Of a stretch of DNA of 64,000 nt, positions 1-64,000 are shown in pieces. The stretch is from Clostridia bacterium (GTDB lineage Bacteria; Bacillota; Clostridia; Monoglobales; Monoglobaceae). Location of the stretch: the NCBI GenBank assembly GCA_017397725.1, contig JAFQIA010000028.1, positions 124,001 through 188,000 on the forward strand. Direction: 5' to 3'. Both the position numbers and the translations under genes were made by a program. The notes beneath the pieces were generated by a model. That model did no database searches and had not been told where the DNA came from. It saw only the letters and a list, made by a program, of their open reading frames with translations. Every line of letters starts with the position of its first letter. The first letter of the stretch is position 1.

Positions 1-893
1 GTAACCGAGGTCACCACGCCACTCAGCTTTGCATCTTCGGTGGGAACCAAGGTAATATCCTCGGGACGAATCACCACATCTACCGGAGTATTGTTGCCAA
101 AGCCTTTGTCCACACAGACAAACTCTCTGCCGCTGATTTCTACCAGACAGTCTTTGAGCATAATACCGGGAATGATATTACTCTCCCCGATAAAGTCTGC
201 CACAAATGCATTTTCCGGCTCATTATAAATATCCACAGGAGTACCGATTTGTTGGATGTTACCCTGATTCATCACCACAACCGTATCGCTCATAGTCAGC
301 GCCTCTTCCTGATCGTGGGTCACATAGATAAAGGTGATTTCCAAACTCTGCTGAATCCGCTTCAGCTCAATCTGCATCTCCTTGCGGAGCTTTAAGTCCA
401 ATGCACCAAGAGGCTCATCCAAAAGGAGCACCTTGGGTCGGTTGACCAACGCTCTTGCAATGGCAACACGCTGTTGCTGACCGCCGGAGAGCCGGGAGAT
501 GTTCCGCTTTTCATAACCGCGCAGATTCACCAAATCCAGCATCTCGCCTACACGTTTTCTGATCTCCCGCTCCGGAAGCTTTTTCACATGCAGACCAAAG
601 GCGATATTTTCATACACATTCAAATGGGGAAACAACGCATAGCGCTGAAACACCGTGTTGACGTTTCTTTTATAGGCAGGCAGTCCGTTAATCTTTTTGC
701 CCTCAAAGGTAATCACACCGCTGTCCGGCTCTAAAAAACCGCCGATAATCCGCAGTGTGGTTGTCTTTCCGCAGCCGGATGGGCCAAGCAGAGTCACGAA
801 CTCCTTGTCCTTGATATCCAGATTGATATGATTCAGAATTTGCTCACCGTCAAAGTTGACGACGATATCTTTCAGGCTAACAATATGCTCCAA
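1..893 (-). CDS. potA: PotA, spermidine/putrescine ABC transporter ATP-binding subunit (3' end outside window)
   Basis: This is the cytoplasmic ATPase that powers polyamine import with PotB, PotC and PotD. The 297 codons present show Walker [10 protein letters not shown] at residues 37-45, a PotA-type Q-loop segment ([14 protein letters not shown]), the signature [15 protein letters not shown], Walker B VLLLDEP, a switch histidine in THDQEEAL, and the start of the C-terminal TOBE region. No ATG fits. The start is taken as TTG at 893-891 because an AGGGGG Shine-Dalgarno lies 7-8 bases upstream and the protein then begins [10 protein letters not shown]. The C-terminus and the expected potBCD genes lie beyond position 1. 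Family assignment is firm. Spermidine as substrate is inferred from the family. Confidence 0.9.
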
Positions 894-931
894 TACAAAT
901 CCCCCTTTTTACAGAAAAAAGTAATGCATTT

Positions 932-960
932 AATATATACGATTTTGCGGAAAATGTCAA
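932..960 (-). promoter_or_regulatory. Promoter of potA
   Basis: On the minus strand, TTGACA (960-955) is followed by a 17-base spacer and TATATT (937-932), about 40 bases before the potA start. The -35 box overlaps the last codons and stop of the upstream ABC exporter gene, so potA can be transcribed separately from the glyA-rarA operon. Confidence 0.65.
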
Positions 961-2681
961 TAAAAATCCTTGAATTGCAGTCGATAAAGTTCCTCATACA
1001 TTCCGCCTTGTTCAAGCAGTTCCTGATGGGTGCCCTTTTCAATGATTCTGCCCTCGTCCACCACCGCAATTTCGTCAGCGTTTTTGATGGTAGAAAGTCG
1101 ATGGGCAACAATCAGGGTGGTTCTGCCTTTGCAAAGTTCGTCCAAGGCTTGCTGAATCAGGATTTCGGTGGTGTTGTCCAGTGCCGATGTCGCCTCATCC
1201 AGAATCAGGATTGCGGGATTCTTCAAAAAGACTCTGGCGATGCTGATTCTTTGTTTTTGTCCGCCGGAGAGGCGTACCCCACGCTCGCCAATGACCGTGT
1301 CATAGCCATCCTCCATCTCCATAATGGCATCGTGAATATTGGCACGTTTTGCCGCCGCAATCACCTCTTCCTCCGTGGCATCCGGTTTTCCGTAAAGAAT
1401 GTTCTCGCGAATGCTGGCATTAAAGAGATAAATATCCTGTTGCACGATACCGATATGCTTGCGCAAGGAATCCATAGTAATGGTATGCAGTTCTCTGCCG
1501 TCAATCAGGATTTCTCCCTCCTTGACATCATAAAAATGCGGAATCAAATGACAGATGGTGGTCTTCCCGCCGCCGCTGGGACCTACCAAAGCAAACTTTT
1601 TGCCTTGTTCGATGGTCAGATTCACCCGATGGAGCACATGCTTGTCCCCTGCATAGCCATAGGACACATCCTTAAACTGAATATGCCCGTTGACATTCTC
1701 AATGGGGGTTGCCCCCACAGAATCCTGTTCAGGTTCTTCCTCCATCAAATTCACAAAGCGCTCAAAGCCGGCAAAACCGTTCTGGAACTGCTCTGCAAAG
1801 CGAATCATGGTATTGATGGGATTTAAGAAAAGATTCACCGAAACAATAAAAGCGGAATAGTCACCGAAATCAATTCTTCCGTGATACATAAACAATCCGC
1901 CTGCAATCAGGACAATCACATTAAAGACATCGGTCAAAAAGGTGGTAAAGGAATGAAACTGTCCCATCGCCTTGTAAGAATCCCGACTTGCCTCTTTGAA
2001 CTCCTCATTACCAAGCTCAAATTTTTCGGTTTCCTTTTGGGCGTTGGTAAACGCCTTGGTCACACGGATGCCTGCAATACTGCTTTGGAGCGACCCGTTA
2101 ATCTGGGCAACTGCCGCCTTGCTTCTGCGAAAGGCAGAGCGCATCTTGTTCCGCATCACAACCGCAATCAATACCAAAAAAGGAACACAAACAAAGATAA
2201 TGCCGGTGAGTGCCCAGTCGATGCTCCCCAGATAGAAAAAGGAAATCACCACCGAAATGGCAGAAATCAACACCTGCTCCGGTCCGTGATGGGCAAGCTC
2301 GCTCACATCAAACAGGTCGGTAGTCATGCGGGACATAATCTTGCCGGTTTCGTTTTTATCATAAAAGCCGTAGGGCAGACGTTCCAGATGCTGAAACAAA
2401 TCACTCCGCATCTGCGCCTGCATCCGGACCCCCATCATATGTCCCTGATACTGAATGAAATAGTTGAGCAGCATCCGCAGCAGATACAGCAAAAGCAATC
2501 CCACACCGCAAAAAACGATCATCTGATAGTTGCGGTTGGGAATCAAATCGTTCAGCATCAATCTGGTCATAATGGGATATAGAATAGCAATGAGTGCAAC
2601 CAGTAACGCTGCACCCATATCCATACCAAAAATCAATTTGTGAGGTTTGTAATAAGACACAAACCGTTTAATCATCTTCAT
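957..2681 (-). CDS. ABC exporter, fused membrane and ATPase domains (MsbA/LmrA type)
   Basis: This is a 574-residue half-transporter expected to act as a dimer in the cytoplasmic membrane. Residues 1-310 form the six-helix transmembrane domain. The nucleotide-binding domain starts near residue 334 with Walker A GPSGGGKTT at 367-375, signature LSGGQKQRISIAR, Walker B ILILDEATSALD and H-loop VAHRLST. The substrate cannot be read from sequence; lipid, peptide and drug exporters all share this form. The start codon lies 14 bases inside the 3' end of rarA, which indicates co-transcription and probably coupled translation. A second exporter of the same family lies at 6069-7919, but the two are not adjacent and are not obviously a heterodimer. 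Confidence 0.9.
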   Translation of the reverse strand: MKMIKRFVSYYKPHKLIFGMDMGAALLVALIAILYPIMTRLMLNDLIPNRNYQMIVFCGVGLLLLYLLRMLLNYFIQYQGHMMGVRMQAQMRSDLFQHLERLPYGFYDKNETGKIMSRMTTDLFDVSELAHHGPEQVLISAISVVISFFYLGSIDWALTGIIFVCVPFLVLIAVVMRNKMRSAFRRSKAAVAQINGSLQSSIAGIRVTKAFTNAQKETEKFELGNEEFKEASRDSYKAMGQFHSFTTFLTDVFNVIVLIAGGLFMYHGRIDFGDYSAFIVSVNLFLNPINTMIRFAEQFQNGFAGFERFVNLMEEEPEQDSVGATPIENVNGHIQFKDVSYGYAGDKHVLHRVNLTIEQGKKFALVGPSGGGKTTICHLIPHFYDVKEGEILIDGRELHTITMDSLRKHIGIVQQDIYLFNASIRENILYGKPDATEEEVIAAAKRANIHDAIMEMEDGYDTVIGERGVRLSGGQKQRISIARVFLKNPAILILDEATSALDNTTEILIQQALDELCKGRTTLIVAHRLSTIKNADEIAVVDEGRIIEKGTHQELLEQGGMYEELYRLQFKDFY

Positions 2682-3960
2682 TTTGCTTCAGTCCTTTGAC
2701 TTTGTCCCAGTATTCCTTGGCAGCCCGTTCCTGTCGGTTATTTCCCGGGACATAGTATGTTTTATCCTTAATCTTGTCCGGCAGATACTGCTGAACCACA
2801 TAATGATTGGGATAATCGTGGGGATAGAGATAATGCTGACCCTTGACCCCTTTTCCCTCACCATCATAATGCTTGTTTTGCAGCTGTCTTGGGATGGTTC
2901 CCGTATCCATATGCTCCAAATCATAAAGCGCCGCATCCAAAGCAAGATGCGCCGTATTGGATTTGGGAAGGGTTGCCAGATACACCGTCGCGTGGCCAAG
3001 AGGAATCCGCGCCTCCGGAAAGCCCAGCATCAAGGCGCTGTCTACACAGGCTTTGACCACCGTAATGGCATTGGGCTGTGCAAGCCCGATATCCTCACAG
3101 GCAATTACCATCAGCCGGCGGCAAATGGACTGGATATCGTCCGCCGCCACCAGTCTTGCCAAATAGTGCACCGCCGCATCGGGGTCACTGCCCCGAATGG
3201 ATTTTTGAAAGGCGCTCAGGATGTCATAATGACTGTCACCCTTTTGGTCATACTGAATCACCTTTTTCTGGGTGCATTGCTCTGCCACATCCAAGGTCAG
3301 GTGAATGATTCCCTTTTTGTCGGGCGAGGTATAATTGAGAGCAAGCTCCAAGGCGTTGAGCGCCTTGCGCACATCCCCGCCGGATTTTTCCGCCAGATGC
3401 AAAAGCACACCCTCCTCTGCCTCAATGGGATTGTGGGCAAAGTCCTCTTTTTGCAAAATCTCTACTGCACGGCTGAGGGCATCTGCAATATCCTCCGGCA
3501 TCAATGCCTTGAACTCAAAGACAGTACTTCGGCTCAGGATGGCATTGTATACATAAAAATAAGGGTTCTCAGTGGTGCTGGCAATCAGGGTGATTTTTCC
3601 GTTTTCGGTATATTCCAGCAAAGACTGTTGCTGCTTTTTATTAAAATTCTGAATCTCGTCCAGATAAAGCAACACTCCATCCTGTCCCAAAAGTCCCTCG
3701 CTCTCTTTGACGATATTTTTAATATCGGAAACCGAGGCATTGGTGGCATTGAGCCGATAGAGTGTTTTTCCTGCCGCCTTGGCAGCAATATTGGCAACGG
3801 TGGTTTTTCCCGTGCCGGACAGTCCGTAGAATATCATATTCGGGATATTCCCGCTCTCAATGATATTGCGAAGAATCTGTCCTTTCCCCAATATATGTTT
3901 CTGTCCCACAACCTGGTCTAAGGTTGTGGGACGGATTCTGTCTGCAAGTGGCTTATTCAT
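2668..3960 (-). CDS. rarA: Replication-associated recombination protein A (RarA/MgsA), AAA+ ATPase
   Basis: RarA is a clamp-loader-like AAA+ ATPase that acts at stalled replication forks. The 430-residue protein has Walker [10 protein letters not shown] at residues 46-54 and Walker B with DEIQ at 101-104, then a lid and C-terminal tetramerisation region, close to the usual family length. A longer reading frame opens upstream (to 4023), but the family starts at [11 protein letters not shown]. The ATG at 3960 overlaps the glyA stop by eight bases (ATGAATAA). It sits second in the glyA-rarA-ABC exporter operon. The functional link to glyA is unclear and may only be transcriptional. Confidence 0.93.
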
Positions 3961-5191
3961 AAAGCGGATATTTTTTGCAAAGTGCATCCACACGCTTTTG
4001 AACGGCTTCCTTGTTGCCCTCAAAGTCGTTGATGACCATGCAAATCAGTTCAGCGATTTCATCCATATCTTCTTCCTTGAAACCACGGCTAGTTACAGCA
4101 GGGGTTCCCAGACGGATACCGCTGGTTACAAACGGGCTCTTGGGATCGTTGGGGATGGTGTTCTTGTTACAGGTGATACCAACCTCATCCAAGTTATGCT
4201 CTACTTCCTTACCGGTCTTATCCTGCTTAATCAGGCTGACCAGCATCAGGTGGTTGTCAGTTCCGCCGGAAACGATTTCGATACCGCGGTTCATCAAACC
4301 TTGCGCCAATGCTGCTGCATTCTTCTTTACCTGCAGCTGATATTCCTTAAACGCAGGAGAAAGTGCTTCCTTTAAGCAGACTGCTTTGCCGGCAATCACG
4401 TGCATCAAGGGACCGCCCTGATTACCCGGGAAAACCGCCTTGTTGATCATCGGACCATATTCTTCTTTGCAAAGAATCATACCGCCTCTGGGACCGCGCA
4501 GGGTCTTGTGGGTGGTAGTAGTTACAAAGTCCGCATAGGGAACAGGACTGGTATGAAGGCCTGCCGCAACCAGACCGGCAATGTGTGCCATATCTACCAT
4601 CAGGTATGCGCCAACCTCGTCTGCGATTTCACGGAATTTTGCAAAATCAATCTCACGGGCATAGGCAGAGGCACCTGCCAGAATCAGCTTGGGTTTGTGC
4701 TCCAGCGCCAGCGCACGAACCTCATCATAATTGATGCGATGGGTCACATCGTCCACACCATAGGGAACCACATTGAAATATTTACCGGAAATATTCACAG
4801 GAGAACCATGGCTCAGATGTCCGCCGTGGGCAAGATTCATACCCAGGAAGGTGTCGCCCGGCTCCATAGTTGCAAAAAAGACTGCCAGATTCGCAGAAGC
4901 ACCGGAGTGGGGCTGCACATTGGCAAACTCTGCGCCAAACAGTTCCTTTGCTCTTTCCCGTGCCAAATCCTCAACGATGTCCACATACTCACAACCGCCG
5001 TAGTAGCGCTTGCCGGGATAGCCCTCTGCATATTTGTTGGTCAGCGGAGTGCCCATTGCCTCAATCACAGCGGAGCTGACAAAGTTTTCAGACGCAATCA
5101 GCTCAATCTTATTTCTCTGGCGGTTAATCTCCGAAGTAATGGCAGAAGCAACCTCGGGGTCTACCTTTTTAATCTGTTCCAATTCAAACAT
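3953..5191 (-). CDS. glyA: Serine hydroxymethyltransferase
   Basis: This PLP enzyme interconverts serine plus tetrahydrofolate and glycine plus 5,10-methylene-tetrahydrofolate. The 412-residue protein is full length. It has the N-terminal LIASENF motif, the active-site segment [14 protein letters not shown] with the PLP lysine at residue 229, and the usual C-terminal domain. An AGGAGG Shine-Dalgarno precedes the ATG at 5191. It is the first gene of a minus-strand operon with rarA and an ABC exporter and is divergent from nth. With Fhs (59944-61620) it belongs to the one-carbon pathway. Confidence 0.97.
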
Positions 5192-5246
5192 CTTTTTTCC
5201 TCCTGTATTTCCATAATCTCATTTGTCAAATTGCGATATAAAATGA

Positions 5247-5275
5247 TTGCATTGACCTATCTTTTATATTATAAT
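5247..5275 (+). promoter_or_regulatory. Promoter of nth
   Basis: TTGCAT (5247-5252), 17-base spacer, TATAAT (5270-5275) on the plus strand, 35 bases before the nth ATG. Its -10 box overlaps the -10 box of the oppositely directed glyA promoter, so the two promoters probably compete. Confidence 0.6.
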
Positions 5276-5296
5276 CATTATAGCGACATTTTGCAA
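5268..5296 (-). promoter_or_regulatory. Promoter of glyA operon
   Basis: On the minus strand, TTGCAA (5296-5291), 17-base spacer, TATAAT (5273-5268). This gives a leader of about 70 nt before the glyA AGGAGG and ATG. No riboswitch-like structure was recognised in that leader. Confidence 0.6.
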
Positions 5297-5309
5297 GGGG
5301 GAATTTTAT

Positions 5310-5951
5310 ATGCGTGAAAGTTTATCTGCAAAAAAACAACGTGTCTTAGATATTATCTCCGTTTTTGACCAAGTTTATGAGGATGCAGAGTGCACCCTTG
5401 ATTATACCAATCCGCTTGAGCTCTTGATTGCCACCCAGCTTGCGGCACAATGCACCGATGCCAGAGTGAATCTGGTAACGCCCCATCTGTTTCAAAAATA
5501 TCCCGATGTGCACGCCTTTGCCTACGCCGATGAATTGGAGCTGCAAGAGGATATCCGCTCCACCGGATTCTTCCGCAACAAAGCAAAAAATATCATCGGT
5601 TGCTGCCAAATGCTGATTGCTGATTTTGACGGGGAGGTGCCCGGCAGGATGGAGGATTTATTAAAGCTGCCCGGGGTTGGCAGAAAGACCGCCAATCTGG
5701 TTTTGGGGGATTATTTCGGGATTCCCGGTGTGGTGGTGGACACCCACGCCACCCGCCTTTCCAACCGGATGGGATTGACCACCGGCAAAGACCCTTATAA
5801 AATCGAACTGGATTTACAAAAGGTGGTTCCTAAGACCCATTGGGCAAGCTTTTGCCATCAGCTGGTCTACCACGGCAGAGCCTATTGTATGGCACGCAAA
5901 CCCAACTGTGACGAATGCCCCATCCGTCATCTCTGCCCGCAAAAATTGTAA
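5310..5951 (+). CDS. nth: Endonuclease III, DNA glycosylase/AP lyase
   Basis: Base-excision repair enzyme that removes oxidised pyrimidines and cleaves at abasic sites. The 213-residue protein is the usual size. It carries a helix-hairpin-helix LPGVGRKTA with catalytic Lys126, catalytic Asp144 in VDTHATR, and the C-terminal [4Fe-4S] cysteines C193-X6-C200-X2-C203-X5-C209. A GGGGG Shine-Dalgarno precedes the ATG. It is a single-gene unit, closed by the hairpin at 5957-5979 and divergent from glyA. Confidence 0.96.
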   Translation: MRESLSAKKQRVLDIISVFDQVYEDAECTLDYTNPLELLIATQLAAQCTDARVNLVTPHLFQKYPDVHAFAYADELELQEDIRSTGFFRNKAKNIIGCCQMLIADFDGEVPGRMEDLLKLPGVGRKTANLVLGDYFGIPGVVVDTHATRLSNRMGLTTGKDPYKIELDLQKVVPKTHWASFCHQLVYHGRAYCMARKPNCDECPIRHLCPQKL

Positions 5952-5956
5952 AAGAG

Positions 5957-5979
5957 AAGCTCCCGAAAGGGAGCTTTTT
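5957..5979 (+). terminator. Terminator of nth
   Basis: Perfect 8-bp stem (AAGCTCCC/GGGAGCTT) with a GAAA loop followed by a T run, starting six bases after the nth stop codon. Confidence 0.85.
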
Positions 5980-5998
5980 AACAATTCGGTTACTTGTA

Positions 5999-6026
5999 TT
6001 GACAAAGAAATCAAACGATGTATAAT
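5999..6026 (+). promoter_or_regulatory. Promoter of second ABC exporter
   Basis: TTGACA (5999-6004), 16-base spacer, TATAAT (6021-6026), about 43 bases before the ATG at 6069. Confidence 0.7.
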
Positions 6027-6068
6027 GCAAGAAAAAAAGCAATTTTTCTTTTTTGAGGTGATGCTTTT

Positions 6069-7919
6069 ATGCAGGAACAAACCACAGAAAAACCCAAACC
6101 CTTATCCAAAACCCAAAAACGCCACCACATTCCCGACTACGAACAGCTTTTTCAGGAAAACGCCTCCACCGAAAAGGACGGCAAGCCGTCGGGAATCTAC
6201 AAATTGATATTAAAACAAAACCGTTGGAAGATGCTCCTATCCACCTTGTTGGGGCTGATCAAACATTCGCCGGTATTGGTAATTCCGCTGTTCACCGCAG
6301 AAATCATTAACGCAATGGTTGCAGGGGGACCGGATACAGGAAAAAAGATTGCCCTTTACTGTATCATTCTTTCGATTTTCATTGTGCAGAACATTCCCAG
6401 CCACATCCTTCGGGAATGGTACAACAACTCCATGCTCCGCACCATCGAGGCAGGACTTCGCAATACTCTGATTCGCAAGCTGCAGCATCTTTCCCTTACC
6501 TATCACAAGGAATTGGAAAGCGGAAAAATCCAAGCCAAGTTTTTGCGTGATATTGCCGCCATTGAAGTTTTGAATCGGCAGTTTACCAACATTCTGCTCC
6601 CTGAAATTGTCAACATTCTGGTCTATGTTGTGATTGCCGCAAGCAAGAGCTGGATTGTCACCCTGTTCTTTGCCGCGGTCATTCCGGTCAATCTGTTGGT
6701 TATCACCTTTTTCAAAAAGACCATTTCCAACGCAAATCGTACCTTCCGCAAGGAAAACGAAGAGGTTTCTGCCAAGGTTTCCAATATGATTGATATGATT
6801 CCCATTACCAAGGCGCACGGCTTAGAGCACAAGGAAATCAATGCGTTGGAACAAAAAATCAGGCAACTCCGCGAACAAGGCTTGCTGGTTGACAAAACCA
6901 ACGCCCGTTTTGGTTCGGTTTCCTGGGTCATCAGCCAGATCATGAGCCTGTTATGCTTGATTTTTACCGTTTCTATGGCTTATCGGGGCGTGATTGAAAT
7001 CGGTGATGTGGTGATGTTCCAATCCTACTTCAATGCCATTTCCAATGCGTTGCGTGGTTTGATTGCCATCTATCCCGAGCTTTCCAAGGGCATTGAGTCA
7101 GTGGATTCTCTGTCCGAAATCATCTTATCCAAGGAAATCGAGGACAATCGAGGCAAAATCCCCCTCCGCTATGTGCATGGCACGGTGCAGTTCCAAAATG
7201 TGACGTATTGCTATCCCAAAGCGGATGAGCCGACCATCAAGGATTTCTCCCTTTCGGTAGAGCCTGGGGAATGCATCGCCTTTGTAGGAAGCTCCGGTTC
7301 CGGAAAATCCACCCTGATGAATATGATTATCGGCTTTATGTACCCCACTGAGGGGCAGCTGCTCATTGACGGCAAGCCCATCGAGATGTTGAACCTGAGC
7401 AAGTACCGGCACTTCCTTTCGGTAGTCCCCCAGAACAGTGTTTTGTTCACCGGTTCGATTCGGGAAAACATCACCTACGGAATGCCAAAAATCTCCGAAG
7501 AGCAACTCCATAACATCGTTCATCTTGCCAATATCGATGAATTCTTGGGCCAACTTCCAAACGGTCTTAATACCCAAGTTGGGGAAAATGGTGCCAATCT
7601 GTCCGGCGGACAAAAGCAGAGAATCTCCATTGCAAGGGCTTTGATTCGGGACCCGAAAATCCTGATTCTGGATGAGGCAACCTCCGCCCTTGACAATATC
7701 TCGGAATACCACGTCCAGCAAGCCATCAATCACCTGACCAAGGGCAGAACCACCTTTATTGTCGCCCATCGTCTTTCCACCATTCGCAATGCGGACCGGA
7801 TTGTGGTGATGGACCACGGCCGCTGTGTAGAGATGGGAACGTATGATGAATTGGTGGCAAAGAAAGGCTCCTTTTATCAACTGAAATCCCTGAACGATAC
7901 CCTTTCAGAAACTGAATAA
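6069..7919 (+). CDS. ABC exporter, fused membrane and ATPase domains
   Basis: 616-residue ABC half-exporter. It has a hydrophilic N-terminal extension of about 45 residues, a transmembrane domain to roughly residue 350, and a nucleotide-binding domain. Walker A GSSGSGKST lies near residues 407-415, with signature LSGGQKQRISIAR, Walker B ILILDEATSALD and VAHRLST. The polar N-terminal tail is longer than in the exporter at 957-2681. TTGAGGTG acts as Shine-Dalgarno. It is monocistronic, with its own promoter and a bidirectional terminator. Substrate unknown. Confidence 0.9.
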   Translation: MQEQTTEKPKPLSKTQKRHHIPDYEQLFQENASTEKDGKPSGIYKLILKQNRWKMLLSTLLGLIKHSPVLVIPLFTAEIINAMVAGGPDTGKKIALYCIILSIFIVQNIPSHILREWYNNSMLRTIEAGLRNTLIRKLQHLSLTYHKELESGKIQAKFLRDIAAIEVLNRQFTNILLPEIVNILVYVVIAASKSWIVTLFFAAVIPVNLLVITFFKKTISNANRTFRKENEEVSAKVSNMIDMIPITKAHGLEHKEINALEQKIRQLREQGLLVDKTNARFGSVSWVISQIMSLLCLIFTVSMAYRGVIEIGDVVMFQSYFNAISNALRGLIAIYPELSKGIESVDSLSEIILSKEIEDNRGKIPLRYVHGTVQFQNVTYCYPKADEPTIKDFSLSVEPGECIAFVGSSGSGKSTLMNMIIGFMYPTEGQLLIDGKPIEMLNLSKYRHFLSVVPQNSVLFTGSIRENITYGMPKISEEQLHNIVHLANIDEFLGQLPNGLNTQVGENGANLSGGQKQRISIARALIRDPKILILDEATSALDNISEYHVQQAINHLTKGRTTFIVAHRLSTIRNADRIVVMDHGRCVEMGTYDELVAKKGSFYQLKSLNDTLSETE

Positions 7920-7947
7920 AAAGAGGACCTATCACAGGTCCTCTTTT
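7918..7947. terminator. Bidirectional terminator between convergent genes
   Basis: Stem AAAGAGGACCT / AGGTCCTCTTT with a five-base loop and A/T tracts on both sides. It covers the stop of the plus-strand ABC exporter and the last codons plus stop of the minus-strand radical SAM gene, so one hairpin serves both. Confidence 0.85.
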
Positions 7948-9548
7948 ATTTCCTCGGTAATATCAAACAATCGGTTTGTCTGATAATCCATCATAAACGC
8001 TCTCCCGTTCATCCGTTCAAAGCGCAGTCTGGTAAGGTCAGGGGTGATGGCATATTTTTTGCAAAAGTCTGCATCCTTCATCAGCCGATACGCTTTATCT
8101 TTGAACCCCCGCTCCCGCTTTGGACGCACAAACTCCGGAAGAGGGATACTTTTGTTGTTGCGAATAAAATCCTCCGAAAGCTCCGCGCGCACTGATTCTC
8201 CATAGGTATCATATAAAATCTCATACCAAGCCTTGCGTGGTTTTTTCCCGTTTTGCTGTTCCTGTTTGAGGAGTCTTCCAAGGGATTCAAATACCGCAAA
8301 GGGATGGGTCTTGGTTAACTTTTCGATGGTTTTGGCAAAGGCTCCGCTGTTGTAAAACAACTCCACCGCCTCTTCTACCTCTTTGAGATAACAAAGCTCC
8401 TGTGCGGAAATCCAATCGGTGGCGACCACCTCATAAGGTGGAAAACTCACCGCACGGATTCTTGATTCTCTCTCCAAGACGGTTCCGGGCAAGACCTTCA
8501 AAAAACCAAGCTGGAGCATATGGGGTTTTAAGTCATAGACATCGTCAAAGGATTTTCCAAAGCCCTCATAATCCTCATAAGGGAGCCCCGCAATCAAATC
8601 CAGATGGATATGCATATTGCCAAAAGAACGGAGCGTCAGAATATTTTCCTTCATCCGCTCCCAGTCAAAGGCTCTGCCTACCGCCTTTAAGGTTTGAGGA
8701 TTGGTGGACTGTACCCCCATTTCCACCTGAAATTTCCCCTTGGGGGCAGACTTTAATACTTCCAAAAGCTCCGGCGTTAAGATTCTCGGTTCCAACTCCA
8801 TATGCACACAGGTGTTTTTGCTGTGTTTCAGGATGAAAGTGAGAATCTCTATTGCCCGCTTACTGTCATAGTTAAAGGTGCGGTCAATCAGCTTGACAAG
8901 GGGGACATTCTGGGCAAAAAACCGCGAAAGCCCCTCCTTGACATAGCCCATCGGGAAAGGACGCACCTTGTCTTCTGCCGAGGACAGGCAGTAGGAGCAA
9001 TGAAAAGGGCAACCCCGTGAAGTTTCAAAATAGAGAATTTTGTCTTTATTTTCTGTGATATCTTCTTGGGTATACGGTTGGGGCATCTTGGTTAAATCCA
9101 GCAGAGGTCGTGGAATCAAAGGCTCTCCCCTGCGTGCCAATCCACGAATTCCTGAAAGGGGGTTCTTTTTTTCTAAGGATTCCAAAACATCCTTTAGGGT
9201 TTCTTCCCCCTCACCCACAATCACCATATCCACAAACGGGTATTGAAAAAGCACCCTGTCTGCCCGATGGCCAGCCTCCGGACCACCGAAAAGGATTTGT
9301 GCCTCCGGCAAAGCAGTCTTTAGCATTTCTGCAAGACGTAAGGTCAGTTCCATATTCCAGATATAACAAGAAAACGCATACACCGATGCGTTTTCAAAAA
9401 GTAGTGCGGCATACATATGTTCCAAGGAATCATTGATACTGAACTCCCGCACAAGAATCTCCTGTTTTTCCTGATATGCCCTTAAGTAACGAAGTGCCAA
9501 TGAGGAATGGGCAAACTTCGCATTCAGGGCAACAAGAACGGTTTTCAT
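7932..9548 (-). CDS. B12-binding-type radical SAM protein (DUF4080 family)
   Basis: 538-residue predicted radical SAM enzyme. Residues 1-150 look like a B12-binding Rossmann domain, but the cobalamin-ligating DxHxxG motif is not evident. The [4Fe-4S]/SAM motif is C180-X3-C184-X2-C187. The C-terminal third resembles DUF4080. The start MKTVLVALNAKFAHSSLALR is typical of this uncharacterised family. The ATG overlaps the DUF896 stop (ATGA) and has AAAGGAA upstream. Last gene of the yitT operon. No reaction can be assigned; relatives modify tRNA, lipids or peptides. Confidence 0.8.
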   Translation of the reverse strand: MKTVLVALNAKFAHSSLALRYLRAYQEKQEILVREFSINDSLEHMYAALLFENASVYAFSCYIWNMELTLRLAEMLKTALPEAQILFGGPEAGHRADRVLFQYPFVDMVIVGEGEETLKDVLESLEKKNPLSGIRGLARRGEPLIPRPLLDLTKMPQPYTQEDITENKDKILYFETSRGCPFHCSYCLSSAEDKVRPFPMGYVKEGLSRFFAQNVPLVKLIDRTFNYDSKRAIEILTFILKHSKNTCVHMELEPRILTPELLEVLKSAPKGKFQVEMGVQSTNPQTLKAVGRAFDWERMKENILTLRSFGNMHIHLDLIAGLPYEDYEGFGKSFDDVYDLKPHMLQLGFLKVLPGTVLERESRIRAVSFPPYEVVATDWISAQELCYLKEVEEAVELFYNSGAFAKTIEKLTKTHPFAVFESLGRLLKQEQQNGKKPRKAWYEILYDTYGESVRAELSEDFIRNNKSIPLPEFVRPKRERGFKDKAYRLMKDADFCKKYAITPDLTRLRFERMNGRAFMMDYQTNRLFDITEEIKEDL

Positions 9549-9751
9549 AGCTGTTTTCCTTTCAGGTTTTCTCTGGTTCCGTCAGGGCGAACCACCTCAA
9601 TATTATCCAGCTGTTGTTTCAGGTTTCCGCGGAATGCCTGAATATACGCCTCACGGAGTTTTTGTTGCTCCGCTTTTTCTTCTTCACTTAACCCCTCTTC
9701 TCTGGACTTTCTCGCCAGAGCATTGATGCGGTCTATCATCTTTTGATCCAT
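9545..9751 (-). CDS. DUF896 family small protein (YnzC-like)
   Basis: 68-residue cytoplasmic protein with the family pattern INALARKSREEGLSEEEKAEQ followed by LREAYIQAFRGNLKQQLDNI, predicted as a helical hairpin. Some Bacillus relatives lie in SOS-controlled loci, but the function is not known. The ATG at 9751 is preferred over an upstream GTG at 9760 because AAAGGTG lies six bases before it. Its stop overlaps the next start, so translation of the radical SAM gene is probably coupled to it. Confidence 0.85.
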   Translation of the reverse strand: MDQKMIDRINALARKSREEGLSEEEKAEQQKLREAYIQAFRGNLKQQLDNIEVVRPDGTRENLKGKQL

Positions 9752-9756
9752 TTCTG

Positions 9757-10209
9757 TCACCTTTCCTGTGTAATCTCAGCAAGCAAACCTTGACAACCTT
9801 TCAACACATCCCGATAGGTTGCATCAAAGTCCCCTGTATACCAAGGGTCTGCAATATCTCCACTTTCCCCTGCAAAGGCAAGGAGCTTTTTCACCTTTCC
9901 TTCGGGGTCATTTCCTATGATGCGCAGGATGTTACGGATATTCATTCCGTCCATCCCGATGATATCGTCATAAGCATCATAATCCGCTTTGGTCATCTGC
10001 ACCGCCTGTTTTCCGGCAGTGGAAATCCCATACTCTAAGAGCTTGGTTCTGGTTCCGTAGTGCACCGGATTGCCGATTTCCTCCCGACTGGTTGCCGCCG
10101 AGGCAATGTGCGCCTCAACCCCTGCCTTTTTGACCAAATCCTTCATCACAAATTCTGCCATAGGCGAACGGCAGATGTTGCCGTGGCAGACAAACAGTAT
10201 TTTTCTCAT
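9757..10209 (-). CDS. Low-molecular-weight protein-tyrosine phosphatase
   Basis: Cytoplasmic phosphatase of the LMW-PTP family, about 150 residues. The catalytic P-loop CHGNICRS is at residues 8-15 (nucleophile Cys8, Arg14), and the general-acid aspartate lies in the DPWYTGDF segment near the C-terminus. The start at 10209 gives the canonical MRKILFVCHGNICRSP. An in-frame extension to 10248 lies inside the previous gene and is not needed. The ATG overlaps the DUF1015 stop (ATGA). No cognate tyrosine kinase or capsule locus is seen nearby, so the substrate is unknown. Confidence 0.93.
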   Translation of the reverse strand: MRKILFVCHGNICRSPMAEFVMKDLVKKAGVEAHIASAATSREEIGNPVHYGTRTKLLEYGISTAGKQAVQMTKADYDAYDDIIGMDGMNIRNILRIIGNDPEGKVKKLLAFAGESGDIADPWYTGDFDATYRDVLKGCQGLLAEITQER

Positions 10210-11486
10210 TTGATTTTCCTGACCTCGGTATAAAATCTCTTGTCGCACGCCTCACCCATAGAGAAAGTCTTTCTGGGAAGTGCACCGTCCAGAATCACCG
10301 ACTTATACAAATCCGACTTGTCCATCGCCTCCAGAATAATACCAAAATTGGACTTGTCCTCACATAGCTTTTCCACCACATCAGCGCCGTGGATATAATC
10401 CACCTCTCCTCCCACTTCGGGAAGGTAGCTGTCCAAAAACTTCTGGATGGTTCCCACGGTCAGGTATTCCTTGGGATTGGTGATGGTCACCTGTTTCTTT
10501 GCTCCGTGATGAACAAAGATAAAGCTTTGCCCCTTTGCATCTGCATCAAAACTGAGCGTATATTCCTTACCAAGGGCAGCAAGGAAGGCATCGCCGCCTG
10601 CACCAAATACCACCCGATGGATGGCCTCAAATTCCAAGGAGCGGTCATGGAGGTTGACCAATTCACAAAGGGCATATCTTGCAAGGGATTGCTTGGCCGC
10701 ATCCTCACCGATTTCCTTTTTCAGATTTTCGTAATGGGTTTTTGCAGTTGCCAGAGAATGGTTTCCGTCTCCCATGGCGTAAACCAAAGGTGCATCCTTT
10801 TCTACCCCATATTTTTGGTTAAAGCTTGCCAAATCCCCAAGGGACTTCAGCTTTTTTTCTAAAGTAACACAAGCCTCTTCTGACATCCGATAACCGGTCA
10901 GGTGTCCCGAATTCTGCATCAAGTCAAAATCATAAAGCTTTTCAAAGCTGTCGGTCAAATTTTCGTTGGACTCAATGATTTCCTGCTTGGCATCATCAAT
11001 CAAAAGCATAATATGGGGCAGCTCAATCAATGCCTCGCAACGGACCTTAAGTCTGGGAGGAATACGGGAAATTACTGTCCCCTCGGTCGCTCTGATTTTG
11101 GTTTGGGAATCGGATGCATAGTCATAATCCTCAAGGTCCACCATTCCCACAATACCCAAACGCTTGACGCCATTTTGGAGGGTTCTTTCCACAAAAACAT
11201 AAGTGTTTTTGTATTCCTCAAACACCTCTGCCTCCATATATTCTGCCATAGTGGCATTGGTCCGCTTGATTCTTTCCTCAATATCCGCATCGTTGAGATA
11301 AATCTCCGGCACGGTCAGGTTCAGCGTGGATTTGTTTTCCCCAATGAACTGAGAAATCGCCGCCCAATACTCTGGTTCAGAGGTATACTGGTCACAGGCA
11401 ACCACGCTCCACGCTTTCATTTTTTCGCTGTCTGCCGCAAACTTGGGCAGAAGAATATCTGCTCTTTGAAATGTCATCGTCCTCAT
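10206..11486 (-). CDS. DUF1015 family protein
   Basis: 426-residue cytoplasmic protein of the DUF1015 family. It starts with a typical FQRADILLPKF segment and has the conserved ACDQYTSEPEYW and MGDGNHSLATAK stretches, the latter resembling a nucleotide or phosphate-binding site. The family is widespread in anaerobes and often near serine biosynthesis genes, but its role is not established. The ATG at 11486 overlaps the yitT stop. A second in-frame ATG at 11477 is better spaced from the AGAAGG site, so the true start may be three residues shorter. Confidence 0.88.
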   Translation of the reverse strand: MRTMTFQRADILLPKFAADSEKMKAWSVVACDQYTSEPEYWAAISQFIGENKSTLNLTVPEIYLNDADIEERIKRTNATMAEYMEAEVFEEYKNTYVFVERTLQNGVKRLGIVGMVDLEDYDYASDSQTKIRATEGTVISRIPPRLKVRCEALIELPHIMLLIDDAKQEIIESNENLTDSFEKLYDFDLMQNSGHLTGYRMSEEACVTLEKKLKSLGDLASFNQKYGVEKDAPLVYAMGDGNHSLATAKTHYENLKKEIGEDAAKQSLARYALCELVNLHDRSLEFEAIHRVVFGAGGDAFLAALGKEYTLSFDADAKGQSFIFVHHGAKKQVTITNPKEYLTVGTIQKFLDSYLPEVGGEVDYIHGADVVEKLCEDKSNFGIILEAMDKSDLYKSVILDGALPRKTFSMGEACDKRFYTEVRKIK

Positions 11487-12376
11487 CCTTCTCTTTCTAT
11501 ATTGGCTTTAAATACATCTGCAACTTCGGTAATGGTAATGAACGCACCCGCATCCACGCTGTGCACAATATCCCGCATTTTGGAGATCTGGAATCTGTCC
11601 AGAATGAAGTAAACCATGGTCTTGTCAGCGTTGGAATATCCACCCTTAACTGAGATTTTTGTAGTTCCGCTCTCAAAGGTACGCATCAGTGCCTCGCAAA
11701 GTTCCTCTGGTTTGGAGGTAATAATCATTGCCGCCTTGGAACGGTCAATACCCTCAACAATAAAGTCAATGGTCTTAAGTCCCGCTCCGTAGGTCACAAT
11801 GGAATATAGCGGTAAAATCCAACTTCCAAATATGATGCCGCAAATCACATAGAGAATCACATTGTAAATCATCACAAAGGTACCAACGGTCATCCCAAAG
11901 CGTTTGGCAAACACCACCGACATAACCTCAATTCCGTCAATGGCACCGCCAAAGCGGATGGTCAGACCGCTGCCCACACCGGAAATCAGCCCGCCAAACA
12001 GGGCACAAAGCAGCAAATCGTTTCCCGCAAGGGGAGATGCCAAGGACACATCGATAGGCAAAACATCGTTAATCAACCATGCTCCCAACGAATACATCGC
12101 CACCGTATACAACGAATAGATGGTAAACACTCTTCCTTGCTTTTTGTATCCAAAGATAAACAGAGGGATGTTCAGCACCAAAAGAAAAAAGGACAGGGTA
12201 AACTGTTCCGGCGTGATTTGGGACAAGAGCATGGATGTTCCGGATATTCCGCTGTCATAGAGCCGGACCGGATTCAAAAATACCGTGATACCAAAAGCGT
12301 TGATAAAACCCGCAATGGTAAGCATCAGGAGGGTTTTTATTTCAATCCCTTTCAGGCACCTCTTCATTTTCTTCAT
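11483..12376 (-). CDS. YitT family membrane protein (DUF161/DUF2179)
   Basis: 297-residue integral membrane protein with five or six predicted helices in residues 15-195 (first helix near LLMLTIAGFINAFGITVFL). A cytoplasmic C-terminal DUF2179 domain includes KAAMIITSKPEEL and the conserved GGYSNADKTMVYFIL stretch. Transport activity is suspected for the family but not proven. GGGAG lies before the ATG. First gene of a five-gene minus-strand operon and preceded by its own promoter. Confidence 0.9.
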   Translation of the reverse strand: MKKMKRCLKGIEIKTLLMLTIAGFINAFGITVFLNPVRLYDSGISGTSMLLSQITPEQFTLSFFLLVLNIPLFIFGYKKQGRVFTIYSLYTVAMYSLGAWLINDVLPIDVSLASPLAGNDLLLCALFGGLISGVGSGLTIRFGGAIDGIEVMSVVFAKRFGMTVGTFVMIYNVILYVICGIIFGSWILPLYSIVTYGAGLKTIDFIVEGIDRSKAAMIITSKPEELCEALMRTFESGTTKISVKGGYSNADKTMVYFILDRFQISKMRDIVHSVDAGAFITITEVADVFKANIEREG

Positions 12377-12406
12377 CCCATCACTCCCTTAGATCATTCT
12401 TATTTT

Positions 12407-12435
12407 ATGATATAAAATTTTCGTATTTTTGTCAA
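12407..12435 (-). promoter_or_regulatory. Promoter of the yitT-DUF1015-phosphatase-DUF896-radical SAM operon
   Basis: TTGACA (12435-12430), 17-base spacer, TATCAT (12412-12407) on the minus strand, about 30 bases before the yitT ATG. Confidence 0.5.
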
Positions 12436-12439
12436 TATA

Positions 12440-12463
12440 AAAAGCACACTCTCGTGTGCTTTT
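12440..12463 (-). terminator. Terminator of the Na/Pi symporter-flavodoxin operon
   Basis: Ten-bp stem (AAAAGCACAC/GTGTGCTTTT) with a TCTC loop and T-rich flanks, immediately after the flavodoxin stop codon at 12467. Confidence 0.85.
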
Positions 12464-12466
12464 TTC

Positions 12467-12997
12467 TTATAATGCTTTGACATATTCCACAAGGGGATGA
12501 ATGGCGTTTCTGTCGGTAAAATCTCCATCTGCATCACAGAGGTCAACCAGCAGTTTTTCCATCTCGGTTGGGTTTTCCTTGGACGCCATCAGTTTTTTCA
12601 ATGCCTTGATGGCGGTGCGATGTACCACAGAAAGCTCGCTAAGTATCATTTTCCCTAAGAAATAAAAGGTCTTGATGGACGTACGCATTTCCGGTTTGAA
12701 GTTCTTCTCTACGACCATTTTGTCGTAGTACTCACTGCAATCCAGCGGGGTGATACCGGTAGAAAAAACAATCAGGTTTTTCTCTTTTAGCCGGTCGAAG
12801 TTTTTGGTAATCAGTCGAACCCCATCAATCACTTCCGCATAAAGTCCACCGCCATAAATAATGGTATCATACGTTAGCAAATCTTCCACCGATACCAGCT
12901 TGGCATCGGTCACCTGGCAATCCAGTTCTTTCCCGATCCATTGGGCGTACTCTTTTGTTGCGCCATATTTTGATTTGTAAACGACGATGGTTTTCAT
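12467..12997 (-). CDS. Flavodoxin-domain protein
   Basis: 176-residue cytoplasmic protein. The N-terminal FMN phosphate-binding loop is KSKYGATKEYAQWI (residues 7-20), and the next segments DTIIYGGGLYAEVIDG and FSTGITP fit the flavodoxin fold. It resembles the flavodoxin_5 group, which includes HemG-like oxidases, but no heme genes are nearby. The ATG at 12997 follows an AAGGAGTG site; a longer frame to 13066 lacks one. It lies 22 bases after the Na/Pi symporter gene and ends at a terminator. The electron partner is unknown. Confidence 0.8.
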   Translation of the reverse strand: MKTIVVYKSKYGATKEYAQWIGKELDCQVTDAKLVSVEDLLTYDTIIYGGGLYAEVIDGVRLITKNFDRLKEKNLIVFSTGITPLDCSEYYDKMVVEKNFKPEMRTSIKTFYFLGKMILSELSVVHRTAIKALKKLMASKENPTEMEKLLVDLCDADGDFTDRNAIHPLVEYVKAL

Positions 12998-13019
12998 GCA
13001 AGCACTCCTTTTATGATTC

Positions 13020-14774
13020 TTATTCCATATAAAACTTCTTCTTGTACGCCTGATACATTTCGTCAAATTCCGGGCCGCCGGCCTTTACTTGATTCAGGTA
13101 TTCGTGCACTTCAAAAGAATCATTGGCAATTTCGATGACACAGGCTGCAATATTGGAACAATGGTCAGAAATTCTTCCATAGTTTGTCAAGAGGTCAGAC
13201 AGCATAAAGCCAAGCTCCATCGTACAATCTCCGTGACGAAGTCTGGAAATATGTCCACTTTTGATTTTTCTTTTCAGTCTGTCAATAACCTGTTCCAAAG
13301 GCTCCACGGTCTTGGCAATCTCCACATCGTCATTGACAAGTGCCTTGATAGAAATATCCAGAATTTCCTGCGCCGCACTGGCAATAATCGCGATATCCGC
13401 TTTTGCTTTGTCAGAGAAAGCAACCTGCTTGTCGTAAACCTCTTTTGCCACCTCGGCAATGTTCAGAGCATGGTCGGAAATACGCTCAATATCCCCAATA
13501 CAATGAAGAATCTCGGTGACTGCCTTGCTGTCCTTTGCGGACATTTGATGCTCGGCGATTTTTACCAGATAGGTGCTGGTTTTATCCTCATACTTATCTG
13601 TGTTTTCTTCCAGTCTTTGAACCTCTTCAAACAACGCTTCGTCGAAATGGTCCAGCAAACCTGCCGCCTTTTTCAGGGCATCTGCCGAGAGGTATGCCAT
13701 GTCACACACAAGTTCCTTACATTTTTCTACCGCAAAGGAAGGCATTGCAAGGAATCGGTCATCAAGGGTAGCAAAAACATCGATTTCCTCTTTTTCTTGC
13801 TTCCCTTTGATACTCTTAACCGTAATCTTTTCAATGGCATTGCAGAAGGGGAACAGAATCACTGTAGAGAAAATATTAAACAAGGTATGTACAACCGCAA
13901 CGCCAAGAGCACCGGCTCTTTGTTCCATAAAATCAAATCCAATTGCCGCGTGGAGTAGATAGAATGCAACCGTAACAACGATAACCCCAATCATCTTGAT
14001 ATACACACAAGCCAATGCCACACGCTTAGAATCAGTGTTACCACTGATGGACGAAATCACCGGGGTGATGGTGGTTCCTATGTTTTGTCCAAGGATAACC
14101 GGAATTGCGGTGGAATAGGGAATGATACAGGACAAAGACAACGCCTGAAGGACACCCACCGATGCCGAAGATGACTGAATAACTGCCGTAAATATGGTTC
14201 CCACCAAAATACCCATAATGGGATTGGAGAACATGGTAAGCAAGCCAGTGAAGGTTTCATTGTCACGCAGGCCTTCCACCGCACCGCTCATAGCCTCCAT
14301 ACCAAACATCAGGATTGCAAATCCCATCAGTATGGTACCGGTGTTTCTCTTTTTCTCATTTTTTGCCATCATGGTCATAAGAAGACCAACTCCGGCAAGA
14401 ACGGGCGTAAAGGACTCCGGCTTGAGCAGTCTGAGCAGAATTGCCGTACCTTTGATATCCGCAGTACTCAGCAGCCATGCGGTAACGGTGGTACCGATAT
14501 TGGCACCCATGATAATACTGATGGTCTGGCCAAGCTTCATAATACCTGAGTTTACAAAACCTACAAGCATCACTGTGGTCGCAGACGAAGATTGAATCAC
14601 TGCAGTTACAACCAGACCAAGAAGAAAACCTTTCCATTTCTTCTCAGTAAGCCGTGCAAGAATCGACTCCATCTTGCCTCCTGCAAGTTTTTTTAGCCCG
14701 TCTCCCATAAGGTCCATACCATAAAGAAACAGAGTCAATCCGCCAATCAAAGCCAAAATTGTAAAAATATCCAC
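13020..14774 (-). CDS. Na+/phosphate cotransporter family protein with C-terminal PhoU domain
   Basis: 584-residue membrane protein. Two inverted Na/Pi-cotransport repeats each carry a QSSSA signature (QSSSATTVM and QSSSASVGV). The last 230 residues form a helical PhoU-like domain. The expected role is sodium-driven phosphate uptake or efflux. The start is GTG at 14774, preceded by an AAGGGG site, giving MDIFTILALIGGLTLFLYGMD, which matches the family start. The frame stays open upstream to 14831 without a better site. Operon with the flavodoxin gene. Confidence 0.9.
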   Translation of the reverse strand: MDIFTILALIGGLTLFLYGMDLMGDGLKKLAGGKMESILARLTEKKWKGFLLGLVVTAVIQSSSATTVMLVGFVNSGIMKLGQTISIIMGANIGTTVTAWLLSTADIKGTAILLRLLKPESFTPVLAGVGLLMTMMAKNEKKRNTGTILMGFAILMFGMEAMSGAVEGLRDNETFTGLLTMFSNPIMGILVGTIFTAVIQSSSASVGVLQALSLSCIIPYSTAIPVILGQNIGTTITPVISSISGNTDSKRVALACVYIKMIGVIVVTVAFYLLHAAIGFDFMEQRAGALGVAVVHTLFNIFSTVILFPFCNAIEKITVKSIKGKQEKEEIDVFATLDDRFLAMPSFAVEKCKELVCDMAYLSADALKKAAGLLDHFDEALFEEVQRLEENTDKYEDKTSTYLVKIAEHQMSAKDSKAVTEILHCIGDIERISDHALNIAEVAKEVYDKQVAFSDKAKADIAIIASAAQEILDISIKALVNDDVEIAKTVEPLEQVIDRLKRKIKSGHISRLRHGDCTMELGFMLSDLLTNYGRISDHCSNIAACVIEIANDSFEVHEYLNQVKAGGPEFDEMYQAYKKKFYME

Positions 14775-14821
14775 CTTGTTTCCCCTTTTCTTCTGCAAAA
14801 TTTTTCTAATGCTTGAATGAA

Positions 14822-14850
14822 ATTCTACCACAAAATATTCTTTTTTACAA
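14822..14850 (-). promoter_or_regulatory. Promoter of the Na/Pi symporter operon
   Basis: TTGTAA (14850-14845), 17-base spacer, TAGAAT (14827-14822) on the minus strand, about 45 bases before the GTG start. Confidence 0.5.
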
Positions 14851-14860
14851 TATTTTATGC

Positions 14861-14892
14861 AAAAAAAATCAGGAAGAAAACTTCCTGATTTT
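14861..14892 (-). terminator. Terminator of the alanine/glycine symporter gene
   Basis: Twelve-bp stem (AAAATCAGGAAG/CTTCCTGATTTT) with an AAAA loop. On the minus strand it is followed by a T run, a few bases after the symporter stop codon. Confidence 0.85.
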
Positions 14893-14896
14893 CGCT

Positions 14897-16417
14897 CTAC
14901 AGTTTCTTCTCTTGTTTTTCCTGAATATCAGGTAAGACTGAAAGCATCGGTTTGATATCCTCTCCCTTTAAGCGTCTGTCTATATAATTTTTCGTAATCT
15001 TAACCACCAAGCCCGAAAGCGCAAGCACACCAATCAGGTTAGGTACCATCATCAATCCGTTGAAGGTATCCGAGATATCCCAAGCCAACGAGGAGGTCAG
15101 AAGAGCACCGCAGAGAATGGTAATCAAATGAATCACCTTGTATATCACCAGGGTCTTGGTGCCAAACAGGTATTCCCAAGCCTTGGAGCCGTAGTGATCC
15201 CAACCAAGCACAGTAGTAAACGCAAACAACAAAATGGCAATCGCAATAAATCGTTCGCCCCAGATACCAAAGATACCAGCATATGCTTTTGCGACCAGAG
15301 TTGCATCCCCTGCTCCCTCCATCAACAAAGCACCAGTATTCAGATCAATCAAGCCGGAGGTAAGTACCAGCAATGCGGTCATAGTACAAACCACCATGGT
15401 ATCCGCAAACACTTCAAAAATACCCCACAAACCCTGACGAACCGGCTCTACTACGTTAGAATTGGAATGCACCATGACCGAAGACCCAAGCCCTGCCTCA
15501 TTGGAGAATACACCACGCTTACATCCTTGGGTTACAATGTCCTTAACCACAATACCACCTACACCGCCAAGCGCAGCCGGAACCGTAAAGGCATATTTGA
15601 AAATAGAAGCAAAGGCTGCACCAATGTTGGCATAGTTTGTTCCGATGATGATCAAACTTCCCAGTACAAACAGTACCACCATAGCCGGAACGATTTTTTC
15701 TGCAAAGTTTGCGATTCTTTTTAATCCACCAAGGATAATCAGCGCTGCAATCACCAATAATACGACACCGATAACCAGATGGTACACCGATACCCCCTCA
15801 TAGAGCATATTGCTGGACAACGCCGGAATATCAAAGGCAGAAACCATGTTCACGACAATCTTGTTGATCTGTCCCATTGCGCCGATACCAAAGGATGCCA
15901 GAATACAGAAAATGGAGAAAAGCACAGCAAGAATCTTACCGATGTGCTTGCAGCCTTTCATCTTTCCAAGACCTTCCTGCAGGTAGTACATAGCACCGCC
16001 GGACCATTCTCCATTTTCATTTTTGCGTCTGTAATAGATACCAAGAACATTTTCCGAATAGTTGGTCATCATTCCAAAAAATGCCGCAACCCACATCCAG
16101 AAGACTGCACCCGGCCCACCGCCTACAATCGCTGCTGCAACACCGGCAATATTACCAACGCCAATGGTTGCCGCAAGGGCAGTACAAAGCGCCTGAAACT
16201 GAGAAATTGATTTTCCTTTCACGTGTCCCGAAACATCTTTTTTGAAAAGACTCCCCAGAGTCTCTGCAAACCAATGCCGGATGTGCGTAATTTGGAAAAC
16301 GCCGGTAAGCACCGTCATCAGGATCCCCGTCGCAAGCAACAGATAAAGTCCCTTTCCCCAGACAAACCCATTGACATTGTTGTTAAAGTCTGTCAGCCAC
16401 GCAAAAAATTGTTCCAT
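14897..16417 (-). CDS. Sodium:alanine (glycine) symporter, AGCS family
   Basis: 506-residue membrane protein with about eleven helices and the family signature GNIAGVAAAIVGGGPGAVFW. It imports alanine or glycine with Na+. The ATG at 16417 (MEQFFAWLTDFNNNVN) follows an AAGGGG site; the longer frame to 16483 runs through the terminator hairpin of the leader and is not translated. The tandem glycine riboswitch upstream strongly suggests glycine is a physiological substrate. Single-gene unit with its own promoter and terminator. Confidence 0.94.
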   Translation of the reverse strand: MEQFFAWLTDFNNNVNGFVWGKGLYLLLATGILMTVLTGVFQITHIRHWFAETLGSLFKKDVSGHVKGKSISQFQALCTALAATIGVGNIAGVAAAIVGGGPGAVFWMWVAAFFGMMTNYSENVLGIYYRRKNENGEWSGGAMYYLQEGLGKMKGCKHIGKILAVLFSIFCILASFGIGAMGQINKIVVNMVSAFDIPALSSNMLYEGVSVYHLVIGVVLLVIAALIILGGLKRIANFAEKIVPAMVVLFVLGSLIIIGTNYANIGAAFASIFKYAFTVPAALGGVGGIVVKDIVTQGCKRGVFSNEAGLGSSVMVHSNSNVVEPVRQGLWGIFEVFADTMVVCTMTALLVLTSGLIDLNTGALLMEGAGDATLVAKAYAGIFGIWGERFIAIAILLFAFTTVLGWDHYGSKAWEYLFGTKTLVIYKVIHLITILCGALLTSSLAWDISDTFNGLMMVPNLIGVLALSGLVVKITKNYIDRRLKGEDIKPMLSVLPDIQEKQEKKL

Positions 16418-16445
16418 AAATAAAAACCCCTTCCTCGCTAAACAA

Positions 16446-16481
16446 AGAAAAAGCGGAGTTTTTGACACACAAAAACTCCGC
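16446..16481 (-). terminator. Riboswitch expression-platform terminator
   Basis: Perfect 12-bp stem (GCGGAGTTTTTG/CAAAAACTCCGC) with a five-base loop and a T run on the minus strand, located between the glycine aptamers and the symporter start. It is an intrinsic terminator controlled by the riboswitch. Whether glycine turns expression on or off cannot be settled by eye. Confidence 0.85.
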
Positions 16482-16494
16482 ATACCAACAAAGC

Positions 16495-16690
16495 CGTTTA
16501 CGACCTGTATCTCCGTCCTTTTGCCTGAGAGATTAACCCCATCGGGGTTTTACACCTTCGGCATCCTTTGATTCTTCACAAGAATCGGACTTCTCCGGAG
16601 TGCTATCCGTTTGCAGTCACTGCTCAAAAGCACCTGAGAGTATTACTCCTTCGGTAGGCGTCACGCCTTCTCCTGCATCCTTCATTTAGC
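16495..16690 (-). promoter_or_regulatory. Tandem glycine riboswitch (two aptamers)
   Basis: On the minus strand two glycine aptamers follow each other. Aptamer I contains the conserved CCGAAGGAG and ACTCTCAGGT blocks. Aptamer II contains GCCGAAGGTG, CTCTCAGGCAAAAGGAC and GGAGATAC. The order aptamer I, short linker, aptamer II, then terminator matches the known architecture. It lies between a strong promoter (16739-16711) and the AGCS symporter, so it senses glycine to control amino-acid uptake. Confidence 0.95.
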
Positions 16691-16710
16691 GCAAATATTT
16701 AATTTTTCTC

Positions 16711-16739
16711 ATTATACGACATTTTCCATACTCTGTCAA
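16711..16739 (-). promoter_or_regulatory. Promoter of riboswitch-symporter transcript
   Basis: TTGACA (16739-16734), 17-base spacer, TATAAT (16716-16711): a full consensus promoter just upstream of aptamer I. Confidence 0.8.
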
Positions 16740-16774
16740 GGCATTTTGATGGAAAATTTGCTTTTTTGCGCATT

Positions 16775-19081
16775 TTATTCAAACCACAGAATCAGCTTGA
16801 GTAACCGCTTGGCGCTGAGCGCAAGCTGATCTCTGACATCCTGGGTTTGAATAAAGTCCAGACACTTGGGCATCTGTCTTTCCTCGATATACGGCATACG
16901 AATATCATTTCCAGCTTGAATCTCGGCAACCTTGTCTGCAAAATTGGCCCAGTCGGTCATCACGAGTCCTTGATATCCCCATTCTTCTCTCAAAATACCT
17001 TGAAGCATTTCTGCGTTTTCCGATGCCCGCACTTCATTGATGATATTATATGCGGTCATAATCGTCGCGGGATTGCTCTCTTTTACACAAATCTCAAACC
17101 CCTTGAGATAAATCTCGCGCAATGCTCTTTCCGATACAATGGAATTGGAATTGACACGATTGGTTTCTTTGTTATTACAAGCAAAGTGCTTGGGGGTCGC
17201 CGCAATGTTCTGGGATTGGATACCACGCACCATTGCCGCCGCCATCTTGCCTGCCACAAAGGGGTCCTCGGAATAGTATTCAAAGTTTCTTCCGCAAAGG
17301 GGACTTCTGTGAATATTGAGCGCCGGGGTCAGCCAGATGGAAAGGTTGTTCTCCTTTGCCTCTAAGGCACCTGCAACGCCCACCTGTTCCAAAAGCTCGG
17401 TATTCCAACTGCAAGCCAGCATCGTTGCCACAGGGAATGCGGTAGTCAAAACACCGGTCTGCATATTGATTCTCACACCGGCAGGACCATCGGTAGTCAT
17501 GGGATTGGGGATTCCGTAGGCAGGCAATGCCCCCATACCAAGGGTATTGGCAACACCGGTGTTGTTATGTCCACCCAGCAGATGCAAAAGCTCTTCATCG
17601 GTAAGCTGGGCAATAAACTCGTCCAAGGTAATGGTTCCGTTTGCCACATCAATCAGTTTCTTGCGGGATTCCTCATCCTTTGGGATATTGGTTTCCGCTT
17701 TGTAGGTACAAGAAAAGCTTTTGGGTGTATACGCCTCATCCGGAACATCAAGATATGCACCGGTTGCGGTCAGTCGCTTGCCCAGTTGGGTAGGCTTGCA
17801 GTACTCGGTCAGCTTTTGACAAATCCGATTTTCTGAAAGCTGATACCGGAATCCAAGTTCTTCAGCATCACGGACATTGCCGCCCACAAAGAATTTGTAG
17901 GTTCCTTTTTCCAATACATACGCAGACTTCTCCACTGCCCCCATATCATCATAGGATGCCATATCATTGATGGCAAAGCGCAGTACCAGGGTTTCGCTTT
18001 CGCCCGGACAGAGCAGCTTTGTTTTTGCAAAGGCGCAAAGCTCCCGTGCCGGTTTGGTGATTTTTCCCTCCGGTGCACTGTAGTAAACCTGAACAACCTC
18101 TTTGCCCGAAAAAGCACCCACATTTTTCACGGTAAGACTGATGAGAATCTCCTCACCAAGTATCGTTGCAGTCTGCTTTTCCAGTACAAAATCGGTGTAA
18201 GAAAGTCCGTAACCAAAGGGATAGGTTACCCGTTCTTTCATTCCGGGAATGGTTTCAAAATAACGATAACCAACAAAAATATCTTCGGTATACTTCACAT
18301 AATCCTCGGACTCGTGGAATCCCTCCGAGGACGGATAATCCGCAAAGGATTTGGCGCAGGTATCCACCAGTTTTCCTGACGGCGTTACTTCACCGGTCAG
18401 GATGTCCGCAACCGCAAGACCACCCTCCATACCACCCTGCCAAATCATCAGGGCAGCATCAATCCGTCTGTTGTCTGCAAACCAGGATGTATCAATCATC
18501 GCTCCGGTGTTAAGAAGAACAATCACCTTTGCAAAGTTCTCGCACACGGTCTTAACCATCGTTTTCTCTTCTGTGCTAAGTTCAAAATAGACATCCTGCC
18601 CGTCATTTTTCCTGTCTTCTCCCTCACCGGAATGGCGATTGATGGTAATGATTGCCGTATCGGTAAACGCCGCCGCTTCTTTGAGCAGGTTTTCCGGAAT
18701 GTCGGCTTCCACAAGTCTGCCATTATCCTCTCTTCCTTGGTAGACACGGGATACGTAATCCTGATAATAAAGAGAAAGCGGGTCAAACACCTGAATACTG
18801 GTTTTCTGTTTCAAGCCATCATAAATATTTCTCACATATTCGCAAAACACATCACCGGAACCACCGCCGCCTTTGACATAGTCAATCTGTGCTTTGCCGA
18901 AGATGGCAACCTTTGCACCCTCCTTCAGCGGCAAAACCTGATTGTTGTTTTTCAAAAGCACCGTGCCCTCACACGCAGCTTCACGAGATAATTGAATATG
19001 TTTTTGACACCCTGTGATTCTGGAGCGATTGTCCCCCAGCGGCAAACACGGTTGATATTTGATTCTTGCCCATTTTTCCAT
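16775..19081 (-). CDS. Beta-glucosidase-like GH3 glycoside hydrolase with permuted domain order
   Basis: 768-residue enzyme with no signal peptide, so probably cytoplasmic. The order is reversed relative to most GH3 enzymes: the (alpha/beta)6 sandwich and fibronectin-III-like parts come first (residues 30-430, including the conserved YPFGYGLSYTDF). The TIM-barrel domain comes last and holds the nucleophile Asp in LVMTDWAN and the KHFACNNKE motif. The same permuted order is known from Ruminococcus albus and Butyrivibrio fibrisolvens beta-glucosidases. The divergent AraC gene at 19214 is the likely regulator. Exact sugar specificity is unknown. Confidence 0.9.
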   Translation of the reverse strand: MEKWARIKYQPCLPLGDNRSRITGCQKHIQLSREAACEGTVLLKNNNQVLPLKEGAKVAIFGKAQIDYVKGGGGSGDVFCEYVRNIYDGLKQKTSIQVFDPLSLYYQDYVSRVYQGREDNGRLVEADIPENLLKEAAAFTDTAIITINRHSGEGEDRKNDGQDVYFELSTEEKTMVKTVCENFAKVIVLLNTGAMIDTSWFADNRRIDAALMIWQGGMEGGLAVADILTGEVTPSGKLVDTCAKSFADYPSSEGFHESEDYVKYTEDIFVGYRYFETIPGMKERVTYPFGYGLSYTDFVLEKQTATILGEEILISLTVKNVGAFSGKEVVQVYYSAPEGKITKPARELCAFAKTKLLCPGESETLVLRFAINDMASYDDMGAVEKSAYVLEKGTYKFFVGGNVRDAEELGFRYQLSENRICQKLTEYCKPTQLGKRLTATGAYLDVPDEAYTPKSFSCTYKAETNIPKDEESRKKLIDVANGTITLDEFIAQLTDEELLHLLGGHNNTGVANTLGMGALPAYGIPNPMTTDGPAGVRINMQTGVLTTAFPVATMLACSWNTELLEQVGVAGALEAKENNLSIWLTPALNIHRSPLCGRNFEYYSEDPFVAGKMAAAMVRGIQSQNIAATPKHFACNNKETNRVNSNSIVSERALREIYLKGFEICVKESNPATIMTAYNIINEVRASENAEMLQGILREEWGYQGLVMTDWANFADKVAEIQAGNDIRMPYIEERQMPKCLDFIQTQDVRDQLALSAKRLLKLILWFE

Positions 19082-19105
19082 AAAAATCTCCCCCTTTTTT
19101 CTTCC

Positions 19106-19134
19106 ATTATAAAGGGTGTCTATTCCCTATGCAA
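19106..19134 (-). promoter_or_regulatory. Promoter of the GH3 gene
   Basis: TTGCAT (19134-19129), 17-base spacer, TATAAT (19111-19106) on the minus strand, about 25 bases before the GH3 ATG. The region is shared with the divergent AraC gene. Confidence 0.6.
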
Positions 19135-19213
19135 GCAACTTTCTATAAAATATTCACCAAAATATGCTTTCCATTTCCCAAAACTTATGCTATACTTTTG
19201 TTATGGAGGTGGT

Positions 19214-20014
19214 ATGTGTATGTATCCTTATTTTGAAAATCCACACAAGCATATTTTTATTTCCTATAACAGAAAGACCTATCATTTTCCTGCCCATTTT
19301 CATAATAATTTAGAGATTGTTTATTGTTTCTCCGGTGCACAATCCATCAAGGTAGGCGACCGGCTCTATACCTTGAAAAAGGGCGATGCGTTGGTCCTTT
19401 TCCCCAACACCGCCCACGAGTATCTGGAATATCAAGGAGCCATTGATGAGCCAACCGAGGTACTCTCCGTCATCTGTAACAACAAATTGCTGGCAGAGAG
19501 TATCCCCGATGTTGTTACCAAGTACGCCAAGGACCCGTTTTTGAATTCTGCACAAGTTTCTGAAAATGCCGCCTTTGCATTTGAAAAAATTCTGTCTGCC
19601 GATAACGATGTTGCACTCCTTGGTTGGACCTTTGTTGCCCTTTCCGACCTTTTGAAGGAATTGGCGCTCTCTCCTCTTGACCAAAATATGGAACTTCCTT
19701 CTAAGGTGATTGCCTATATTGATACAAACTTTAAGGAGGATTTAACCATCCATCATCTTGCCAAGGTGTTTGGCTATCACCCCTCCTATATAGCGCATCT
19801 GTTTTGCAATCAGTTAAAGATTCCTTTCCGCACCTATCTGGGGGCGGTCCGTTCCGAATATGCGGCATCGCAAATCCGCACCACCCAGAAAAGTCTTACC
19901 GAAATCGCCTATGAATCAGGGTATCGGTCGCTGAATACCTTTTGCCGATGCTTTAAAAAGCATTTTTCCCAAACCCCGTCCCAGTATAAAAAAGACTTGC
20001 TATTGCGAAGATAG
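19214..20014 (+). CDS. AraC family transcriptional regulator
   Basis: 266-residue regulator. It has an N-terminal cupin-like sensor (HFPAHFHNNLEIVYCFSG and the following KKGDALVLFPNTAHEY) and a C-terminal double helix-turn-helix from about residue 165 (DLTIHHLAKVFGYHPSYIAHLF, then SLTEIAYESGYRSLNTFCRCFKKHF). The start is set at 19214 because GGAGG lies just upstream; the ATG six bases on (19220) is equally possible. An upstream-extended frame to 18992 overlaps the GH3 gene and is rejected. Divergent position implies sugar-dependent control of the GH3 enzyme. Confidence 0.9.
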   Translation: MCMYPYFENPHKHIFISYNRKTYHFPAHFHNNLEIVYCFSGAQSIKVGDRLYTLKKGDALVLFPNTAHEYLEYQGAIDEPTEVLSVICNNKLLAESIPDVVTKYAKDPFLNSAQVSENAAFAFEKILSADNDVALLGWTFVALSDLLKELALSPLDQNMELPSKVIAYIDTNFKEDLTIHHLAKVFGYHPSYIAHLFCNQLKIPFRTYLGAVRSEYAASQIRTTQKSLTEIAYESGYRSLNTFCRCFKKHFSQTPSQYKKDLLLRR

Positions 20015-20349
20015 CAGGAACCCCGCTGGCTCGTTGGTTCGATAATGGTTTAGACGCCATATATAAAAATAAGCTTTGCGAAAGCAAAGCAACCACAATC
20101 TCTTCTCTATTCTCTCTTATCTCTTCTCTGGAAACGACAATTTTTAGAGAAGAGTGAAGAGAGAAAAGTGAATCGATAAGAGTACAAAAAGAAACGACAA
20201 CTTCCTGGCGAAAATTGTCGTTTCTTTTTGGGAAAACCGAATGGTTTAGATGCTGTAATTTTCGATTTGCTCTTTGCCTTTCGCGACAAAACGGACATTC
20301 GTTTTACCTCAGAAACTGTCCTCCTCAAGTTGTTCTTGGATTATATGTT
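20015..20349. other. Intergenic region rich in inverted repeats; left edge of the accessory island
   Basis: No gene seen. It contains a short hairpin (AAGCTTTGC/GCAAAGC near 20072-20090), an imperfect long-range inverted repeat of CTCTTCTCT-like tracts (20100-20180), a strong 15-bp terminator hairpin (20186-20229), and the words GGTTTAGACGCC (20047) and GGTTTAGATGC (20243) that recur at other intergenic sites. CTGGCTCGTTGGTTCG near 20030 resembles part of the 234-bp repeats at 22877 and 27633. Confidence 0.6.
20186..20229. terminator. Strong hairpin terminator between the AraC and AEC genes
   Basis: 15-bp perfect stem (AAAAAGAAACGACAA/TTGTCGTTTCTTTTT) with a 14-base loop and T-rich ends in both directions. 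It is placed to end the plus-strand AraC transcript and the minus-strand AEC transcript. Confidence 0.75.
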
Positions 20350-21279
20350 CTATATGATTGAAAAAATTAGCGGAATCGTTATACAAGAAAGCAAATGAGA
20401 AATTACTGCCATACCTGCTGCAACCGTTGTATCCTTGCCAAACGCGCTTGGAATAACAATTGTATTAAGTCCAAGAGGCATTGCAAGGGAACAAAGGGCA
20501 CAGATATAGGTTGTTTCAGGAATTTTGAAAAAAGATGCCACTGATATGAAAAGGATAGGCATAATAATAAGCCTTATAATCGAAACAATATAAATTCGTA
20601 CATTTAAAAAAGTTTTTTTCAGGGATATAGATGATACCACCACTCCGGTAAGAATCATGGCAATCGGTGACATGCAATCTCCCGATACATTTATCAGTGA
20701 CATAGTCCACTCAGGAAGATGAATTCTTGATAGACCAATTAACATACCTATCAGCATCGCTATAAACATAGGATTAACAAAAGATTTCATAGATTCCGTA
20801 AATGTATGTTTTTTACCTGAATCTGCAATAAGAAGCTTTGGTACTCCCCAGGTATATATAAAAATCCACAAAGGCAGCGTAAAAATCAGGTATTCAAAAA
20901 AGATATCCGGGAACAAGCTGCACACCACTGCATTTCCCATGAACCCAAAATTCGAAAATGACAACCCATAAGTATAAATTCTTCGAATATACTTATCTTT
21001 TGTAACCGATTTGGAAACCAAAATCGCAAACGGGATTGCAATACACGCTATTACAAAACTTACGGACAATAGTTTCCATGTGGCACCAATTCTCTCTATG
21101 GTAAAGTTTTCGATAAATGTTCCCATAACAAGTGCAGGTATAAAAACTGTGTTTTCCAGTTTTGATAAAACCATAGCAGAATTTTCGGGCAATACTTTAA
21201 GCTTAACAAGAATGTACCCTATAACGATAAACCCAAAAAGAAAAGATATTTGACTTAATGTGGTTATAAAAACACTCAT
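20350..21279 (-). CDS. AEC family transporter (auxin efflux carrier/malate permease type)
   Basis: 309-residue membrane protein with about ten predicted helices and the AEC layout: two five-helix halves around a polar central loop. The start MSVFITTLSQISFLFGFIVIGYIL at 21279 overlaps the preceding stop (ATGA); the longer frame to 21315 has no support. Family members export or import organic acids. In this carbohydrate-linked island a uronate- or carboxylate-type substrate is plausible but inferred. Third gene of the RpiR-phosphodiesterase-AEC operon. Codon use is more AT-rich than outside the island. Confidence 0.85.
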   Translation of the reverse strand: MSVFITTLSQISFLFGFIVIGYILVKLKVLPENSAMVLSKLENTVFIPALVMGTFIENFTIERIGATWKLLSVSFVIACIAIPFAILVSKSVTKDKYIRRIYTYGLSFSNFGFMGNAVVCSLFPDIFFEYLIFTLPLWIFIYTWGVPKLLIADSGKKHTFTESMKSFVNPMFIAMLIGMLIGLSRIHLPEWTMSLINVSGDCMSPIAMILTGVVVSSISLKKTFLNVRIYIVSIIRLIIMPILFISVASFFKIPETTYICALCSLAMPLGLNTIVIPSAFGKDTTVAAGMAVISHLLSCITIPLIFSII

Positions 21280-21776
21280 TCTTCCACATCGCTTATAAGC
21301 GATTTTCCCTCCCATTCTTTTGCCGGGGCAACCCCTATAATGTCTGCTATTGTCGGTGCTATATCAAGAATACTTACCCCTATATACTCTCTTCCGGGTA
21401 CAAATTGAGGATCATAAAAAATCATTGGTATTGTCATATCCTCATCCATATCGCTTCCATGTGATCTGTCATTTCCACCATGGTCGGCTGTCACAATTAC
21501 TGTATATTCTCCGTTTGTTTCTTCAATCACTCTTTTTACATTGCTGATTGGTCGTACCTGCGGCGTATATGCATTAGTGGTCGTGCCGTGTCTTTCCGGC
21601 AAAACACTATGAAACATTGACATATGGCAAGGAAGTGTAGCAGACGGAAATACTGTTCTTGCATCAAAAGTATAGGATGCCATTTTCTTTAGCTCATCAA
21701 CATAAGGATTTTTACATTTCATAAGTCCATCCGGACGCATACCATCAATCGAAATTAAAATAACCTTGTTATTCAT
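21276..21776 (-). pseudogene. Alkaline-phosphatase-superfamily (phosphodiesterase/pyrophosphatase-like) protein lacking its centre
   Basis: 166 residues, against roughly 260-270 in intact relatives as I recall them. The N-terminus has the first metal site ISIDGMRPD and the nucleophile region FPSATLPCHMSMFHS. The C-terminus has the metal site TADHGGNDRSHG. After VRPI (near residue 77, position about 21540) the sequence jumps straight to the helix before TADHGG, so the central segment with the second Asp/His metal ligands is absent although the frame is kept. It could be an inactivated gene or a reduced protein. Between RpiR and AEC genes in one operon. Confidence 0.65.
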
Positions 21777-21798
21777 TTAATTGTATCTCTTTTCTGTT

Positions 21799-22638
21799 TT
21801 AATATCTTATGCCATCAAGGGCAGCATTTCTTAAAGAAATATGTTTTGAATAATCTTCGTAATTAAGAGAAGCTATTGAAAGCATAAGCGCATCAATTAC
21901 ACACATATGTGCTATGCGGGCAGATACAGCTTCCACAGGATAATTTTTTTCATCAGCATACACTGAAATTGAATAATCACTCTCTGTATATAAAAGACTT
22001 TTCGTAAAACTGGTTAATGCTATCGTTGTCGCACCAACTTGCTTTGCAGAGCGCATTGCATCAACAACTGCTTTTGTTCTTCCGCTGTGCGAAATTCCAA
22101 ATGCAACATCACCGTTTTTCATATTCTTTGCCATAACATTCATCTGTAAAATGTCTGTGTAAGCATACGCCTGAACATCCAGTTGAGAAAACCTATAAGC
22201 TGCATCAACTGCAACCACAGAAGATGTACCAACGCCGAATATAAAAATGCGTTGCGCTGATGCAAATCTTTTTGATATTTCATCTATTCTTGAAAAATCA
22301 ATCATTTGATAGGTGCTTTTAAGTGTATTTATACCTGAATTAAAAACCTTATTGAAAATCATCTTCAAATTATCTTCTTTATCAAATGGAATGTTATTTT
22401 CATTGTGACCTTCCTGTCCAACTCTGGTAGCCAAAGAAATTTTCAGTTTTGCAAAGCCTTCCACTCCAATAGATTTACACATGCGATTAACCGCTGACGG
22501 AACTGTACCGCAAGCACTTGCAAGTTCTTTTGATGTCATATTGACAATCTTTTCGGGAAATTCTAAAATATAAGATGCAATCTTTTGCTCAGTTTCTGTA
22601 AGATTTTTAAATACATTATGTATTTTTGCAATAACCAT
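21799..22638 (-). CDS. MurR/RpiR family transcriptional regulator
   Basis: 279-residue regulator with an N-terminal RpiR helix-turn-helix (residues 1-75, including MTSKELASACGTVPSAVNRM) and a C-terminal SIS sugar-phosphate-binding domain (residues 110-240, with FGVGTSSVVAVDAAYRF and GISHSGRTKAVVDAM). It probably senses a phosphosugar and controls its own operon with the phosphodiesterase-like and AEC genes, and perhaps the isomerase/GH28 genes upstream. AAGGAGACT precedes the ATG. Confidence 0.92.
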   Translation of the reverse strand: MVIAKIHNVFKNLTETEQKIASYILEFPEKIVNMTSKELASACGTVPSAVNRMCKSIGVEGFAKLKISLATRVGQEGHNENNIPFDKEDNLKMIFNKVFNSGINTLKSTYQMIDFSRIDEISKRFASAQRIFIFGVGTSSVVAVDAAYRFSQLDVQAYAYTDILQMNVMAKNMKNGDVAFGISHSGRTKAVVDAMRSAKQVGATTIALTSFTKSLLYTESDYSISVYADEKNYPVEAVSARIAHMCVIDALMLSIASLNYEDYSKHISLRNAALDGIRY

Positions 22639-22698
22639 ATTAGTCTCCTTGTCTAGAACTTAATTCTACTTAAATTCTTTTGTGTGGAACATATTTCT

Positions 22699-22727
22699 AT
22701 CGTATCATAATTATTTCTGTTTGTCAA
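22699..22727 (-). promoter_or_regulatory. Promoter of the rpiR operon
   Basis: TTGACA (22727-22722), 17-base spacer, TACGAT (22704-22699) on the minus strand, about 60 bases before the regulator ATG. Confidence 0.6.
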
Positions 22728-22758
22728 GATAAAATCATGTCTATAATAACTATTCTCT

Positions 22759-22870
22759 CTGGTTCAAAACCGCATGGCATCTACCCTTTTGTTTTCAAAA
22801 CTGATTTTCCCCAAAAAGCCTCAAGCCATAGAAAAAAGCGAACAATTCAGATGACATCTAAATTGTTCGC
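22759..22870. repeat. Diverged repeat preceding repeat copy A
   Basis: The stretch starting TCTGGTTCAAAACCGC and ending with AAAAAGCGAACAATT is a diverged version (roughly 70% by eye, with gaps) of 27371-27460. In this copy it ends in an inverted repeat AGCGAACAATT...AATTGTTCGCT (22837-22871) that can form a hairpin next to the 234-bp repeat. Confidence 0.6.
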
Positions 22871-22876
22871 TTCTTT

Positions 22877-23110
22877 TGGCTCCTCCAGTTGGACTCGAAC
22901 CACGTCCGTTTGCAACATCAATTCAATTGCGCCGTCAAGCGGCTTATTTCATTGTGTTGCGGCACCACCTCCGCGCTCCCTGTTTCGTCCACCGGACGCC
23001 GTCGCTGCTCGGTCCCCTGCGTCCGCAAGCGGCTCGCAGGTTCGTTGGTTCGGTTTCACCGAAAAGAAAATCACAAAGGGATACACATTTGTGTATCCTT
23101 TTGTGATTGG
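22877..23110. repeat. 234-bp direct repeat, copy A (contains tRNA-Asn 3' fragment)
   Basis: Near-identical to 27633-27866, with only two substitutions seen by eye (C/G near 23000 and T/C near 23100). The first 24 bases equal the 3' end of tRNA-Asn (minus sense), and the last 40 bases form the same long hairpin that terminates tRNA-Asn in copy B. There is no tRNA body here. It holds no credible gene: all frames are short, and the same spurious peptides would recur in both copies. Confidence 0.9.
23069..23108 (-). terminator. Long hairpin inside repeat copy A
   Basis: 19-base arms (AATCACAAAGGGATACACA and its complement, one mismatch or G-U pair) followed on the minus strand by a T-rich tract. 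Same structure as the tRNA-Asn terminator, here without a tRNA in front. Confidence 0.6.
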
Positions 23111-23332
23111 AAGAGCCGAATGGTTTAGATGCCACCTCTGAAAGTCTTATTTTATCAAGCTTTTTAAGGTTCGATCCAATATGTTCAAAACAAGCGAATG
23201 AGACGGAGGATTTAGATGCATTTCGCTAAACTTCAGTCGAATCAAAAATTTGTGGGGGCAATATTCAAATGAAAAACAATCTCCAAGGAGTCTAGATACC
23301 ATAATTGGATTTATACGAATCAAGACTGTTCG
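23111..23332. other. Noncoding stretch after repeat copy A
   Basis: No gene recognised. It holds CCGAATGGTTTAGATGCC (23116-23133) and GGATTTAGATGC (23208-23219), members of a short motif family that recurs in intergenic DNA of this window. Confidence 0.5.
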
Positions 23333-23605
23333 TTAGAATTTCCATTCCTTCTCACTTGCTCCGTCATATCCAATCAGCCACGCCGGCTTCAAATCTACCA
23401 AAGAGTGTCCTGAGCTTGTACTGTTTGAACCTACCATAATGAGAGCAGCAATATCTGCAGTTCCTTCTTGTTCATTTCACGGTCTACAGAATCCCTTACA
23501 ACATCAGACAGAGAATGATGAAACTGTGTTCCGTGATATCTGATTGCCGCGTCAATCTCGCGTTTTCCTACTTCAAAAACTATCCCTTCATCAAAAGTTC
23601 CATAA
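23333..23605 (-). pseudogene. Frameshifted C-terminal remnant of an unrecognised gene
   Basis: Read on the minus strand directly after the isomerase gene, one frame gives a coherent stretch FEVGKREIDAAIRYHGTQF then HHSLSDVVRDSVDREMNKK. Coherence then continues only after a one-base frame change as ADIAALIMVGSNS, GHSLVDLKPAWLIGYDG and EKEWKF, ending at a TAA at 23333. Two linked frames of protein-like composition suggest a gene broken by a frameshift and missing its front part. The family is not recognised. It follows the isomerase/GH28 genes on the same strand, so it may once have been the third gene of that operon. Confidence 0.5.
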
Positions 23606-24611
23606 CATACATTTCAAGCGCTTCGTAGTCTCGTTCTTTTACACACTTTTCTTGGAAATCATAGTCAAATCTTGCAGCTTTTTCTTCAAGCATTTTTGCA
23701 ATCTTAAGACTGTTCTCAAGGTGCTTATAACTTCCCTCTTGTTTCTCGGTTCTCATAACCTTAACATCAAGGCCTATGTATTCTCCATTTTCGCCAAAGC
23801 CATTCTCCATAAGAACCTTCATCTGATTGAATGCTGTACGAAGATTTTCAACACCAAAGCTCTTATCCTGGTCAAATTTCATTCCGTTCTGGTCATTCAA
23901 ATGCACACCCCAAAGTTTGCCCATAGCCATTGCAAAACCTATTTCACTTGCCGGATCAAGTCCTGCAAGCATCGCATGAGCTGATTCTAAAAGTCCGCCT
24001 ACTCTTGACGGATCATCAGAAGCTGCTGAAATTGCCATTGCATGTCCCAAAGTAGGACAAACGCTTCTGTCAACAGGCTCGTTTGGTTTAGTCTCAATCA
24101 TAATTTTTATGTTTTTATCATAAGCAAGCATTTTATTAATTGCATCTATTAATAGTTTTGTAGATTCAACCGGACTTTTGCTTTCATAACAAATAGTTCC
24201 TTCTCTTGCAAGCCACAAAACAAGCTTGTCACAACCTAATGCATTTGCAATATCAATACTTCTGTATGCACGCCACATAGCAAAATCGCGGTCTTCCTTG
24301 CTGTTTGAAGTAAATCCACCATCTATTGTATGTGGATCCATCCAAAGTCTTGGAGCAACAAACTCAGCTTTTAAATCATACTTATCCAAAAGTGCCTTTA
24401 CCTTTTTTGCCTCTGCGATGATTTCTGCTTCTGTCATGTTATTCATATTAGGCACAGCGTCGTCATCGTGGAACTGGATTGCATCAAATCCCATTTCTTT
24501 AAATGTCTTGATCTTTTCCTCAAACGAAATTGTTTCTCTTGTTGCAGGACCGTATGCGTCTGCTCCCTCGTGAACATTCCATGGTCCTACTGAATACTTA
24601 AATCTACTCAT
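23580..24611 (-). CDS. Xylose-isomerase-like TIM-barrel protein
   Basis: 343 residues with actinobacterial-type xylose isomerase signatures in order: FHDDD (catalytic His), DGGFTSN, WLAREGT, ETKPNEP (metal and substrate lysine region), PTLGHA and HLNDQNGMKFDQD (metal ligands). The C-terminal arm is shorter than in Streptomyces-type enzymes (about 388 residues), with roughly 45 residues apparently absent between LEEKAARF and the final helices. The reaction is probably an aldose-ketose isomerisation, substrate uncertain. AAAGGAAG lies before the ATG. It is 27 bases downstream of the GH28-like gene. Confidence 0.8.
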   Translation of the reverse strand: MSRFKYSVGPWNVHEGADAYGPATRETISFEEKIKTFKEMGFDAIQFHDDDAVPNMNNMTEAEIIAEAKKVKALLDKYDLKAEFVAPRLWMDPHTIDGGFTSNSKEDRDFAMWRAYRSIDIANALGCDKLVLWLAREGTICYESKSPVESTKLLIDAINKMLAYDKNIKIMIETKPNEPVDRSVCPTLGHAMAISAASDDPSRVGGLLESAHAMLAGLDPASEIGFAMAMGKLWGVHLNDQNGMKFDQDKSFGVENLRTAFNQMKVLMENGFGENGEYIGLDVKVMRTEKQEGSYKHLENSLKIAKMLEEKAARFDYDFQEKCVKERDYEALEMYVMELLMKG

Positions 24612-24638
24612 TTTTTTACTTCCTTTCTTTATGTTAAT

Positions 24639-26024
24639 TTAAATAGATTTCGTAAAGAATGGTTTATCCGCTTCTTTTACTTCTTTTGCATTGCCGCAAT
24701 TTACATTATTAAGTACAATCTTTCCATCTGACCATTTTTTGATAATACAGTCACCTTTATAGTTCGAAACAGAAAGATTTTCAAAAACAACGCTATCATA
24801 GTTGCAAATATGAACCAAGTCAATATCTTCATAACCTTCTCGCATTGTGATTTCAACATTTTTTAGCTTTAATGTAACAGGAACATTTTTGTCTCCATAA
24901 GCAGTAATAGGCATACTTACGCTTTCTGCTTTTATATTACGAAATTCAATACTTTCAAGTGGTCTGTTTTTCTGCCATGTTTCATTACCGGAATAATTAT
25001 AGTGCAAAAATCTGTCTGCCATATCTATCGTACAATCCGAAATAATAATATTCCCCGGCTGAGTATTTATCGGCATACTGTAATCAGCATAATAAGTAAA
25101 TGCACTGAGCATATTATTTCTTGCTCCCTTTGTAGGTGACGGTGCCGAATTTTTCTTATCTTCAAGAGATATACTTCCTCTGAAGCAAAATTTGCCCGGA
25201 CCGTATATATGGCACTTCTCAACCAACATATTTGTTCCGCCAAATCTCATCGCACTACAACTTGAATTCAAAACGCAATCTGAGATGTATACGTTAACAT
25301 TCCCAAAGCCTGCAATACAATCATCGCCTGTATAAAACTCTGAATTTGTAATCTTCAGGTTACGGCACGCAAAAGCATCAAATCCGTCATGACCTGCAAG
25401 AGCAGTTATTCCATCTACATCTATGTTGTCACAGAATAATAATTCATGCGCCCAATTACCCGTATTCTGAATTGTATAGCCTTTAAGCTCAATATTTCGA
25501 CAGTTAAAAAATGTTATTCCATGAGGTCCGCGATAGTTTTCTTCAGAACCAACATCATCAAAACAGTTACATCCGTCAATCACAGATCCTACCTCTCCGA
25601 TAATTTTTATGTTTTCTGCATCTATTGCGCGGATAACCGCATTATTCCAGCGACTTCCCGGGATCCTTCTAAATCTGTATTCAGGTTTATTTTCTACATA
25701 TTCAGTTTCCCCGTGTATTGTTGAAAGATGAACATAAGGGGCATCTGTTATCTGGTCTTCCCTCAGTGGCTCAACTTTATCATTTTTATAATTGAAATAA
25801 TCTTCAGGATTAGTACTTCCTAAAAGCTTCGCCCCCTCAAGAAGATGAAGCGTTATGTTGCTTCTTATTCTGATATCACCAATATGGTATTCTCCCTCAG
25901 GGATTTCCACCACTCCACCGCCTTTTTCAAAGCAGTAATCAATAGCATCCTGAACAGCTTTGGTTTGTAGGGCTTCACTTTCTGCCTTCAAGCCAAAATC
26001 TTTTGCACTGACTGTTATCTTCAT
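24639..26024 (-). CDS. GH28-like right-handed beta-helix protein (polygalacturonase-type)
   Basis: 461 residues without signal peptide. An N-terminal entry segment (VQDAIDYCFEKGGGVVEIPEGEYHIG) typical of pectate-type beta-helices is followed by many short repeats. The GH28-like active-site aspartates appear as GHDGFDAF and TGDDCIAGFG, but the usual GH28 histidine motif (GHG) is not clear, so activity is uncertain. Cytoplasmic location suggests action on imported oligogalacturonides or similar. First gene of an operon with the isomerase; divergent AraC gene at 26148. AAGGGGTG precedes the ATG. Confidence 0.78.
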   Translation of the reverse strand: MKITVSAKDFGLKAESEALQTKAVQDAIDYCFEKGGGVVEIPEGEYHIGDIRIRSNITLHLLEGAKLLGSTNPEDYFNYKNDKVEPLREDQITDAPYVHLSTIHGETEYVENKPEYRFRRIPGSRWNNAVIRAIDAENIKIIGEVGSVIDGCNCFDDVGSEENYRGPHGITFFNCRNIELKGYTIQNTGNWAHELLFCDNIDVDGITALAGHDGFDAFACRNLKITNSEFYTGDDCIAGFGNVNVYISDCVLNSSCSAMRFGGTNMLVEKCHIYGPGKFCFRGSISLEDKKNSAPSPTKGARNNMLSAFTYYADYSMPINTQPGNIIISDCTIDMADRFLHYNYSGNETWQKNRPLESIEFRNIKAESVSMPITAYGDKNVPVTLKLKNVEITMREGYEDIDLVHICNYDSVVFENLSVSNYKGDCIIKKWSDGKIVLNNVNCGNAKEVKEADKPFFTKSI

Positions 26025-26147
26025 ATTAAATTCACCCCTTGAAAAATATATTGTATTATTATATAATATAATATATCACAATATTATAGGTTATTCTAAC
26101 ACCATACAAGCCAAAAATATAAATATATTGAACAAGGCGAGGTTTTT

Positions 26148-26969
26148 ATGAATAAGACAAGTTTAAAAGAAACTTATGCACAACATAAAATTGGCAAGTT
26201 GCAGATGAATATATATGAATCAAGCAACGACATTCCATATCATTGGCACGATGAATACGAATTCCTTTATGTAACAAGTGGCGAATGCGAGTGTATCATA
26301 AACGGAAAAAGCATTATTGTGCAAAAAGGTCAGGCAATCCTTATAAGCGGTGGTGAGCTTCACACCCTTAATCAAAACACTTCCGGACAATTTTTTGCTG
26401 TGGTTTTTCATCCATATATTATTTTTGGAACAGAATTCAACAATTTTTTCTCAAAAAAAATATCATATAACAGAATTTTTGAAGAAACTTCCTCATCCGG
26501 TAAACAAATAACTCAACTTCTTAATCTTATTCACTCATACTTTTACAACCAGTTTTACGGCTTTGAGTTAACATTAAAAGCTTTGATTATCGAAATTTTC
26601 GGAATAATATATGAACACCGGCTTTATTCATTTAAGGAGAAAAAAGATATAAACGACTTTGATAAATTTGCCGATATTATCGAATACATTCACGACAATT
26701 TTGCAGAAAAGATGTCCCTTGATGATGTCGCAAATTATGCTCATTTCAGCAAATCTTATTTAATCAGATTATTAAAGAAAAATACAGGTAAAACCTTTAG
26801 TACATATCTAAACTGTTATAGAATATACAGAGCAATTGATATGCTTGAAAATACAGACAAAAATATCTTGGAAATTTCCGAGGAATGTGGATTCGGTAAT
26901 GTTGCATATTTCATCAAAATTTTTAAACAGAATACAGGAATTACTCCTCACAAATACCGTAAGAATTAA
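26148..26969 (+). CDS. AraC family transcriptional regulator
   Basis: 273 residues: N-terminal cupin (IPYHWHDEYEFLYVTSGECE and following KGQAILISGGELHTL) and C-terminal AraC double helix-turn-helix from about residue 170 (MSLDDVANYAHFSKSYLIRLL; ILEISEECGFGNVAYFIKIFK). An AGGCGAGG-like site precedes the ATG. The 123-bp AT-rich divergent spacer is shared with the GH28-like gene, so it probably activates GH28-isomerase expression in response to a pectin- or xylan-derived sugar. Confidence 0.9.
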   Translation: MNKTSLKETYAQHKIGKLQMNIYESSNDIPYHWHDEYEFLYVTSGECECIINGKSIIVQKGQAILISGGELHTLNQNTSGQFFAVVFHPYIIFGTEFNNFFSKKISYNRIFEETSSSGKQITQLLNLIHSYFYNQFYGFELTLKALIIEIFGIIYEHRLYSFKEKKDINDFDKFADIIEYIHDNFAEKMSLDDVANYAHFSKSYLIRLLKKNTGKTFSTYLNCYRIYRAIDMLENTDKNILEISEECGFGNVAYFIKIFKQNTGITPHKYRKN

Positions 26970-27045
26970 CAGTCTAATTTTTATGATAACGAATCTTAAT
27001 GGATGCCTAAAATACCAAAAATCCAGTAATATTAGTAAAACTTTT

Positions 27046-27109
27046 CAGAAAAAAATAAGTGCAGGTAATCAACTATATAAATACCCAAATTACCTACACT
27101 TATATTGTA
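27046..27109 (-). terminator. Inverted repeat resembling a minus-strand terminator
   Basis: 15-base arms (ATAAGTGCAGGTAAT and ATTACCTACACTTAT, one mismatch) separated by about 20 bases. On the minus strand it is followed by a run of T. No intact gene lies upstream on that strand, so it may be the surviving end of a lost gene or element. Confidence 0.5.
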
Positions 27110-27370
27110 CCCCGGGCTGTCTTACCAAACAAGTGATGCAACCCATTATTTATTTTATCAATTTATTTGGACGTTTAACAAATAAAATAACAATTATATA
27201 ATCATAAAAAATTAATATTGTTACAATCTACAAGTCTAAAAATTTCATATAATCCTTTAATAATCCACATATAAACCGCTTATCATACATTCATCAGACA
27301 ATAATAACTTACCGTGTTCTTTCTTATCTTGAAAATCTACTTAAAAAATGCAGTGCCGTTAGTTCAAGTC

Positions 27371-27460
27371 TGGTTCAAAACCACTTATCTTCTCCCATTT
27401 ATTTCAAAGTTGATTTTTGCAAGAAGCCCTTAAAACCACGGAAAAGCGAACAATTTAGAT
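27371..27460. repeat. Diverged repeat preceding repeat copy B
   Basis: Begins TCTGGTTCAAAACCAC and ends GGAAAAGCGAACAATTTAG, matching 22759-22850 with gaps. It shows that the duplicated unit around the tRNA-Asn 3' end originally extended beyond the 234 well-conserved bases. Confidence 0.6.
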
Positions 27461-27599
27461 GCAAGTTAAACAAGTTTAGCGTTATGATGAAACCTTACGG
27501 TTTTAGTTATGATATATTTGCCCAAAAAAGCATTGACGAAGTCAATTCATAACTTGCGAAGCAATCTAAACTGATAACTTGCCGTAGGCAAATATAACT

Positions 27600-27632
27600 G
27601 AAAAAGCACTTGCAAATTGCAAGTGCTTTTTC
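27600..27632. terminator. Hairpin beside repeat copy B
   Basis: Perfect 13-bp stem (AAAAGCACTTGCA/TGCAAGTGCTTTT) with an AAT loop and T-rich end, directly adjoining the left edge of repeat copy B. Confidence 0.7.
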
Positions 27633-27866
27633 TGGCTCCTCCAGTTGGACTCGAACCACGTCCGTTTGCAACATCAATTCAATTGCGCCGTCAAGCGGCT
27701 TATTTCATTGTGTTGCGGCACCACCTCCGCGCTCCCTGTTTCGTCCACCGGACGCGGTCGCTGCTCGGTCCCCTGCGTCCGCAAGCGGCTCGCAGGTTCG
27801 TTGGTTCGGTTTCACCGAAAAGAAAATCACAAAGGGATACACATTTGTGTATCCCTTTGTGATTGG
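27633..27866. repeat. 234-bp direct repeat, copy B (abuts intact tRNA-Asn)
   Basis: Matches 22877-23110 at all but two positions by eye. Its first 24 bases (27633-27656) duplicate the 3' end of the tRNA-Asn at 27864-27887 exactly. A 231-bp cassette is therefore bounded by two copies of the tRNA 3' end, as left by integration at a tRNA attachment site. No integrase is present. Confidence 0.9.
27821..27863 (-). terminator. Terminator of tRNA-Asn
   Basis: Immediately after the tRNA CCA on the minus strand: 19-base arms AATCACAAAGGGATACACA and complement, then TTTTCTTTTC. It lies inside repeat copy B. Confidence 0.8.
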
Positions 27867-27939
27867 CTCCTCCAGTTGGACTCGAACAAAAGACCCTGAG
27901 GTTAACAGCCGCATGCTCTACCGACTGAGCTATAGAGGA
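27864..27939 (-). tRNA. tRNA-Asn (GTT)
   Basis: 76 nt including encoded CCA. Acceptor TCCTCTA pairs with TGGAGGA (one G-U or mismatch at the inner end). The D-arm is GCTCAGTCGGTAGAGC, the anticodon loop CTGTTAA has anticodon GTT, and the T-arm has GTTCGAGTCC. The anticodon stem has one C-T mismatch as read (TGCGG/CCTCA). It resembles other bacterial tRNA-Asn genes closely. The 3' half is duplicated at 27633 and 22877. Confidence 0.93.
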
Positions 27940-28040
27940 ATATGTATTTTAGCATATGTAAGTTACGAAAAAATATACCAGCTTCGCAACAAAAAATATA
28001 TTATACCAAATTCTTCAAAATGTCAACCCCTTTTTGAAAG

Positions 28041-28070
28041 AAAAAACGAACTTTTCAAAAGTTCGTTTCT
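28041..28070 (-). terminator. Terminator of pflB-pflA
   Basis: Stem AAACGAACTTTT with its complement GAAAAGTTCGTTT, followed on the minus strand by a T run. The hairpin overlaps the last codons and stop of pflA. Confidence 0.75.
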
Positions 28071-28783
28071 ATGAGTGCCTTATTTAATTTTTCCTGCCAC
28101 TGGGCAACCTTTTTTCTGTCCATTGCCGGAACCCCCTCCAACGGATAAGGCATCCCCATTGCCTCGTATTTCTTCACACCCATGGTGTGATAAGGCAAAA
28201 GCTCAATCTTTTTCACATTGGGGATTTGCTTTGCAGCCTCCCACAAATCCTGAATATACCCATCGTTATCATTGATTCCGGGGATAATCACCGCCCGCAG
28301 CCAGACATCCACCGGATGCTCTTTCAGCTGAGAAACAAAAAATTCATATCTTCCTATGGAAATTCCGGTTAATTCCCGATACTTTTCTTCATTGGTATGC
28401 TTGATATCCAGAAGCAGTAAATCCGCCAGATCCAAAATCTCACCGAAATCTCCCATACCACCGCCGGCAGTATCAATCGCCGTATGGATTCCCTCTGCCT
28501 TGCACAGCTGCAGCATTTCGGTCAAAAATTCTTTCTGCAACAAGGGTTCACCACCAGAAAAGGTCACCCCTCCCCCGCTACTTTCAAAATAAGGGCGAAA
28601 CCGCAGAATTTTGGCAAACAAATCCTTTGCCTCTACCTCTTCGCCCACTTGAAGTTTCCATGTGTCCGGATTGTGGCAATACTGGCAACGCATGGCACAG
28701 CCCTGCATAAAGACCACGCATCTTACACCGGGGCCGTCAACCATTCCCATGCTCTCGATGGAATGAATATATCCTTTTGCCAT
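28055..28783 (-). CDS. pflA: Pyruvate formate-lyase activating enzyme (radical SAM)
   Basis: 242 residues. It installs the glycyl radical on PflB. The radical SAM motif is C-X3-C-X2-C in GCAMRCQYCHN near residue 30, preceded by the activase signature GPGVRCVVFMQG; FSGGEPLLQ follows. The start at 28783 (MAKGYIHSIESMGMVDG) has AAGGAGTGG upstream; the frame open to 28882 lacks family similarity. It lies 61 bases downstream of pflB, as usual. Confidence 0.96.
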   Translation of the reverse strand: MAKGYIHSIESMGMVDGPGVRCVVFMQGCAMRCQYCHNPDTWKLQVGEEVEAKDLFAKILRFRPYFESSGGGVTFSGGEPLLQKEFLTEMLQLCKAEGIHTAIDTAGGGMGDFGEILDLADLLLLDIKHTNEEKYRELTGISIGRYEFFVSQLKEHPVDVWLRAVIIPGINDNDGYIQDLWEAAKQIPNVKKIELLPYHTMGVKKYEAMGMPYPLEGVPAMDRKKVAQWQEKLNKALIETNF

Positions 28784-28844
28784 CTCGCCACTCCTTTCTT
28801 TATTTATCGCGAAAAGGGCACCCCAGATGAGATACCCTTTTCTT

Positions 28845-31079
28845 TTAGATACTTTCGTGCATCGTACGGCTGATAACCTCAAGCTGCTGTTCCTTGGTCA
28901 GCCGGTTAAAGTGTACGGCATAGCCGGAAATCCGAATGGTCAAGGTCGGATATTTTTCCGGATGTTCCATCGCATCCACCAGCGTCTCACGGCTGAGCAC
29001 ATTGACATTCAAATGAAATGCCTTTTGCTTGAAATAGCCATCCAGCAGTGCAACCAAGTTAGAAACACGGGTTTCCCGCTCCTTGCCCAATGCATCCGGT
29101 GTGATGGAGAAGGTATTGGAAATACCATCCTGACAACATCCCGCATAGGGAATCTTGGCAACCGAATTGAGGGATGCAAGCGCACCGCTGGCATCTCTGC
29201 CGTGCATGGGGTTGGCACCCGGTGCGAGGGGCTCGCCCACCTTTCTTCCATCGGGGGTGGTTCCGGTCTTTTTGCCATAAACCACATTGGAGGTAATGGT
29301 AAGCACCGAAAGGGTATGTTCCGCATCTCGATAGGTAGCATGCTTTTTCAGTTCCGAAGAGAACTTTTGCACTACCTCAACTGCCAGCTTGTCCACCCTG
29401 TCATCGTCATTTCCGTATTTGGGGAAGTCGCCCTCCACCTCAAAATCCACAGTAATGCCTTCCTCGTTGCGAATCGGCGTTACCTTGGCATACTTGATGG
29501 CAGACAGAGAATCGGCAACCACCGAAAGCCCCGCAATACCAAACGCCATAAACCGCTTTACCTCAGTATCGTGAAGTGCCATCTGTCCCGCTTCATAGGC
29601 ATATTTGTCATGCATATAATGAATGGTGTTCATGGTGCTGACATAGAGTGCCGCCACCTCTTCAATACATCTATCAAAGGCAGCTTTGACCTTGTCATAA
29701 TCCAACACACCATCCGGCATAGGCTCCGTGTTTTCCAGAACCTTGATGCCCTTTTTCTCATCATAGCCGTCATTGAGCGACATCAACAGGGTCTTGGCAA
29801 GATTTACTCTTGCACCAAAGAACTGCATCCGCTTGCCCAGTTCCATCGAGGATACACAACAAGCGATTGCGTAATCATCCCCATAGAGGGGCCGCATCTC
29901 GTCATCGCTCTCGTACTGCAACGAATCGGTGGCAATGCTCATCTTTGCACAGTATTTTTTGAACGCATCCGGAAGCTGCACGCTCCAGAGCACCGTCATA
30001 TTGGGTTCCGGCGCAGGATCCAGATTGGTCAGGGTATGCAAAAAACGGAACGAAGACTTGGTCACCTGGGTTCTGCCATCTTCGCCCATACCGCCAATGG
30101 ATTCGGTCACCCAAGTGGGGTCACCGGAGAAAAGCTCATTATATTCCGGCGTACGCAGATGCCGTACCATACGGAGTTTGAGCACCAGATGATCAATCAG
30201 CTCCTGTGCGCCTGCCTCATCCAAAATACCGTTTTTCATATCACGGGTGATATAAATATCAAAAAAGGTAGAATTTCTGCCAAAGGACATTGCCGCCCCG
30301 TTGTTCTCCTTGATGGCTGCCAGATATCCAAAGTAAGTAAACTGAATTGCCTCTTTGGCATTGGTTGCCGGCTGAGAAATATCCACTCCATAGCGAAGTG
30401 CCATATTCTTCATCTGACCCAGCGCACGAATCTGCATCCGCAGCTCTTCCCGCATCCGAATCACATCTTCACTTGCGGGGAGGCTTGCATACTTTTCAAA
30501 ATCCGCTTCCTTTTGCTGAACCAAAAAATCAATACCATAAAGCGCAATCCGACGATAATCGCCGATGATTCTTCCTCTGCCATAGGCATCCGGAAGACCG
30601 GTCATCAATCCCACACTGCGGGCTCTCCGCATTGCCGGTGTATACGCATCAAAGACCCCATCGTTATGGGTCTTTCTGAATTCCTTGAAATGAATCTTTC
30701 TTGCCTCGTCCATTTCATAGCCATATGCCGATAAGGACTGTTCCACCATCCGCATACCGCCATAAGGGTTGATCATCCGCTTAAAAGGCGCATCGGTCTG
30801 GAGGCCGACAATCTCTTCATTCTCCTTATCCAGATAACCGGGTTCAAAATTATCAATGCCGGAAACCCGATAGGTTTCCACGTCCAGAACCCCTTGTTTC
30901 ATCTCCTGGAGCAACAGTTCCTTGAACTTTGCATAGAGCTTTTTTGTCTTTTCCGTTGGAGGCGCCAAAAAGTCCTCATTGCCTTCATAAGGGGTATAGT
31001 TTTTCTGAATAAAATCCTTTACGTCAACGCTTTCCATCCACCGTCCAGACCGAAAGCCATTCCATGCCTCAAAATTCAT
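28845..31079 (-). CDS. pflB: Formate C-acetyltransferase (pyruvate formate-lyase)
   Basis: 744-residue glycyl-radical enzyme converting pyruvate and CoA to acetyl-CoA and formate under anaerobic conditions. It shows the adjacent active-site cysteines in [21 protein letters not shown] and the C-terminal glycyl radical site in [13 protein letters not shown]. The ATG at 31079 ([15 protein letters not shown]) has AAGGAGTG upstream. The frame open to 31136 crosses the promoter leader and is rejected. Operon with pflA. Formate made here can feed Fhs (59944-61620). Confidence 0.98.
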
Positions 31080-31117
31080 CAATCCACACTCCTTGCCAGT
31101 TGATTTATAGTCAAACC

Positions 31118-31129
31118 ACAACATGTTGT
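31118..31129. promoter_or_regulatory. Possible operator in the pflB leader
   Basis: Perfect 12-bp palindrome ACAACATGTTGT between the predicted transcription start and the pflB ATG. It is placed where a repressor could block elongation, but it does not match the Rex or Fnr consensus well. Confidence 0.35.
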
Positions 31130-31146
31130 TTTTCAACTACCATTCT

Positions 31147-31175
31147 ATCATAACAGAACCTTAGAAAAAATGCAA
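31147..31175 (-). promoter_or_regulatory. Promoter of pflB-pflA
   Basis: TTGCAT (31175-31170), 17-base spacer, TATGAT (31152-31147) on the minus strand, giving a leader of about 60 nt. Confidence 0.6.
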
Positions 31176-31239
31176 CAACAATTTCTATTCTTTTTTTCCT
31201 TATTTTTTATGCGTTTTGCCGATAGGCACCACCTTTGGA

Positions 31240-31268
31240 TTGACATTCCCCGCCCTGTATTGTAAAAT
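31240..31268 (+). promoter_or_regulatory. Promoter of the acyltransferase gene
   Basis: TTGACA (31240-31245), 17-base spacer, TAAAAT (31263-31268), about 30 bases before the ATG. Confidence 0.65.
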
Positions 31269-31300
31269 AGAGGAAATGATAAACAGAAAGGAATTTGACT

Positions 31301-32389
31301 ATGAAGCGTAAAATCACGGAAATGTCCGTCTTTGAATTTTTTCTGTGTATGTTTGTGATTCTCATTCATCTGCTTTCGGAGGGCGTTGATGCGCTTCCAA
31401 AGTGGAGCTTTTGGTCTGTTCTTTTTGCGTCCCTGACACGGCTTGCCACCTTTGCAGTTCCCGGCTTTGTGTTCACCAGTGCCGTCAAGCTGTTCTACAA
31501 ATACGGCGATACCCCGCAATTTTCCTATCACAAATTTTTGTGGGGGCGTTGCCGCAAGATTGTTTTTCCCTATATCCTTGCAACCTTGATTTATTATGCC
31601 GTTTTCGTCTGGATGCTCGGCATCTATCGTTTTGATTTGGGAGATCTCTTGGGCTTCCTGATCAGCGGAAATCTATCGGCACAATTTTACTTTGTCATAT
31701 TGATTACTCAGTTCTATCTGTTGATGCCCATCTGGCTCGCCTTCAGTCATAACAAAAGCAAAGTTTTTGCGGCGACTCTTCTGCTGGCATCCTTACTCAT
31801 CACCATTTTCTTTCGAATGTCTTTCCCACACACGGCAAGCATTGCAAAGATTTTCCCGTCCTACTTGATTTTCTGGGTGACAGGAATTTATGCAGGTCTT
31901 CACTATGAGGAATTTTCCGAGCAAATTTCCAAACACAAACCCCTTATTTACATTGGCTGGCTCTGCCTGGCGGTTGCCCATTGCATTCTCTCCTATATGC
32001 AGTTTGGCGGACTGATTGCTTACCGCTTTGCCCCGATGATCGTGGTGTTGTTCTGCTTTTTCTCGATTTTCGGTTTTTATTCCTACGCCAAGGAGCTTAC
32101 CATTTCCTTAGAACGGCGTGGAAAAGGCCTGCTTACCAGTATCTCGCAGGCCTCCTATGACATCTATTTGATTCATTGTTTGATTATCATTGTTCTCTAT
32201 CGGATTCTTGCCGAGATGGAAATCGACCATATTCTGGCTCGTTTCGGCATTGCCTTTGTGGTAACCTACGGTCTATCCATTATCTTTTGTGTGCTCAAGG
32301 CAACCCTGTTTACCAACCTGAAAGCCAAGCGGTTGCGCGCCTCAGCAACAAGAGCCCGCAAGATGGCCCGTAGAAAACGCTATCTGTAA
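31301..32389 (+). CDS. Acyltransferase family membrane protein (Acyltransf_3 type)
   Basis: 362 residues with about ten predicted membrane helices, starting FEFFLCMFVILIHLLSEG. That opening histidine-containing segment is typical of the acyltransferase_3 family, which O-acylates sugars or cell-wall polymers; substrate unknown. The ATG at 31301 has AAAGGA upstream; an in-frame TTG two codons earlier is less likely. The last 48 bases overlap the 3' end of the convergent flavoprotein gene, and the basic C-terminal tail (ARKMARRKRYL) comes from the overlap. Confidence 0.85.
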   Translation: MKRKITEMSVFEFFLCMFVILIHLLSEGVDALPKWSFWSVLFASLTRLATFAVPGFVFTSAVKLFYKYGDTPQFSYHKFLWGRCRKIVFPYILATLIYYAVFVWMLGIYRFDLGDLLGFLISGNLSAQFYFVILITQFYLLMPIWLAFSHNKSKVFAATLLLASLLITIFFRMSFPHTASIAKIFPSYLIFWVTGIYAGLHYEEFSEQISKHKPLIYIGWLCLAVAHCILSYMQFGGLIAYRFAPMIVVLFCFFSIFGFYSYAKELTISLERRGKGLLTSISQASYDIYLIHCLIIIVLYRILAEMEIDHILARFGIAFVVTYGLSIIFCVLKATLFTNLKAKRLRASATRARKMARRKRYL

Positions 32390-33571
32390 ATTGAATCCAC
32401 CGGTATAGGCATCCACATCCAGAATCTCTCCGGCAAAGTAAAGACCGGAAATCAGTTTGGATTCCATGGTCGAGGGATTGACCTCCTTGACGCTGACTCC
32501 GCCGGATGTGATAATCGCCTGTTCAATCGGGCAGAATCCGGTAATGTGAAATTCCAGATTTTTTAAGATTTTCCCAAGTAAGCTCCGTTCCTCTTTGGTG
32601 ACGGAGTTTACTTTTTTATAAGGGTCAATTCCGCTGATGGCAATCACCTCCGGAATCAAACGAATGGGTAAAAGTGCACCCAAGCTGTTCCGAAAATCCC
32701 GATTCAGGTTTTTCTGGAAATCCCGCAAAATCCGCTCATCCAACTGCTTTTCATCCAGCGCCGGCTTTAAGTCCAGTACCAGTCGATATTCTTCCTTGCC
32801 CATATTACGCATATGGGCACTGGCACTCAGCACCGTAGGTCCGGTCAGTCCAAAGTGTGCAAACATCATCTCGCCAAAGTCGGCGTAAACCTTTTTCCCT
32901 CTTCCATCCAGAACAGTAAGTGCAACATTTTTTAAGGAAAGTCCCGCAAGCGCAGAAACCCAATCCTCCTCCACCTCTAAAGGCACCAAGGAGGGACGGA
33001 TGTCAGTAATGGTATGACCAAAATTTTCCGCAAAGGTATAGCCGTCACCGGTGGAACCGGTTTTCTGGTAAGAAAGTCCTCCGGTTGCCAGAATCACACG
33101 ATCGGCAAAAATCTTGCCACGCTTTTCGGTGAGAACCCCGCAAACAGCACCATCCTCCGCCAGAATATCATCCACTCGGTCGCAAATCAGTTCCACATTG
33201 TTTTGAATGAGAAATTGACGCATCGCCGTCACAATATCCTGACTTTTGTCCGAAACAGGGAAGACCCGCTCTCCCCGTTCTACCTTGAGCGGAACGCCTA
33301 AGGATTCAAAAAACGCCATGGTCTGTTGATTGGTAAAACCATAAAAGGCGCTATACAAAAAGGAGCCGTTGGTGGGAACATTCTGAATCAAATCCTGCAC
33401 ATCCTCACAGGCATTGGTCACATTGCAACGGCCTTTTCCTGTAATCATCAGCTTTTTGCCCAGCATCTTATTCTGTTCTATCAGTTTGACCTTATGTCCC
33501 CGCTGGGCTGCAACACCTGCCGCCATCATTCCGGCAGGACCGCCGCCAATGACAATCACCTGCTTACTCAT
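32342..33571 (-). CDS. HI0933/YhiN-type NAD(P)/FAD-dependent oxidoreductase
   Basis: 409-residue flavoprotein. The N-terminal dinucleotide-binding motif is GGGPAGMMAAGVAAQRG, followed by the family stretch GKKLMITGKGRCNVTNAC. ATGGLSYQKTGSTGDGY lies in the middle, with a C-terminal GGFNLQIAFSTGHLAG FAD segment. The reaction in this family is not settled (bile-acid dehydrogenase BaiN is one relative). It is convergent with the acyltransferase gene. Confidence 0.9.
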   Translation of the reverse strand: MSKQVIVIGGGPAGMMAAGVAAQRGHKVKLIEQNKMLGKKLMITGKGRCNVTNACEDVQDLIQNVPTNGSFLYSAFYGFTNQQTMAFFESLGVPLKVERGERVFPVSDKSQDIVTAMRQFLIQNNVELICDRVDDILAEDGAVCGVLTEKRGKIFADRVILATGGLSYQKTGSTGDGYTFAENFGHTITDIRPSLVPLEVEEDWVSALAGLSLKNVALTVLDGRGKKVYADFGEMMFAHFGLTGPTVLSASAHMRNMGKEEYRLVLDLKPALDEKQLDERILRDFQKNLNRDFRNSLGALLPIRLIPEVIAISGIDPYKKVNSVTKEERSLLGKILKNLEFHITGFCPIEQAIITSGGVSVKEVNPSTMESKLISGLYFAGEILDVDAYTGGFNLQIAFSTGHLAGSCC

Positions 33572-33592
33572 CCAATCACCTCAAATCTGCAG

Positions 33593-33618
33593 AAAGGACA
33601 ACCGTTTGGTTGTCCTTT
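33593..33618. terminator. Hairpin downstream of galK
   Basis: Perfect 11-bp stem (AAAGGACAACC/GGTTGTCCTTT) with a GTTT loop. The following T tract is short, so it may be a weak terminator for galT-galK. Confidence 0.55.
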
Positions 33619-33626
33619 GTCTTTAT

Positions 33627-34814
33627 TTAGCAAATTTCTCTTCCGCCGTTGCCAATTTCAGTCACATAGAAGGATGCTTCATGGCCGAATTTATCAAGAT
33701 ATGCCTTGCCAACGGTTTCAATATAGGTATCGATGGCATCATCCTTGATGATGGCAACAGTACAACCGCCAAAGCCGGCACCGGTCATGCGAATTCCCAG
33801 CACGCCATCGATTTTTCTGCCCTCCGCTACCACAAAATCAAGCTCCGGACAGGTTACTTCATAATCATACTGCAAGGAATCGTGAGAACCATTCATAAAT
33901 GCGCCAAACGCCGCAATGTCATTGGCTTTCATTGCCGCTGCACTCTGGCGTACACGGTCACATTCATAAACCACGTGCTTGATTCTCTTTCTGGTAACTT
34001 CATTCTCAATCAGCATTTTATGTTCTTCAAACTGCTCCTTGGTCACATCCGAGAGCTGTTCAATGTTGGGAAGTGCCGCCTTCAAGGCGTTCAGTCCCTC
34101 TTCACACTCACCTCTGCGCTCATTGTACTTGGAACTGCCAAGAGAATGCTTCACATTGGTATTGGTCAGCACAATTTTGCTTCCCTCCAGTTTCAGGGGA
34201 AGATGCTCATATTCCAAGGTTGCACAGTTGAGGTAAACCGCGTGGTCCGCCTTACCCATTGCGGATGCAAACTGGTCCATAATACCGCATTTTACCCCGA
34301 TGAAGTTGTGCTCTGCTTTTTGAGAAATCAACGCCATCTCAATCATATCGATTTCTTTTTCTATCCCTGCCTTTTCATTGGCAAAGGTTGCAAGACAAAG
34401 TGCGGTGGAAACCTCAATCGCCGCCGAGGAAGAAAGTCCGCCGCCGTGAGGCACGGTATCATCATAGAGCAAGTCGCAACCGCCTACCCCGTAGCCTGCC
34501 GCAATCAACTCCAGCGCAACGCCAAGCTGATAGTCTCCCCATTTCAGTTTGCCTTTCAGCTCCTCCATCTCAGAAATCTTGGTTTCAACCAGAATATCCA
34601 AATCGGTCGCCTTTAAGCGGATGATGTCATCCTCTCTCTTTCTGGCAACCAAGGTGGTCTGCATAGTAAGTGCCGCAGGCAAAACGCAACCGCCGCAATA
34701 GTCAATATGCTCGCCAATCAGGTTCACACGGCCGGGGGATGCAAATACCCGCAATTCTCCACCGTTATCTCCAAAGGTTTCAAGGAATAATTGTTTCATT
34801 TCTGTGATTTCCAT
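33627..34814 (-). CDS. galK: Galactokinase
   Basis: 395-residue GHMP kinase phosphorylating galactose to galactose-1-phosphate. It has the N-terminal galactokinase signature GRVNLIGEHIDYCGG, the ATP loop PHGGGLSSSAAIEVS and the C-terminal GAGFGGCTVAI. The gene follows galT by 15 bases (AGGAGG site before ATG). No galE is in the window. Phosphoglucomutase at 55517-57238 would complete flow to glucose-6-phosphate. Confidence 0.97.
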   Translation of the reverse strand: MEITEMKQLFLETFGDNGGELRVFASPGRVNLIGEHIDYCGGCVLPAALTMQTTLVARKREDDIIRLKATDLDILVETKISEMEELKGKLKWGDYQLGVALELIAAGYGVGGCDLLYDDTVPHGGGLSSSAAIEVSTALCLATFANEKAGIEKEIDMIEMALISQKAEHNFIGVKCGIMDQFASAMGKADHAVYLNCATLEYEHLPLKLEGSKIVLTNTNVKHSLGSSKYNERRGECEEGLNALKAALPNIEQLSDVTKEQFEEHKMLIENEVTRKRIKHVVYECDRVRQSAAAMKANDIAAFGAFMNGSHDSLQYDYEVTCPELDFVVAEGRKIDGVLGIRMTGAGFGGCTVAIIKDDAIDTYIETVGKAYLDKFGHEASFYVTEIGNGGREIC

Positions 34815-34829
34815 AATTAAACTTCCTCC

Positions 34830-36326
34830 TTAAATTTGTTCAACAAAACGGTCAAATGCCGCCATTCCCTCTGCATCCCGACGGTAAACCCCCGCATGCT
34901 CCAGAACAGTTGCAAATACCTTACCTACTTCTGCCCGCAAAATTTCCTGTACATTCTCTTTGTTTAATTCGGGATACGCTTTCTTGATTGCTTCTGCCCA
35001 ATCCTTGTGGGAGGCAGTTTTTTCATTCAAGCCCATATCCGCACCGCTGACCAAGGCATCGGCAACTGCATCTAATTCTTCCACCAGACGGGAGGGAAGC
35101 ACCGCAAGGCCCATAACCTCAATCAAGCCGATGTTCTCCTTTTTGATGTGATGCAGCTCTGCGTGAGGATGATACACCCCAAGAGGATGCTCCTCGGTGG
35201 TGATATTGTTTCTCAATACCAAATCCATCACAAATTCGCCATTTTCCATTGCTGCAATGGGAGTAATGGTGTTGTGAGGCTCCCCATCGGTTTCGGCGTA
35301 GATAAAAGCACTTTCATCAGTATAGGCTCTCCAGCTCTTCAAAATCCGGTCAGAAAGTTCCACGATTTGTTCTTCATCGCTGCCCTTTAACCGAAGCACC
35401 GACATAGGCCATTTCACACGGCTGACAGACACATCCTCAAAGCCGGGAATGGTGTAAAACTTTTCACTCTCTGCTTTCTGCATTGCAAAGCGGTGGTTGC
35501 CACCCTGAAAATGCTCATGAGAGAGAATGGAACCACCCACAATGGGCAAATCCGCATTGGAACCAATGATGTAATGAGGGAAATTCTTCACAAAGCTCAA
35601 AAGCTTGGAAAACGCACTTTTATCAATCACCATGGGCAGATGCTCTTGATTAAACACGATACAATGTTCGTTGTAATACACATAGGGAGAATACTGAAAT
35701 CCCCATTTTTGTCCGCAGATATCAATGGGAATAATCCGGTGATTCTGTCTGGCAGGGTGATTCACTCTTCCGCCATAGCCCTCGTTCTCTACGCAAAGCT
35801 GACATTTGGGGTAAGAAGACTGCTTTTGCAGTTTTGCCGCCGCAATCGCTTTGGGGTCTTTCTCCGGTTTGGAGCGATTAATGGTGATTTCCATCTCGCC
35901 GTAGGCGGATTCGGATAACCATTTGATATCTTTTTGGATTCTTCCTCTGCGTATGTAGTTGTTGTCCTGAGACAGCTTGTAGAAATAATCCGTCGCCGCC
36001 TTGGGGGACTCCTGATAAAGTTCTCTGAACTTTTGAATCACTGTGGAGGGAAACGGGGTCAGGGTTTCCATGATCTCGGTATCAAAGATATCCCGATACA
36101 CCACGCTGTTGTTTTCCAGCATCCCGTTTTCTGCCGCATAGTCGGTGATGGCAGTCAGAATCTCATCCAGTTCTTCCGCACCAGAACATTCCGCGCCGGT
36201 TTCTTCATAACTATCCAAGTGTAACTTGGTCAAAAGCCGGTTTCTCACATAAAATCTATCCGCATCATCTATCAATCCGGTCAACACGCCGTAAGATACC
36301 AGCTTGTCAATTGCTTCATAAATCAT
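34830..36326 (-). CDS. galT: UDP-glucose-hexose-1-phosphate uridylyltransferase, class II (Bacillota type)
   Basis: 498 residues, the length of the Gram-positive GalT class rather than the 350-residue E. coli type. Conserved stretches include PKCQLCVENEGYGGR, GGSILSHEHFQGGNHRF (catalytic HxH-like site) and EEHPLGVYHPHAELHHIKK. The ATG at 36326 has AGAGGAG upstream; the frame open to 36356 lacks support. First gene of galT-galK. Confidence 0.96.
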   Translation of the reverse strand: MIYEAIDKLVSYGVLTGLIDDADRFYVRNRLLTKLHLDSYEETGAECSGAEELDEILTAITDYAAENGMLENNSVVYRDIFDTEIMETLTPFPSTVIQKFRELYQESPKAATDYFYKLSQDNNYIRRGRIQKDIKWLSESAYGEMEITINRSKPEKDPKAIAAAKLQKQSSYPKCQLCVENEGYGGRVNHPARQNHRIIPIDICGQKWGFQYSPYVYYNEHCIVFNQEHLPMVIDKSAFSKLLSFVKNFPHYIIGSNADLPIVGGSILSHEHFQGGNHRFAMQKAESEKFYTIPGFEDVSVSRVKWPMSVLRLKGSDEEQIVELSDRILKSWRAYTDESAFIYAETDGEPHNTITPIAAMENGEFVMDLVLRNNITTEEHPLGVYHPHAELHHIKKENIGLIEVMGLAVLPSRLVEELDAVADALVSGADMGLNEKTASHKDWAEAIKKAYPELNKENVQEILRAEVGKVFATVLEHAGVYRRDAEGMAAFDRFVEQI

Positions 36327-36382
36327 TGTATTACTCCTCTTGCCAAAACTGTCCACAAAAAGACAGTATTTTATCGTTTTTA

Positions 36383-36411
36383 TTTTACAATATTTACCCC
36401 CCTCTTGTCAA
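36383..36411 (-). promoter_or_regulatory. Likely promoter of galT-galK
   Basis: TTGACA at 36411-36406 on the minus strand, with an AT-rich but poorly matching -10 region (TGTAAA/GTAAAA) 16-17 bases downstream, 60 bases before galT. Confidence 0.4.
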
Positions 36412-36434
36412 TGCAAAATCCCCAATTTCCAAAG

Positions 36435-36461
36435 AAAAGGCTGTCCTACGGACAGCCTTTT
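36435..36461 (-). terminator. Terminator of the recD2-recR-rlmD cluster
   Basis: Stem AAAAGGCTGTCC/GGACAGCCTTTT with a three-base loop. It overlaps the rlmD stop codon and is followed on the minus strand by a T-rich tract. Confidence 0.75.
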
Positions 36462-37789
36462 TCTTTTACTAAAAGTGTAACAGTTTCCACATGCGAAGTT
36501 TTTGGGAACATATTGACCGGAACCACCGGCTTTACGCTGTAGCCGTGTTCGGTCAGATACTTCAAATCCCGCGCCAGAGTCGATGGCTTACAGGAAACAT
36601 AAACAATCCGCTTGGGTTTTACCTGAGTGACCGTCTTTAGCAAGGATTCCTCGCACCCTTTTCTGGGCGGGTCTAAAATCACTACGTCGGGTTTTTCCCC
36701 ATTCTGCACCAGACGGGGTGCAAGGGATTCTGCCTTGCCACAGTAAAATTCAGCATTGTCGATTCCGTTCAGGCGGGCATTGGCCTTGGCGTTTTCAATC
36801 GCATCGGGAACCACCTCAACCCCTACCACCTTTTTGGCTTTGTCTGCCATAAAAAGTCCAATGGTGCCGATTCCGCAATACAAATCCCACAGCACCTCTT
36901 TGCCGCTAAGGTCGGCAAACTCCTTGGCAAGCTCATAGAGCCGCAAGGTTGCCTTGGGGTTCACCTGATAAAACGAAAGAGGCGAAATCTGAAACTTCAC
37001 CTTGCCGATACTGTCAGTTAAACATCCATCCCCCCAAAGGGTATGATTTTCATAGCCCAGCACCACATTGGTAGGCTTTTCATTGACATTCTGGACAATC
37101 CCCGCAATGGGCAGGCTGAGGCCCCGCAGACGGTCAATCAATTCCTGCCTATGGGGAATGTTTTTCTCAGCGGTGACCAAGGTCACCAGAATCCCACTTT
37201 CGCCGTTTCGGGTATAAATATGCCGCACCAAGCCGCTGTGGGTGCTTTCCTCATAAGCCGGAACAGAAAATTCCTCCATCCAGTCTGTCACCGCTTTCAG
37301 GATTTCCTGATTCCACTTTCCTTGTATCAGGCAGTCCTCTACCGGAATCACGTTATGGCTGTTTCTGCGATAAAGTCCCATCCCCTCAGGGGTAACAGGA
37401 AATTGCGCCTTGTTGCGATAACGGACTTCCTCCGATGGCATCTCCACCGGCTCGGCATCTATATCCAGCTTTCCAATACGACGCAGACAATCGGTGACCT
37501 TTTGTCGTTTGTAGGCAAGCTCGGTTTCGGTGTCCATATGCCAGAGCTGACAACCGCCGCATTGATAAAAATGAGGGCACTCCGCCTTTCTTCTGCCAAA
37601 GGAGGGTTTTTGCACCTCCAGCAGCTTTCCGTAGGCATAATTTTTCAACACCTTGACAATCAGCACCTGCACCTTTTCACCTACAATGGTATGAGGCACA
37701 AAAACCGCCACGCCGTCGATTCTGCCGACGCCGTCGCCCTCCTCAGTCATACCGGTGATTTCCACCTCGTAAATCTCATTCTTCTGCAT
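36446..37789 (-). CDS. rlmD: 23S rRNA (uracil-5-)-methyltransferase, RlmD/RumA family
   Basis: 447 residues: N-terminal TRAM domain (residues 1-60), cysteine cluster CPHFYQCGGC, then a class I methyltransferase domain with the DLYCGIGTIG SAM motif, the LDPPRKGC motif and the catalytic-cysteine motif VSCKPSTLARDL. It makes m5U in 23S rRNA; the exact position (1939 or 747-type) cannot be told. It is the last gene of a minus-strand cluster, nine bases after the GH26-like gene. Confidence 0.92.
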   Translation of the reverse strand: MQKNEIYEVEITGMTEEGDGVGRIDGVAVFVPHTIVGEKVQVLIVKVLKNYAYGKLLEVQKPSFGRRKAECPHFYQCGGCQLWHMDTETELAYKRQKVTDCLRRIGKLDIDAEPVEMPSEEVRYRNKAQFPVTPEGMGLYRRNSHNVIPVEDCLIQGKWNQEILKAVTDWMEEFSVPAYEESTHSGLVRHIYTRNGESGILVTLVTAEKNIPHRQELIDRLRGLSLPIAGIVQNVNEKPTNVVLGYENHTLWGDGCLTDSIGKVKFQISPLSFYQVNPKATLRLYELAKEFADLSGKEVLWDLYCGIGTIGLFMADKAKKVVGVEVVPDAIENAKANARLNGIDNAEFYCGKAESLAPRLVQNGEKPDVVILDPPRKGCEESLLKTVTQVKPKRIVYVSCKPSTLARDLKYLTEHGYSVKPVVPVNMFPKTSHVETVTLLVKEKGCP

Positions 37790-37798
37790 AGTTTCTCC

Positions 37799-39727
37799 TT
37801 AATCGGTCGTCACAGTCACCTTGTTTTCTGCCTCTACCCAGTTCACCTTTGCCTGCAATGCCTCGCTGACCGCACGGACAGGAACCATGGTTCTGCCGTT
37901 GATAATGCGGGCAGGGGTGTCTAACACAATCACCGTGCCATTCTTTCGCAGTTCCTTTTGGTCAATGGTAATCTCCAAGGTCACACCGCCCTTGACTGCC
38001 TTTGCAGTCTGGGTGGCATCATCCCAACTGACCACCGCACCCAAGGTTTCAAAAATGGTCCGCATGGGAACCAAAACTCTGTCGTTTTCCATCATGGCAA
38101 CGGTGTCGCTGATAAGCTCCTTGCCATTGACTTCAACCGGAATATTCTCGGTAACCCACAGGGTATAATTCGCCTCGGTGACCACACTTCCTTTGGAAAG
38201 AACCTCCACCTTAAGGGTGTGTTCCCCAATCCAGGTATTGGCGAAATTGTAGTTGAGCAGGTAGGGTGCCTCATCCGCCTGACCGATGGTGTTTCCGTCC
38301 AGACTGTAGCGCACAGTGGGTTTGTCATCCCCGAAAATATGGGGATAGGTATAAAGCGGGGTCTGCTTTTGCGCAAATACCATATGATTGGTGACAGGCT
38401 GATAGGTCTGGCTCGCACTGTCCCCATAATTCCGGATAAAATGCGGTGCCCCAATCAGGCTTTGATATGCGCTTTGCATAGCGCTGTTGTGAGACAGGGC
38501 ATAGTCATTGGTTTCCGGTGCTACATAGGTATTGAAATAAGCAATCAACTTCACTTGCGGATACACCATAGGCACAAACCAGTACATCCTCTTCAGGTTG
38601 TTCACCGCCCAATCGGTGTTGTCCCTGCCCATAGACACCGTCTTGTGGGCACTGCCACACTCGGAAAGCATTATCGGCTTTCTGTCACCAAATTTTTCAA
38701 CTGCCTCTTTTACCACCATCACAGGGTCTGCCGCATCGCCGGCAGAAAAACAAACCTCATTAAACCGCATATCCACCGGCCATTCCTGACCTTGGAAATG
38801 ACGAATCAAATAGGCGGAAATTCCCACCCAATCCACATAGGCATCTCCGGGATAAAAGTCCTCCATTTTGGTGTTCCACTCCGAGGCATGCGCCACCGAC
38901 CAAACTGTTGCCACGTGACGGGTCCGTTGATGGACCGCATCCGCAAGGAACCGGAATGCTGTCTGGAACGCCTGTGGGTCCGGCTTATCGCCCCAGATGT
39001 TCATTTCTGCACCGATACGCAGATACATAGGTACATCCGCATACTGATTCAGGACATTGAGGAAATCATTCACATAGGAGCCTTGGCTTGGGATACCCCA
39101 AAGGGCACTTCCCTCGCCCTGAATGTTCCAGGCAATCTCTACCGCCTGCTTCCGCTCTCTTGCCTGTTTGAGAATCAAATGGTCCCAGTCGTTGGGCATA
39201 TCTCCAAAGTTGATATACAAAAGAACCATAGATTCCTGTACCTGACTGGTTTCGGAAATCTGTCCCATCAGGGTGCCAAACTGCGGTTCGTTGCGGGAAC
39301 CGTAATACTTTTGCGGTTGTACCGCCTTGGTATACGCTTGCACGGTAGGGCGGTACTGTGCCGCCTTTGCCTTGGCAATCTTTACCCCGTCGGTCCAGTT
39401 CATAAACTCTCCATAAGGAATGTAACGCTCATAGTAGTATGCCGCAGAGGGAAAATTCCCCGCGCGGTCATAGGCATCTGCCACATCATAATAGCGGGAT
39501 GCCAGAATCTCTTTGATTTGCTGGGTTTCCTCCAAGCCGGAAAGCAGATTGATGGTCGCCTCTCCATATTGGATGATACCGTTATCATCACCATTGTCTT
39601 TTGCGGCAGCGTAATTGTCATTGATGCCCCAGAACTGATTGGGCAGCTTTGCCGCCATTACGGTTGTGGGCAAAAGGGTGATGAGCAACACACCTACCAA
39701 AATTACGGAAATCCAATTCTTTTTCAT
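37799..39727 (-). CDS. Secreted GH26-like glycoside hydrolase with copper-amine-oxidase-N (stalk) domain
   Basis: 642 residues. A signal peptide (residues 1-26, KNWISVILVGVLLITLLPTT then VMAA) is followed by a TPR-like helical segment (about 45-115). A TIM-barrel region (about 140-400) resembles GH26: RIGAEMNIW supplies the acid/base Glu and LSECGSAH the nucleophile Glu, although the usual His before Glu is replaced by Ala. A C-terminal stalk domain of the copper amine oxidase N-terminal type covers about 535-642. It may act on cell-wall or beta-mannan-like polymers. It lies in a DNA-repair cluster, which is unexpected. Confidence 0.75.
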   Translation of the reverse strand: MKKNWISVILVGVLLITLLPTTVMAAKLPNQFWGINDNYAAAKDNGDDNGIIQYGEATINLLSGLEETQQIKEILASRYYDVADAYDRAGNFPSAAYYYERYIPYGEFMNWTDGVKIAKAKAAQYRPTVQAYTKAVQPQKYYGSRNEPQFGTLMGQISETSQVQESMVLLYINFGDMPNDWDHLILKQARERKQAVEIAWNIQGEGSALWGIPSQGSYVNDFLNVLNQYADVPMYLRIGAEMNIWGDKPDPQAFQTAFRFLADAVHQRTRHVATVWSVAHASEWNTKMEDFYPGDAYVDWVGISAYLIRHFQGQEWPVDMRFNEVCFSAGDAADPVMVVKEAVEKFGDRKPIMLSECGSAHKTVSMGRDNTDWAVNNLKRMYWFVPMVYPQVKLIAYFNTYVAPETNDYALSHNSAMQSAYQSLIGAPHFIRNYGDSASQTYQPVTNHMVFAQKQTPLYTYPHIFGDDKPTVRYSLDGNTIGQADEAPYLLNYNFANTWIGEHTLKVEVLSKGSVVTEANYTLWVTENIPVEVNGKELISDTVAMMENDRVLVPMRTIFETLGAVVSWDDATQTAKAVKGGVTLEITIDQKELRKNGTVIVLDTPARIINGRTMVPVRAVSEALQAKVNWVEAENKVTVTTD

Positions 39728-39739
39728 AAAACTTCCTCC

Positions 39740-40339
39740 TTATAATTCTACTCTCCATTGCATCGCCTTAGAAAGAGTCACTTCATCGGCAAACTCCAAT
39801 TCTCCCCCCACGGGTACGCCGTGGGCAATCCGTGTCACCTTAACCCCAAAGGGTTTGAGCAGCTTTGAGATATACATTGCAGTGGTTTCCCCCTCCAGAT
39901 TGGGGTTGGTCGCCATAATGACCTCCTGAACCTCGCCACTTGTCACACGGGCAACCAATTCCTTGATACGGATATCATCAGGGCCGATATTATCCATAGG
40001 GGAAATGGCACCGTGGAGCACATGGTAGACTCCTTTGAACTCATTGGTTCGCTCCATCTGCAACACATCTTTGGGACTTTCCATCACGCAAATCACGCTT
40101 TTGTCCCGTCCGGGATTGTCGCAAATATTACAAACCTCTTTGTCCGAAAGATTTTGACATTCCTTGCAATAGCACAAGGATTTTTTGGCGTGGACAATGG
40201 CGTGGGCAAATTTTTCCGCCTTTTCTACGGGTTGATTGAGCACATAGAATGCCAGTCTTTGTGCCGTCTTGCTCCCGATTCCGGGAAGCTTTTCAAATTC
40301 TTCGATTAAATTCTGCAAGGGTGCTGCAAAGTATTCCAT
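39740..40339 (-). CDS. recR: Recombination protein RecR
   Basis: 199 residues with the helix-hairpin-helix [13 protein letters not shown], the C4 zinc finger [18 protein letters not shown], the Toprim domain ([11 protein letters not shown]) and the C-terminal [18 protein letters not shown] Walker-B-like segment. It acts with RecF/RecO in gap repair. Usually recR sits with dnaX and ybaB; here it follows recD2 by 12 bases. Confidence 0.97.
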
Positions 40340-40351
40340 CTTTTTTCTCCT

Positions 40352-42550
40352 CTAAAATATCTGTAATTTATCTTTCAGTCCGGAAAACCGACCCTGAATA
40401 TTATCATTATCTACAAACGCCTTGATATACTCTTCCTGTCCCACCAAAACCACCAAGGATTTAGCACGGGTAATGGCGGTGTAAAACAGGTTTCTGGTCA
40501 TCAACAGCCGATGGGTTTCAAACATTGGCATCACCACCACGTCAAATTCACTACCCTGACTTTTATGTACGGTGACGGCATAGGCAAGCTCCAACTCATC
40601 CAAAAGCAGAAAATCATAATGCACCAGCTTGTCATCAAACACCACCGAAACCTTTTGACTGCGATTGTCAATGTCGATGATAAAGCCCACATCGCCGTTG
40701 AACATCCCCAGTCCCTTTTCTCCATCGGACAGGCGCTCCCATTCCAGTTGGTAGTTATTCTTAATCTGCATCACCTTGTCCCCCACACGGAAAATGCATC
40801 GTTGGGTCAATTTTTCCGCCTTGTCGGGGCTTGCGGGATTTAAGGCATCCTGTAACACCGCATTGAGGTTCTGCACGCCTATCAGAGATTTTCTCGTCGG
40901 GGTAAGCACCTGTACCTGGGAAAGGTTGGTCAGCCCATATGCCTTGGGGAGCCGTCTTGCACAAAGGTCTGCAATGGTGTCGGGCAGAGAAAGCGGGTCC
41001 TCACGGGTAACCAGAAAGAAATCATTATCCTTGTCATTGAGCAAAGGCATCTCCCCACGGTTGATGCGGTGGGCATTAACCACAATCATACTCTCCCGTG
41101 CCTGACGGAAAATCTCGGTCAAGCGGATGCAGGTCAGTACATCGCTGTCAATGATGTCTTTTAAGACGTTGCCCGCTCCTACCGAGGGAAGCTGGTCGCT
41201 GTCCCCCACCATAACCACGCGGGTGCCTCGGGGAATAGCATCCAACAAACTGTGCATCAACAGAATATCCACCATAGACATCTCATCAATAATGAGCACA
41301 TCACATTCCAGAGGGTTTTGATTGTTGCGGGCAAACTGAGTCCCCACCGAATCAATACCCGGTGTGATTTCGAGCAGACGATGGATGGTTTTTGCCTCGG
41401 TGCCGCAAAGCTCGGTCATCCGCTTTGCCGCCCGCCCTGTGGGAGCGGTCAGCATCACCCTGCGGTTGGTACGCTCCATCAGGGCAATGATGGTTTTGAT
41501 GATGGTGGTTTTTCCTGTACCGGGGCCACCGGTAATCACCATGGCAGAATTTTCAAATACTGCCTCCACCGCCTCCATCTGTGCCTCAGCAAGATGGATT
41601 CCGGTTTCTTCTTCCACCTCTTCAATCAAGGACTGAAGCTCCTGATGATTGGTGTCAAACACAAGCTGGGACATCTCCAAAATCCGCTCTGCCACCTGCT
41701 TTTCTGCATCATAGAACAGCCTGAGATAAAGGGCGTCATATTCCCCCATATTATTGAGCACCAATTCTTCTTTCAAAAGCATTTCGGCAACAGCCTCTTC
41801 TGCCACCAGCTTTTCGATCTCCAGAAACTGTGCTGCTTGTCCCACCACGGTGCTCCGCGGCAAAAAGGTGTGCCCGTTAAGATAGCCGATTTGCTGCATC
41901 AAGTAACGGATGCCCGAAGAAACCCGTGCAAAGGAATTCTGGTCGATCCCAAGCTCCTTTGCCATGCTGTCCGCAGTCTGAAAACTGATGCCGTCCACCT
42001 TGTCCGCCAAGACATAGGGGTTCTCGGTGACCATCTGTACGGTGGCTGCACCAAACAGCTTAAAGGCCTTGACCGCAGAGCCTGGAGAGATCCCAAAGCG
42101 TTGGAAGAACATCACCACTTCCCGCACACCGATGAGCTCCACATACTTTTTGTAGATGGCATCCACCTTTTTCTTGCTGAGTCCTGAAATCACCAACAGT
42201 CTGTCCGGCTCGTGCTCAATCACGTCCAGCGCCTCCGCCCCAAACAGTTCCACAATCTTGCGGGCTGTACTTTTGCCGATGCCGGGAAGCAATCCGGATG
42301 CCAGATATTTTTCAATTTCCGTTTCGGTGGAAGGCATTTTGCGTTCATAATACTCCACCTTGAACTGATCCCCATATTCCACATGGGTGACCCACTGACC
42401 GTGAACCAGAATGGTTTCACCCTCAGTCAGGTTGGGCATGTATCCGGTCAGGGTAATCAACTGCCCACCGCTGGAAATATCGCAGACAGTATACCCGTTT
42501 TCCGGATTTTCATAAATGACTTCCTCTACCATTCCTTCGATTTGCAGCAC
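40352..42550 (-). CDS. recD2: RecD2 family ATP-dependent 5'-3' DNA helicase
   Basis: 732-residue SF1B helicase. The N-terminal OB-like and HhH region includes GLLPGIGKSTARKIVELFG; the helicase core has Walker A GGPGTGKTT, motif II IDEMSMVD, motif III VGDSDQLPSVGAG, and motif V/VI AYAVTVHKSQGSEFD and YTAITRAKSLVVLVG. RecD2 lacks RecBC partners and works in repair and fork stability. First gene of recD2-recR-GH26-like-rlmD. Confidence 0.95.
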   Translation of the reverse strand: MLQIEGMVEEVIYENPENGYTVCDISSGGQLITLTGYMPNLTEGETILVHGQWVTHVEYGDQFKVEYYERKMPSTETEIEKYLASGLLPGIGKSTARKIVELFGAEALDVIEHEPDRLLVISGLSKKKVDAIYKKYVELIGVREVVMFFQRFGISPGSAVKAFKLFGAATVQMVTENPYVLADKVDGISFQTADSMAKELGIDQNSFARVSSGIRYLMQQIGYLNGHTFLPRSTVVGQAAQFLEIEKLVAEEAVAEMLLKEELVLNNMGEYDALYLRLFYDAEKQVAERILEMSQLVFDTNHQELQSLIEEVEEETGIHLAEAQMEAVEAVFENSAMVITGGPGTGKTTIIKTIIALMERTNRRVMLTAPTGRAAKRMTELCGTEAKTIHRLLEITPGIDSVGTQFARNNQNPLECDVLIIDEMSMVDILLMHSLLDAIPRGTRVVMVGDSDQLPSVGAGNVLKDIIDSDVLTCIRLTEIFRQARESMIVVNAHRINRGEMPLLNDKDNDFFLVTREDPLSLPDTIADLCARRLPKAYGLTNLSQVQVLTPTRKSLIGVQNLNAVLQDALNPASPDKAEKLTQRCIFRVGDKVMQIKNNYQLEWERLSDGEKGLGMFNGDVGFIIDIDNRSQKVSVVFDDKLVHYDFLLLDELELAYAVTVHKSQGSEFDVVVMPMFETHRLLMTRNLFYTAITRAKSLVVLVGQEEYIKAFVDNDNIQGRFSGLKDKLQIF

Positions 42551-42610
42551 CCTGACACCCCCTTTTTATAAAACTATATCTCACCATCCCGATTGTGATA
42601 CGCTCGGGTC

Positions 42611-42680
42611 AATAGGTCCTACTATTTTCTACTTGGTTTTTCCTTGAACAAGATCCATTAGAACCTGTGAGAATTTTGAG
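42611..42680. repeat. Diverged repeat R1 flanking the membrane-protein gene
   Basis: Starts AATAGGTCCTACTATT and contains TTGAACAAGATCCATTAGAAC; the same order of words appears at 43677-43745 (R2) in the same orientation. The near-palindromic core TAGGWCCTA is shared. Confidence 0.55.
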
Positions 42681-42687
42681 ATTTTTT

Positions 42688-43557
42688 CTATGCCTTAATC
42701 AATTCTTTCTCTTCAGTTTCAATTTTTTCTTCTATTTTTATTTTTGCTTTTTGCTCGTGTTTTGCTATTATCTGTTTAGTGTTGAGATTAGGCATGGGAA
42801 TATTTATTTTAAATAAGAAATTTATAAACCAAATAACAAAGAAAACAATTATTATAGGTAAAGCACAATATGTAATTATAAATAACGCAATTGCATCAAT
42901 GAAACTATTTAATATTTGTTTTGCTTTTTCTCCCACATCAGAAACATTATCTTTAATATTATCAAGCATTTTATCTATCCAATATTTTTCTTCTTCACCA
43001 TTCTCAACAACACTTTCTTCTAAATCTGTGACCACATGTTCAACTGTTGATTGGTTAGCTTCATAAATCATGTCGCTTATCTTCATACTAAAAGGTATAA
43101 TTGAAACTATGACTAATGCAAAAACAATGAATTTAAGTGCTAATATTTTTAATGTTCTTTTTTTTATAAAAGTATAAAGTCCAAACATAACACAAGATAT
43201 TGGTATTAAAAGATTAAACGATAAGCATCCCATTACAGTGAGCAGTGATTTTTCCAAAACTAATGCACACACAACTATTAATAAATATGAACTTAATTCC
43301 ATAATCTGATTTGCAATAGGTGTGGTTGCATCACCCGGAATTGCAGCCAAAGCCGTTGAGGTTGCAGCAGTCGTTGCTGTTACACCCATAACAATTGCTT
43401 TTTTCTCATCAATTGATTGAATTGTTGATTTATAACTTTCAGGTGATGTTGCAATTTTTGAAATTACTGTCATCGATAATACCGCGACCATTAACAGCAA
43501 TATTATATAACCACTTTTCTTTGCGATTTCTTTTGATACAAATTCTTTAAAACTCAT
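42688..43557 (-). CDS. Membrane protein of unknown function
   Basis: 289 residues, not recognised. There is an N-terminal helix (about 17-35), an Ala/Thr-rich stretch VTATTAATSTALAAIPG around residues 60-75, and helices near 87-105, 108-130 and 138-155. An acidic, probably extracytoplasmic loop follows (about 165-210, with VENGEEEKYW), then a pair of helices near 220-250, and a charged Lys/Glu tail (KIKIEEKIETEEKELIKA). Base composition is much more AT-rich than recD2 next door. It sits between diverged direct repeats R1 and R2, which suggests acquisition as a unit. Confidence 0.7.
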   Translation of the reverse strand: MSFKEFVSKEIAKKSGYIILLLMVAVLSMTVISKIATSPESYKSTIQSIDEKKAIVMGVTATTAATSTALAAIPGDATTPIANQIMELSSYLLIVVCALVLEKSLLTVMGCLSFNLLIPISCVMFGLYTFIKKRTLKILALKFIVFALVIVSIIPFSMKISDMIYEANQSTVEHVVTDLEESVVENGEEEKYWIDKMLDNIKDNVSDVGEKAKQILNSFIDAIALFIITYCALPIIIVFFVIWFINFLFKINIPMPNLNTKQIIAKHEQKAKIKIEEKIETEEKELIKA

Positions 43558-43810
43558 ATTAACTCCTCATCCGTTATAAATTAAGAAAAACTTTTTCTCA
43601 TAACATCACTTGTAGTTTTTGCAAATACATCATTCGACAAAATTCTTACTTGTGTCAAGTCAGGCGAACAGTGAATAATAGGACCTACTATTTTTCCCTT
43701 AATTTTTCACTGCTTTTTTTCGAACAAAATTCTTTAGAACCCGCAGGAATACTAGATTTTCCTGCCCGATATGTAAATATTTATTACCGGCAAACTATTA
43801 TATTTGATTT
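43558..43810. other. Noncoding spacer with repeat R2 and a hairpin
   Basis: No gene seen. It includes TGTCAAGTCAGGCGAAC near 43653 (similar to words near 45508), repeat R2, and an inverted repeat GCAGGAA...TTTTCCTGC (about 43753-43776). Confidence 0.5.
43677..43745. repeat. Diverged repeat R2
   Basis: Starts AATAGGACCTACTATT and contains CGAACAAAATTCTTTAGAAC; counterpart of R1 at 42611-42680. The two copies differ by substitutions and an insertion, so they are old. Confidence 0.55.
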
Positions 43811-44665
43811 TTAATTCTCCTCTTTGTTTTCTTCGTACATTCCACGATAAAATTCAATTTCTCCATCAAGCACCTCTTCGTCGTATCCCAAATTCAGTGC
43901 TTTGTTATAGTACCTTTTTGCATTTTTCTCGTCTCTTTTCAAGTCATAAGCTACCAACAATAAAAGTGTTGCTTCTTTACTATCATTAGTAATATCAAGC
44001 ACTTTTTCTGCATCTAAAATCGCCTCATCAGGTCTATAATTTTCAAGATACAGCTGTGCACGATTTAAATATGCTTGCTCATAATGTGGATTACTTCCGA
44101 TTGCTTTTTCGTAATGTTCAAATGCCGCTTCCAAGTCTTCTTCAGACGAATACAGCAATGCAATATTATTATTTGCTATTGCGTTTTGGGGAGAAAGTTT
44201 TAGTACTTTTTTATACATTTCAATTGCTTCTTCCACATAACCAGAGTCCTCATAAGATAATGCAATAAAAATCATGCACGGAACAACATCATCGTTTTTA
44301 AATGCCTTCCGACAAAGCTTCGACAGCCGTTTTATCCCACGCTTATACTTTTCGTTATTATAGTCATATATACCAAGGAGCAACATTCTTTTCAAGTTTG
44401 GATTATCACCAAAAGCATTTCCTATTATATGTGCATATGCACTTTTATAGGTTTGAAAGTTTTGTTCAAGAAGGCGTTTGTTTGATCTCACAAATACCAA
44501 CACAATAGAACAAAGTATACACAGCACCTTTAAAAGTTTTTCGGTATACACCGTGCCCAACAAAAATACATCATAAAGATATATCGACACAACCACAATA
44601 GCACAAATAATCAAAACACCAATATTTATGTATCTCTTTTTCACAGTATCATTTCCTTTCGACAT
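43811..44665 (-). CDS. TPR-repeat membrane-anchored protein
   Basis: 284 residues. Two N-terminal membrane helices (about 12-30 and 40-58) are followed by at least four TPR units (about residues 120-260; for example VEEAIEMYKKVLKLSPQNAIA and LEAAFEHYEKAIGSNPHYEQA). It is probably a scaffold facing the cytoplasm; partner unknown. AAGGAAATG precedes the start. AT-rich patch, upstream of the 289-residue membrane protein on the same strand. Confidence 0.8.
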   Translation of the reverse strand: MSKGNDTVKKRYINIGVLIICAIVVVSIYLYDVFLLGTVYTEKLLKVLCILCSIVLVFVRSNKRLLEQNFQTYKSAYAHIIGNAFGDNPNLKRMLLLGIYDYNNEKYKRGIKRLSKLCRKAFKNDDVVPCMIFIALSYEDSGYVEEAIEMYKKVLKLSPQNAIANNNIALLYSSEEDLEAAFEHYEKAIGSNPHYEQAYLNRAQLYLENYRPDEAILDAEKVLDITNDSKEATLLLLVAYDLKRDEKNAKRYYNKALNLGYDEEVLDGEIEFYRGMYEENKEEN

Positions 44666-44677
44666 TGCGACACATAA

Positions 44678-44697
44678 GGTTTAGATGCAAACCTTTT
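44678..44697. repeat. Short hairpin containing the recurrent TTTAGATGC word
   Basis: AAGGTTT-AGATGC-AAACCTT followed by T run, just upstream of the TPR gene. It looks like a plus-strand terminator although no plus-strand gene precedes it. Confidence 0.45.
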
Positions 44698-44734
44698 TTG
44701 GTGTGAAGTTTATATAATGTTAGAAACAAAAAGA

Positions 44735-45463
44735 TTATTCCAGTATATTGCTGGTTATAAAGTCTACCCCGTAAGAAACTAATTTTTCTGCATCTTCTTT
44801 ATCATCACAAGTCCAGCAGTTAACTTTGATTCCTTTTGAATGTAAATATTCAATATTTTCTGCAGTTAATTGTTTATGATATATGTCAAGGTTAAGATTG
44901 TTCGCGCATAATTTTTCTATCAATTCATTTGTGATTTCCTTTGATGTAAGGAACTGAACATCGTTTTCAGGGAGAAATTTTCTTACATTAACACAGTTTT
45001 CAAAATCGAATGAAATAAAAATAACATTGTCAATATATTCTAATTCTTTGATTTCATCTATCAGTTTTTCTATATACTTCTCCTCAAAATGGTTCTTTAT
45101 TTCAAGTACGCAAGTTTTTTCGTATTTTTTGCAAATCTTGATATATTCACTCAAAAGAGGTATTCTTATATCTTTTCTGTCTGTTGTGTTATCCAAATCA
45201 GGAAGCACAATTTTTTCGACTTCTGAATAATCGCTTTCCTCTACATTGATGTTGTACTCCGCTAAAGAAATTCTTTCCGTTGTTTCATCATGGATAATTA
45301 TAAATTTCCCATCCCTTGTAACATGCACATCAGTTTCTATGCCAAAATAACTCCTGTTGCCTGCAGCAACAAATGCAGGGCATGTATTTTCCCTTTCAAT
45401 ACCGCTTAAACCTCTATGTGCTATCATCTTTACTCCATTTGAATTAATTTTTATAGATTTCAT
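44735..45463 (-). CDS. Glycerophosphodiester phosphodiesterase family protein
   Basis: 242-residue TIM-barrel protein with the GDPD motifs MIAHRGLSG (catalytic His), ERENTCPAF and GIETDVHVTRDGKFIIIHDE (metal ligands, second catalytic His). The last barrel strands end GVDFITSN, as in the family. It hydrolyses glycerophosphodiesters to glycerol-3-phosphate; being cytoplasmic it would use imported or internal lipid breakdown products. The ATG at 45463 has AAAGGAG upstream. AT-rich composition like its two downstream neighbours. Confidence 0.92.
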   Translation of the reverse strand: MKSIKINSNGVKMIAHRGLSGIERENTCPAFVAAGNRSYFGIETDVHVTRDGKFIIIHDETTERISLAEYNINVEESDYSEVEKIVLPDLDNTTDRKDIRIPLLSEYIKICKKYEKTCVLEIKNHFEEKYIEKLIDEIKELEYIDNVIFISFDFENCVNVRKFLPENDVQFLTSKEITNELIEKLCANNLNLDIYHKQLTAENIEYLHSKGIKVNCWTCDDKEDAEKLVSYGVDFITSNILE

Positions 45464-45530
45464 ATAAAAACTCCTTTCGATAATATTCGACATATCCGTA
45501 TGGTTCGTGTCAAGTCAGGATAAAAAACTA

Positions 45531-45671
45531 TTACTTTTTTGCAATGACAATGGGCTGATAAAAACCTGTTTCTTTTGGAAATTCCCATATCTGTTTTATG
45601 AATATACAGTTGGTCATATTGGGATGCCAGATTGTTATAAAAGGTCCGTAATATCCATACAATGATTTCCC
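45531..45671 (-). pseudogene. C-terminal gene remnant in frame behind the sulfatase stop
   Basis: Directly after the sulfatase TAA, the same reading frame stays open for 46 codons with protein-like content (LYGYYGPFITIWHPNMTN, then IKQIWEFPKETGFYQPIV, IAKK) and ends at TAA 45531. It has no start codon of its own and no recognised family. It is probably the tail of a lost gene, or less likely a former sulfatase extension. Confidence 0.45.
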
Positions 45672-47549
45672 TTACTTATTCTTATAATAGTCGCCCAAAA
45701 CAACCATATCATTGATTTGAATATTCTTTTTCACCCGTTGGGTTTGTTTTTGAATATAAATCAAATCCTCATTGTCGTCAGTTTTTTCTGTTGGGATATA
45801 ATGCATATTCTCATCCAGCCATGCGCCTGTTTCAAAATATACCAACCCTTCAGCCTTAGAATCCAGCACATCGGTTCCTAAGTATCTGGCTTCCTTGGAA
45901 AGGTCAAACAGATTGACAATGGTGGGTGCCCAGTCAATGGTCATCATGGGCTTAGCTACCTTTTTGGCTTTGAGGCTTGGGCTATAAATAAACGCAGGAA
46001 CACAATAGGAACGGGTATCTCCCTTCCACTTCTTAAGCTTTTCCTCGCTTGAAACGCCATACGCAAAATGATCAGTATACGCCACAATGACCGTATCATC
46101 AAGCAATCCGTCTGTTTCCAGCCGTTCTAACAAGATTCTAAAAAATTCATCGGTGTCAGCTGCAAGAATCTTTGCGTTGTTTTTCTCCACGTCTTCCTCT
46201 TCGTTGATTAAATCGGGACGGTATTCCTTTGCAATGTCTAACTTTTCACTTTCGCCCTGATAAGGGAGATGCGCCGAATAGGTAATAAAAAAGTTGAAAA
46301 ACGGCGTTTTTTCCGTCATTTTCTGATAAAGGTCATCGTTTTTTATTAAGTTACTGTCCAACTCCGCTTCTACACCGACAATTCCAAATTCAGCAGCCGC
46401 ATGGTATTTTTCATAACCAAAGGACTTATGCATAATGCCGCGGTTATAGAATTCCGGACTGTTAAAATGAAAGGAATTCGTTTCATAGCCCGCCTCCTTG
46501 AACAAGCGGGCAAGGGAATACGGGAATGTGTTTTTGCTGAAATTAGAGGCACTGCTTGCTGTCACCGGAGTGAAAAATCCGGTGTTAAAGGCAAATTCAG
46601 AACTAAACGTAAAACCAATGCCGAAAAATGGTGCATTATAGTTTGTAAAACTGATACCATTTTTCATCATTTTATGTAGGGTCGGCGTGGTTTCCTGATC
46701 AATCATCCATGTATCGATGCTTTCCATCATAACCGCTATCACATTCTTTCCTTTCAGAAGACCGGAATACCGATTCTTGGCCGGCTCGCCTTTTAATGTA
46801 AAATACTCATCTGCCATATATCGGTCATCCTTTGAAAGATTGTGACCTTGAGGAAACAGCGAGGTATACAAATTCAAGTAACTGAACTGATAAATGCCGG
46901 AAATTTCAAGAGATTTATTCACATCGTTAAAATTCTTATATACAATTCTCGGTTTTCGCCATACATCCCATTCATCCGCAGCGTCTCCGTGTAACTCAGG
47001 TTGCATACAACCATGGGTCACCAAAAGAATCACCACCGTGACAGCAAGCAAAAGCGCCCGATACTTTTTGTTGAGTTTGGGAGCCTGCCAAGTCAAAAGT
47101 GCCGCCAACATAAACATAACCGTGGCAACGAGAATAAACATCATCCATGGCTCAATCAGTTTTGCCGCATAGCCGAAATACTCCGCGCCCTCACCTGCCA
47201 TTCCAATACTTTTCAGCCAGAAAAACTGCTCAAAGATCTTATAATAGACACACTCCGCCAACGAAAAAACCGAAAAACAAATGGTTATGACCAAAAAGAC
47301 AATTTTCCCGATGGTTCTCGGCAGGACAAATCCACAAAGAACAACGAAAAAGGCAACCCAACCAATAGAGAAAAAGTAGGATGCGGTGGTAACATATTCT
47401 TCTGTAAAAACGCCCGGCCCAACGAAACACCGAAACATATGTTCCGGCATAATCAGTGCAAGCATCGCAAATATGATAAAAAGATATGTCTTTAAACTTT
47501 GATTAACATTTTTCAAAAACTCACCTTCAGTTTCTTTTGTTCTATGCAA
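45672..47549 (-). CDS. LTA synthase (LtaS) family membrane sulfatase
   Basis: Up to 625 residues. Five N-terminal membrane helices (within residues 15-190) carry an extracellular sulfatase-type domain with KNVIAVMMESIDTWM (metal), the nucleophile Thr in GFTFSSEFAFNTGFF, and DTVIVAYTDHFAYG plus MTIDWAPTIVNLF near the end. The family polymerises glycerol-phosphate from phosphatidylglycerol onto lipid anchors. The start may instead be TTG at 47516, which has AAGGTGAG just upstream. The glycerophosphodiesterase next door could recycle lipid products, by inference. Confidence 0.88.
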   Translation of the reverse strand: MHRTKETEGEFLKNVNQSLKTYLFIIFAMLALIMPEHMFRCFVGPGVFTEEYVTTASYFFSIGWVAFFVVLCGFVLPRTIGKIVFLVITICFSVFSLAECVYYKIFEQFFWLKSIGMAGEGAEYFGYAAKLIEPWMMFILVATVMFMLAALLTWQAPKLNKKYRALLLAVTVVILLVTHGCMQPELHGDAADEWDVWRKPRIVYKNFNDVNKSLEISGIYQFSYLNLYTSLFPQGHNLSKDDRYMADEYFTLKGEPAKNRYSGLLKGKNVIAVMMESIDTWMIDQETTPTLHKMMKNGISFTNYNAPFFGIGFTFSSEFAFNTGFFTPVTASSASNFSKNTFPYSLARLFKEAGYETNSFHFNSPEFYNRGIMHKSFGYEKYHAAAEFGIVGVEAELDSNLIKNDDLYQKMTEKTPFFNFFITYSAHLPYQGESEKLDIAKEYRPDLINEEEDVEKNNAKILAADTDEFFRILLERLETDGLLDDTVIVAYTDHFAYGVSSEEKLKKWKGDTRSYCVPAFIYSPSLKAKKVAKPMMTIDWAPTIVNLFDLSKEARYLGTDVLDSKAEGLVYFETGAWLDENMHYIPTEKTDDNEDLIYIQKQTQRVKKNIQINDMVVLGDYYKNK

Positions 47550-47574
47550 CGCACATTGGAATATGATTGTGCGG

Positions 47575-48012
47575 TTACTTTTTCATTTCCATATATGGCA
47601 AAACCGCAAATCCGCATTTTTTATACAGTTTCATTGCTCTCTCGTTTTCTTCTTCCACCTCTAACCGAAAAATGCAATCCTCATATTCTGTTGTGATAAA
47701 TTCCATAAACAGATTTCCAAGGCCCAAGCCCCTGTATTCCTCCTTTATATATAAGTCTTCAATCCAGATGCATGGCTTTCCAAATTCGGTGGAAAAACTT
47801 TTCGCAATCATGGCATAACCCTGTATATTGTCGGAATCTTCCATGATATAACCTTCCAAATAGGGATTGCCGTTTACGCAATTTTTCACATCATTAGAAA
47901 AAATTTCTTCTGAGCCATTGCTCAACACCGCCGGCGATGAATAAAACACTCTCATCATTGCAATAACATCGGCGCTGTCCGCTGACTGCATAACTCTTAT
48001 TTTGCTCTTCAT
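47575..48012 (-). CDS. GNAT family N-acetyltransferase
   Basis: 145 residues with the acetyl-CoA-binding motif in IWIEDLYIKEEYRGLGLGNLFMEF and the C-terminal MKLYKKCGFAVLPYMEMKK. The start at 48012 (MKSKIRVMQSADSADVIAMM) gives the normal GNAT opening; the frame to 48066 adds an unlikely tail. Substrate unknown. Confidence 0.87.
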   Translation of the reverse strand: MKSKIRVMQSADSADVIAMMRVFYSSPAVLSNGSEEIFSNDVKNCVNGNPYLEGYIMEDSDNIQGYAMIAKSFSTEFGKPCIWIEDLYIKEEYRGLGLGNLFMEFITTEYEDCIFRLEVEEENERAMKLYKKCGFAVLPYMEMKK

Positions 48013-48128
48013 ATCCCTTTCATCCCCCAGTGAATAACTCTTCCAGATAACAAAATAGTTTATCATAAAATTCGCGTTTTGTAAATATATTTAGACATTT
48101 TTCAGCGGTTTGACCTTCCAAAAGAAAC

Positions 48129-48161
48129 AAAAAAGCCCGATGCATTCGCATCGGGCTTTTT
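48129..48161 (-). terminator. Terminator of the ribosomal protein operon
   Basis: 14-bp stem (AAAAAGCCCGATGC/GCATCGGGCTTTTT) with an ATTC loop, shortly after the rplL stop. Confidence 0.9.
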
Positions 48162-48173
48162 GTTGATACAAAC

Positions 48174-48545
48174 TTATTTGAGTTCGATCTTTGCGCCAAC
48201 CTCTTCGAGCTTGGTCTTGATGTCTTCAGCTTCTTCCTTAGCAGCAGCTTCCTTAACGGTCTTGGGAGCGCCATCAACCAGAGCCTTAGCTTCAGCCAGA
48301 CCCAGGCCGGTGATTTCTCTAACTACCTTAATTACCTTAATCTTCTGAGCACCAGCGTCAGCCAGAACTACATCAAATTCGGTCTTTTCTTCAGCAGCAG
48401 CAGCGCCACCAGCAACAGCGCCAGCAACCATAACGGGTGCAGCAGCGGATACGCCGAACTCTTCTTCCAGAGCTTTAACCAGATCATTTACTTCCAACAA
48501 GGTCAGTTCTTTGATTTCATCAAGAATCTTTGTGATATCAGCCAT
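48174..48545 (-). CDS. rplL: 50S ribosomal protein L7/L12
   Basis: 123 residues: N-terminal dimerisation domain ([20 protein letters not shown]), Ala/Gly-rich hinge ([19 protein letters not shown]) and the C-terminal factor-binding domain ([22 protein letters not shown]). The start at 48545 (MADITKI) has GGAGG eight bases upstream; an ATG five codons earlier overlaps that site and is rejected. Confidence 0.98.
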
Positions 48546-48633
48546 TTTAATATCCTCCATTTTTTATAAAATATTTTCTTAGTTTGTTTCCTCTCGGCAT
48601 TATGCCGCTTGAGGAAGATTGATTTTGACGCAA

Positions 48634-49311
48634 TTACTCAGCGTCAGCGGGTGCTTCTTCAGCGGCAGGCGCTTCTTCAGCGGGAGCCTCTTCAGCAGCG
48701 GGTGCTTCTTCAGCAGCTGCTTCAACAGCAGGAGCCTCTTCAGCAACAGGTGTTTCTTCAGCAGGGGCAGCTTCCTCAGCGGGAGCAGCCTCTTCTTTTG
48801 CAGCAGCCTGTCCGGGAACAGCCTCTTCATCAACAATAGCCTGCAAGGTTCTTGCAAGAGCGCTGATGGGGGACTGCAAGGAGCCCAACATCTTGGAGAT
48901 GAGAACTTCCTTAGACGGGATAGCAGCGTAGGTCTTAACCTCTTCCAAAGAGATTACCTTACCGTCTACGAAACCGCCTTTGAGTTCCAGTGCTTCGTTT
49001 TCTTTTGCGAATTCAACCAGAACCTTTGCCGGAGCAACAACATCGTCAGTACTGGTTGCAATAGCAGTAGGACCGTGCAGAATGGAATCCAATTCTTCCA
49101 GACCTGCTGCGTTTGCAGCAAAACGAACCAGGTTGTTCTTCAGGACGGTGTACTCAACACCAGCTTCTCTCATCTTTACACGAAGAGCAGTATCCTGCGC
49201 CACGGTAAGTCCTCTGTAGTCTGCCAAAACACCGGCTTGGGCGTTCTGGAATCTCTCTGTAAGCTGTGCAACAATCGCCTTTTTGTTTTCTAATACTTTC
49301 TGACTCGGCAA
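48634..49311 (-). CDS. rplJ: 50S ribosomal protein L10 with long Ala/Glu/Pro tail
   Basis: 225 residues. The first 165 are a normal L10 (LPSQKVLENKKAIVAQLTE, ADYRGLTVAQDTALR, KNNLVRFAANAAG). The last 58 or so residues are a low-complexity tail of repeated AEEAPA/APAEE units. The start is TTG at 49311, eight bases after a perfect AAGGAGG; no ATG fits the family start. The L10 leader lies just upstream. L10 anchors the L7/L12 stalk. Confidence 0.96.
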   Translation of the reverse strand: MPSQKVLENKKAIVAQLTERFQNAQAGVLADYRGLTVAQDTALRVKMREAGVEYTVLKNNLVRFAANAAGLEELDSILHGPTAIATSTDDVVAPAKVLVEFAKENEALELKGGFVDGKVISLEEVKTYAAIPSKEVLISKMLGSLQSPISALARTLQAIVDEEAVPGQAAAKEEAAPAEEAAPAEETPVAEEAPAVEAAAEEAPAAEEAPAEEAPAAEEAPADAE

Positions 49312-49351
49312 TGTAACATCCTCCTTTCTGACATTCGATTCCGCGGGTATG

Positions 49352-49465
49352 AAAAAATGTCCCTCACCTTTGCAGCGAGGGACATAAGAATACAATTACT
49401 TGTATCAGTCATCCTCGGCAGGATTTACGGCATTTGCCACCTGCTGTCTGCGGAATTATATATAA
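49352..49465 (-). promoter_or_regulatory. Ribosomal protein L10 leader with attenuator
   Basis: On the minus strand, CGCAGACAGCAGGTGGC ... CCTGCCGAGG is the conserved core of the L10 leader that binds excess L10(L12). It is followed by a perfect intrinsic terminator (ATGTCCCTC/GAGGGACAT with T run, 49387-49352) before the rplJ Shine-Dalgarno. This indicates feedback control of rplJ-rplL by attenuation. Confidence 0.88.
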
Positions 49466-49486
49466 TTTGATTTTTTACGGATTCAA

Positions 49487-50179
49487 TTAGTCAATCTTAT
49501 TGGTGTTGACTTTGATACCGGGGCCCATGGTAGATGCAACGGTAACAGAACGCAGATACTGACCTTTTGCAGCAGCCGGTTTTGCCTTTACGATTGCACC
49601 CATCAATGCGTTGAAGTTGTCAGCCAACTTTTCAGCACCGAAGGAAGCCTTACCGATGGGACAGTGGATAATGTTGTTCTTATCCAGACGATACTCAATC
49701 TTACCGGATTTGATTTCCTGAATTGCTTTTGCAACATCGGGAGTAACGGTACCAGCCTTGGGGTTAGGCATCAAGCCCTTCGGACCCAGGATTCTACCGA
49801 TACGACCAACAACGCCCATCATATCGGGGGTTGCAACAACAACGTCAAATTCAAACCAGTTCTCAGACTGAATCTTCTGTGCCAATTCCTCAGCACCTAC
49901 ATAATCTGCACCGGCAGCCTTAGCCTCGTCCGCTTTACCCTCTCTGGCAAATACCAGAACACGAACGGTTTTACCGGTACCATTGGGCAGTACAACTGCA
50001 CCACGAACCTGCTGGTCAGCGTGACGAGAGTCAACGCCCAGTTTTGCATGCAGCTCTACAGTTTCATCAAACTTTGCAGTAGCAGTCTTGCAAACCAGAT
50101 CCAGCGCTTCTGTGGGGTCATACATCTTACCCTTTTCAATCAGCTTTACGCTGTCTTGATACTTTTTACCTTTCTTCAA
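49487..50179 (-). CDS. rplA: 50S ribosomal protein L1
   Basis: 230 residues, normal length, with [17 protein letters not shown] start, the [12 protein letters not shown] stretch and the L1 signature region around [20 protein letters not shown]. It follows rplK; the L10 leader separates it from rplJ. Confidence 0.98.
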
Positions 50180-50243
50180 TGTTAAATCCTCCTATGGTGG
50201 TTTCACAGAATACCCTTTGGTATTCCTCCCACTATTTTCAATC

Positions 50244-50669
50244 TTACTCTTCGACCGTGATACCCATGGAACGTGCAGTACCTGCAATCATAGACATTGC
50301 AGCTTCCAAAGAACCTGCGTTCAGGTCAGGCATTTTCTGCTCAGCGATTGCCTGCAGGTCAGCCTTCTTCAGTTCTGCAACCTTGTTCTTGTTGGGAACA
50401 CCGGAACCGCTCTCAATTTTGCAAGCTTTCTTAATCAAAACAGGAGCCGGCGGGGTCTTAGTAATAAAGCTGAAAGATCTGTCCTGATATACGGTAATAA
50501 CAACCGGAATGATCAGACCTGCATCCTTCTGTGTCTTTTCATTAAACTGCTTGGTGAAATCCATGATGTTTACACCGTGCTGACCCAAAGCGGGACCAAC
50601 AGGGGGTGCCGGAGTAGCTTTACCTGCCGGAATCTGCAATTTAATGTAACCTGTGATTTTCTGTGCCAT
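50244..50669 (-). CDS. rplK: 50S ribosomal protein L11
   Basis: 141 residues starting [18 protein letters not shown], with the thiostrepton/GTPase-centre binding N-terminal part ([17 protein letters not shown]) and C-terminal rRNA-binding domain. AAGGAGGTG lies eight bases before the ATG. A longer frame to 50738 is rejected. Confidence 0.98.
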
Positions 50670-50797
50670 TTCGAATACACCTCCTTGTTTCACAAACGTG
50701 GTATTATCGGGGTTCTGCTGATGCAGTCTCCCTCCCACAGACCGACGGAATACCGCCGGAATATAAAAACGGAATCATCCGTGTGGGTAACAAAATC

Positions 50798-51316
50798 TTA
50801 TACCAGAGCCTCTACCTGATTGAACTCCAGCTCTACATCGGTATCACGACCGAACATAGAAACCTTGGTACGAATCTTTTTCTTGTCCAGAAGAATCTCG
50901 GTGATTTCACCAACAAAGCCTTCCAAGGGACCATACTTGACTCTGATATTGTCCCCGACTACAAAGTCGAGTTCAATGGTGGTATGCTCAAGTCCCATAT
51001 TTGCCACTTCCGCATCAGAGAGTGGAACGGGGCTGGAACCGGGGCCGACAAAACCGGTAACACCTCTGGTGTTACGCACAACATACCAGCTTTCGTCGGT
51101 CATAATCATCTTGACCATGACATAGCCGGGGTAAATTTTGCGCTCAACCACCTTTTTTTGGTTATCCTTAATCTCGATAACCTCTTCCATAGGAACCCGG
51201 ATTTCCTGAATGATATCATGCATATTCCGGTTTTCTACAGTTTTTTGAATATCAGTCATCACCTTATTCTCATAGCCAGAATAAGTGTGTGCCACATACC
51301 ATTTTGCGTTTGCCAT
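50798..51316 (-). CDS. nusG: Transcription termination/antitermination protein NusG
   Basis: 172 residues: NGN domain (AKWYVAHTYSGYENKV) and C-terminal KOW domain (DNIRVKYGPLEGFVGEI). It contacts RNA polymerase and couples it to ribosomes or Rho. An ATG one codon earlier (51319) is also possible. Usual place between secE and rplK. A weak hairpin (ACGGA/TCCGT, near 50763-50781) follows the gene. Confidence 0.97.
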   Translation of the reverse strand: MANAKWYVAHTYSGYENKVMTDIQKTVENRNMHDIIQEIRVPMEEVIEIKDNQKKVVERKIYPGYVMVKMIMTDESWYVVRNTRGVTGFVGPGSSPVPLSDAEVANMGLEHTTIELDFVVGDNIRVKYGPLEGFVGEITEILLDKKKIRTKVSMFGRDTDVELEFNQVEALV

Positions 51317-51346
51317 CATATAGGGGAACGAATCCCTTCCCTCCTA

Positions 51347-51556
51347 TTATCGATTGATAAAGAATGCCATGCCCCAAGTAAAGAGCAAGTCCATTGCCCA
51401 GATAACCAGGCCCACAATCAAAACATAAAGAATTACAACCAAGGTGTTCTTACGAACCTTTGCAAAGCTCGGCCATACAACCTTTTTCAGTTCTGATTTG
51501 ACTTCCTTAAAATAATTTGCGATTTTGGCAAAGATATTCTTCTTGGTCTGTTCCAT
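51347..51556 (-). CDS. secE: Preprotein translocase subunit SecE
   Basis: 69 residues with the single-helix Gram-positive SecE form: an amphipathic segment NYFKEVKSELKKVVWPSF, then one membrane helix (VVILYVLIVGLVIWAMDLLF). Part of SecYEG in the cytoplasmic membrane. Between rpmG and nusG. Confidence 0.96.
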   Translation of the reverse strand: MEQTKKNIFAKIANYFKEVKSELKKVVWPSFAKVRKNTLVVILYVLIVGLVIWAMDLLFTWGMAFFINR

Positions 51557-51601
51557 AAATCAACACTCCTTACAACAAAACTGCTGCGCTCGTTTGGGAA
51601 T

Positions 51602-51751
51602 TTATTTAGTTTCCTTGTGCACAGTATGCTTTCTGCAGAATCTGCAGTACTTGTTCATTTCCAGTCTGTCAGGACAGTTCTGCTTGTTTTTGGTGGTGTC
51701 GTAGTTTCTCTGCTTGCACTCAGTACATGCCAATGTAATTTTGGTTTGCAT
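51602..51751 (-). CDS. rpmG: 50S ribosomal protein L33 (zinc-binding form)
   Basis: A 49-residue gene starting [17 protein letters not shown] and ending [10 protein letters not shown]. Four cysteines in two CxxC pairs (CTEC and CRFC) mark the zinc-binding L33 type. GAGGTG precedes the ATG. It is the first gene of the rpmG-secE-nusG-rplK-rplA-rplJ-rplL transcript, as in many Bacillota. Confidence 0.96.
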
Positions 51752-51860
51752 TTCTTTCACCTCGTTCATCCAAATTCAAAGACCGTTTCCCGCAAAAAGC
51801 CACGGAATTACAACGATTCTTTTATTCACACAAATAAAGCCTCTTCACAGAGGTATAAAC

Positions 51861-51889
51861 ACTTTATCACATTTCAAAGGGTTTGTCAA
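51861..51889 (-). promoter_or_regulatory. Promoter of the rpmG-secE-nusG ribosomal operon
   Basis: TTGACA (51889-51884), 17-base spacer, TAAAGT (51866-51861) on the minus strand, leaving a leader of about 105 nt with a small CCTCT/AGAGG hairpin before rpmG. Confidence 0.65.
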
Positions 51890-52029
51890 TGTTTTTTTCT
51901 GAAAAAATTAAAAATTTTTACATTTTTTTCGACTTTCTCATTTTACTTGTTTTTTCCCTTTTTGTCAACAAATTTTCTATGCATCTTCTTTCCCCTTTTT
52001 TATATAAATGAAAGAAAGGGGGTGGCAAC

Positions 52030-53043
52030 TTGAAACAAGGACTCAGTCTTGCCTTTGTCTATATTGGTCTGGTCATCGGTGCCGGCTTCGCATCCGGGCG
52101 GGAGATTATGGAATTCTTTAACTTTCCCTCCTTGACCGATCATCGGGGGGTAGTGCTTGCCACCTGCCTACTGATTGCTGTCTGCTATCTGATTCTTCGC
52201 CGTGCCTATCGTTGGAATCTTTTCGACTGCGATTCCTACCTTTCCTCCGTTGCGGGCAGGTTCTTTCCTTATATGAAATACTTTTTGCTGTTTTATCTGT
52301 TCTGCGGCTTTTTCACCATGCTCGCCGGCTGCGGCGCATTGCTGAACCAAAGCTATCTCCTGCCTGATTTTTTAGGAAGTCTTTTCCTGCTCCTCTTCTG
52401 CTTTGTGGTTCTCTCCTTTGACCTGAAGGGTATTGTTGCACTCAACGCGGTTTTGGTTCCTTGTATGGTAATCGGCATTCTCTGGCTCTGTGTCGATGCT
52501 ATGTTGTTTGACTCCGTTCCTGTATTCTCTCTACGGGGGATTACCAAGGGAACCTTTGCCTCTGCCATCTGTTATGTGAGCTACAACACCATTTCCGCCG
52601 CACCGGTTCTGGTGCCTTTGCAAACACGGATCACCCCCAAGGGCATCCGTGTCGCCTCCATCCTCGGCGGGGCGGTTTTGGGTCTTCTTATCTTTGTCAT
52701 CTGGCTCTGTCAATCGGTGTATTTTGAAATTCTCAAGGATACCCAAATTCCCCTTTTAAAGCTTGCCGCCCTTTCAGGAAAAACACAGAAGAATCTTTAT
52801 ACTGCCATTCTCTTGATGGCAATCTGTACCACCGCCGTTTCCCAAGGCTTTGGGTTCCTTTCCCATTTCAAACTGACCACCTTAAAGCAACGGGCAAAAG
52901 GTGCTGCCATTTTCTGCTTGGTTTCCTTTCCTTTCTCCCTGCTTGGTTTCCGTTCTTTGGTTGCAAATCTCTATTCCTTTTTCGGCATCTGCGGCATCTT
53001 TTGGATGATATGGCTCTTCGTGGATTTTTTCCGCAACCCGTAA
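52030..53043 (+). CDS. YkvI-like membrane transporter (APC superfamily)
   Basis: 337 residues with about ten membrane helices, beginning KQGLSLAFVYIGLVIGAGFASGRE, the family's typical unwound first helix with GxGFASG. Probably a secondary amine or amino-acid transporter; substrate unknown. The start is TTG at 52030 after an AGGGGGTG Shine-Dalgarno, with no ATG nearby in frame. Divergent from rpmG and closed by a bidirectional terminator. Confidence 0.85.
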   Translation: MKQGLSLAFVYIGLVIGAGFASGREIMEFFNFPSLTDHRGVVLATCLLIAVCYLILRRAYRWNLFDCDSYLSSVAGRFFPYMKYFLLFYLFCGFFTMLAGCGALLNQSYLLPDFLGSLFLLLFCFVVLSFDLKGIVALNAVLVPCMVIGILWLCVDAMLFDSVPVFSLRGITKGTFASAICYVSYNTISAAPVLVPLQTRITPKGIRVASILGGAVLGLLIFVIWLCQSVYFEILKDTQIPLLKLAALSGKTQKNLYTAILLMAICTTAVSQGFGFLSHFKLTTLKQRAKGAAIFCLVSFPFSLLGFRSLVANLYSFFGICGIFWMIWLFVDFFRNP

Positions 53044-53075
53044 AAAAGGACTTGAGCAATGCTCAAGTCCTTTTT
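53043..53075. terminator. Bidirectional terminator (YkvI-like and GGGtGRT genes)
   Basis: 15-base arms AAAAAGGACTTGAGC/GCTCAAGTCCTTTTT with a three-base loop, between convergent genes. Confidence 0.88.
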
Positions 53076-53088
53076 GGTTGTTAATTCC

Positions 53089-54090
53089 TTATTTCTTCAT
53101 TGCTTCTTCTACTGCAACTGCAACAGCAACGGTCATACCAACCATGGGGTTGTTACCTGCGCCAATGAGTCCCATCATCTCTACGTGAGCGGGAACGGAT
53201 GAAGAACCTGCAAACTGTGCATCAGAGTGCATACGACCCATAGTATCAGTCATACCATAGGAAGCAGGACCTGCTGCCATATTGTCAGGATGCAGAGTTC
53301 TACCGGTACCACCGCCGGATGCAACGGAGAAGTACTTCTTGCCCTGCTCGATACATTCCTTCTTGTAGGTACCTGCAACGGGGTGCTGGAATCTGGTGGG
53401 GTTGGTGGAGTTACCGGTGATGGAAACGTCAACACCTTCCAGATGCATAATTGCAACGCCCTCACGAACATCGTCAGAACCGTAGCAACGTACCTTTGCT
53501 CTTTCACCCTCGGAGTAAGCAATTTCTTTTACTACCTTTACCTCGCCGGTGAAGTAGTCAAACTGGGTTTGTACATAAGTAAAGCCGTTGATTCTGGAGA
53601 TAATCTGTGCAGCGTCTTTACCAAGACCGTTCAGGATAACGCGCAAATCTTCTTTTCTTGCTCTGTTGGCACTCTTTGCCAAACCGATTGCACCCTCTGC
53701 TGCTGCAAAGGACTCGTGACCTGCCAGGAATGCGAAACACTTGGTTTCTTCTCTCAGCAGTCTTGCGCCCAGATTACCGTGGCCCAGACCAACTTTTCTG
53801 TCATCTGCAACGGAACCGGGGATACAGAAGGACTGCAGGCCCAGACCGATTTTTTCAGCAGCGTCTGCTGCGTTGGTAACACCGTCCTTGATTGCGATTG
53901 CCGCACCTACGATGTATGCCCAGCAAGCATTCTCGAAACAGATAGGCTGAATGCCTTTTACCATATTGTATACATCAATGCCCTTATCGTCACAGATCTG
54001 CTTTGCCTCTTCCAAAGAAGCGATGCCGTGCTTTGCGAGCTCTGCATTGATTTGGTCAATTCTTCTCTCGTAACTTTCAAATAAAGCCAT
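53089..54090 (-). CDS. GGGtGRT family protein
   Basis: 333-residue cytoplasmic protein of the family named after its glycine-rich motif, seen here as SVASGGGTGRTLHPDNM. Other conserved stretches are GSVADDRKVGLGHGNLGARLL and FAFLAGHESFAAAEGAIGLA. No enzyme activity is established for the family. It is 17 bases downstream of a NifU-like scaffold gene, the partner regularly found beside it, which suggests a role in iron-sulfur or sulfur chemistry of anaerobes. Strong codon bias and AGGAGG site imply high expression. Confidence 0.9.
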   Translation of the reverse strand: MALFESYERRIDQINAELAKHGIASLEEAKQICDDKGIDVYNMVKGIQPICFENACWAYIVGAAIAIKDGVTNAADAAEKIGLGLQSFCIPGSVADDRKVGLGHGNLGARLLREETKCFAFLAGHESFAAAEGAIGLAKSANRARKEDLRVILNGLGKDAAQIISRINGFTYVQTQFDYFTGEVKVVKEIAYSEGERAKVRCYGSDDVREGVAIMHLEGVDVSITGNSTNPTRFQHPVAGTYKKECIEQGKKYFSVASGGGTGRTLHPDNMAAGPASYGMTDTMGRMHSDAQFAGSSSVPAHVEMMGLIGAGNNPMVGMTVAVAVAVEEAMKK

Positions 54091-54107
54091 TTCCTATACC
54101 TCCTATC

Positions 54108-54800
54108 TTATTCGTGACGCGGGTCAATCAGTTTTGCCGCATCGTCTACTCTACCGTACTGGCCGCTGGCTTTTTCCAGAGCCTCGTTTGCATCCATACC
54201 CTTGCCGATCATTTCCATCATCTTGCCAAGGTGTACGAACTTGTAACCGGTAATCTGGTTGTCCTTATCCACTGCAACTTTGGTGATGTAACCTTCAGCC
54301 AGTTCCAGATAACGGGGACCCTTTTCCAGCGTTGCGTAGGTGGTACCAACCTGAGATCTCAGACCCTTACCAAGGTCCTCAAGACCTGCACCGATGGGCA
54401 GACCGTCTTCGGAGAAAGCAGTCTGGGTACGACCATATACAATCTGCAGGAACAACTCACGCATTGCGGTGTTGATTGCATCACACACCAGGTCGGTGTT
54501 GAGGGCTTCCAGCAGGGTCTTGCCTACCAGAATCTCAGATGCCATAGCCGCAGAGTGGGTCATACCGCTACAACCAATGGTTTCCACCAATGCTTCCTGA
54601 ATGATACCCTCTTTGACATTCAAAGTCAGCTTACAGGTACCCTGCTGAGGAGCACACCAGCCGATACCGTGGGTCAGACCGGAAATTTCTTTAATTTCTT
54701 TTACTTGGGTCCATTTACCTTCCTGAGGAATGGGAGCAGGACCGTGATATGCACCCTTGGCAAGCGGGCACATATTTTCAACTTCGCTTGAGTACTTCAT
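54108..54800 (-). CDS. NifU-like iron-sulfur cluster assembly scaffold protein
   Basis: 230 residues. Similarity to the IscU/NifU N-terminal fold rests on the cysteine-bearing segments GIGWCAPQQGTCKLTLNVK, ETIGCSGMTHSAAMASEI and LVCDAINTAMRELF. It is longer than IscU (about 130) because of an added C-terminal half rich in polar residues (YITKVAVDKDNQITGYKFV). It likely binds a transient Fe-S cluster. First gene of a two-gene operon with the GGGtGRT gene; no cysteine desulfurase is adjacent. Confidence 0.85.
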   Translation of the reverse strand: MKYSSEVENMCPLAKGAYHGPAPIPQEGKWTQVKEIKEISGLTHGIGWCAPQQGTCKLTLNVKEGIIQEALVETIGCSGMTHSAAMASEILVGKTLLEALNTDLVCDAINTAMRELFLQIVYGRTQTAFSEDGLPIGAGLEDLGKGLRSQVGTTYATLEKGPRYLELAEGYITKVAVDKDNQITGYKFVHLGKMMEMIGKGMDANEALEKASGQYGRVDDAAKLIDPRHE

Positions 54801-54844
54801 TACATTACTCTCCTTTCATCTCTGCAAAAATGCTCATTGTGAAT

Positions 54845-54873
54845 ATTATAACACATAGTTGGAAAATCTGCAA
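54845..54873 (-). promoter_or_regulatory. Promoter of the NifU-like/GGGtGRT operon
   Basis: TTGCAG (54873-54868), 17-base spacer, TATAAT (54850-54845) on the minus strand; AAGGAGAG precedes the gene start. Confidence 0.7.
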
Positions 54874-54895
54874 GGATTTTCCTATTTTTTTCGAT

Positions 54896-55333
54896 TTAAT
54901 CTTCCAAATTCATGATTTTTTCCACCCGACGGGCATGTCTGCCCCCCTGATGTTCTGCCCTGAGGTAAGCATCCACAATCTCCAATGCCAAATCAATACC
55001 GGTGATTCTCTCACCCAGACAGAGGATTTGTGCGTTGTTATGTTCTCTGCTCATCCGCGCACTGTAACAGTCGGTCACATGGGCGGCACGAATGCCTTTC
55101 ACCTTGTTTGCCGCGATACTCATTCCGATTCCGGTGCCGCAAACCAAGATGCCCAAATCAAACTCTCCTTTAAGATAGCCTTTGCAAACCGTTTCTGCCA
55201 CATCGGGATAATCTGCCGGAACCTCCGGCTGGGTACCATAATCAATAACCTCGATTCCCTTGTCGCTCAAATGTTTGATGATTGCCGCCTTGTGATTGAC
55301 GCCACCGTGATCGCTACCAATTCCGATTTTCAT
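54896..55333 (-). CDS. rpiB: Ribose-5-phosphate isomerase B
   Basis: 145 residues of the RpiB/LacAB fold: KIGIGSDHGGVNHKA start, DYPDVAETV, the catalytic cysteine region LVCGTGIGMSIAANK and the HNNAQILCLGERI segment. It interconverts ribose-5-phosphate and ribulose-5-phosphate. The start at 55333 has GGGGCGG upstream; the long hydrophobic extension to 55474 comes from noncoding AT-rich DNA. Confidence 0.94.
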   Translation of the reverse strand: MKIGIGSDHGGVNHKAAIIKHLSDKGIEVIDYGTQPEVPADYPDVAETVCKGYLKGEFDLGILVCGTGIGMSIAANKVKGIRAAHVTDCYSARMSREHNNAQILCLGERITGIDLALEIVDAYLRAEHQGGRHARRVEKIMNLED

Positions 55334-55440
55334 CTCATCCGCCCCTCTTTCGAAAATTCTAATTTTATGATAACAAAAGAAATTGACAAAAGCAACCAAA
55401 AAAAAGAAAAAAATAAGACAAATTTCTTTCCCTCTAAGGG

Positions 55441-55469
55441 TTGTAATTAGATAAATTCCATAGTATAAT
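55441..55469 (+). promoter_or_regulatory. Promoter of the phosphoglucomutase gene
   Basis: TTGTAA (55441-55446), 17-base spacer, TATAAT (55464-55469), about 45 bases before the ATG. Confidence 0.6.
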
Positions 55470-55516
55470 AACATTACTGCTGGAAAATAATAGCGATATA
55501 GGAGGGCATTTACCTT

Positions 55517-57238
55517 ATGAACTACTTACAGGAATATCAGCGTTGGCTGGATGCTGCCGATGAGGCTACCAAGGCAGAGCTCAACGCCATTCAAAATAAC
55601 GATGCAGAAATCAAGGACCGCTTTTACCGTTCCTTGGAATTTGGTACTGCCGGTCTGCGTGGCGTAATCGGCGCAGGTCCTAACCGGATGAACAACTATG
55701 TGGTGGGTCAGGCAACCCAAGGTCTTGCCAATCAGCTCATCAAAACCAACCCCAAGGATGCGGATTTGCGTGTGGTTATCGCCTATGACAGCCGCCATCA
55801 GTCCGACACCTTTGCCAAAGAGGCTGCCTGCGTCCTGGCTGCCAATGGAATTTCGGTTTCCTTGTTCAAGGAGCTGAAACCGGTTCCGGAGCTTTCTTTC
55901 TCGGTGCGTTACAAAAACGCCACCGCCGGAATCGCAGTTACCGCAAGCCACAACCCCGCAAAGTATAACGGCTACAAAGTTTATGGTGCTGACGGTGCAC
56001 AGCTGAATCCGGAGCTTGCCTCCATTGTTCTGGAAGAAATCGAAAAGACCGATTTGTTCACCGGTGTCAAGCATTGTGATTTTGATCAGGCTGTGGCAGA
56101 CGGACGGATTGAACTGATTGGGGACGAGGTTGAGGATGTCTATCTGGACTTTGTAAAAGCCCAGTCCATCAATCCCGAGCTTGCCAAAGAAAAGGGGCAT
56201 TCCCTAAAATTCGTTTACACCCCCTTCCACGGTTCCGGCAACAAACCGGTGCGGAAAATTCTGAAACAGATGGGATTTGACAACGTGACCATCGTTAAGG
56301 AGCAGGAGCTCCCCGACGGTGATTTCCCCACCGTGGCATCCCCCAACCCTGAGAACAAAGAAGGATTCACTCTTGCTATCGGCTATGCCAAAGAATGCGG
56401 TGCAGACCTGATTGTGGGTACCGACCCCGACGCAGACCGCGTAGGTATTCTGGTTCGTGATGAAGATGGGGACTATATCCCCTTTACCGGAAATCAGGTA
56501 GGCGCACTCCTTACTGAATATATCCTCTCCTCTTTAGAAGAGCGTGGGGAACTGCCCAAGGACGGCTATGTGGTGAAGACCATTGTCACCACCAACCTGA
56601 TTCAAGCCATCTGCAATGCTTATGGCGTGGAAATGAAGGAAGTCCTGACCGGCTTTAAGTTCATTGGCGAAAAAATCAAGGAATCCGAGGAAACCGGTAT
56701 TGGCACCTATATCTTTGGTTTTGAAGAAAGCTACGGCTACCTGAAAGGCACTTATGCCCGTGACAAGGATGCCGTGGTTGCCACGATGCTGATTGCGGAA
56801 ATGGCACTTTATTATCAGGAAAAGGGAAGCTCCATCCTGAAACAGATGGATGCCATCTATCAAAAATATGGCTACTACAAGGAACAGGTAGAATCCGTTA
56901 CCTTGGAGGGCATTGAGGGACTGGAAAAAATCAAGACCATTATGGAAACCTTGAGAAACAACCCGCCCGCATCGGTTGCCGGCAAGAAGGTTCTGGCAAT
57001 GCGTGACTACCAGTCCTCACTCCGCACCCAGCTTGCTACCGGAAAGACCGAAAAGATTCTGCTTCCTCCCTCCAATGTAATTTATCTGGAGCTTGAGGAT
57101 GACAACAACTTCATCGTCCGCCCCTCCGGTACCGAACCAAAAATCAAGCTTTACTGCCTCCTCAAGGGTGACACCCAGGCAGATGCCCAAAAGCTTGCAG
57201 AATTGGTTAAAGAGGATATCGCAAATATTGTGAAATAG
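55517..57238 (+). CDS. pgcA: Phospho-sugar mutase (phosphoglucomutase, PgcA type)
   Basis: 573-residue alpha-phosphohexomutase with all four domains: RFYRSLEFGTAGLRGVIGAG, the phosphoserine loop TASHNPAKYNGYKVYG, the metal loop GTDPDADRVGIL, the sugar-specificity loop GFEESYGYL and the C-terminal phosphate loop RPSGTEPKIK. It interconverts glucose-1- and glucose-6-phosphate, linking galactose use and polysaccharide precursors to glycolysis. AGGAGG precedes the ATG at a longish spacing. Confidence 0.95.
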   Translation: MNYLQEYQRWLDAADEATKAELNAIQNNDAEIKDRFYRSLEFGTAGLRGVIGAGPNRMNNYVVGQATQGLANQLIKTNPKDADLRVVIAYDSRHQSDTFAKEAACVLAANGISVSLFKELKPVPELSFSVRYKNATAGIAVTASHNPAKYNGYKVYGADGAQLNPELASIVLEEIEKTDLFTGVKHCDFDQAVADGRIELIGDEVEDVYLDFVKAQSINPELAKEKGHSLKFVYTPFHGSGNKPVRKILKQMGFDNVTIVKEQELPDGDFPTVASPNPENKEGFTLAIGYAKECGADLIVGTDPDADRVGILVRDEDGDYIPFTGNQVGALLTEYILSSLEERGELPKDGYVVKTIVTTNLIQAICNAYGVEMKEVLTGFKFIGEKIKESEETGIGTYIFGFEESYGYLKGTYARDKDAVVATMLIAEMALYYQEKGSSILKQMDAIYQKYGYYKEQVESVTLEGIEGLEKIKTIMETLRNNPPASVAGKKVLAMRDYQSSLRTQLATGKTEKILLPPSNVIYLELEDDNNFIVRPSGTEPKIKLYCLLKGDTQADAQKLAELVKEDIANIVK

Positions 57239-57249
57239 TTTTCAAACAC

Positions 57250-57276
57250 AAAAACGCTACCATCCGGTAGCGTTTT
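57250..57276 (+). terminator. Terminator of the phosphoglucomutase gene
   Basis: Stem AAAAACGCTACC/GGTAGCGTTTTT with a short loop, shortly after the stop codon. Confidence 0.88.
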
Positions 57277-57292
57277 TTATTGCGTTCTTCAG

Positions 57293-57313
57293 CACAGGGG
57301 ACGGTTCCCTGTG
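57293..57313. repeat. Short palindrome of the CACAGGGGACGGTTCCCTGTG type
   Basis: A 21-base imperfect palindrome just after the lipoprotein stop on the minus strand. Very similar words are scattered in intergenic DNA of Clostridia from memory. It may also serve as the terminator of the mnmG-lipoprotein run. Confidence 0.5.
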
Positions 57314-57317
57314 TTGT

Positions 57318-58040
57318 TTATTTTTCGGTTTCGTCCACGTGGATAACCCGAATGGTGGTTACCTGATTGGATTCGTGTTCAAACATAAAATCCTGCATAT
57401 AGAGTTTTCCGGTGTAGGTATTTTTCATTTCCTCGGTGAGTTCGGTGCCAAGGAATTCCACTTTTTGTCCGTCAACCACGAAATAGCGTACCGCATTGCT
57501 GAGCCTTTTGATGACCAGATTCCCCTCTCGGGTGGTTTCGGTTTCACCCTCGGTATATGACTCCCCATACGCTTTCATAAAATCTTCCCGGGTGGTGAAG
57601 ATGCCCACCCCACGGCTGGTCTTAAAGCGGGTTCCCTGTTCCTTACTCTGGAACATTCCGGCAGAAACAAGCATCGCAATCGCATTGTCTTCCTCATTAT
57701 ATTGCACAACCAACCCATCATAAATACAATAGCCATTATCTTCGTTCATAGGCTCGCCAATAATCCCCTGAATCTTGTCCCGATTCATTCCAATGGAGAT
57801 ATGCTTTCCGGTGACGGTATCCACAAAGGAAATATCGTCCTTCCAGTAGGCATATTTGGTATCTTCGGTTCGCTCATCCAGATGCACTTCAAAGTTCTTA
57901 GCATTGGAGTCGTCCCCCTTTTGGGGTTCTGCTTTTTTGACAATGTTGGTTCCTTGTGAGCTGGCTGTTCCGGGATTTCCGCATCCTGAAAATGCCATTG
58001 CCACAAGCAGCAGTATCAGAATCGCCGCTCTTGCTTTCAT
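57318..58040 (-). CDS. Lipoprotein of unknown function
   Basis: 240 residues with a lipoprotein signal (AAILILLLVAMAFSGC, lipid-modified Cys near residue 20), a polar linker rich in Ser/Lys/Asp, and a compact C-terminal domain (about 70-240). The segment HISIGMNRDKIQGIIGEP resembles small BLIP/SmpA-like repeats, but no family is recognised with confidence. Last gene of the cvpA-to-lipoprotein run, 12 bases after mnmG. Confidence 0.75.
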   Translation of the reverse strand: MKARAAILILLLVAMAFSGCGNPGTASSQGTNIVKKAEPQKGDDSNAKNFEVHLDERTEDTKYAYWKDDISFVDTVTGKHISIGMNRDKIQGIIGEPMNEDNGYCIYDGLVVQYNEEDNAIAMLVSAGMFQSKEQGTRFKTSRGVGIFTTREDFMKAYGESYTEGETETTREGNLVIKRLSNAVRYFVVDGQKVEFLGTELTEEMKNTYTGKLYMQDFMFEHESNQVTTIRVIHVDETEK

Positions 58041-58052
58041 GGTATTCCTCCT

Positions 58053-59915
58053 CTAAGCTTTCAGATATATCATCAAAACCGCAATGTCCGCCGGCGACAC
58101 CCCCGAGATACGGGATGCCTGCCCCAAGGACTTGGGCCGAATTTTATCCAACTTTTGACGAGCTTCCAAGCGAAGTCCGTCGATACTCAGATAGTCGATG
58201 CCATCGGGAATCTGTCTGGATTCCAACTTCTTAAACTGTTCTGCCTGTATCATCTGGCGTTTGATGTAACCCTCATACTTCAGGCTGATTTCTGCTTGTT
58301 CCCAAACCTCTTTGGAAATCGTGGGGCGTTCCTTGTCAAAGGGCGATAGTCCCTCATAAGTAACCTGCGGTCGTTTCAAAAGCTCCGCCGCTCTGGCACC
58401 GGTTTTTAAGGGACTACTCTCTACCGACACCAGATACGTGTTCAGTTCCTCAGAGGGCGGGAAAATCAACTCCTCCAGCCGCTTGATTTCTTCTTCTATT
58501 TGCTGTTTTTTCTCTAAGAATGTATCATAGCGTTCTTGAGAAATCAATCCAATCTCATAACCCAGCGGAGTCAAACGCAGGTCTGCATTGTCTTGTCTTA
58601 AAAGCAGCCGATACTCCGAGCGTGAGGTCATCATTCGGTAAGGCTCATTGGTTCCTTTGGTCACAAGGTCATCAATCAGCGCACCGATGTATGCCTCCGA
58701 GCGATCAATCACCACAGGGTCTTTGCTAAGTAGCTTGCGGGAGGCATTGATGCCTGCCATCAAGCCTTGTGCCGCCGCCTCCTCATAGCCGGAAGTGCCG
58801 TTGAACTGTCCTGCGCCATAGAGTCCCGGAATCTTTTTAAATTCCAAGCTTGCATCCAGTTGCAAAGGATTTGCACAATCATATTCAATGGCGTAAGCGT
58901 TCCGCATCACCTGTGCGTGTTCAAACCCCGGCAGAGAATGAATCATAGCAAGCTGCACATCCTCCGGCATACTGCTGGAAAACCCTTGCAGATACATTTC
59001 TTCCGTATCAAGACCCATGGGATCAATAAACAACTGATGCCGCTCCTTGTCCTGAAAACGGACAATTTTATCCTCAATGGATGGGCAATATCTGGGGCCG
59101 ATACCCTTGATATCCCCACCATACAACGGGGAACGATGCAGATTTTCCTGAATGATTTTCTTGGTTTCTGCTGTGGTATAGGTCATATGACAAGAAACCT
59201 GATTCTTCAGTTCTCCCTTGGTTTCAAAGGAAAACGGGGTGATCTCCTCATCCCCTTGTTGCTCCTCCAGTTTGGAAAAGTCAATGCTTCTGCGATTGAT
59301 ACGGGAGGGCGTTCCGGTCTTAAACCGAACCAACTCCACTCCAATCTTGCTCAAATTTTCAGACAGCGCATTGGCGGGGAATACCCCGTCAGGACCGCTT
59401 TCCATACTGAATTCGCCGATAATGATACGGGATTTGAGATAGGTTCCTGTGCAGATAATTGCCGCCTTGCAACAATACTCTGCGCCGCTGCGGGCAATCA
59501 CCGAGCGGACCGAACCATCTTCATTTAAGGTAATATCCACGATTTCCGCCTGACGGACGTCCAGATTTTCTTGTAGCTCCAGTCGGTGCTTCATCTCATT
59601 CTGATACGCACGGCGGTCAATCTGGGCACGAAGAGAATGAACTGCAGGGCCTTTGCCCCGATTGAGAATCCGGGACTGGATAAAGGTGGCATCTGCCGCC
59701 TTTCCCATCTCGCCCCCCAGCGCGTCAATTTCCCGCACCAGATGTCCCTTGGCGGTTCCGCCGATGCTGGGATTGCAGGGCAGATTGGCAATGCTGTCTA
59801 AGGAGATGGCAAACAGGCAGGTTTTCATCCCCAGACGTGCTGCGGCAAATGCCGCCTCTACGCCGGCGTGCCCGCCGCCAATTACCGCAATATCATAATT
59901 ATCTGCAAGAAACAC
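58053..59915 (-). CDS. mnmG: tRNA uridine-5-carboxymethylaminomethyl modification enzyme MnmG (GidA)
   Basis: 620-residue FAD protein with the N-terminal [20 protein letters not shown] motif, [21 protein letters not shown], the catalytic cysteine region [15 protein letters not shown] and the C-terminal helical domain. It modifies wobble uridine 34 with MnmE. Usually grouped with mnmE, rsmG or jag; here it lies between fhs and a lipoprotein gene, so the common oriC-side arrangement is absent. Confidence 0.97.
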
Positions 59916-59943
59916 CTTGGTTCATCCTCTCGTTGTCACAGTC

Positions 59944-61620
59944 TTAGAACAAGCCGACAATTTTGCCGTCCTTGTCAATATCCATCTTGTTTGCCGCCGG
60001 CTCCTTCGGCAGACCCGGCATGGTCATTACATCTCCGGTCAGTGCCACCACAAAACCGGCACCGGCAGAAACCCGAACCTCCCGCACGGTAATTTGGAAG
60101 CCCTCAGGTTTACCTAACAGTTTGGGGTCATCGGACAAAGAATACTGGGTCTTTGCCATACAAACCGGAATCTTATCAAATCCGTACTCGGTCAATTCTT
60201 TGATTTCCCGCTCCGCCCGAGGTGTGTAATTCACCCCATCTGCGCCATAGATATTTTTTGCAATGGCAGCAATTTTTTCTTTGATGGGAAGTGCCGCATC
60301 ATAGATGGGTGCAAAGCACTCACTGCCATCCTTCTCTGCGATTTGAGCAACCACTTTATTGGCAAGGTCCATACCGCCCTCGCCGCCTTTGGCAAAGACT
60401 TCACACAGGGAAACCTGAACACCCTTTTCCTTACAAAATGCTTCAATCACAGCAAGTTCTGCATCGGTGTCGGTATGGAACCGATTCATGGCTACCACCA
60501 CCGGCAAGCCGTACTTCTGCATATTATCAATATGGGCACCCAGATTCACAATACCCTTTTTCAAAGCCTCCACATTCTCCTGATTCAGGTCGGCTTTGGC
60601 AACACCGCCGTTATACTTGAGGGCACGCACCGTAGCCACCAGAACCACCAGACTGGGCTTTAAGCCACCGTAGCGACACTTGATATCAAAAAACTTTTCT
60701 GCACCAAGGTCGGAACCAAATCCCGCCTCGGTGATGCAGTAATCGGCAATCTTCAGTCCCAATTTGGTTGCTTGTACCGAGTTACAACCGTGGGCAATAT
60801 TTGCAAAAGGTCCGCCGTGCATCAAGCAGGGGGTGTTTTCCAAGGTCTGCACCAGATTGGGTTTGATGGCATCATGGAGCAGCAATGCCATAGCATTTGC
60901 AACCTGCAATTCTCCGGCACGGACGGGTTTTCCCTCATAGTTATAACCAATGACGATTCTTCCAAGACGTTCTTTCAAATCATCCATGTCACTTGCAAGA
61001 CACAGAATTGCCATAATCTCACTGGCAACAGTAATCATAAATCCATCTTCCCGCACAAAGCCGTTTGCCTTGCCCCCAAGACCGACCACCACCTGACGGA
61101 GGGCACGGTCATTCATATCCAAACAACGCTTCCAGGTAATCCGGCGGCTATCAATTTGGAGGGCGTTGCCCTGATGGATGTGGTTATCAATGGCAGCAGA
61201 TAAGAGATTGTTTGCCGCAGTGATGGCGTGCATATCTCCGGTAAAGTGCAGATTGATGTCCTCCATGGGCACCACCTGCGAATAACCACCGCCTGCCGCG
61301 CCGCCCTTGACGCCCATTACAGGCCCCATGGACGGTTCTCTGAGCGCAATGATAGCAGACTTTCCGATCTTCGCCATTGCCTGTCCCAAACCAACCGTCA
61401 CGGTAGTCTTTCCCTCTCCTGCAGGGGTGGGGTTGATGGCGGTAACCAGAATCAGCTTGCCGTCGGGCTGATTGGCAAATTTCTCAGCCACATCAGCACC
61501 CAGCTTTGCTTTATATTTTCCATAGTATTCCAAATCATCTTTCGAAATGCCTATTTTTTCCGCAATGGTTCCAATGGGTTCCATTTTGGCAGCTTGTGCA
61601 ATCTCAATATCAGTTTTCAT
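59944..61620 (-). CDS. fhs: Formate-tetrahydrofolate ligase
   Basis: 558 residues, full length. It has the ATP loop [51 protein letters not shown]-like substrate segment (VVVAMNRF) and the C-terminal [15 protein letters not shown]. It makes 10-formyl-THF from formate, matching formate supply by PFL. Follows asnA by 22 bases in the same run. Confidence 0.98.
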
Positions 61621-61642
61621 AAGTGTTCTCCCCGTTTCTTAA

Positions 61643-62650
61643 TTACAGAAGTTGAATCTGATGATTTTTACAATTTTCGATGGTTTTTTCATCCCAGACA
61701 GAAACCTGAACCTCACCAATATGCGCCTTGCCCAAAAGCAACATACAAAGTCTGGATTGGCCGATGCCGCCGCCCATGGTCAGGGGCAGTTTTCCTGCAA
61801 GCAATGCCTTGTGGAAAGGCAGCTCCCGTCTGTCATCACAGCCCGCTTTGGTCAGCTGTTCACTCAAGGACTTTTCATCTACCCGAATGCCCATGGACGA
61901 AATTTCAATGGCAAGCTCCAGCACATCATCCCAGAACATAATATCGCCGTTGAGTTTCCAGTCATCGTAGTCGGGTGCCCGCATATCGTGCTTCTCACCG
62001 GAATTGAGTACATCCCCGATTTGCATAATAAATACCGTCTTATGCTCCTTGGTACAAGCAGTTTCCCGCTCCTTGGCAGTCATACCCGGATAGCGGTCCT
62101 CCAATTCCTGCGTGGTAACAAAATGCACCTCGCGGGAAAGCTGTGTTTTTACCTGCGGGAACTGTGCCTTGAGCGCATCCAGGGTATCGCAAACCGCATT
62201 TACGATGCCACGGACAGTTTCTTCCAGATAAGCACGATTCCGGTCCTCTCTGGAAATCACCTTACACCAGTCCCATTGGTCCACATACACCGAATGGAGG
62301 TTGGAAAGCTCCTCATCTCTGCGGATGGCATTCATATCGGTATAAAGCCCTTCCCCAATCGGGAACTCATACTTGCCAAGTGCCATTCTCTTCCACTTTG
62401 CAAGAGAGTGTACCACCTGCGCATCGGTGTCTGCATCCGGAATATCGAACGCCACCGCACGCTCAACCCCACTCAAATTATCATTGAGTCCGGTTCTGCT
62501 CTCTACAAACAGCGGTGCGGTCACCCGACGCAGGTTGAGTGCACCGGTCAGGTTCTCCACAAAGTTTTGCTTGATTACCTCAATGGCTTTCTGTGTTTCA
62601 TAAAGTCCCAGTTTGGGCTGATAGTCTTTTGGAATGATAAATCTGCTCAT
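61643..62650 (-). CDS. asnA: Aspartate-ammonia ligase (ammonia-dependent asparagine synthetase)
   Basis: 335 residues of the class II tRNA-synthetase-like AsnA fold: VESRTGLNDNLSGVERAVAFD, GLYTDMNAIRRDEELSN, VYVDQWDWCKVI and the C-terminal MGGGIGQSRLCMLLLGK. It makes asparagine from aspartate, ammonia and ATP. Start at 62650 follows a GGAAGGGGAAG stretch. Confidence 0.97.
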   Translation of the reverse strand: MSRFIIPKDYQPKLGLYETQKAIEVIKQNFVENLTGALNLRRVTAPLFVESRTGLNDNLSGVERAVAFDIPDADTDAQVVHSLAKWKRMALGKYEFPIGEGLYTDMNAIRRDEELSNLHSVYVDQWDWCKVISREDRNRAYLEETVRGIVNAVCDTLDALKAQFPQVKTQLSREVHFVTTQELEDRYPGMTAKERETACTKEHKTVFIMQIGDVLNSGEKHDMRAPDYDDWKLNGDIMFWDDVLELAIEISSMGIRVDEKSLSEQLTKAGCDDRRELPFHKALLAGKLPLTMGGGIGQSRLCMLLLGKAHIGEVQVSVWDEKTIENCKNHQIQLL

Positions 62651-62677
62651 CGGTATCTTCCCCTTCCGTAAATTTCT

Positions 62678-63556
62678 CTACCAGATAGAAAGCGGCTTTC
62701 TCTTGCACGCTTTCTTAATATTCTCAATCAAATCTACATTTCCCATGTTTCCTGACACCGTCATTCGGGTGAGTGCACCCACCCCGCCGGATACCAGATT
62801 GACCTCAAAATCGTCGGCGCTGGTTTTGTCATCCACCAAAGCACGTAGCCGATAGCCCGCCCGCTCTGCGGCATCCAGAACCGCTTGATTATAGGAACCA
62901 TAGGGAAATGCAATCATATCACATTCCCGATTCAGGTTTTTCTCAATATCATATTTGGATTTGCGCAGCTCCAACACCAAATCGTGCACGCTTAAGGTAC
63001 TCAGCGCCGCATGGCTGGCAGTATGGGAATGAATCTCAATCAGTCCGCTGCGCTCCATCTCCTTGGCTTGCTCCCAAGTAAAGTGCGAATAGTTCACCTT
63101 TCCCCCGCCTGCCATCTCGCCCACCGTATCGGTAACCACAAAAATAGTGGCAGGAATCTTAAACTCCTTTAAGATGGGGTAGGCAATCTCGTAATTGCTC
63201 AAATACCCGTCATCAAAGGTAATGATAATCGGGTTATCCGGAATGGTCGCCTTTTCATCCGTCCCGGTGACATATTCATAATAGTCCCGCAAGCTAATGG
63301 GGGTAAAATTCTCCTTGATTGCCATCATATGCATCCGAAAATCAAAGGGAGAAATCATGGAGATGTCATTGCCGTTCAATGCCTCGTCCGTAATATGGTG
63401 ATACAGCAGAATCGGCACGTGTACCTCTTTTTTCTTTACCACTTGTTCTTCGGTATTGGTTGGAGGTTCTTCTTTTGCCGCCAGAACGGAAACACTTCCC
63501 GTCAGGAGCAGCAGGCACAAAAGAAGAGCCACCCACTTTTGTCCGTGTTTTTTCAT
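62678..63556 (-). CDS. Secreted polysaccharide deacetylase (NodB/CE4 family)
   Basis: 292 residues. The signal peptide is WVALLLCLLLLTGSVSVLA; the NodB domain starts near residue 48 with VPILLYHHITDEAL and has the metal Asp motif IITFDDGYLSN, the metal His motif HSHTASHAAL and FAYPYGSYNQ-like IAFPYGSYNQAV. It probably deacetylates peptidoglycan or another envelope glycan. ATG at 63556; a GTG two codons earlier directly abuts the previous stop and is an alternative. Confidence 0.92.
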   Translation of the reverse strand: MKKHGQKWVALLLCLLLLTGSVSVLAAKEEPPTNTEEQVVKKKEVHVPILLYHHITDEALNGNDISMISPFDFRMHMMAIKENFTPISLRDYYEYVTGTDEKATIPDNPIIITFDDGYLSNYEIAYPILKEFKIPATIFVVTDTVGEMAGGGKVNYSHFTWEQAKEMERSGLIEIHSHTASHAALSTLSVHDLVLELRKSKYDIEKNLNRECDMIAFPYGSYNQAVLDAAERAGYRLRALVDDKTSADDFEVNLVSGGVGALTRMTVSGNMGNVDLIENIKKACKRKPLSIW

Positions 63557-63562
63557 AGTCAC

Positions 63563-64000
63563 CTATTTCCTTTCTTGGTTCCCGCCTTCAGGAAACGCCC
63601 ATTCCACCAAGGGGTTTTCCAGATACCATTGTCTGGTTATCACCGATTTTTCAATCTGGTGACTAAGGGTAGGATTCTCCCTGAGCGGCGCAACCACATA
63701 GATTGCCGCCAGAAGGACAGTAACCACCAAAATCCCCTCCAGAATACCAAACGCCAGTCCGGCAAAACGATTGACCAAGCCAATCACCGGAAGGGATGTA
63801 AACAGCTTCAACAACCGTGAAAACAGCATCAGAAGCAGTTTGACCAAAATCAAGACCAACACAAATGCCAGAATATTGATGGCAAGCTCTGCAATATAAC
63901 CGGACAGCGCCCCCGAAATGGCATCACCGCCCTTTGCAAGAATATCGCCAATCACACCCTCGCCGCCTTCGACAGCCGCCGGCGGGGTTTGTTTTTCTGC
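63563..64000 (-). CDS. CvpA family membrane protein (5' end outside window)
   Basis: The 145 codons present cover the C-terminal part of a CvpA-like protein: a linker (KQTPPAAVEGGEGVIG), two membrane helices (IAELAINILAFVLVLILVKL and LAFGILEGILVVTVLLAAIY) with the conserved RFAGLAFGILEG between them, and a polar tail ending EGGNQERK. The frame continues past position 64000, where the first two helices should lie. The stop abuts the deacetylase start, indicating one transcript. The biochemical role of the family is not established. Confidence 0.8.
   Translation of the reverse strand, partial: AEKQTPPAAVEGGEGVIGDILAKGGDAISGALSGYIAELAINILAFVLVLILVKLLLMLFSRLLKLFTSLPVIGLVNRFAGLAFGILEGILVVTVLLAAIYVVAPLRENPTLSHQIEKSVITRQWYLENPLVEWAFPEGGNQERK

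Follow-up and report, generated by a model that had tools for sequence, protein, structure and literature searches.

Two near-identical repeats lie within the window, a 64,000 nt stretch of DNA from a Clostridia bacterium. Copy 1 (positions 22877-23110) and copy 2 (27633-27866) are in the same orientation and spaced by 4,756 bp. Direct comparison confirmed the count made by eye in the first-pass annotation; 232 of 234 positions are identical. The mismatches fall at 23000 (C) and 27756 (G), and at 23099 (T) and 27855 (C). The match can be extended to 242 bp at 98% identity (22869-23110 and 27625-27866). It was also correct that the repeats are noncoding and carry tRNA-Asn 3' ends, which form the minus-strand end of both. 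The tRNA-Asn gene itself adjoins copy 2 only. A count of further copies had been proposed. We searched the 1.74 Mb, 29-contig assembly with the repeat; the matches (E-values of 1.9e-119 and 9.6e-117) are far beyond chance, and no other full copy was found.

Each repeat is more than a duplicated tRNA end; it is a ~230 bp noncoding element. At copy 2, the order along the minus strand is as follows. The tRNA-Asn(GTT) gene (27864-27939) is followed by a terminator-like palindrome (27825-27864), a 19 nt antisense arm (27790-27808), which can pair with intact tRNA-Asn over its bases 39-57 with no more than two mismatches, and a folded core of 111 nt (27662-27772). Next, the tRNA-Asn 3' end is repeated (26 nt, 27633-27658) in the form found in the intact tRNA-Asn genes of relatives, and a terminator-like hairpin (27600-27632) comes last. 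A similar hairpin directly follows the intact tRNA-Asn gene of a congener, G002, where the site is empty. The arrangement of copy 2 recurs in genomes G001, G018, G021 and G024 and on a sister contig, G092:C4. Copy 1 is the same minus-strand unit without the tRNA gene. Its tRNA-Asn 3' end is at 22877-22902, its core at 22906-23016 and its palindrome at 23069-23108. Covariance models were built from nine cores (R1) and, more broadly, from 109 sequences (R2). The 110-position R2 model scores the core of copy 2 at 95.3 bits (E-value 2.2e-25) and that of copy 1 at 86.7 bits. When the window is shuffled, the expected number of core motifs is 0.00.

Several other features were seen nearby. An array of short hairpins follows the terminator (27470-27632), and similar arrays follow tRNA genes in G001, G002, G024 and G183; the tRNA-Gln locus of G183, used as a query, returned 22 matches, many over the hairpin array. 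A 24 bp motif, GCATCTAAACCATTCGGCTCTTCC on the minus strand, stands beside terminators at 23109-23132 and 20230-20253, with six near-copies in G092, three in G000 and two in G001. A gene remnant with frameshifts and stops (23300-23580) adjoins the isomerase gene. Plus-strand open frames of 153-154 aa (22680-23141 and 27610-28074) run antisense through the element and the tRNA end, and would probably be listed as hypothetical proteins in an annotation. A tRNA-Val called by ARAGORN at 32458-32541 lies within a minus-strand open reading frame (32342-33571), has no Rfam support and is probably spurious.

The element belongs to a widespread tRNA-seated family, a membership that the first-pass annotation had missed. 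The unit is likewise found after tRNA-Asn in G001 and, within another genus, in three genomes. Elsewhere, in other genomes, an identical core type follows tRNA-Ser and carries a tRNA-Ser end. With R1, matches were found in 11 of 38 genomes of the source's family and in 24 of 196 Clostridia genomes. With R2, 51 of 291 Clostridia genomes were positive, representing 38 of 180 genera, with 0-13 copies per genome and some copies in tandem. Most complete relatives in the source's family had no copy in either search. A motif scan returned at least 119 genome-contig stretches, nearly all of them from Clostridia among the matches listed, together with 23 viral contigs. Among the matches listed are Faecalibacterium prausnitzii, F. 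longum and Ruminococcus flavefaciens. Most of these stretches were confirmed by the covariance model, and the 23 viral contigs, themselves chosen by motif, gave 26 model matches at E-values of 0.1 or below. One Elusimicrobia contig has the full element layout. Motif matches in Massilia and Verrucomicrobiales contigs looked coding and were discarded as chance. On one prophage-like IMG/VR contig, copies occur at two places, one beside an integrase-like gene, as if a prophage had integrated at an element-bearing tRNA gene.

No Rfam family matched over the core at the gathering threshold, either in the window or across 18 related loci, and permissive searches gave weak matches only, far below gathering scores. 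The repeat had no match among phage and plasmid records. No named family for the element was found in the literature searched or in Rfam. Thus, the family is apparently undescribed.

The core consists of two covarying hairpins, with a conserved motif (GASCGCNNYCNGNGR...AGSGAG) and a 5' GG. In a 109-row alignment, which leans towards structure because it is model-fitted, 96.6% of cells are paired, 20 of 23 pairs are changed on both sides and 722 cells are doubly changed. The covariation score of this alignment is 0.645, compared with 0.172 for shuffled and at most 0.085 for slid alignments. We also examined, in 98 motif hits, the positions that the motif does not constrain. Here, an S-S pair is kept in 95 hits, in two orientations, and two outer pairs are kept in 88 and 80 hits (39 and 41 expected). 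In helix 3, pairs 58-192 and 59-191 covary.

Copies of the element are seated at tRNA genes. A tRNA gene lies within 600 bp of 59 of the 121 distinct copies, always on the same strand and covering 12 isotypes; about half of the copies have none within this distance. In the motif-only set, a tRNA gene is near 31 of 73 copies, compared with 5 of 331 control points taken from those contigs. Two layouts occur. In one, the element is downstream of an intact tRNA gene and carries a copy of the tRNA 3' part. In the other, it is upstream and carries a copy of the 5' part. Hence, because the unit brings a second copy of one tRNA part, an intact tRNA gene stays beside the element. The junctions are mostly in D-, anticodon- or T-loops. 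Left junctions of the 5' type are at tRNA bases 16-21 in 14 of 21 cases and otherwise mostly in or near the anticodon loop; right junctions of the 3' type lie around the T arm and anticodon. Empty and filled sites can be compared within one genus. In G183, tRNA-Gln is directly followed by a terminator and a hairpin array. In G135, ~230 bp of additional DNA, closed by a second tRNA-Gln 3' end, separates tRNA-Gln from a terminator and an array of the G183 type. A similar empty tRNA-Asn site is present in G002. Direct repeats flank 64 of the 121 copies, some perfect over 60-78 bp, and none as strong was found in shuffles. The element also begins at the stop codon of a gene read as guaA in G243, G074 and G187 (loci L330, L341 and L332). 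At the G243 locus, five copies are arranged head to tail with a 114 bp period.

Our preferred reading is that each repeat represents, over ~230 bp, a DNA element of mobile type that has no genes and whose core usually lodges in a loop on the sense strand of a tRNA gene, and that copy 1 was recently copied or homogenised from copy 2. We think this probable. The core might instead be a functional structured RNA, linked to tRNA genes, noncoding, spread with them and kept for its product. The strong covariation is consistent with such an RNA, as is the constant placement of tRNA-proximal copies on the tRNA strand. Furthermore, copy 2 is kept at the same tRNA-Asn gene in several relatives, and the element is more conserved than its neighbours; between G000 and G001 the tRNA-Asn element is 91-92% identical and neighbouring genes are 76% identical, which could reflect selection for function rather than selfish mobility. 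The base pairs argue otherwise. In the model-fitted alignment, the core has 24 G-U and 19 A-C cells among 2,279. Conversely, tRNA acceptor stems at the same loci have 59 G-U and 14 A-C cells among 973 (Fisher p = 0.0055 against the core). Pattern-only positions give about 13 G-U and 8 A-C, which are small counts. Since G-U is no commoner than A-C in the core, the counts, taken from a model-fitted alignment, suggest that the core is selected as a DNA hairpin rather than an RNA. The patchy distribution, with 0-13 copies per genome and none in most complete family relatives, also argues against an RNA product, as does the presence of the element on phage contigs and behind guaA. We consider the RNA explanation unlikely.

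A second alternative sees in these sequences remnants or miniature versions of tyrosine-integrase elements, that is, by-products of prophage or ICE attachment sites with integrases acting in trans. Islands at tRNA genes characteristically leave a restored tRNA gene together with a displaced fragment (PMC4383910). Junctions in the anticodon loop and T-loop fit this explanation, and integrase-like open reading frames, recognised by eye, adjoin four loci. The gene guaA is a genomic-island site, and the position of the element directly after it in three genomes also fits. However, most copies have no adjoining integrase. In addition, a D-loop crossover, as implied by the 14 junctions at tRNA bases 16-21, is not among the subsites described, and 5' fragments are rare in the island database (159 compared with 3760; PMC4383910) but common here (21 compared with 28). 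An origin from integrase elements therefore seems decidedly doubtful.

The history of the two copies can be read from the sister contig. This comparison is between MAG contigs, and G092:C4 may be mis-binned because its bin belongs to another family. Over 30 kb, G092:C4 is colinear with window positions 23075-52976 and 99.6% identical. It has the 4.8 kb segment and an unchanged copy 2. Its tRNA-Asn gene lacks the substitutions of the window, where G>T changes (CCGC>CCTC and TCGTTGG>TCTTTTG) leave part of the T stem unpaired; an intact tRNA-Asn gene is present on contig C1. Copy 1 is absent from G092:C4. Colinearity ends at 23109-23132 (GGAAGAGCCGAATGGTTTAGATGC) and homology on the sister contig ends at the GGAAGAGCC flank, to the left of which are sugar-metabolism genes absent from G000. 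Thus, copy 1 lies at a synteny breakpoint, since the sister has the segment and copy 2 but neither copy 1 nor the same DNA leftward.

The first-pass annotation took 22877-27632 to be a discrete segment that recombination between the repeats could delete or mobilise. Direct repeats of 234 bp that are 99% alike would allow this, and RecA recombination acts routinely on near-identical direct copies at such a spacing of 4.8 kb; excision of 4,756 bp is possible in principle. The insertion of cargo between two element copies is also conceivable, because the flank of copy 1 (22758-22868, minus strand) is genuine tRNA-Asn downstream DNA. Positions 22812-22902 are 79.6% identical to DNA natively lying downstream of the G015 tRNA-Asn gene. 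However, the segment is retained on the sister contig, where copy 1 is missing and other genes come next, so a deletable cassette is not supported and we regard it as very unlikely. The interesting object is the repeat itself. That copy 1 is an artefact of assembly, a chimera formed at the repeat when the MAG was assembled, is highly improbable; synteny with the sister does break exactly at copy 1, but copy 1 differs privately at two positions and is flanked by a hairpin of its own, and decayed elements with the same GGAAGAGCC flank at two G001 loci mean that its junction type exists elsewhere.

The proposal of recent duplication or ongoing gene conversion fared better. It fits two copies that are 99% alike and have homologous flanks that are roughly 75% alike (22758-22855 and 27369-27462, the latter beyond copy 2). 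Given this flank homology and the near-identity of the copies, duplication of the element with its flank predates the present near-identity, which implies later homogenisation or re-copying. One of the two private changes of copy 1, a C>G at 23000, disrupts pair 17-39 of the core, for which 106 of the 107 sequences scored otherwise have C-G.

The mobile-element reading can be put as a series of steps. The core would move as a hairpin of single-stranded DNA, with a putative trans-acting enzyme to cut and join it. Arrival of the element would duplicate the adjoining tRNA end and terminator, and the duplicated end would keep the tRNA functional. Copy 2 would be a long-standing resident at tRNA-Asn. 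Copy 1, now at a rearrangement breakpoint, would owe its sequence to copy 2 through recent copying or homogenisation. More tentatively, the family may form an unrecognised class, in which a ~110 bp folded DNA core invades the loops of many tRNA genes, and sites of the guaA-end type, rescues the tRNA by end duplication and is moved by a putative single-strand-specific enzyme. To our knowledge, long direct repeats with antisense arms are the product of no single known transposition chemistry. Among the neighbour proteins compared, none recurs beside the element as an autonomous partner. Two candidate movers were rejected. A reverse transcriptase, as in group II introns or retrons, was set aside because RVT_1 is present in only 3 of 15 element-bearing genomes. 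RAYT was set aside because a Y1_Tnp match is missing in 4 of the 15 and no core was found beside the Y1 genes examined.

If the mobile-element reading is true, this is a common, apparently uncatalogued repeat family at tRNA genes across gut Clostridia, including cultured F. prausnitzii. Transposition of folded single-stranded DNA into tRNA loops could then be tested on it, and the element would seed near-identical repeats able to drive rearrangement. It could also explain some spurious hypothetical proteins derived from antisense tRNA ends.

Four known systems invite comparison. REP, BIME and REPIN sequences are gene-free, intergenic, multicopy and hairpin-based, and are thought to be moved in trans by TnpA-REP (RAYT) (PMC6006769, PMC3116915). 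The present element shares the first four properties. However, REPs are 21-65 nt long with a GT[AG]G foot, whereas the core here is ~110 nt, has two hairpins, is seated at tRNA genes and comes with a tRNA-end duplicate. The GT[AG]G foot is absent from the core alignments read, and no core lies within 1.5 kb of 10 Y1_Tnp loci. IS200/IS605 elements combine a right-end guide with a terminal tetranucleotide (PMC6006769). Here, the two bases immediately before the right hairpin on its 5' side covary with core-end positions -4 and -3 (helix 3), in a pattern that may resemble such a guide. In contrast to that system, no fixed target tetranucleotide was found, long direct repeats flank the element and tRNA loops are the target. 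An IS200/IS605 derivative would insert without target duplication, whereas 64 of 121 copies here are flanked by direct repeats.

Islands and ICEs at tRNA genes, inserted by tyrosine integrases, restore the tRNA gene and leave a displaced tRNA fragment (PMC4383910), and both features are found here. However, islands carry an integrase, whereas the ~230 bp unit holds no gene; the element is also only ~0.2 kb, with frequent D-loop junctions. The tDNA-island search would miss it because candidates under 2 kb are discarded from the database (PMC4383910). Integron attC sites are DNA folded on one strand, with structure kept while sequence varies. The present element resembles them in its putative one-strand folding, conserved structure and variable sequence, and differs in its seating at tRNA genes.

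Follow-up and report, generated by a model that had tools for sequence, protein, structure and literature searches.

A folding repeat with tRNA-matched arms beside a clostridial tRNA-Asn gene: a candidate unit of a non-autonomous mobile family

The tRNA-Asn locus and its cassette

The DNA studied here (the window) is a stretch of 64,000 nucleotides from a genome of the Clostridia. A tRNA-Asn gene lies on its minus strand and, as the first-pass annotation had reported, the last 24 bases of this gene are repeated 231 bp away (start to start): the sequence TGGCTCCTCCAGTTGGACTCGAAC is found in exact copies at 27633–27656 and 27864–27887. By our own arithmetic the chance expectation of a 24-bp exact repeat inside 1 kb is ∼1e-9. 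The features of the locus are listed in Table 1.

Table 1. Features of the tRNA-Asn unit and of its second copy (window positions).
Feature	Position	Strand	Remarks
tRNA-Asn(GTT)	27864–27939	-	adjoins the unit; two T-stem mismatches in this assembly
Terminator-like hairpin 3′ of tRNA-Asn	27825–27864	-	
Antisense arm A	27793–27808	-	complements variable loop and 5′ strand of T stem of tRNA-Asn
Short sense arm S1 (CGCAGG)	27772–27777	-	pairs with arm A, judged from sequence and folds
Conserved structured core	27663–27771	-	covariance model R1, 116.2 bits
Sense arm S2	27633–27658	-	copy of tRNA-Asn 3′ end, T arm to CCA
Second terminator-like hairpin, 3′ of S2	27600–27632	-	
Second copy of the unit, no tRNA there	22869–23110	-	98.3% over 242 bp; core 22907–23015; S2 22877–22900

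Hairpins with T-runs follow both tRNA 3′ ends and are terminator-like on the minus strand; the one next to the gene corresponds to the tRNA terminator already placed in the enclosed DNA. The absence of an enclosed gene also holds: the inner ORF (27617–27862) has no Pfam match, and the enclosed DNA has no Rfam match at gathering scores besides tRNA. What had gone unseen were the antisense arm within the cassette and the second copy of the unit (98% identical), which was found by searching the window's own genome and lies 4.76 kb off in the same window.

A lax Rfam search (cmscan, E up to 5) of seven unit-bearing loci returned 42 rows. Apart from tRNAs the sole match at gathering level is Gut-1 at 1149–1227 of locus L009, outside the unit; the remaining rows were taken as chance, nothing convincing falls on the core, and RtT gave no match in these seven clostridial loci. 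We thus rejected a known Rfam RNA or a group I/II intron, the core matching neither at gathering scores nor at E up to 5 in the seven loci. A protein-coding cassette was set aside given that the inner ORF lacks a Pfam match and the core covaries as helices, and a phage origin given that BLAST searches of phage and plasmid sequences matched essentially the tRNA part (best 20 rows of 230 and of 54 records).

Ten neighbouring proteins encoded between 20.3 and 32.4 kb, the interval separating the two copies included, were scanned: a transporter, a phosphodiesterase remnant, an RpiR regulator, a TIM-barrel isomerase-like protein, a GH28 enzyme, an AraC regulator, a radical-SAM protein and its lyase, an acyltransferase and the small cassette ORF. 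The radical-SAM protein is read as pyruvate formate-lyase activator (pflA). None of the ten is a recombinase or integrase, in agreement with the description of the cassette as lacking an integrase; nor is there one among them near the second copy, where a tyrosine recombinase had been thought worth seeking.

Several further features were noted around the two copies. The phosphodiesterase remnant (21276–21776, 166 aa) matches the first part of one profile and the last part of a related one, which is what an internal deletion would leave. At 32458–32541 ARAGORN reports a tRNA-Val(gac) beside or inside a coding region; it has no Rfam match and is probably false. Palindromic pieces (TTTAGATGC / GCATCTAAA) occur near both copies (22840–22880, 27440–27470 and 23180–23240), one of them being the hairpin 3′ of the second copy. 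Orphan copies in genomes G000 and G020 have a common upstream stretch like GCATCYRAAYCATTYGGCTCTTCCAA, ending at the expected position of the tRNA CCA (window 23110–23140; L009 1–300; L037), and a stretch similar to GCATCYRAAYCATTYGGCTCTTCCAA is also found 5′ of the second copy in G047 (L059).

The window is 99.9% identical to a 3.1-kb contig (L063) whose genome is assigned to another family. Because of this identity L063 most likely derives from the same population, or reflects a binning error. Relative to the L063 gene, the window tRNA-Asn shows three G to T differences, two of which break the T stem; for this reason the exact match of arm S2 extends over 24 nt of the window tRNA-Asn and over 26 nt of that in L063. 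Arm A scores a weak 8.5 against the window tRNA-Asn and a clear 15.5 against the L063 tRNA. The three changes may mark a decayed gene or an assembly error; an additional tRNA-Asn is present at G000:C1 (L003).

Fold and distribution of the core

The core (∼110 bp, described by covariance model R1) contains six covarying helices. In an alignment of 98 matches (95 distinct), which was fitted to R1 and is hence biased towards its pairs, 21 of 22 pairs show double changes that keep the pair; paired cells reach 95.9% (64.2% when shuffled), and covariation is 0.715 versus 0.205, dropping below 0.08 when the partner is slid by one column. Folded as single-stranded DNA, the window unit has a z-score of -3.46.

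G-U pairs are rare. They make up 19 of 1281 standard pairs in the core (1.5%), a count that covers 14 of the 22 pairs, columns 11–49 and helices 5 and 6 being excluded, versus 100 of 956 (10.5%) in tRNA stems; across all 22 pairs they number 35 of about 1854 (1.9%). The tRNA control comprises the acceptor and T stems, read at fixed positions, of 81 distinct tRNAs from the same loci that are 75–77 nt long and end in CCA, others having been dropped. This scarcity points to a hairpin at the DNA level: few G-U pairs would be the outcome of selection or repair on DNA hairpins, and this is the main reason for which we prefer a DNA element. Among the features compared, low G-U pairing is the one shared with the attC sites of integrons, which IntI recombines as a folded bottom strand. 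Within the core G-U outnumbers A-C (19 versus 5), which suggests a lean to one strand, although RNA would give that too; the excluded pair at columns 11–49 holds 13 A-C, and counting them shrinks the lean.

R1 finds matches in 14 of 38 genomes of the family, 14 of 51 of the order and 47 of 391 of the class. Units at tRNA-Asn with a core match are present in 6 of the 38 family genomes (G000, G020, G027, G033, G035 and G036), so that the general conservation at this tRNA which the first-pass annotation had named as contrary to mobility is not seen. By DNA search of these 38 genomes the tRNA-Asn unit was found in four besides that of the window, and in others the GC-rich part beside tRNA-Ser. In genus g4 (L024 202–642; L027) tRNA-Asn is followed by a different tandem repeat, of 182-bp units with a 62-nt tRNA piece, that does not contain this core.

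Copy number varies widely: the window genome has two core copies, and R1 finds 2 in Gemmiger, 7 in an Elusimicrobia genome, 37 in F. longum and 44 in Faecalibacterium An122 (the last two being drafts). The exact pattern occurs in at least 117 stretches of named genomes, of which the 80 listed were used. Nearly all listed titles are Clostridia-type MAGs; also listed are isolates of Faecalibacterium and of Gemmiger, and a single Elusimicrobia genome. In the phylum of the latter the pattern is found in 1 of 99 genomes, with 7 matches; the seven core matches lie downstream of two tRNA-Gly genes, one tRNA-Thr and one tRNA-Glu.

Copies are near-identical at three loci of G172, and one core is nested within another (L284). 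In two genomes a core lies at the 3′ end of guaA (L090 1501–1605; L125 99–203), its outer stem extended by gene-end sequence. At L071 (1501–1615) the core adjoins a mobC-like and a relaxase-like ORF, and is thus likely to be near a transfer origin; the gene labels at L090 and L071 are our own reading.

tRNA-matched arms and placement beside tRNA genes

Two mirrored types of unit are found. A 3′-type unit begins with the intact tRNA and a terminator, followed by the antisense arm, the short sense arm and the core, and closes with the sense tRNA 3′ end and a further terminator. A 5′-type unit runs from a tRNA 5′ part through the core to a short sense stretch, then to an antisense stretch and the leader, and ends in the intact tRNA; units of this type precede tRNA-Arg, Glu, Ser, Pro and Leu genes that are intact. 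The core sits at the D, anticodon or T loop of the tRNA. Tandem units occur, and one tRNA-Pro (G326:C8) has units on both sides. In G036 the sequence 3′ of the unit resembles that 3′ of the tRNA, as if the tRNA 3′ end and terminator had been duplicated; two 5′-type units, one of tRNA-Arg and one of tRNA-Glu, have a tRNA piece with a changed anticodon loop.

The arms follow the neighbouring tRNA. Specificity was scored for 48 of the 59 tRNA-linked cores described below (same strand, gap at most 130 bp): the unit's own tRNA outscores all of 14 other types in 41 of 48 units for the sense arm and in 39 of 48 for the antisense arm, leaving 7 and 9, respectively, in which the neighbour is not singled out. 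The antisense misses include the window arm (8.5 for its own tRNA, 10.5 for the best other), a miss that we ascribe to the three G to T differences in its tRNA. In 5′-type units the antisense stretch is often short, and in 5 of 9 tested the own tRNA scores equal to or below the best other.

A rival reading of the cassette is an attachment scar. Under that reading the two tRNA 3′ ends are the attL and attR of a tyrosine-recombinase element whose gene-bearing part has been lost. The directly repeated tRNA 3′ end is as expected of such elements, a related genome has an empty site (see below), and further copies stand at the guaA gene end, which is known as an integrase site. However, an integrase within or adjoining the element is missing from the ten proteins scanned, what lies between the repeats is a core, conserved and structured, that is present at many sites, and the antisense arm reaches past the direct repeat. 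Moreover, several units are enclosed in 5′ tRNA pieces, an arrangement not expected of integration at a tRNA 3′ end. We consider a scar improbable. The conserved, structured state of the core, together with the lack of a recombinase among the ten proteins, likewise speaks against a decaying integrative element. Of the three possibilities first raised for the cassette it is the very small non-autonomous element that fits: in many genomes the core is found next to a wide range of tRNA species, at guaA and scattered elsewhere.

Placement was surveyed in two sets that overlap in part, each tandem copy being counted on its own. The class set (96 cores) joins the stronger rows of the class search to the family and order matches, many of the weakest class-search rows having been dropped before their surroundings were inspected. 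A tRNA gene lies within 350 bp of 59 of these cores, on the same strand in 58 instances and on the opposite strand in one; the same-strand tRNA is upstream of 47 cores and downstream of 11. As the other 37 have no tRNA within 350 bp (nine of them with under 350 bp of upstream sequence), tRNA loops are not the only sites. The pattern set (110 cores) has a same-strand tRNA within 350 bp in 30 instances, an opposite-strand tRNA in none, and no tRNA in 80. The sole opposite-strand core, at L108 306–411 (G277:C8:235055–235160), is beside tRNA-Ser.

This near-absolute same-strand placement beside tRNAs (58:1 and 30:0) would fit a role at the RNA level too. The unit might be a functional RNA made from tRNA transcripts, in the manner of RtT, by read-through of the terminator or, in the 5′-type, by co-transcription, its antisense arm pairing with the neighbouring tRNA or precursor and tuning processing or amount. 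Covarying helices, an antisense arm that fits the neighbour in 39 of 48 units, 5′-type units directly upstream of an intact tRNA, and the annotation of rttR as a small RNA at E. coli tyrT are all in keeping with this. Set against it are the scarcity of G-U pairs, the terminator-like hairpin between tRNA and unit in the window, the 80 of 110 copies away from tRNAs, the up to 44 copies per genome and the patchy occurrence among close relatives. Such an RNA seems to us a doubtful explanation of the unit, but the strand bias is reason to take it seriously.

Gain and loss can be followed at tRNA-Asn itself. G019, a 99% complete genome of the same genus, has tRNA-Asn on the same strand as pflA, ∼3 kb apart, without the unit, and R1 finds no core in this genome at E 0.01: an empty syntenic site, of the kind that the first-pass annotation expected of a mobile cassette. 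G033 and G035, which belong to another genus, share with the window the position of the unit at the junction of tRNA-Asn and pflA, and in the window lineage the unit thus looks partly vertical. G021 retains a worn remnant 3′ of tRNA-Asn. On the strength of these three observations, the unit at this site has either been inherited and lost, or been gained repeatedly.

Known relatives and a proposed origin

The repeats that follow E. coli tyrT were recognized decades ago, and we know of no accepted origin for them. The 178-bp repeats at tyrT/tyrV (RtT RNA, rttR, tpr) have a layout in common with the present units: intact tRNA, spacer, antisense T-arm stretch, hairpin core and sense tRNA 3′ end, in tandem. 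At tyrT–tyrV the antisense T-arm stretch is accompanied by a hairpin of the tandem-GA kind, and the sense 3′ end is that of tRNA-Tyr. An Elusimicrobia unit has a tandem-GA hairpin as in Clostridia and 20 of 21 bases of a 3′ segment as in E. coli tyrT. Like the RtT repeats, the units described here end in a tRNA 3′ end; the antisense T-arm stretch, defined here from tyrT, is clear in most 3′-type units and weak in the window, where the tRNA is mutated. R1 gives no match to the E. coli tyrT locus (L038) at E 0.01; the scan that scored the window and E. coli loci covered 85 sources, and a further one 98 loci. Because R1 misses the E. coli locus we speak of likeness to the tyrT repeats, not of membership.

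REP sequences and REPINs, with their RAYT transposases, are likewise short, high-copy, folding, extragenic and non-autonomous in the parts of the accounts consulted (PMC3116915, PMC8266576). If the units were REPIN-like and mobilized by a Y1 (RAYT) transposase, this could account for extragenic palindromes at high copy (37 and 44 per genome, as against 2 in the window genome) and for DNA-type pairing, and rttR of E. coli is listed among REP-bearing sRNAs in the portion seen of the RepRanger paper (PMC12306157). The present units differ in their larger two-domain core, in their tRNA-tailored arms and in their strand bias towards tRNAs. Furthermore, Y1 has no match in the draft of F. longum, which holds 37 copies, and the family genomes, which are drafts, show no link between Y1 and core (a Y1 transposase in 6 of 14 core-positive versus 9 of 24 core-negative genomes). 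A GTAG-type motif at the foot of the hairpin is a further mark of REPIN/RAYT families. Membership of such a family is very unlikely.

Rickettsia palindromic elements are palindromes of ∼100–150 bp that enter genes, including RNA genes; they are not known to carry target-matched arms. We found no description of a tRNA-linked repeat family of this kind in the open-access literature searched. A survey of structured RNAs in the human microbiome mentions palindromic candidates and REPs and, in the part consulted, names no family linked to tRNA genes (PMC8040213).

We rejected simple unequal crossing-over of the tRNA 3′ end as a full explanation, since copies of the core stand next to unrelated tRNAs and also at places distant from any tRNA. 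The explanation that we favour, at a probability of roughly 55%, is that the cassette represents a folding mobile repeat, widespread and non-autonomous, that lands in tRNA loops. From the sequences compared here we infer the following course of events. The core would fold as single-stranded DNA on the tRNA-coding strand and, so folded, would enter the unpaired loops (D, anticodon, T) of tRNA genes. Viable events would be those that keep an intact tRNA through local duplication, either of the tRNA 3′ end with its terminator or of the tRNA 5′ end with its leader, and a fold-back antisense stretch would form on the truncated side. Unequal crossing-over may then build arrays or delete units. The window would accordingly hold one tRNA-linked unit and one orphan copy. 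Against this reading, neither excision nor a circular form nor a transposition event was observed.

The enzyme that mobilizes such a repeat would act in trans. A reverse transcriptase is present in three of four genomes tested and absent from the Elusimicrobia genome with 7 copies; with no consistent link to the core, both reverse transcriptase and Y1 transposase were rejected as the mobilizer.

More tentatively, the units may constitute a distinct class of mobile element, of which the E. coli tyrT repeats would be an early-found relative: one that invades the loops of tRNA genes and rebuilds its sense and antisense arms from the target at each landing, so that both arms would differ from one tRNA species to the next, the folding core being preserved across phyla. 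If so, an explanation would be at hand for many 'tRNA 3′ end repeats', which readily pass for integration scars, and tRNA annotation and assembly may be disturbed by such units. If the E. coli tyrT repeats share a class with this family, which is present in about one in eight of the class genomes (47 of 391), their origin would become testable by comparative genomics and mobility assays.
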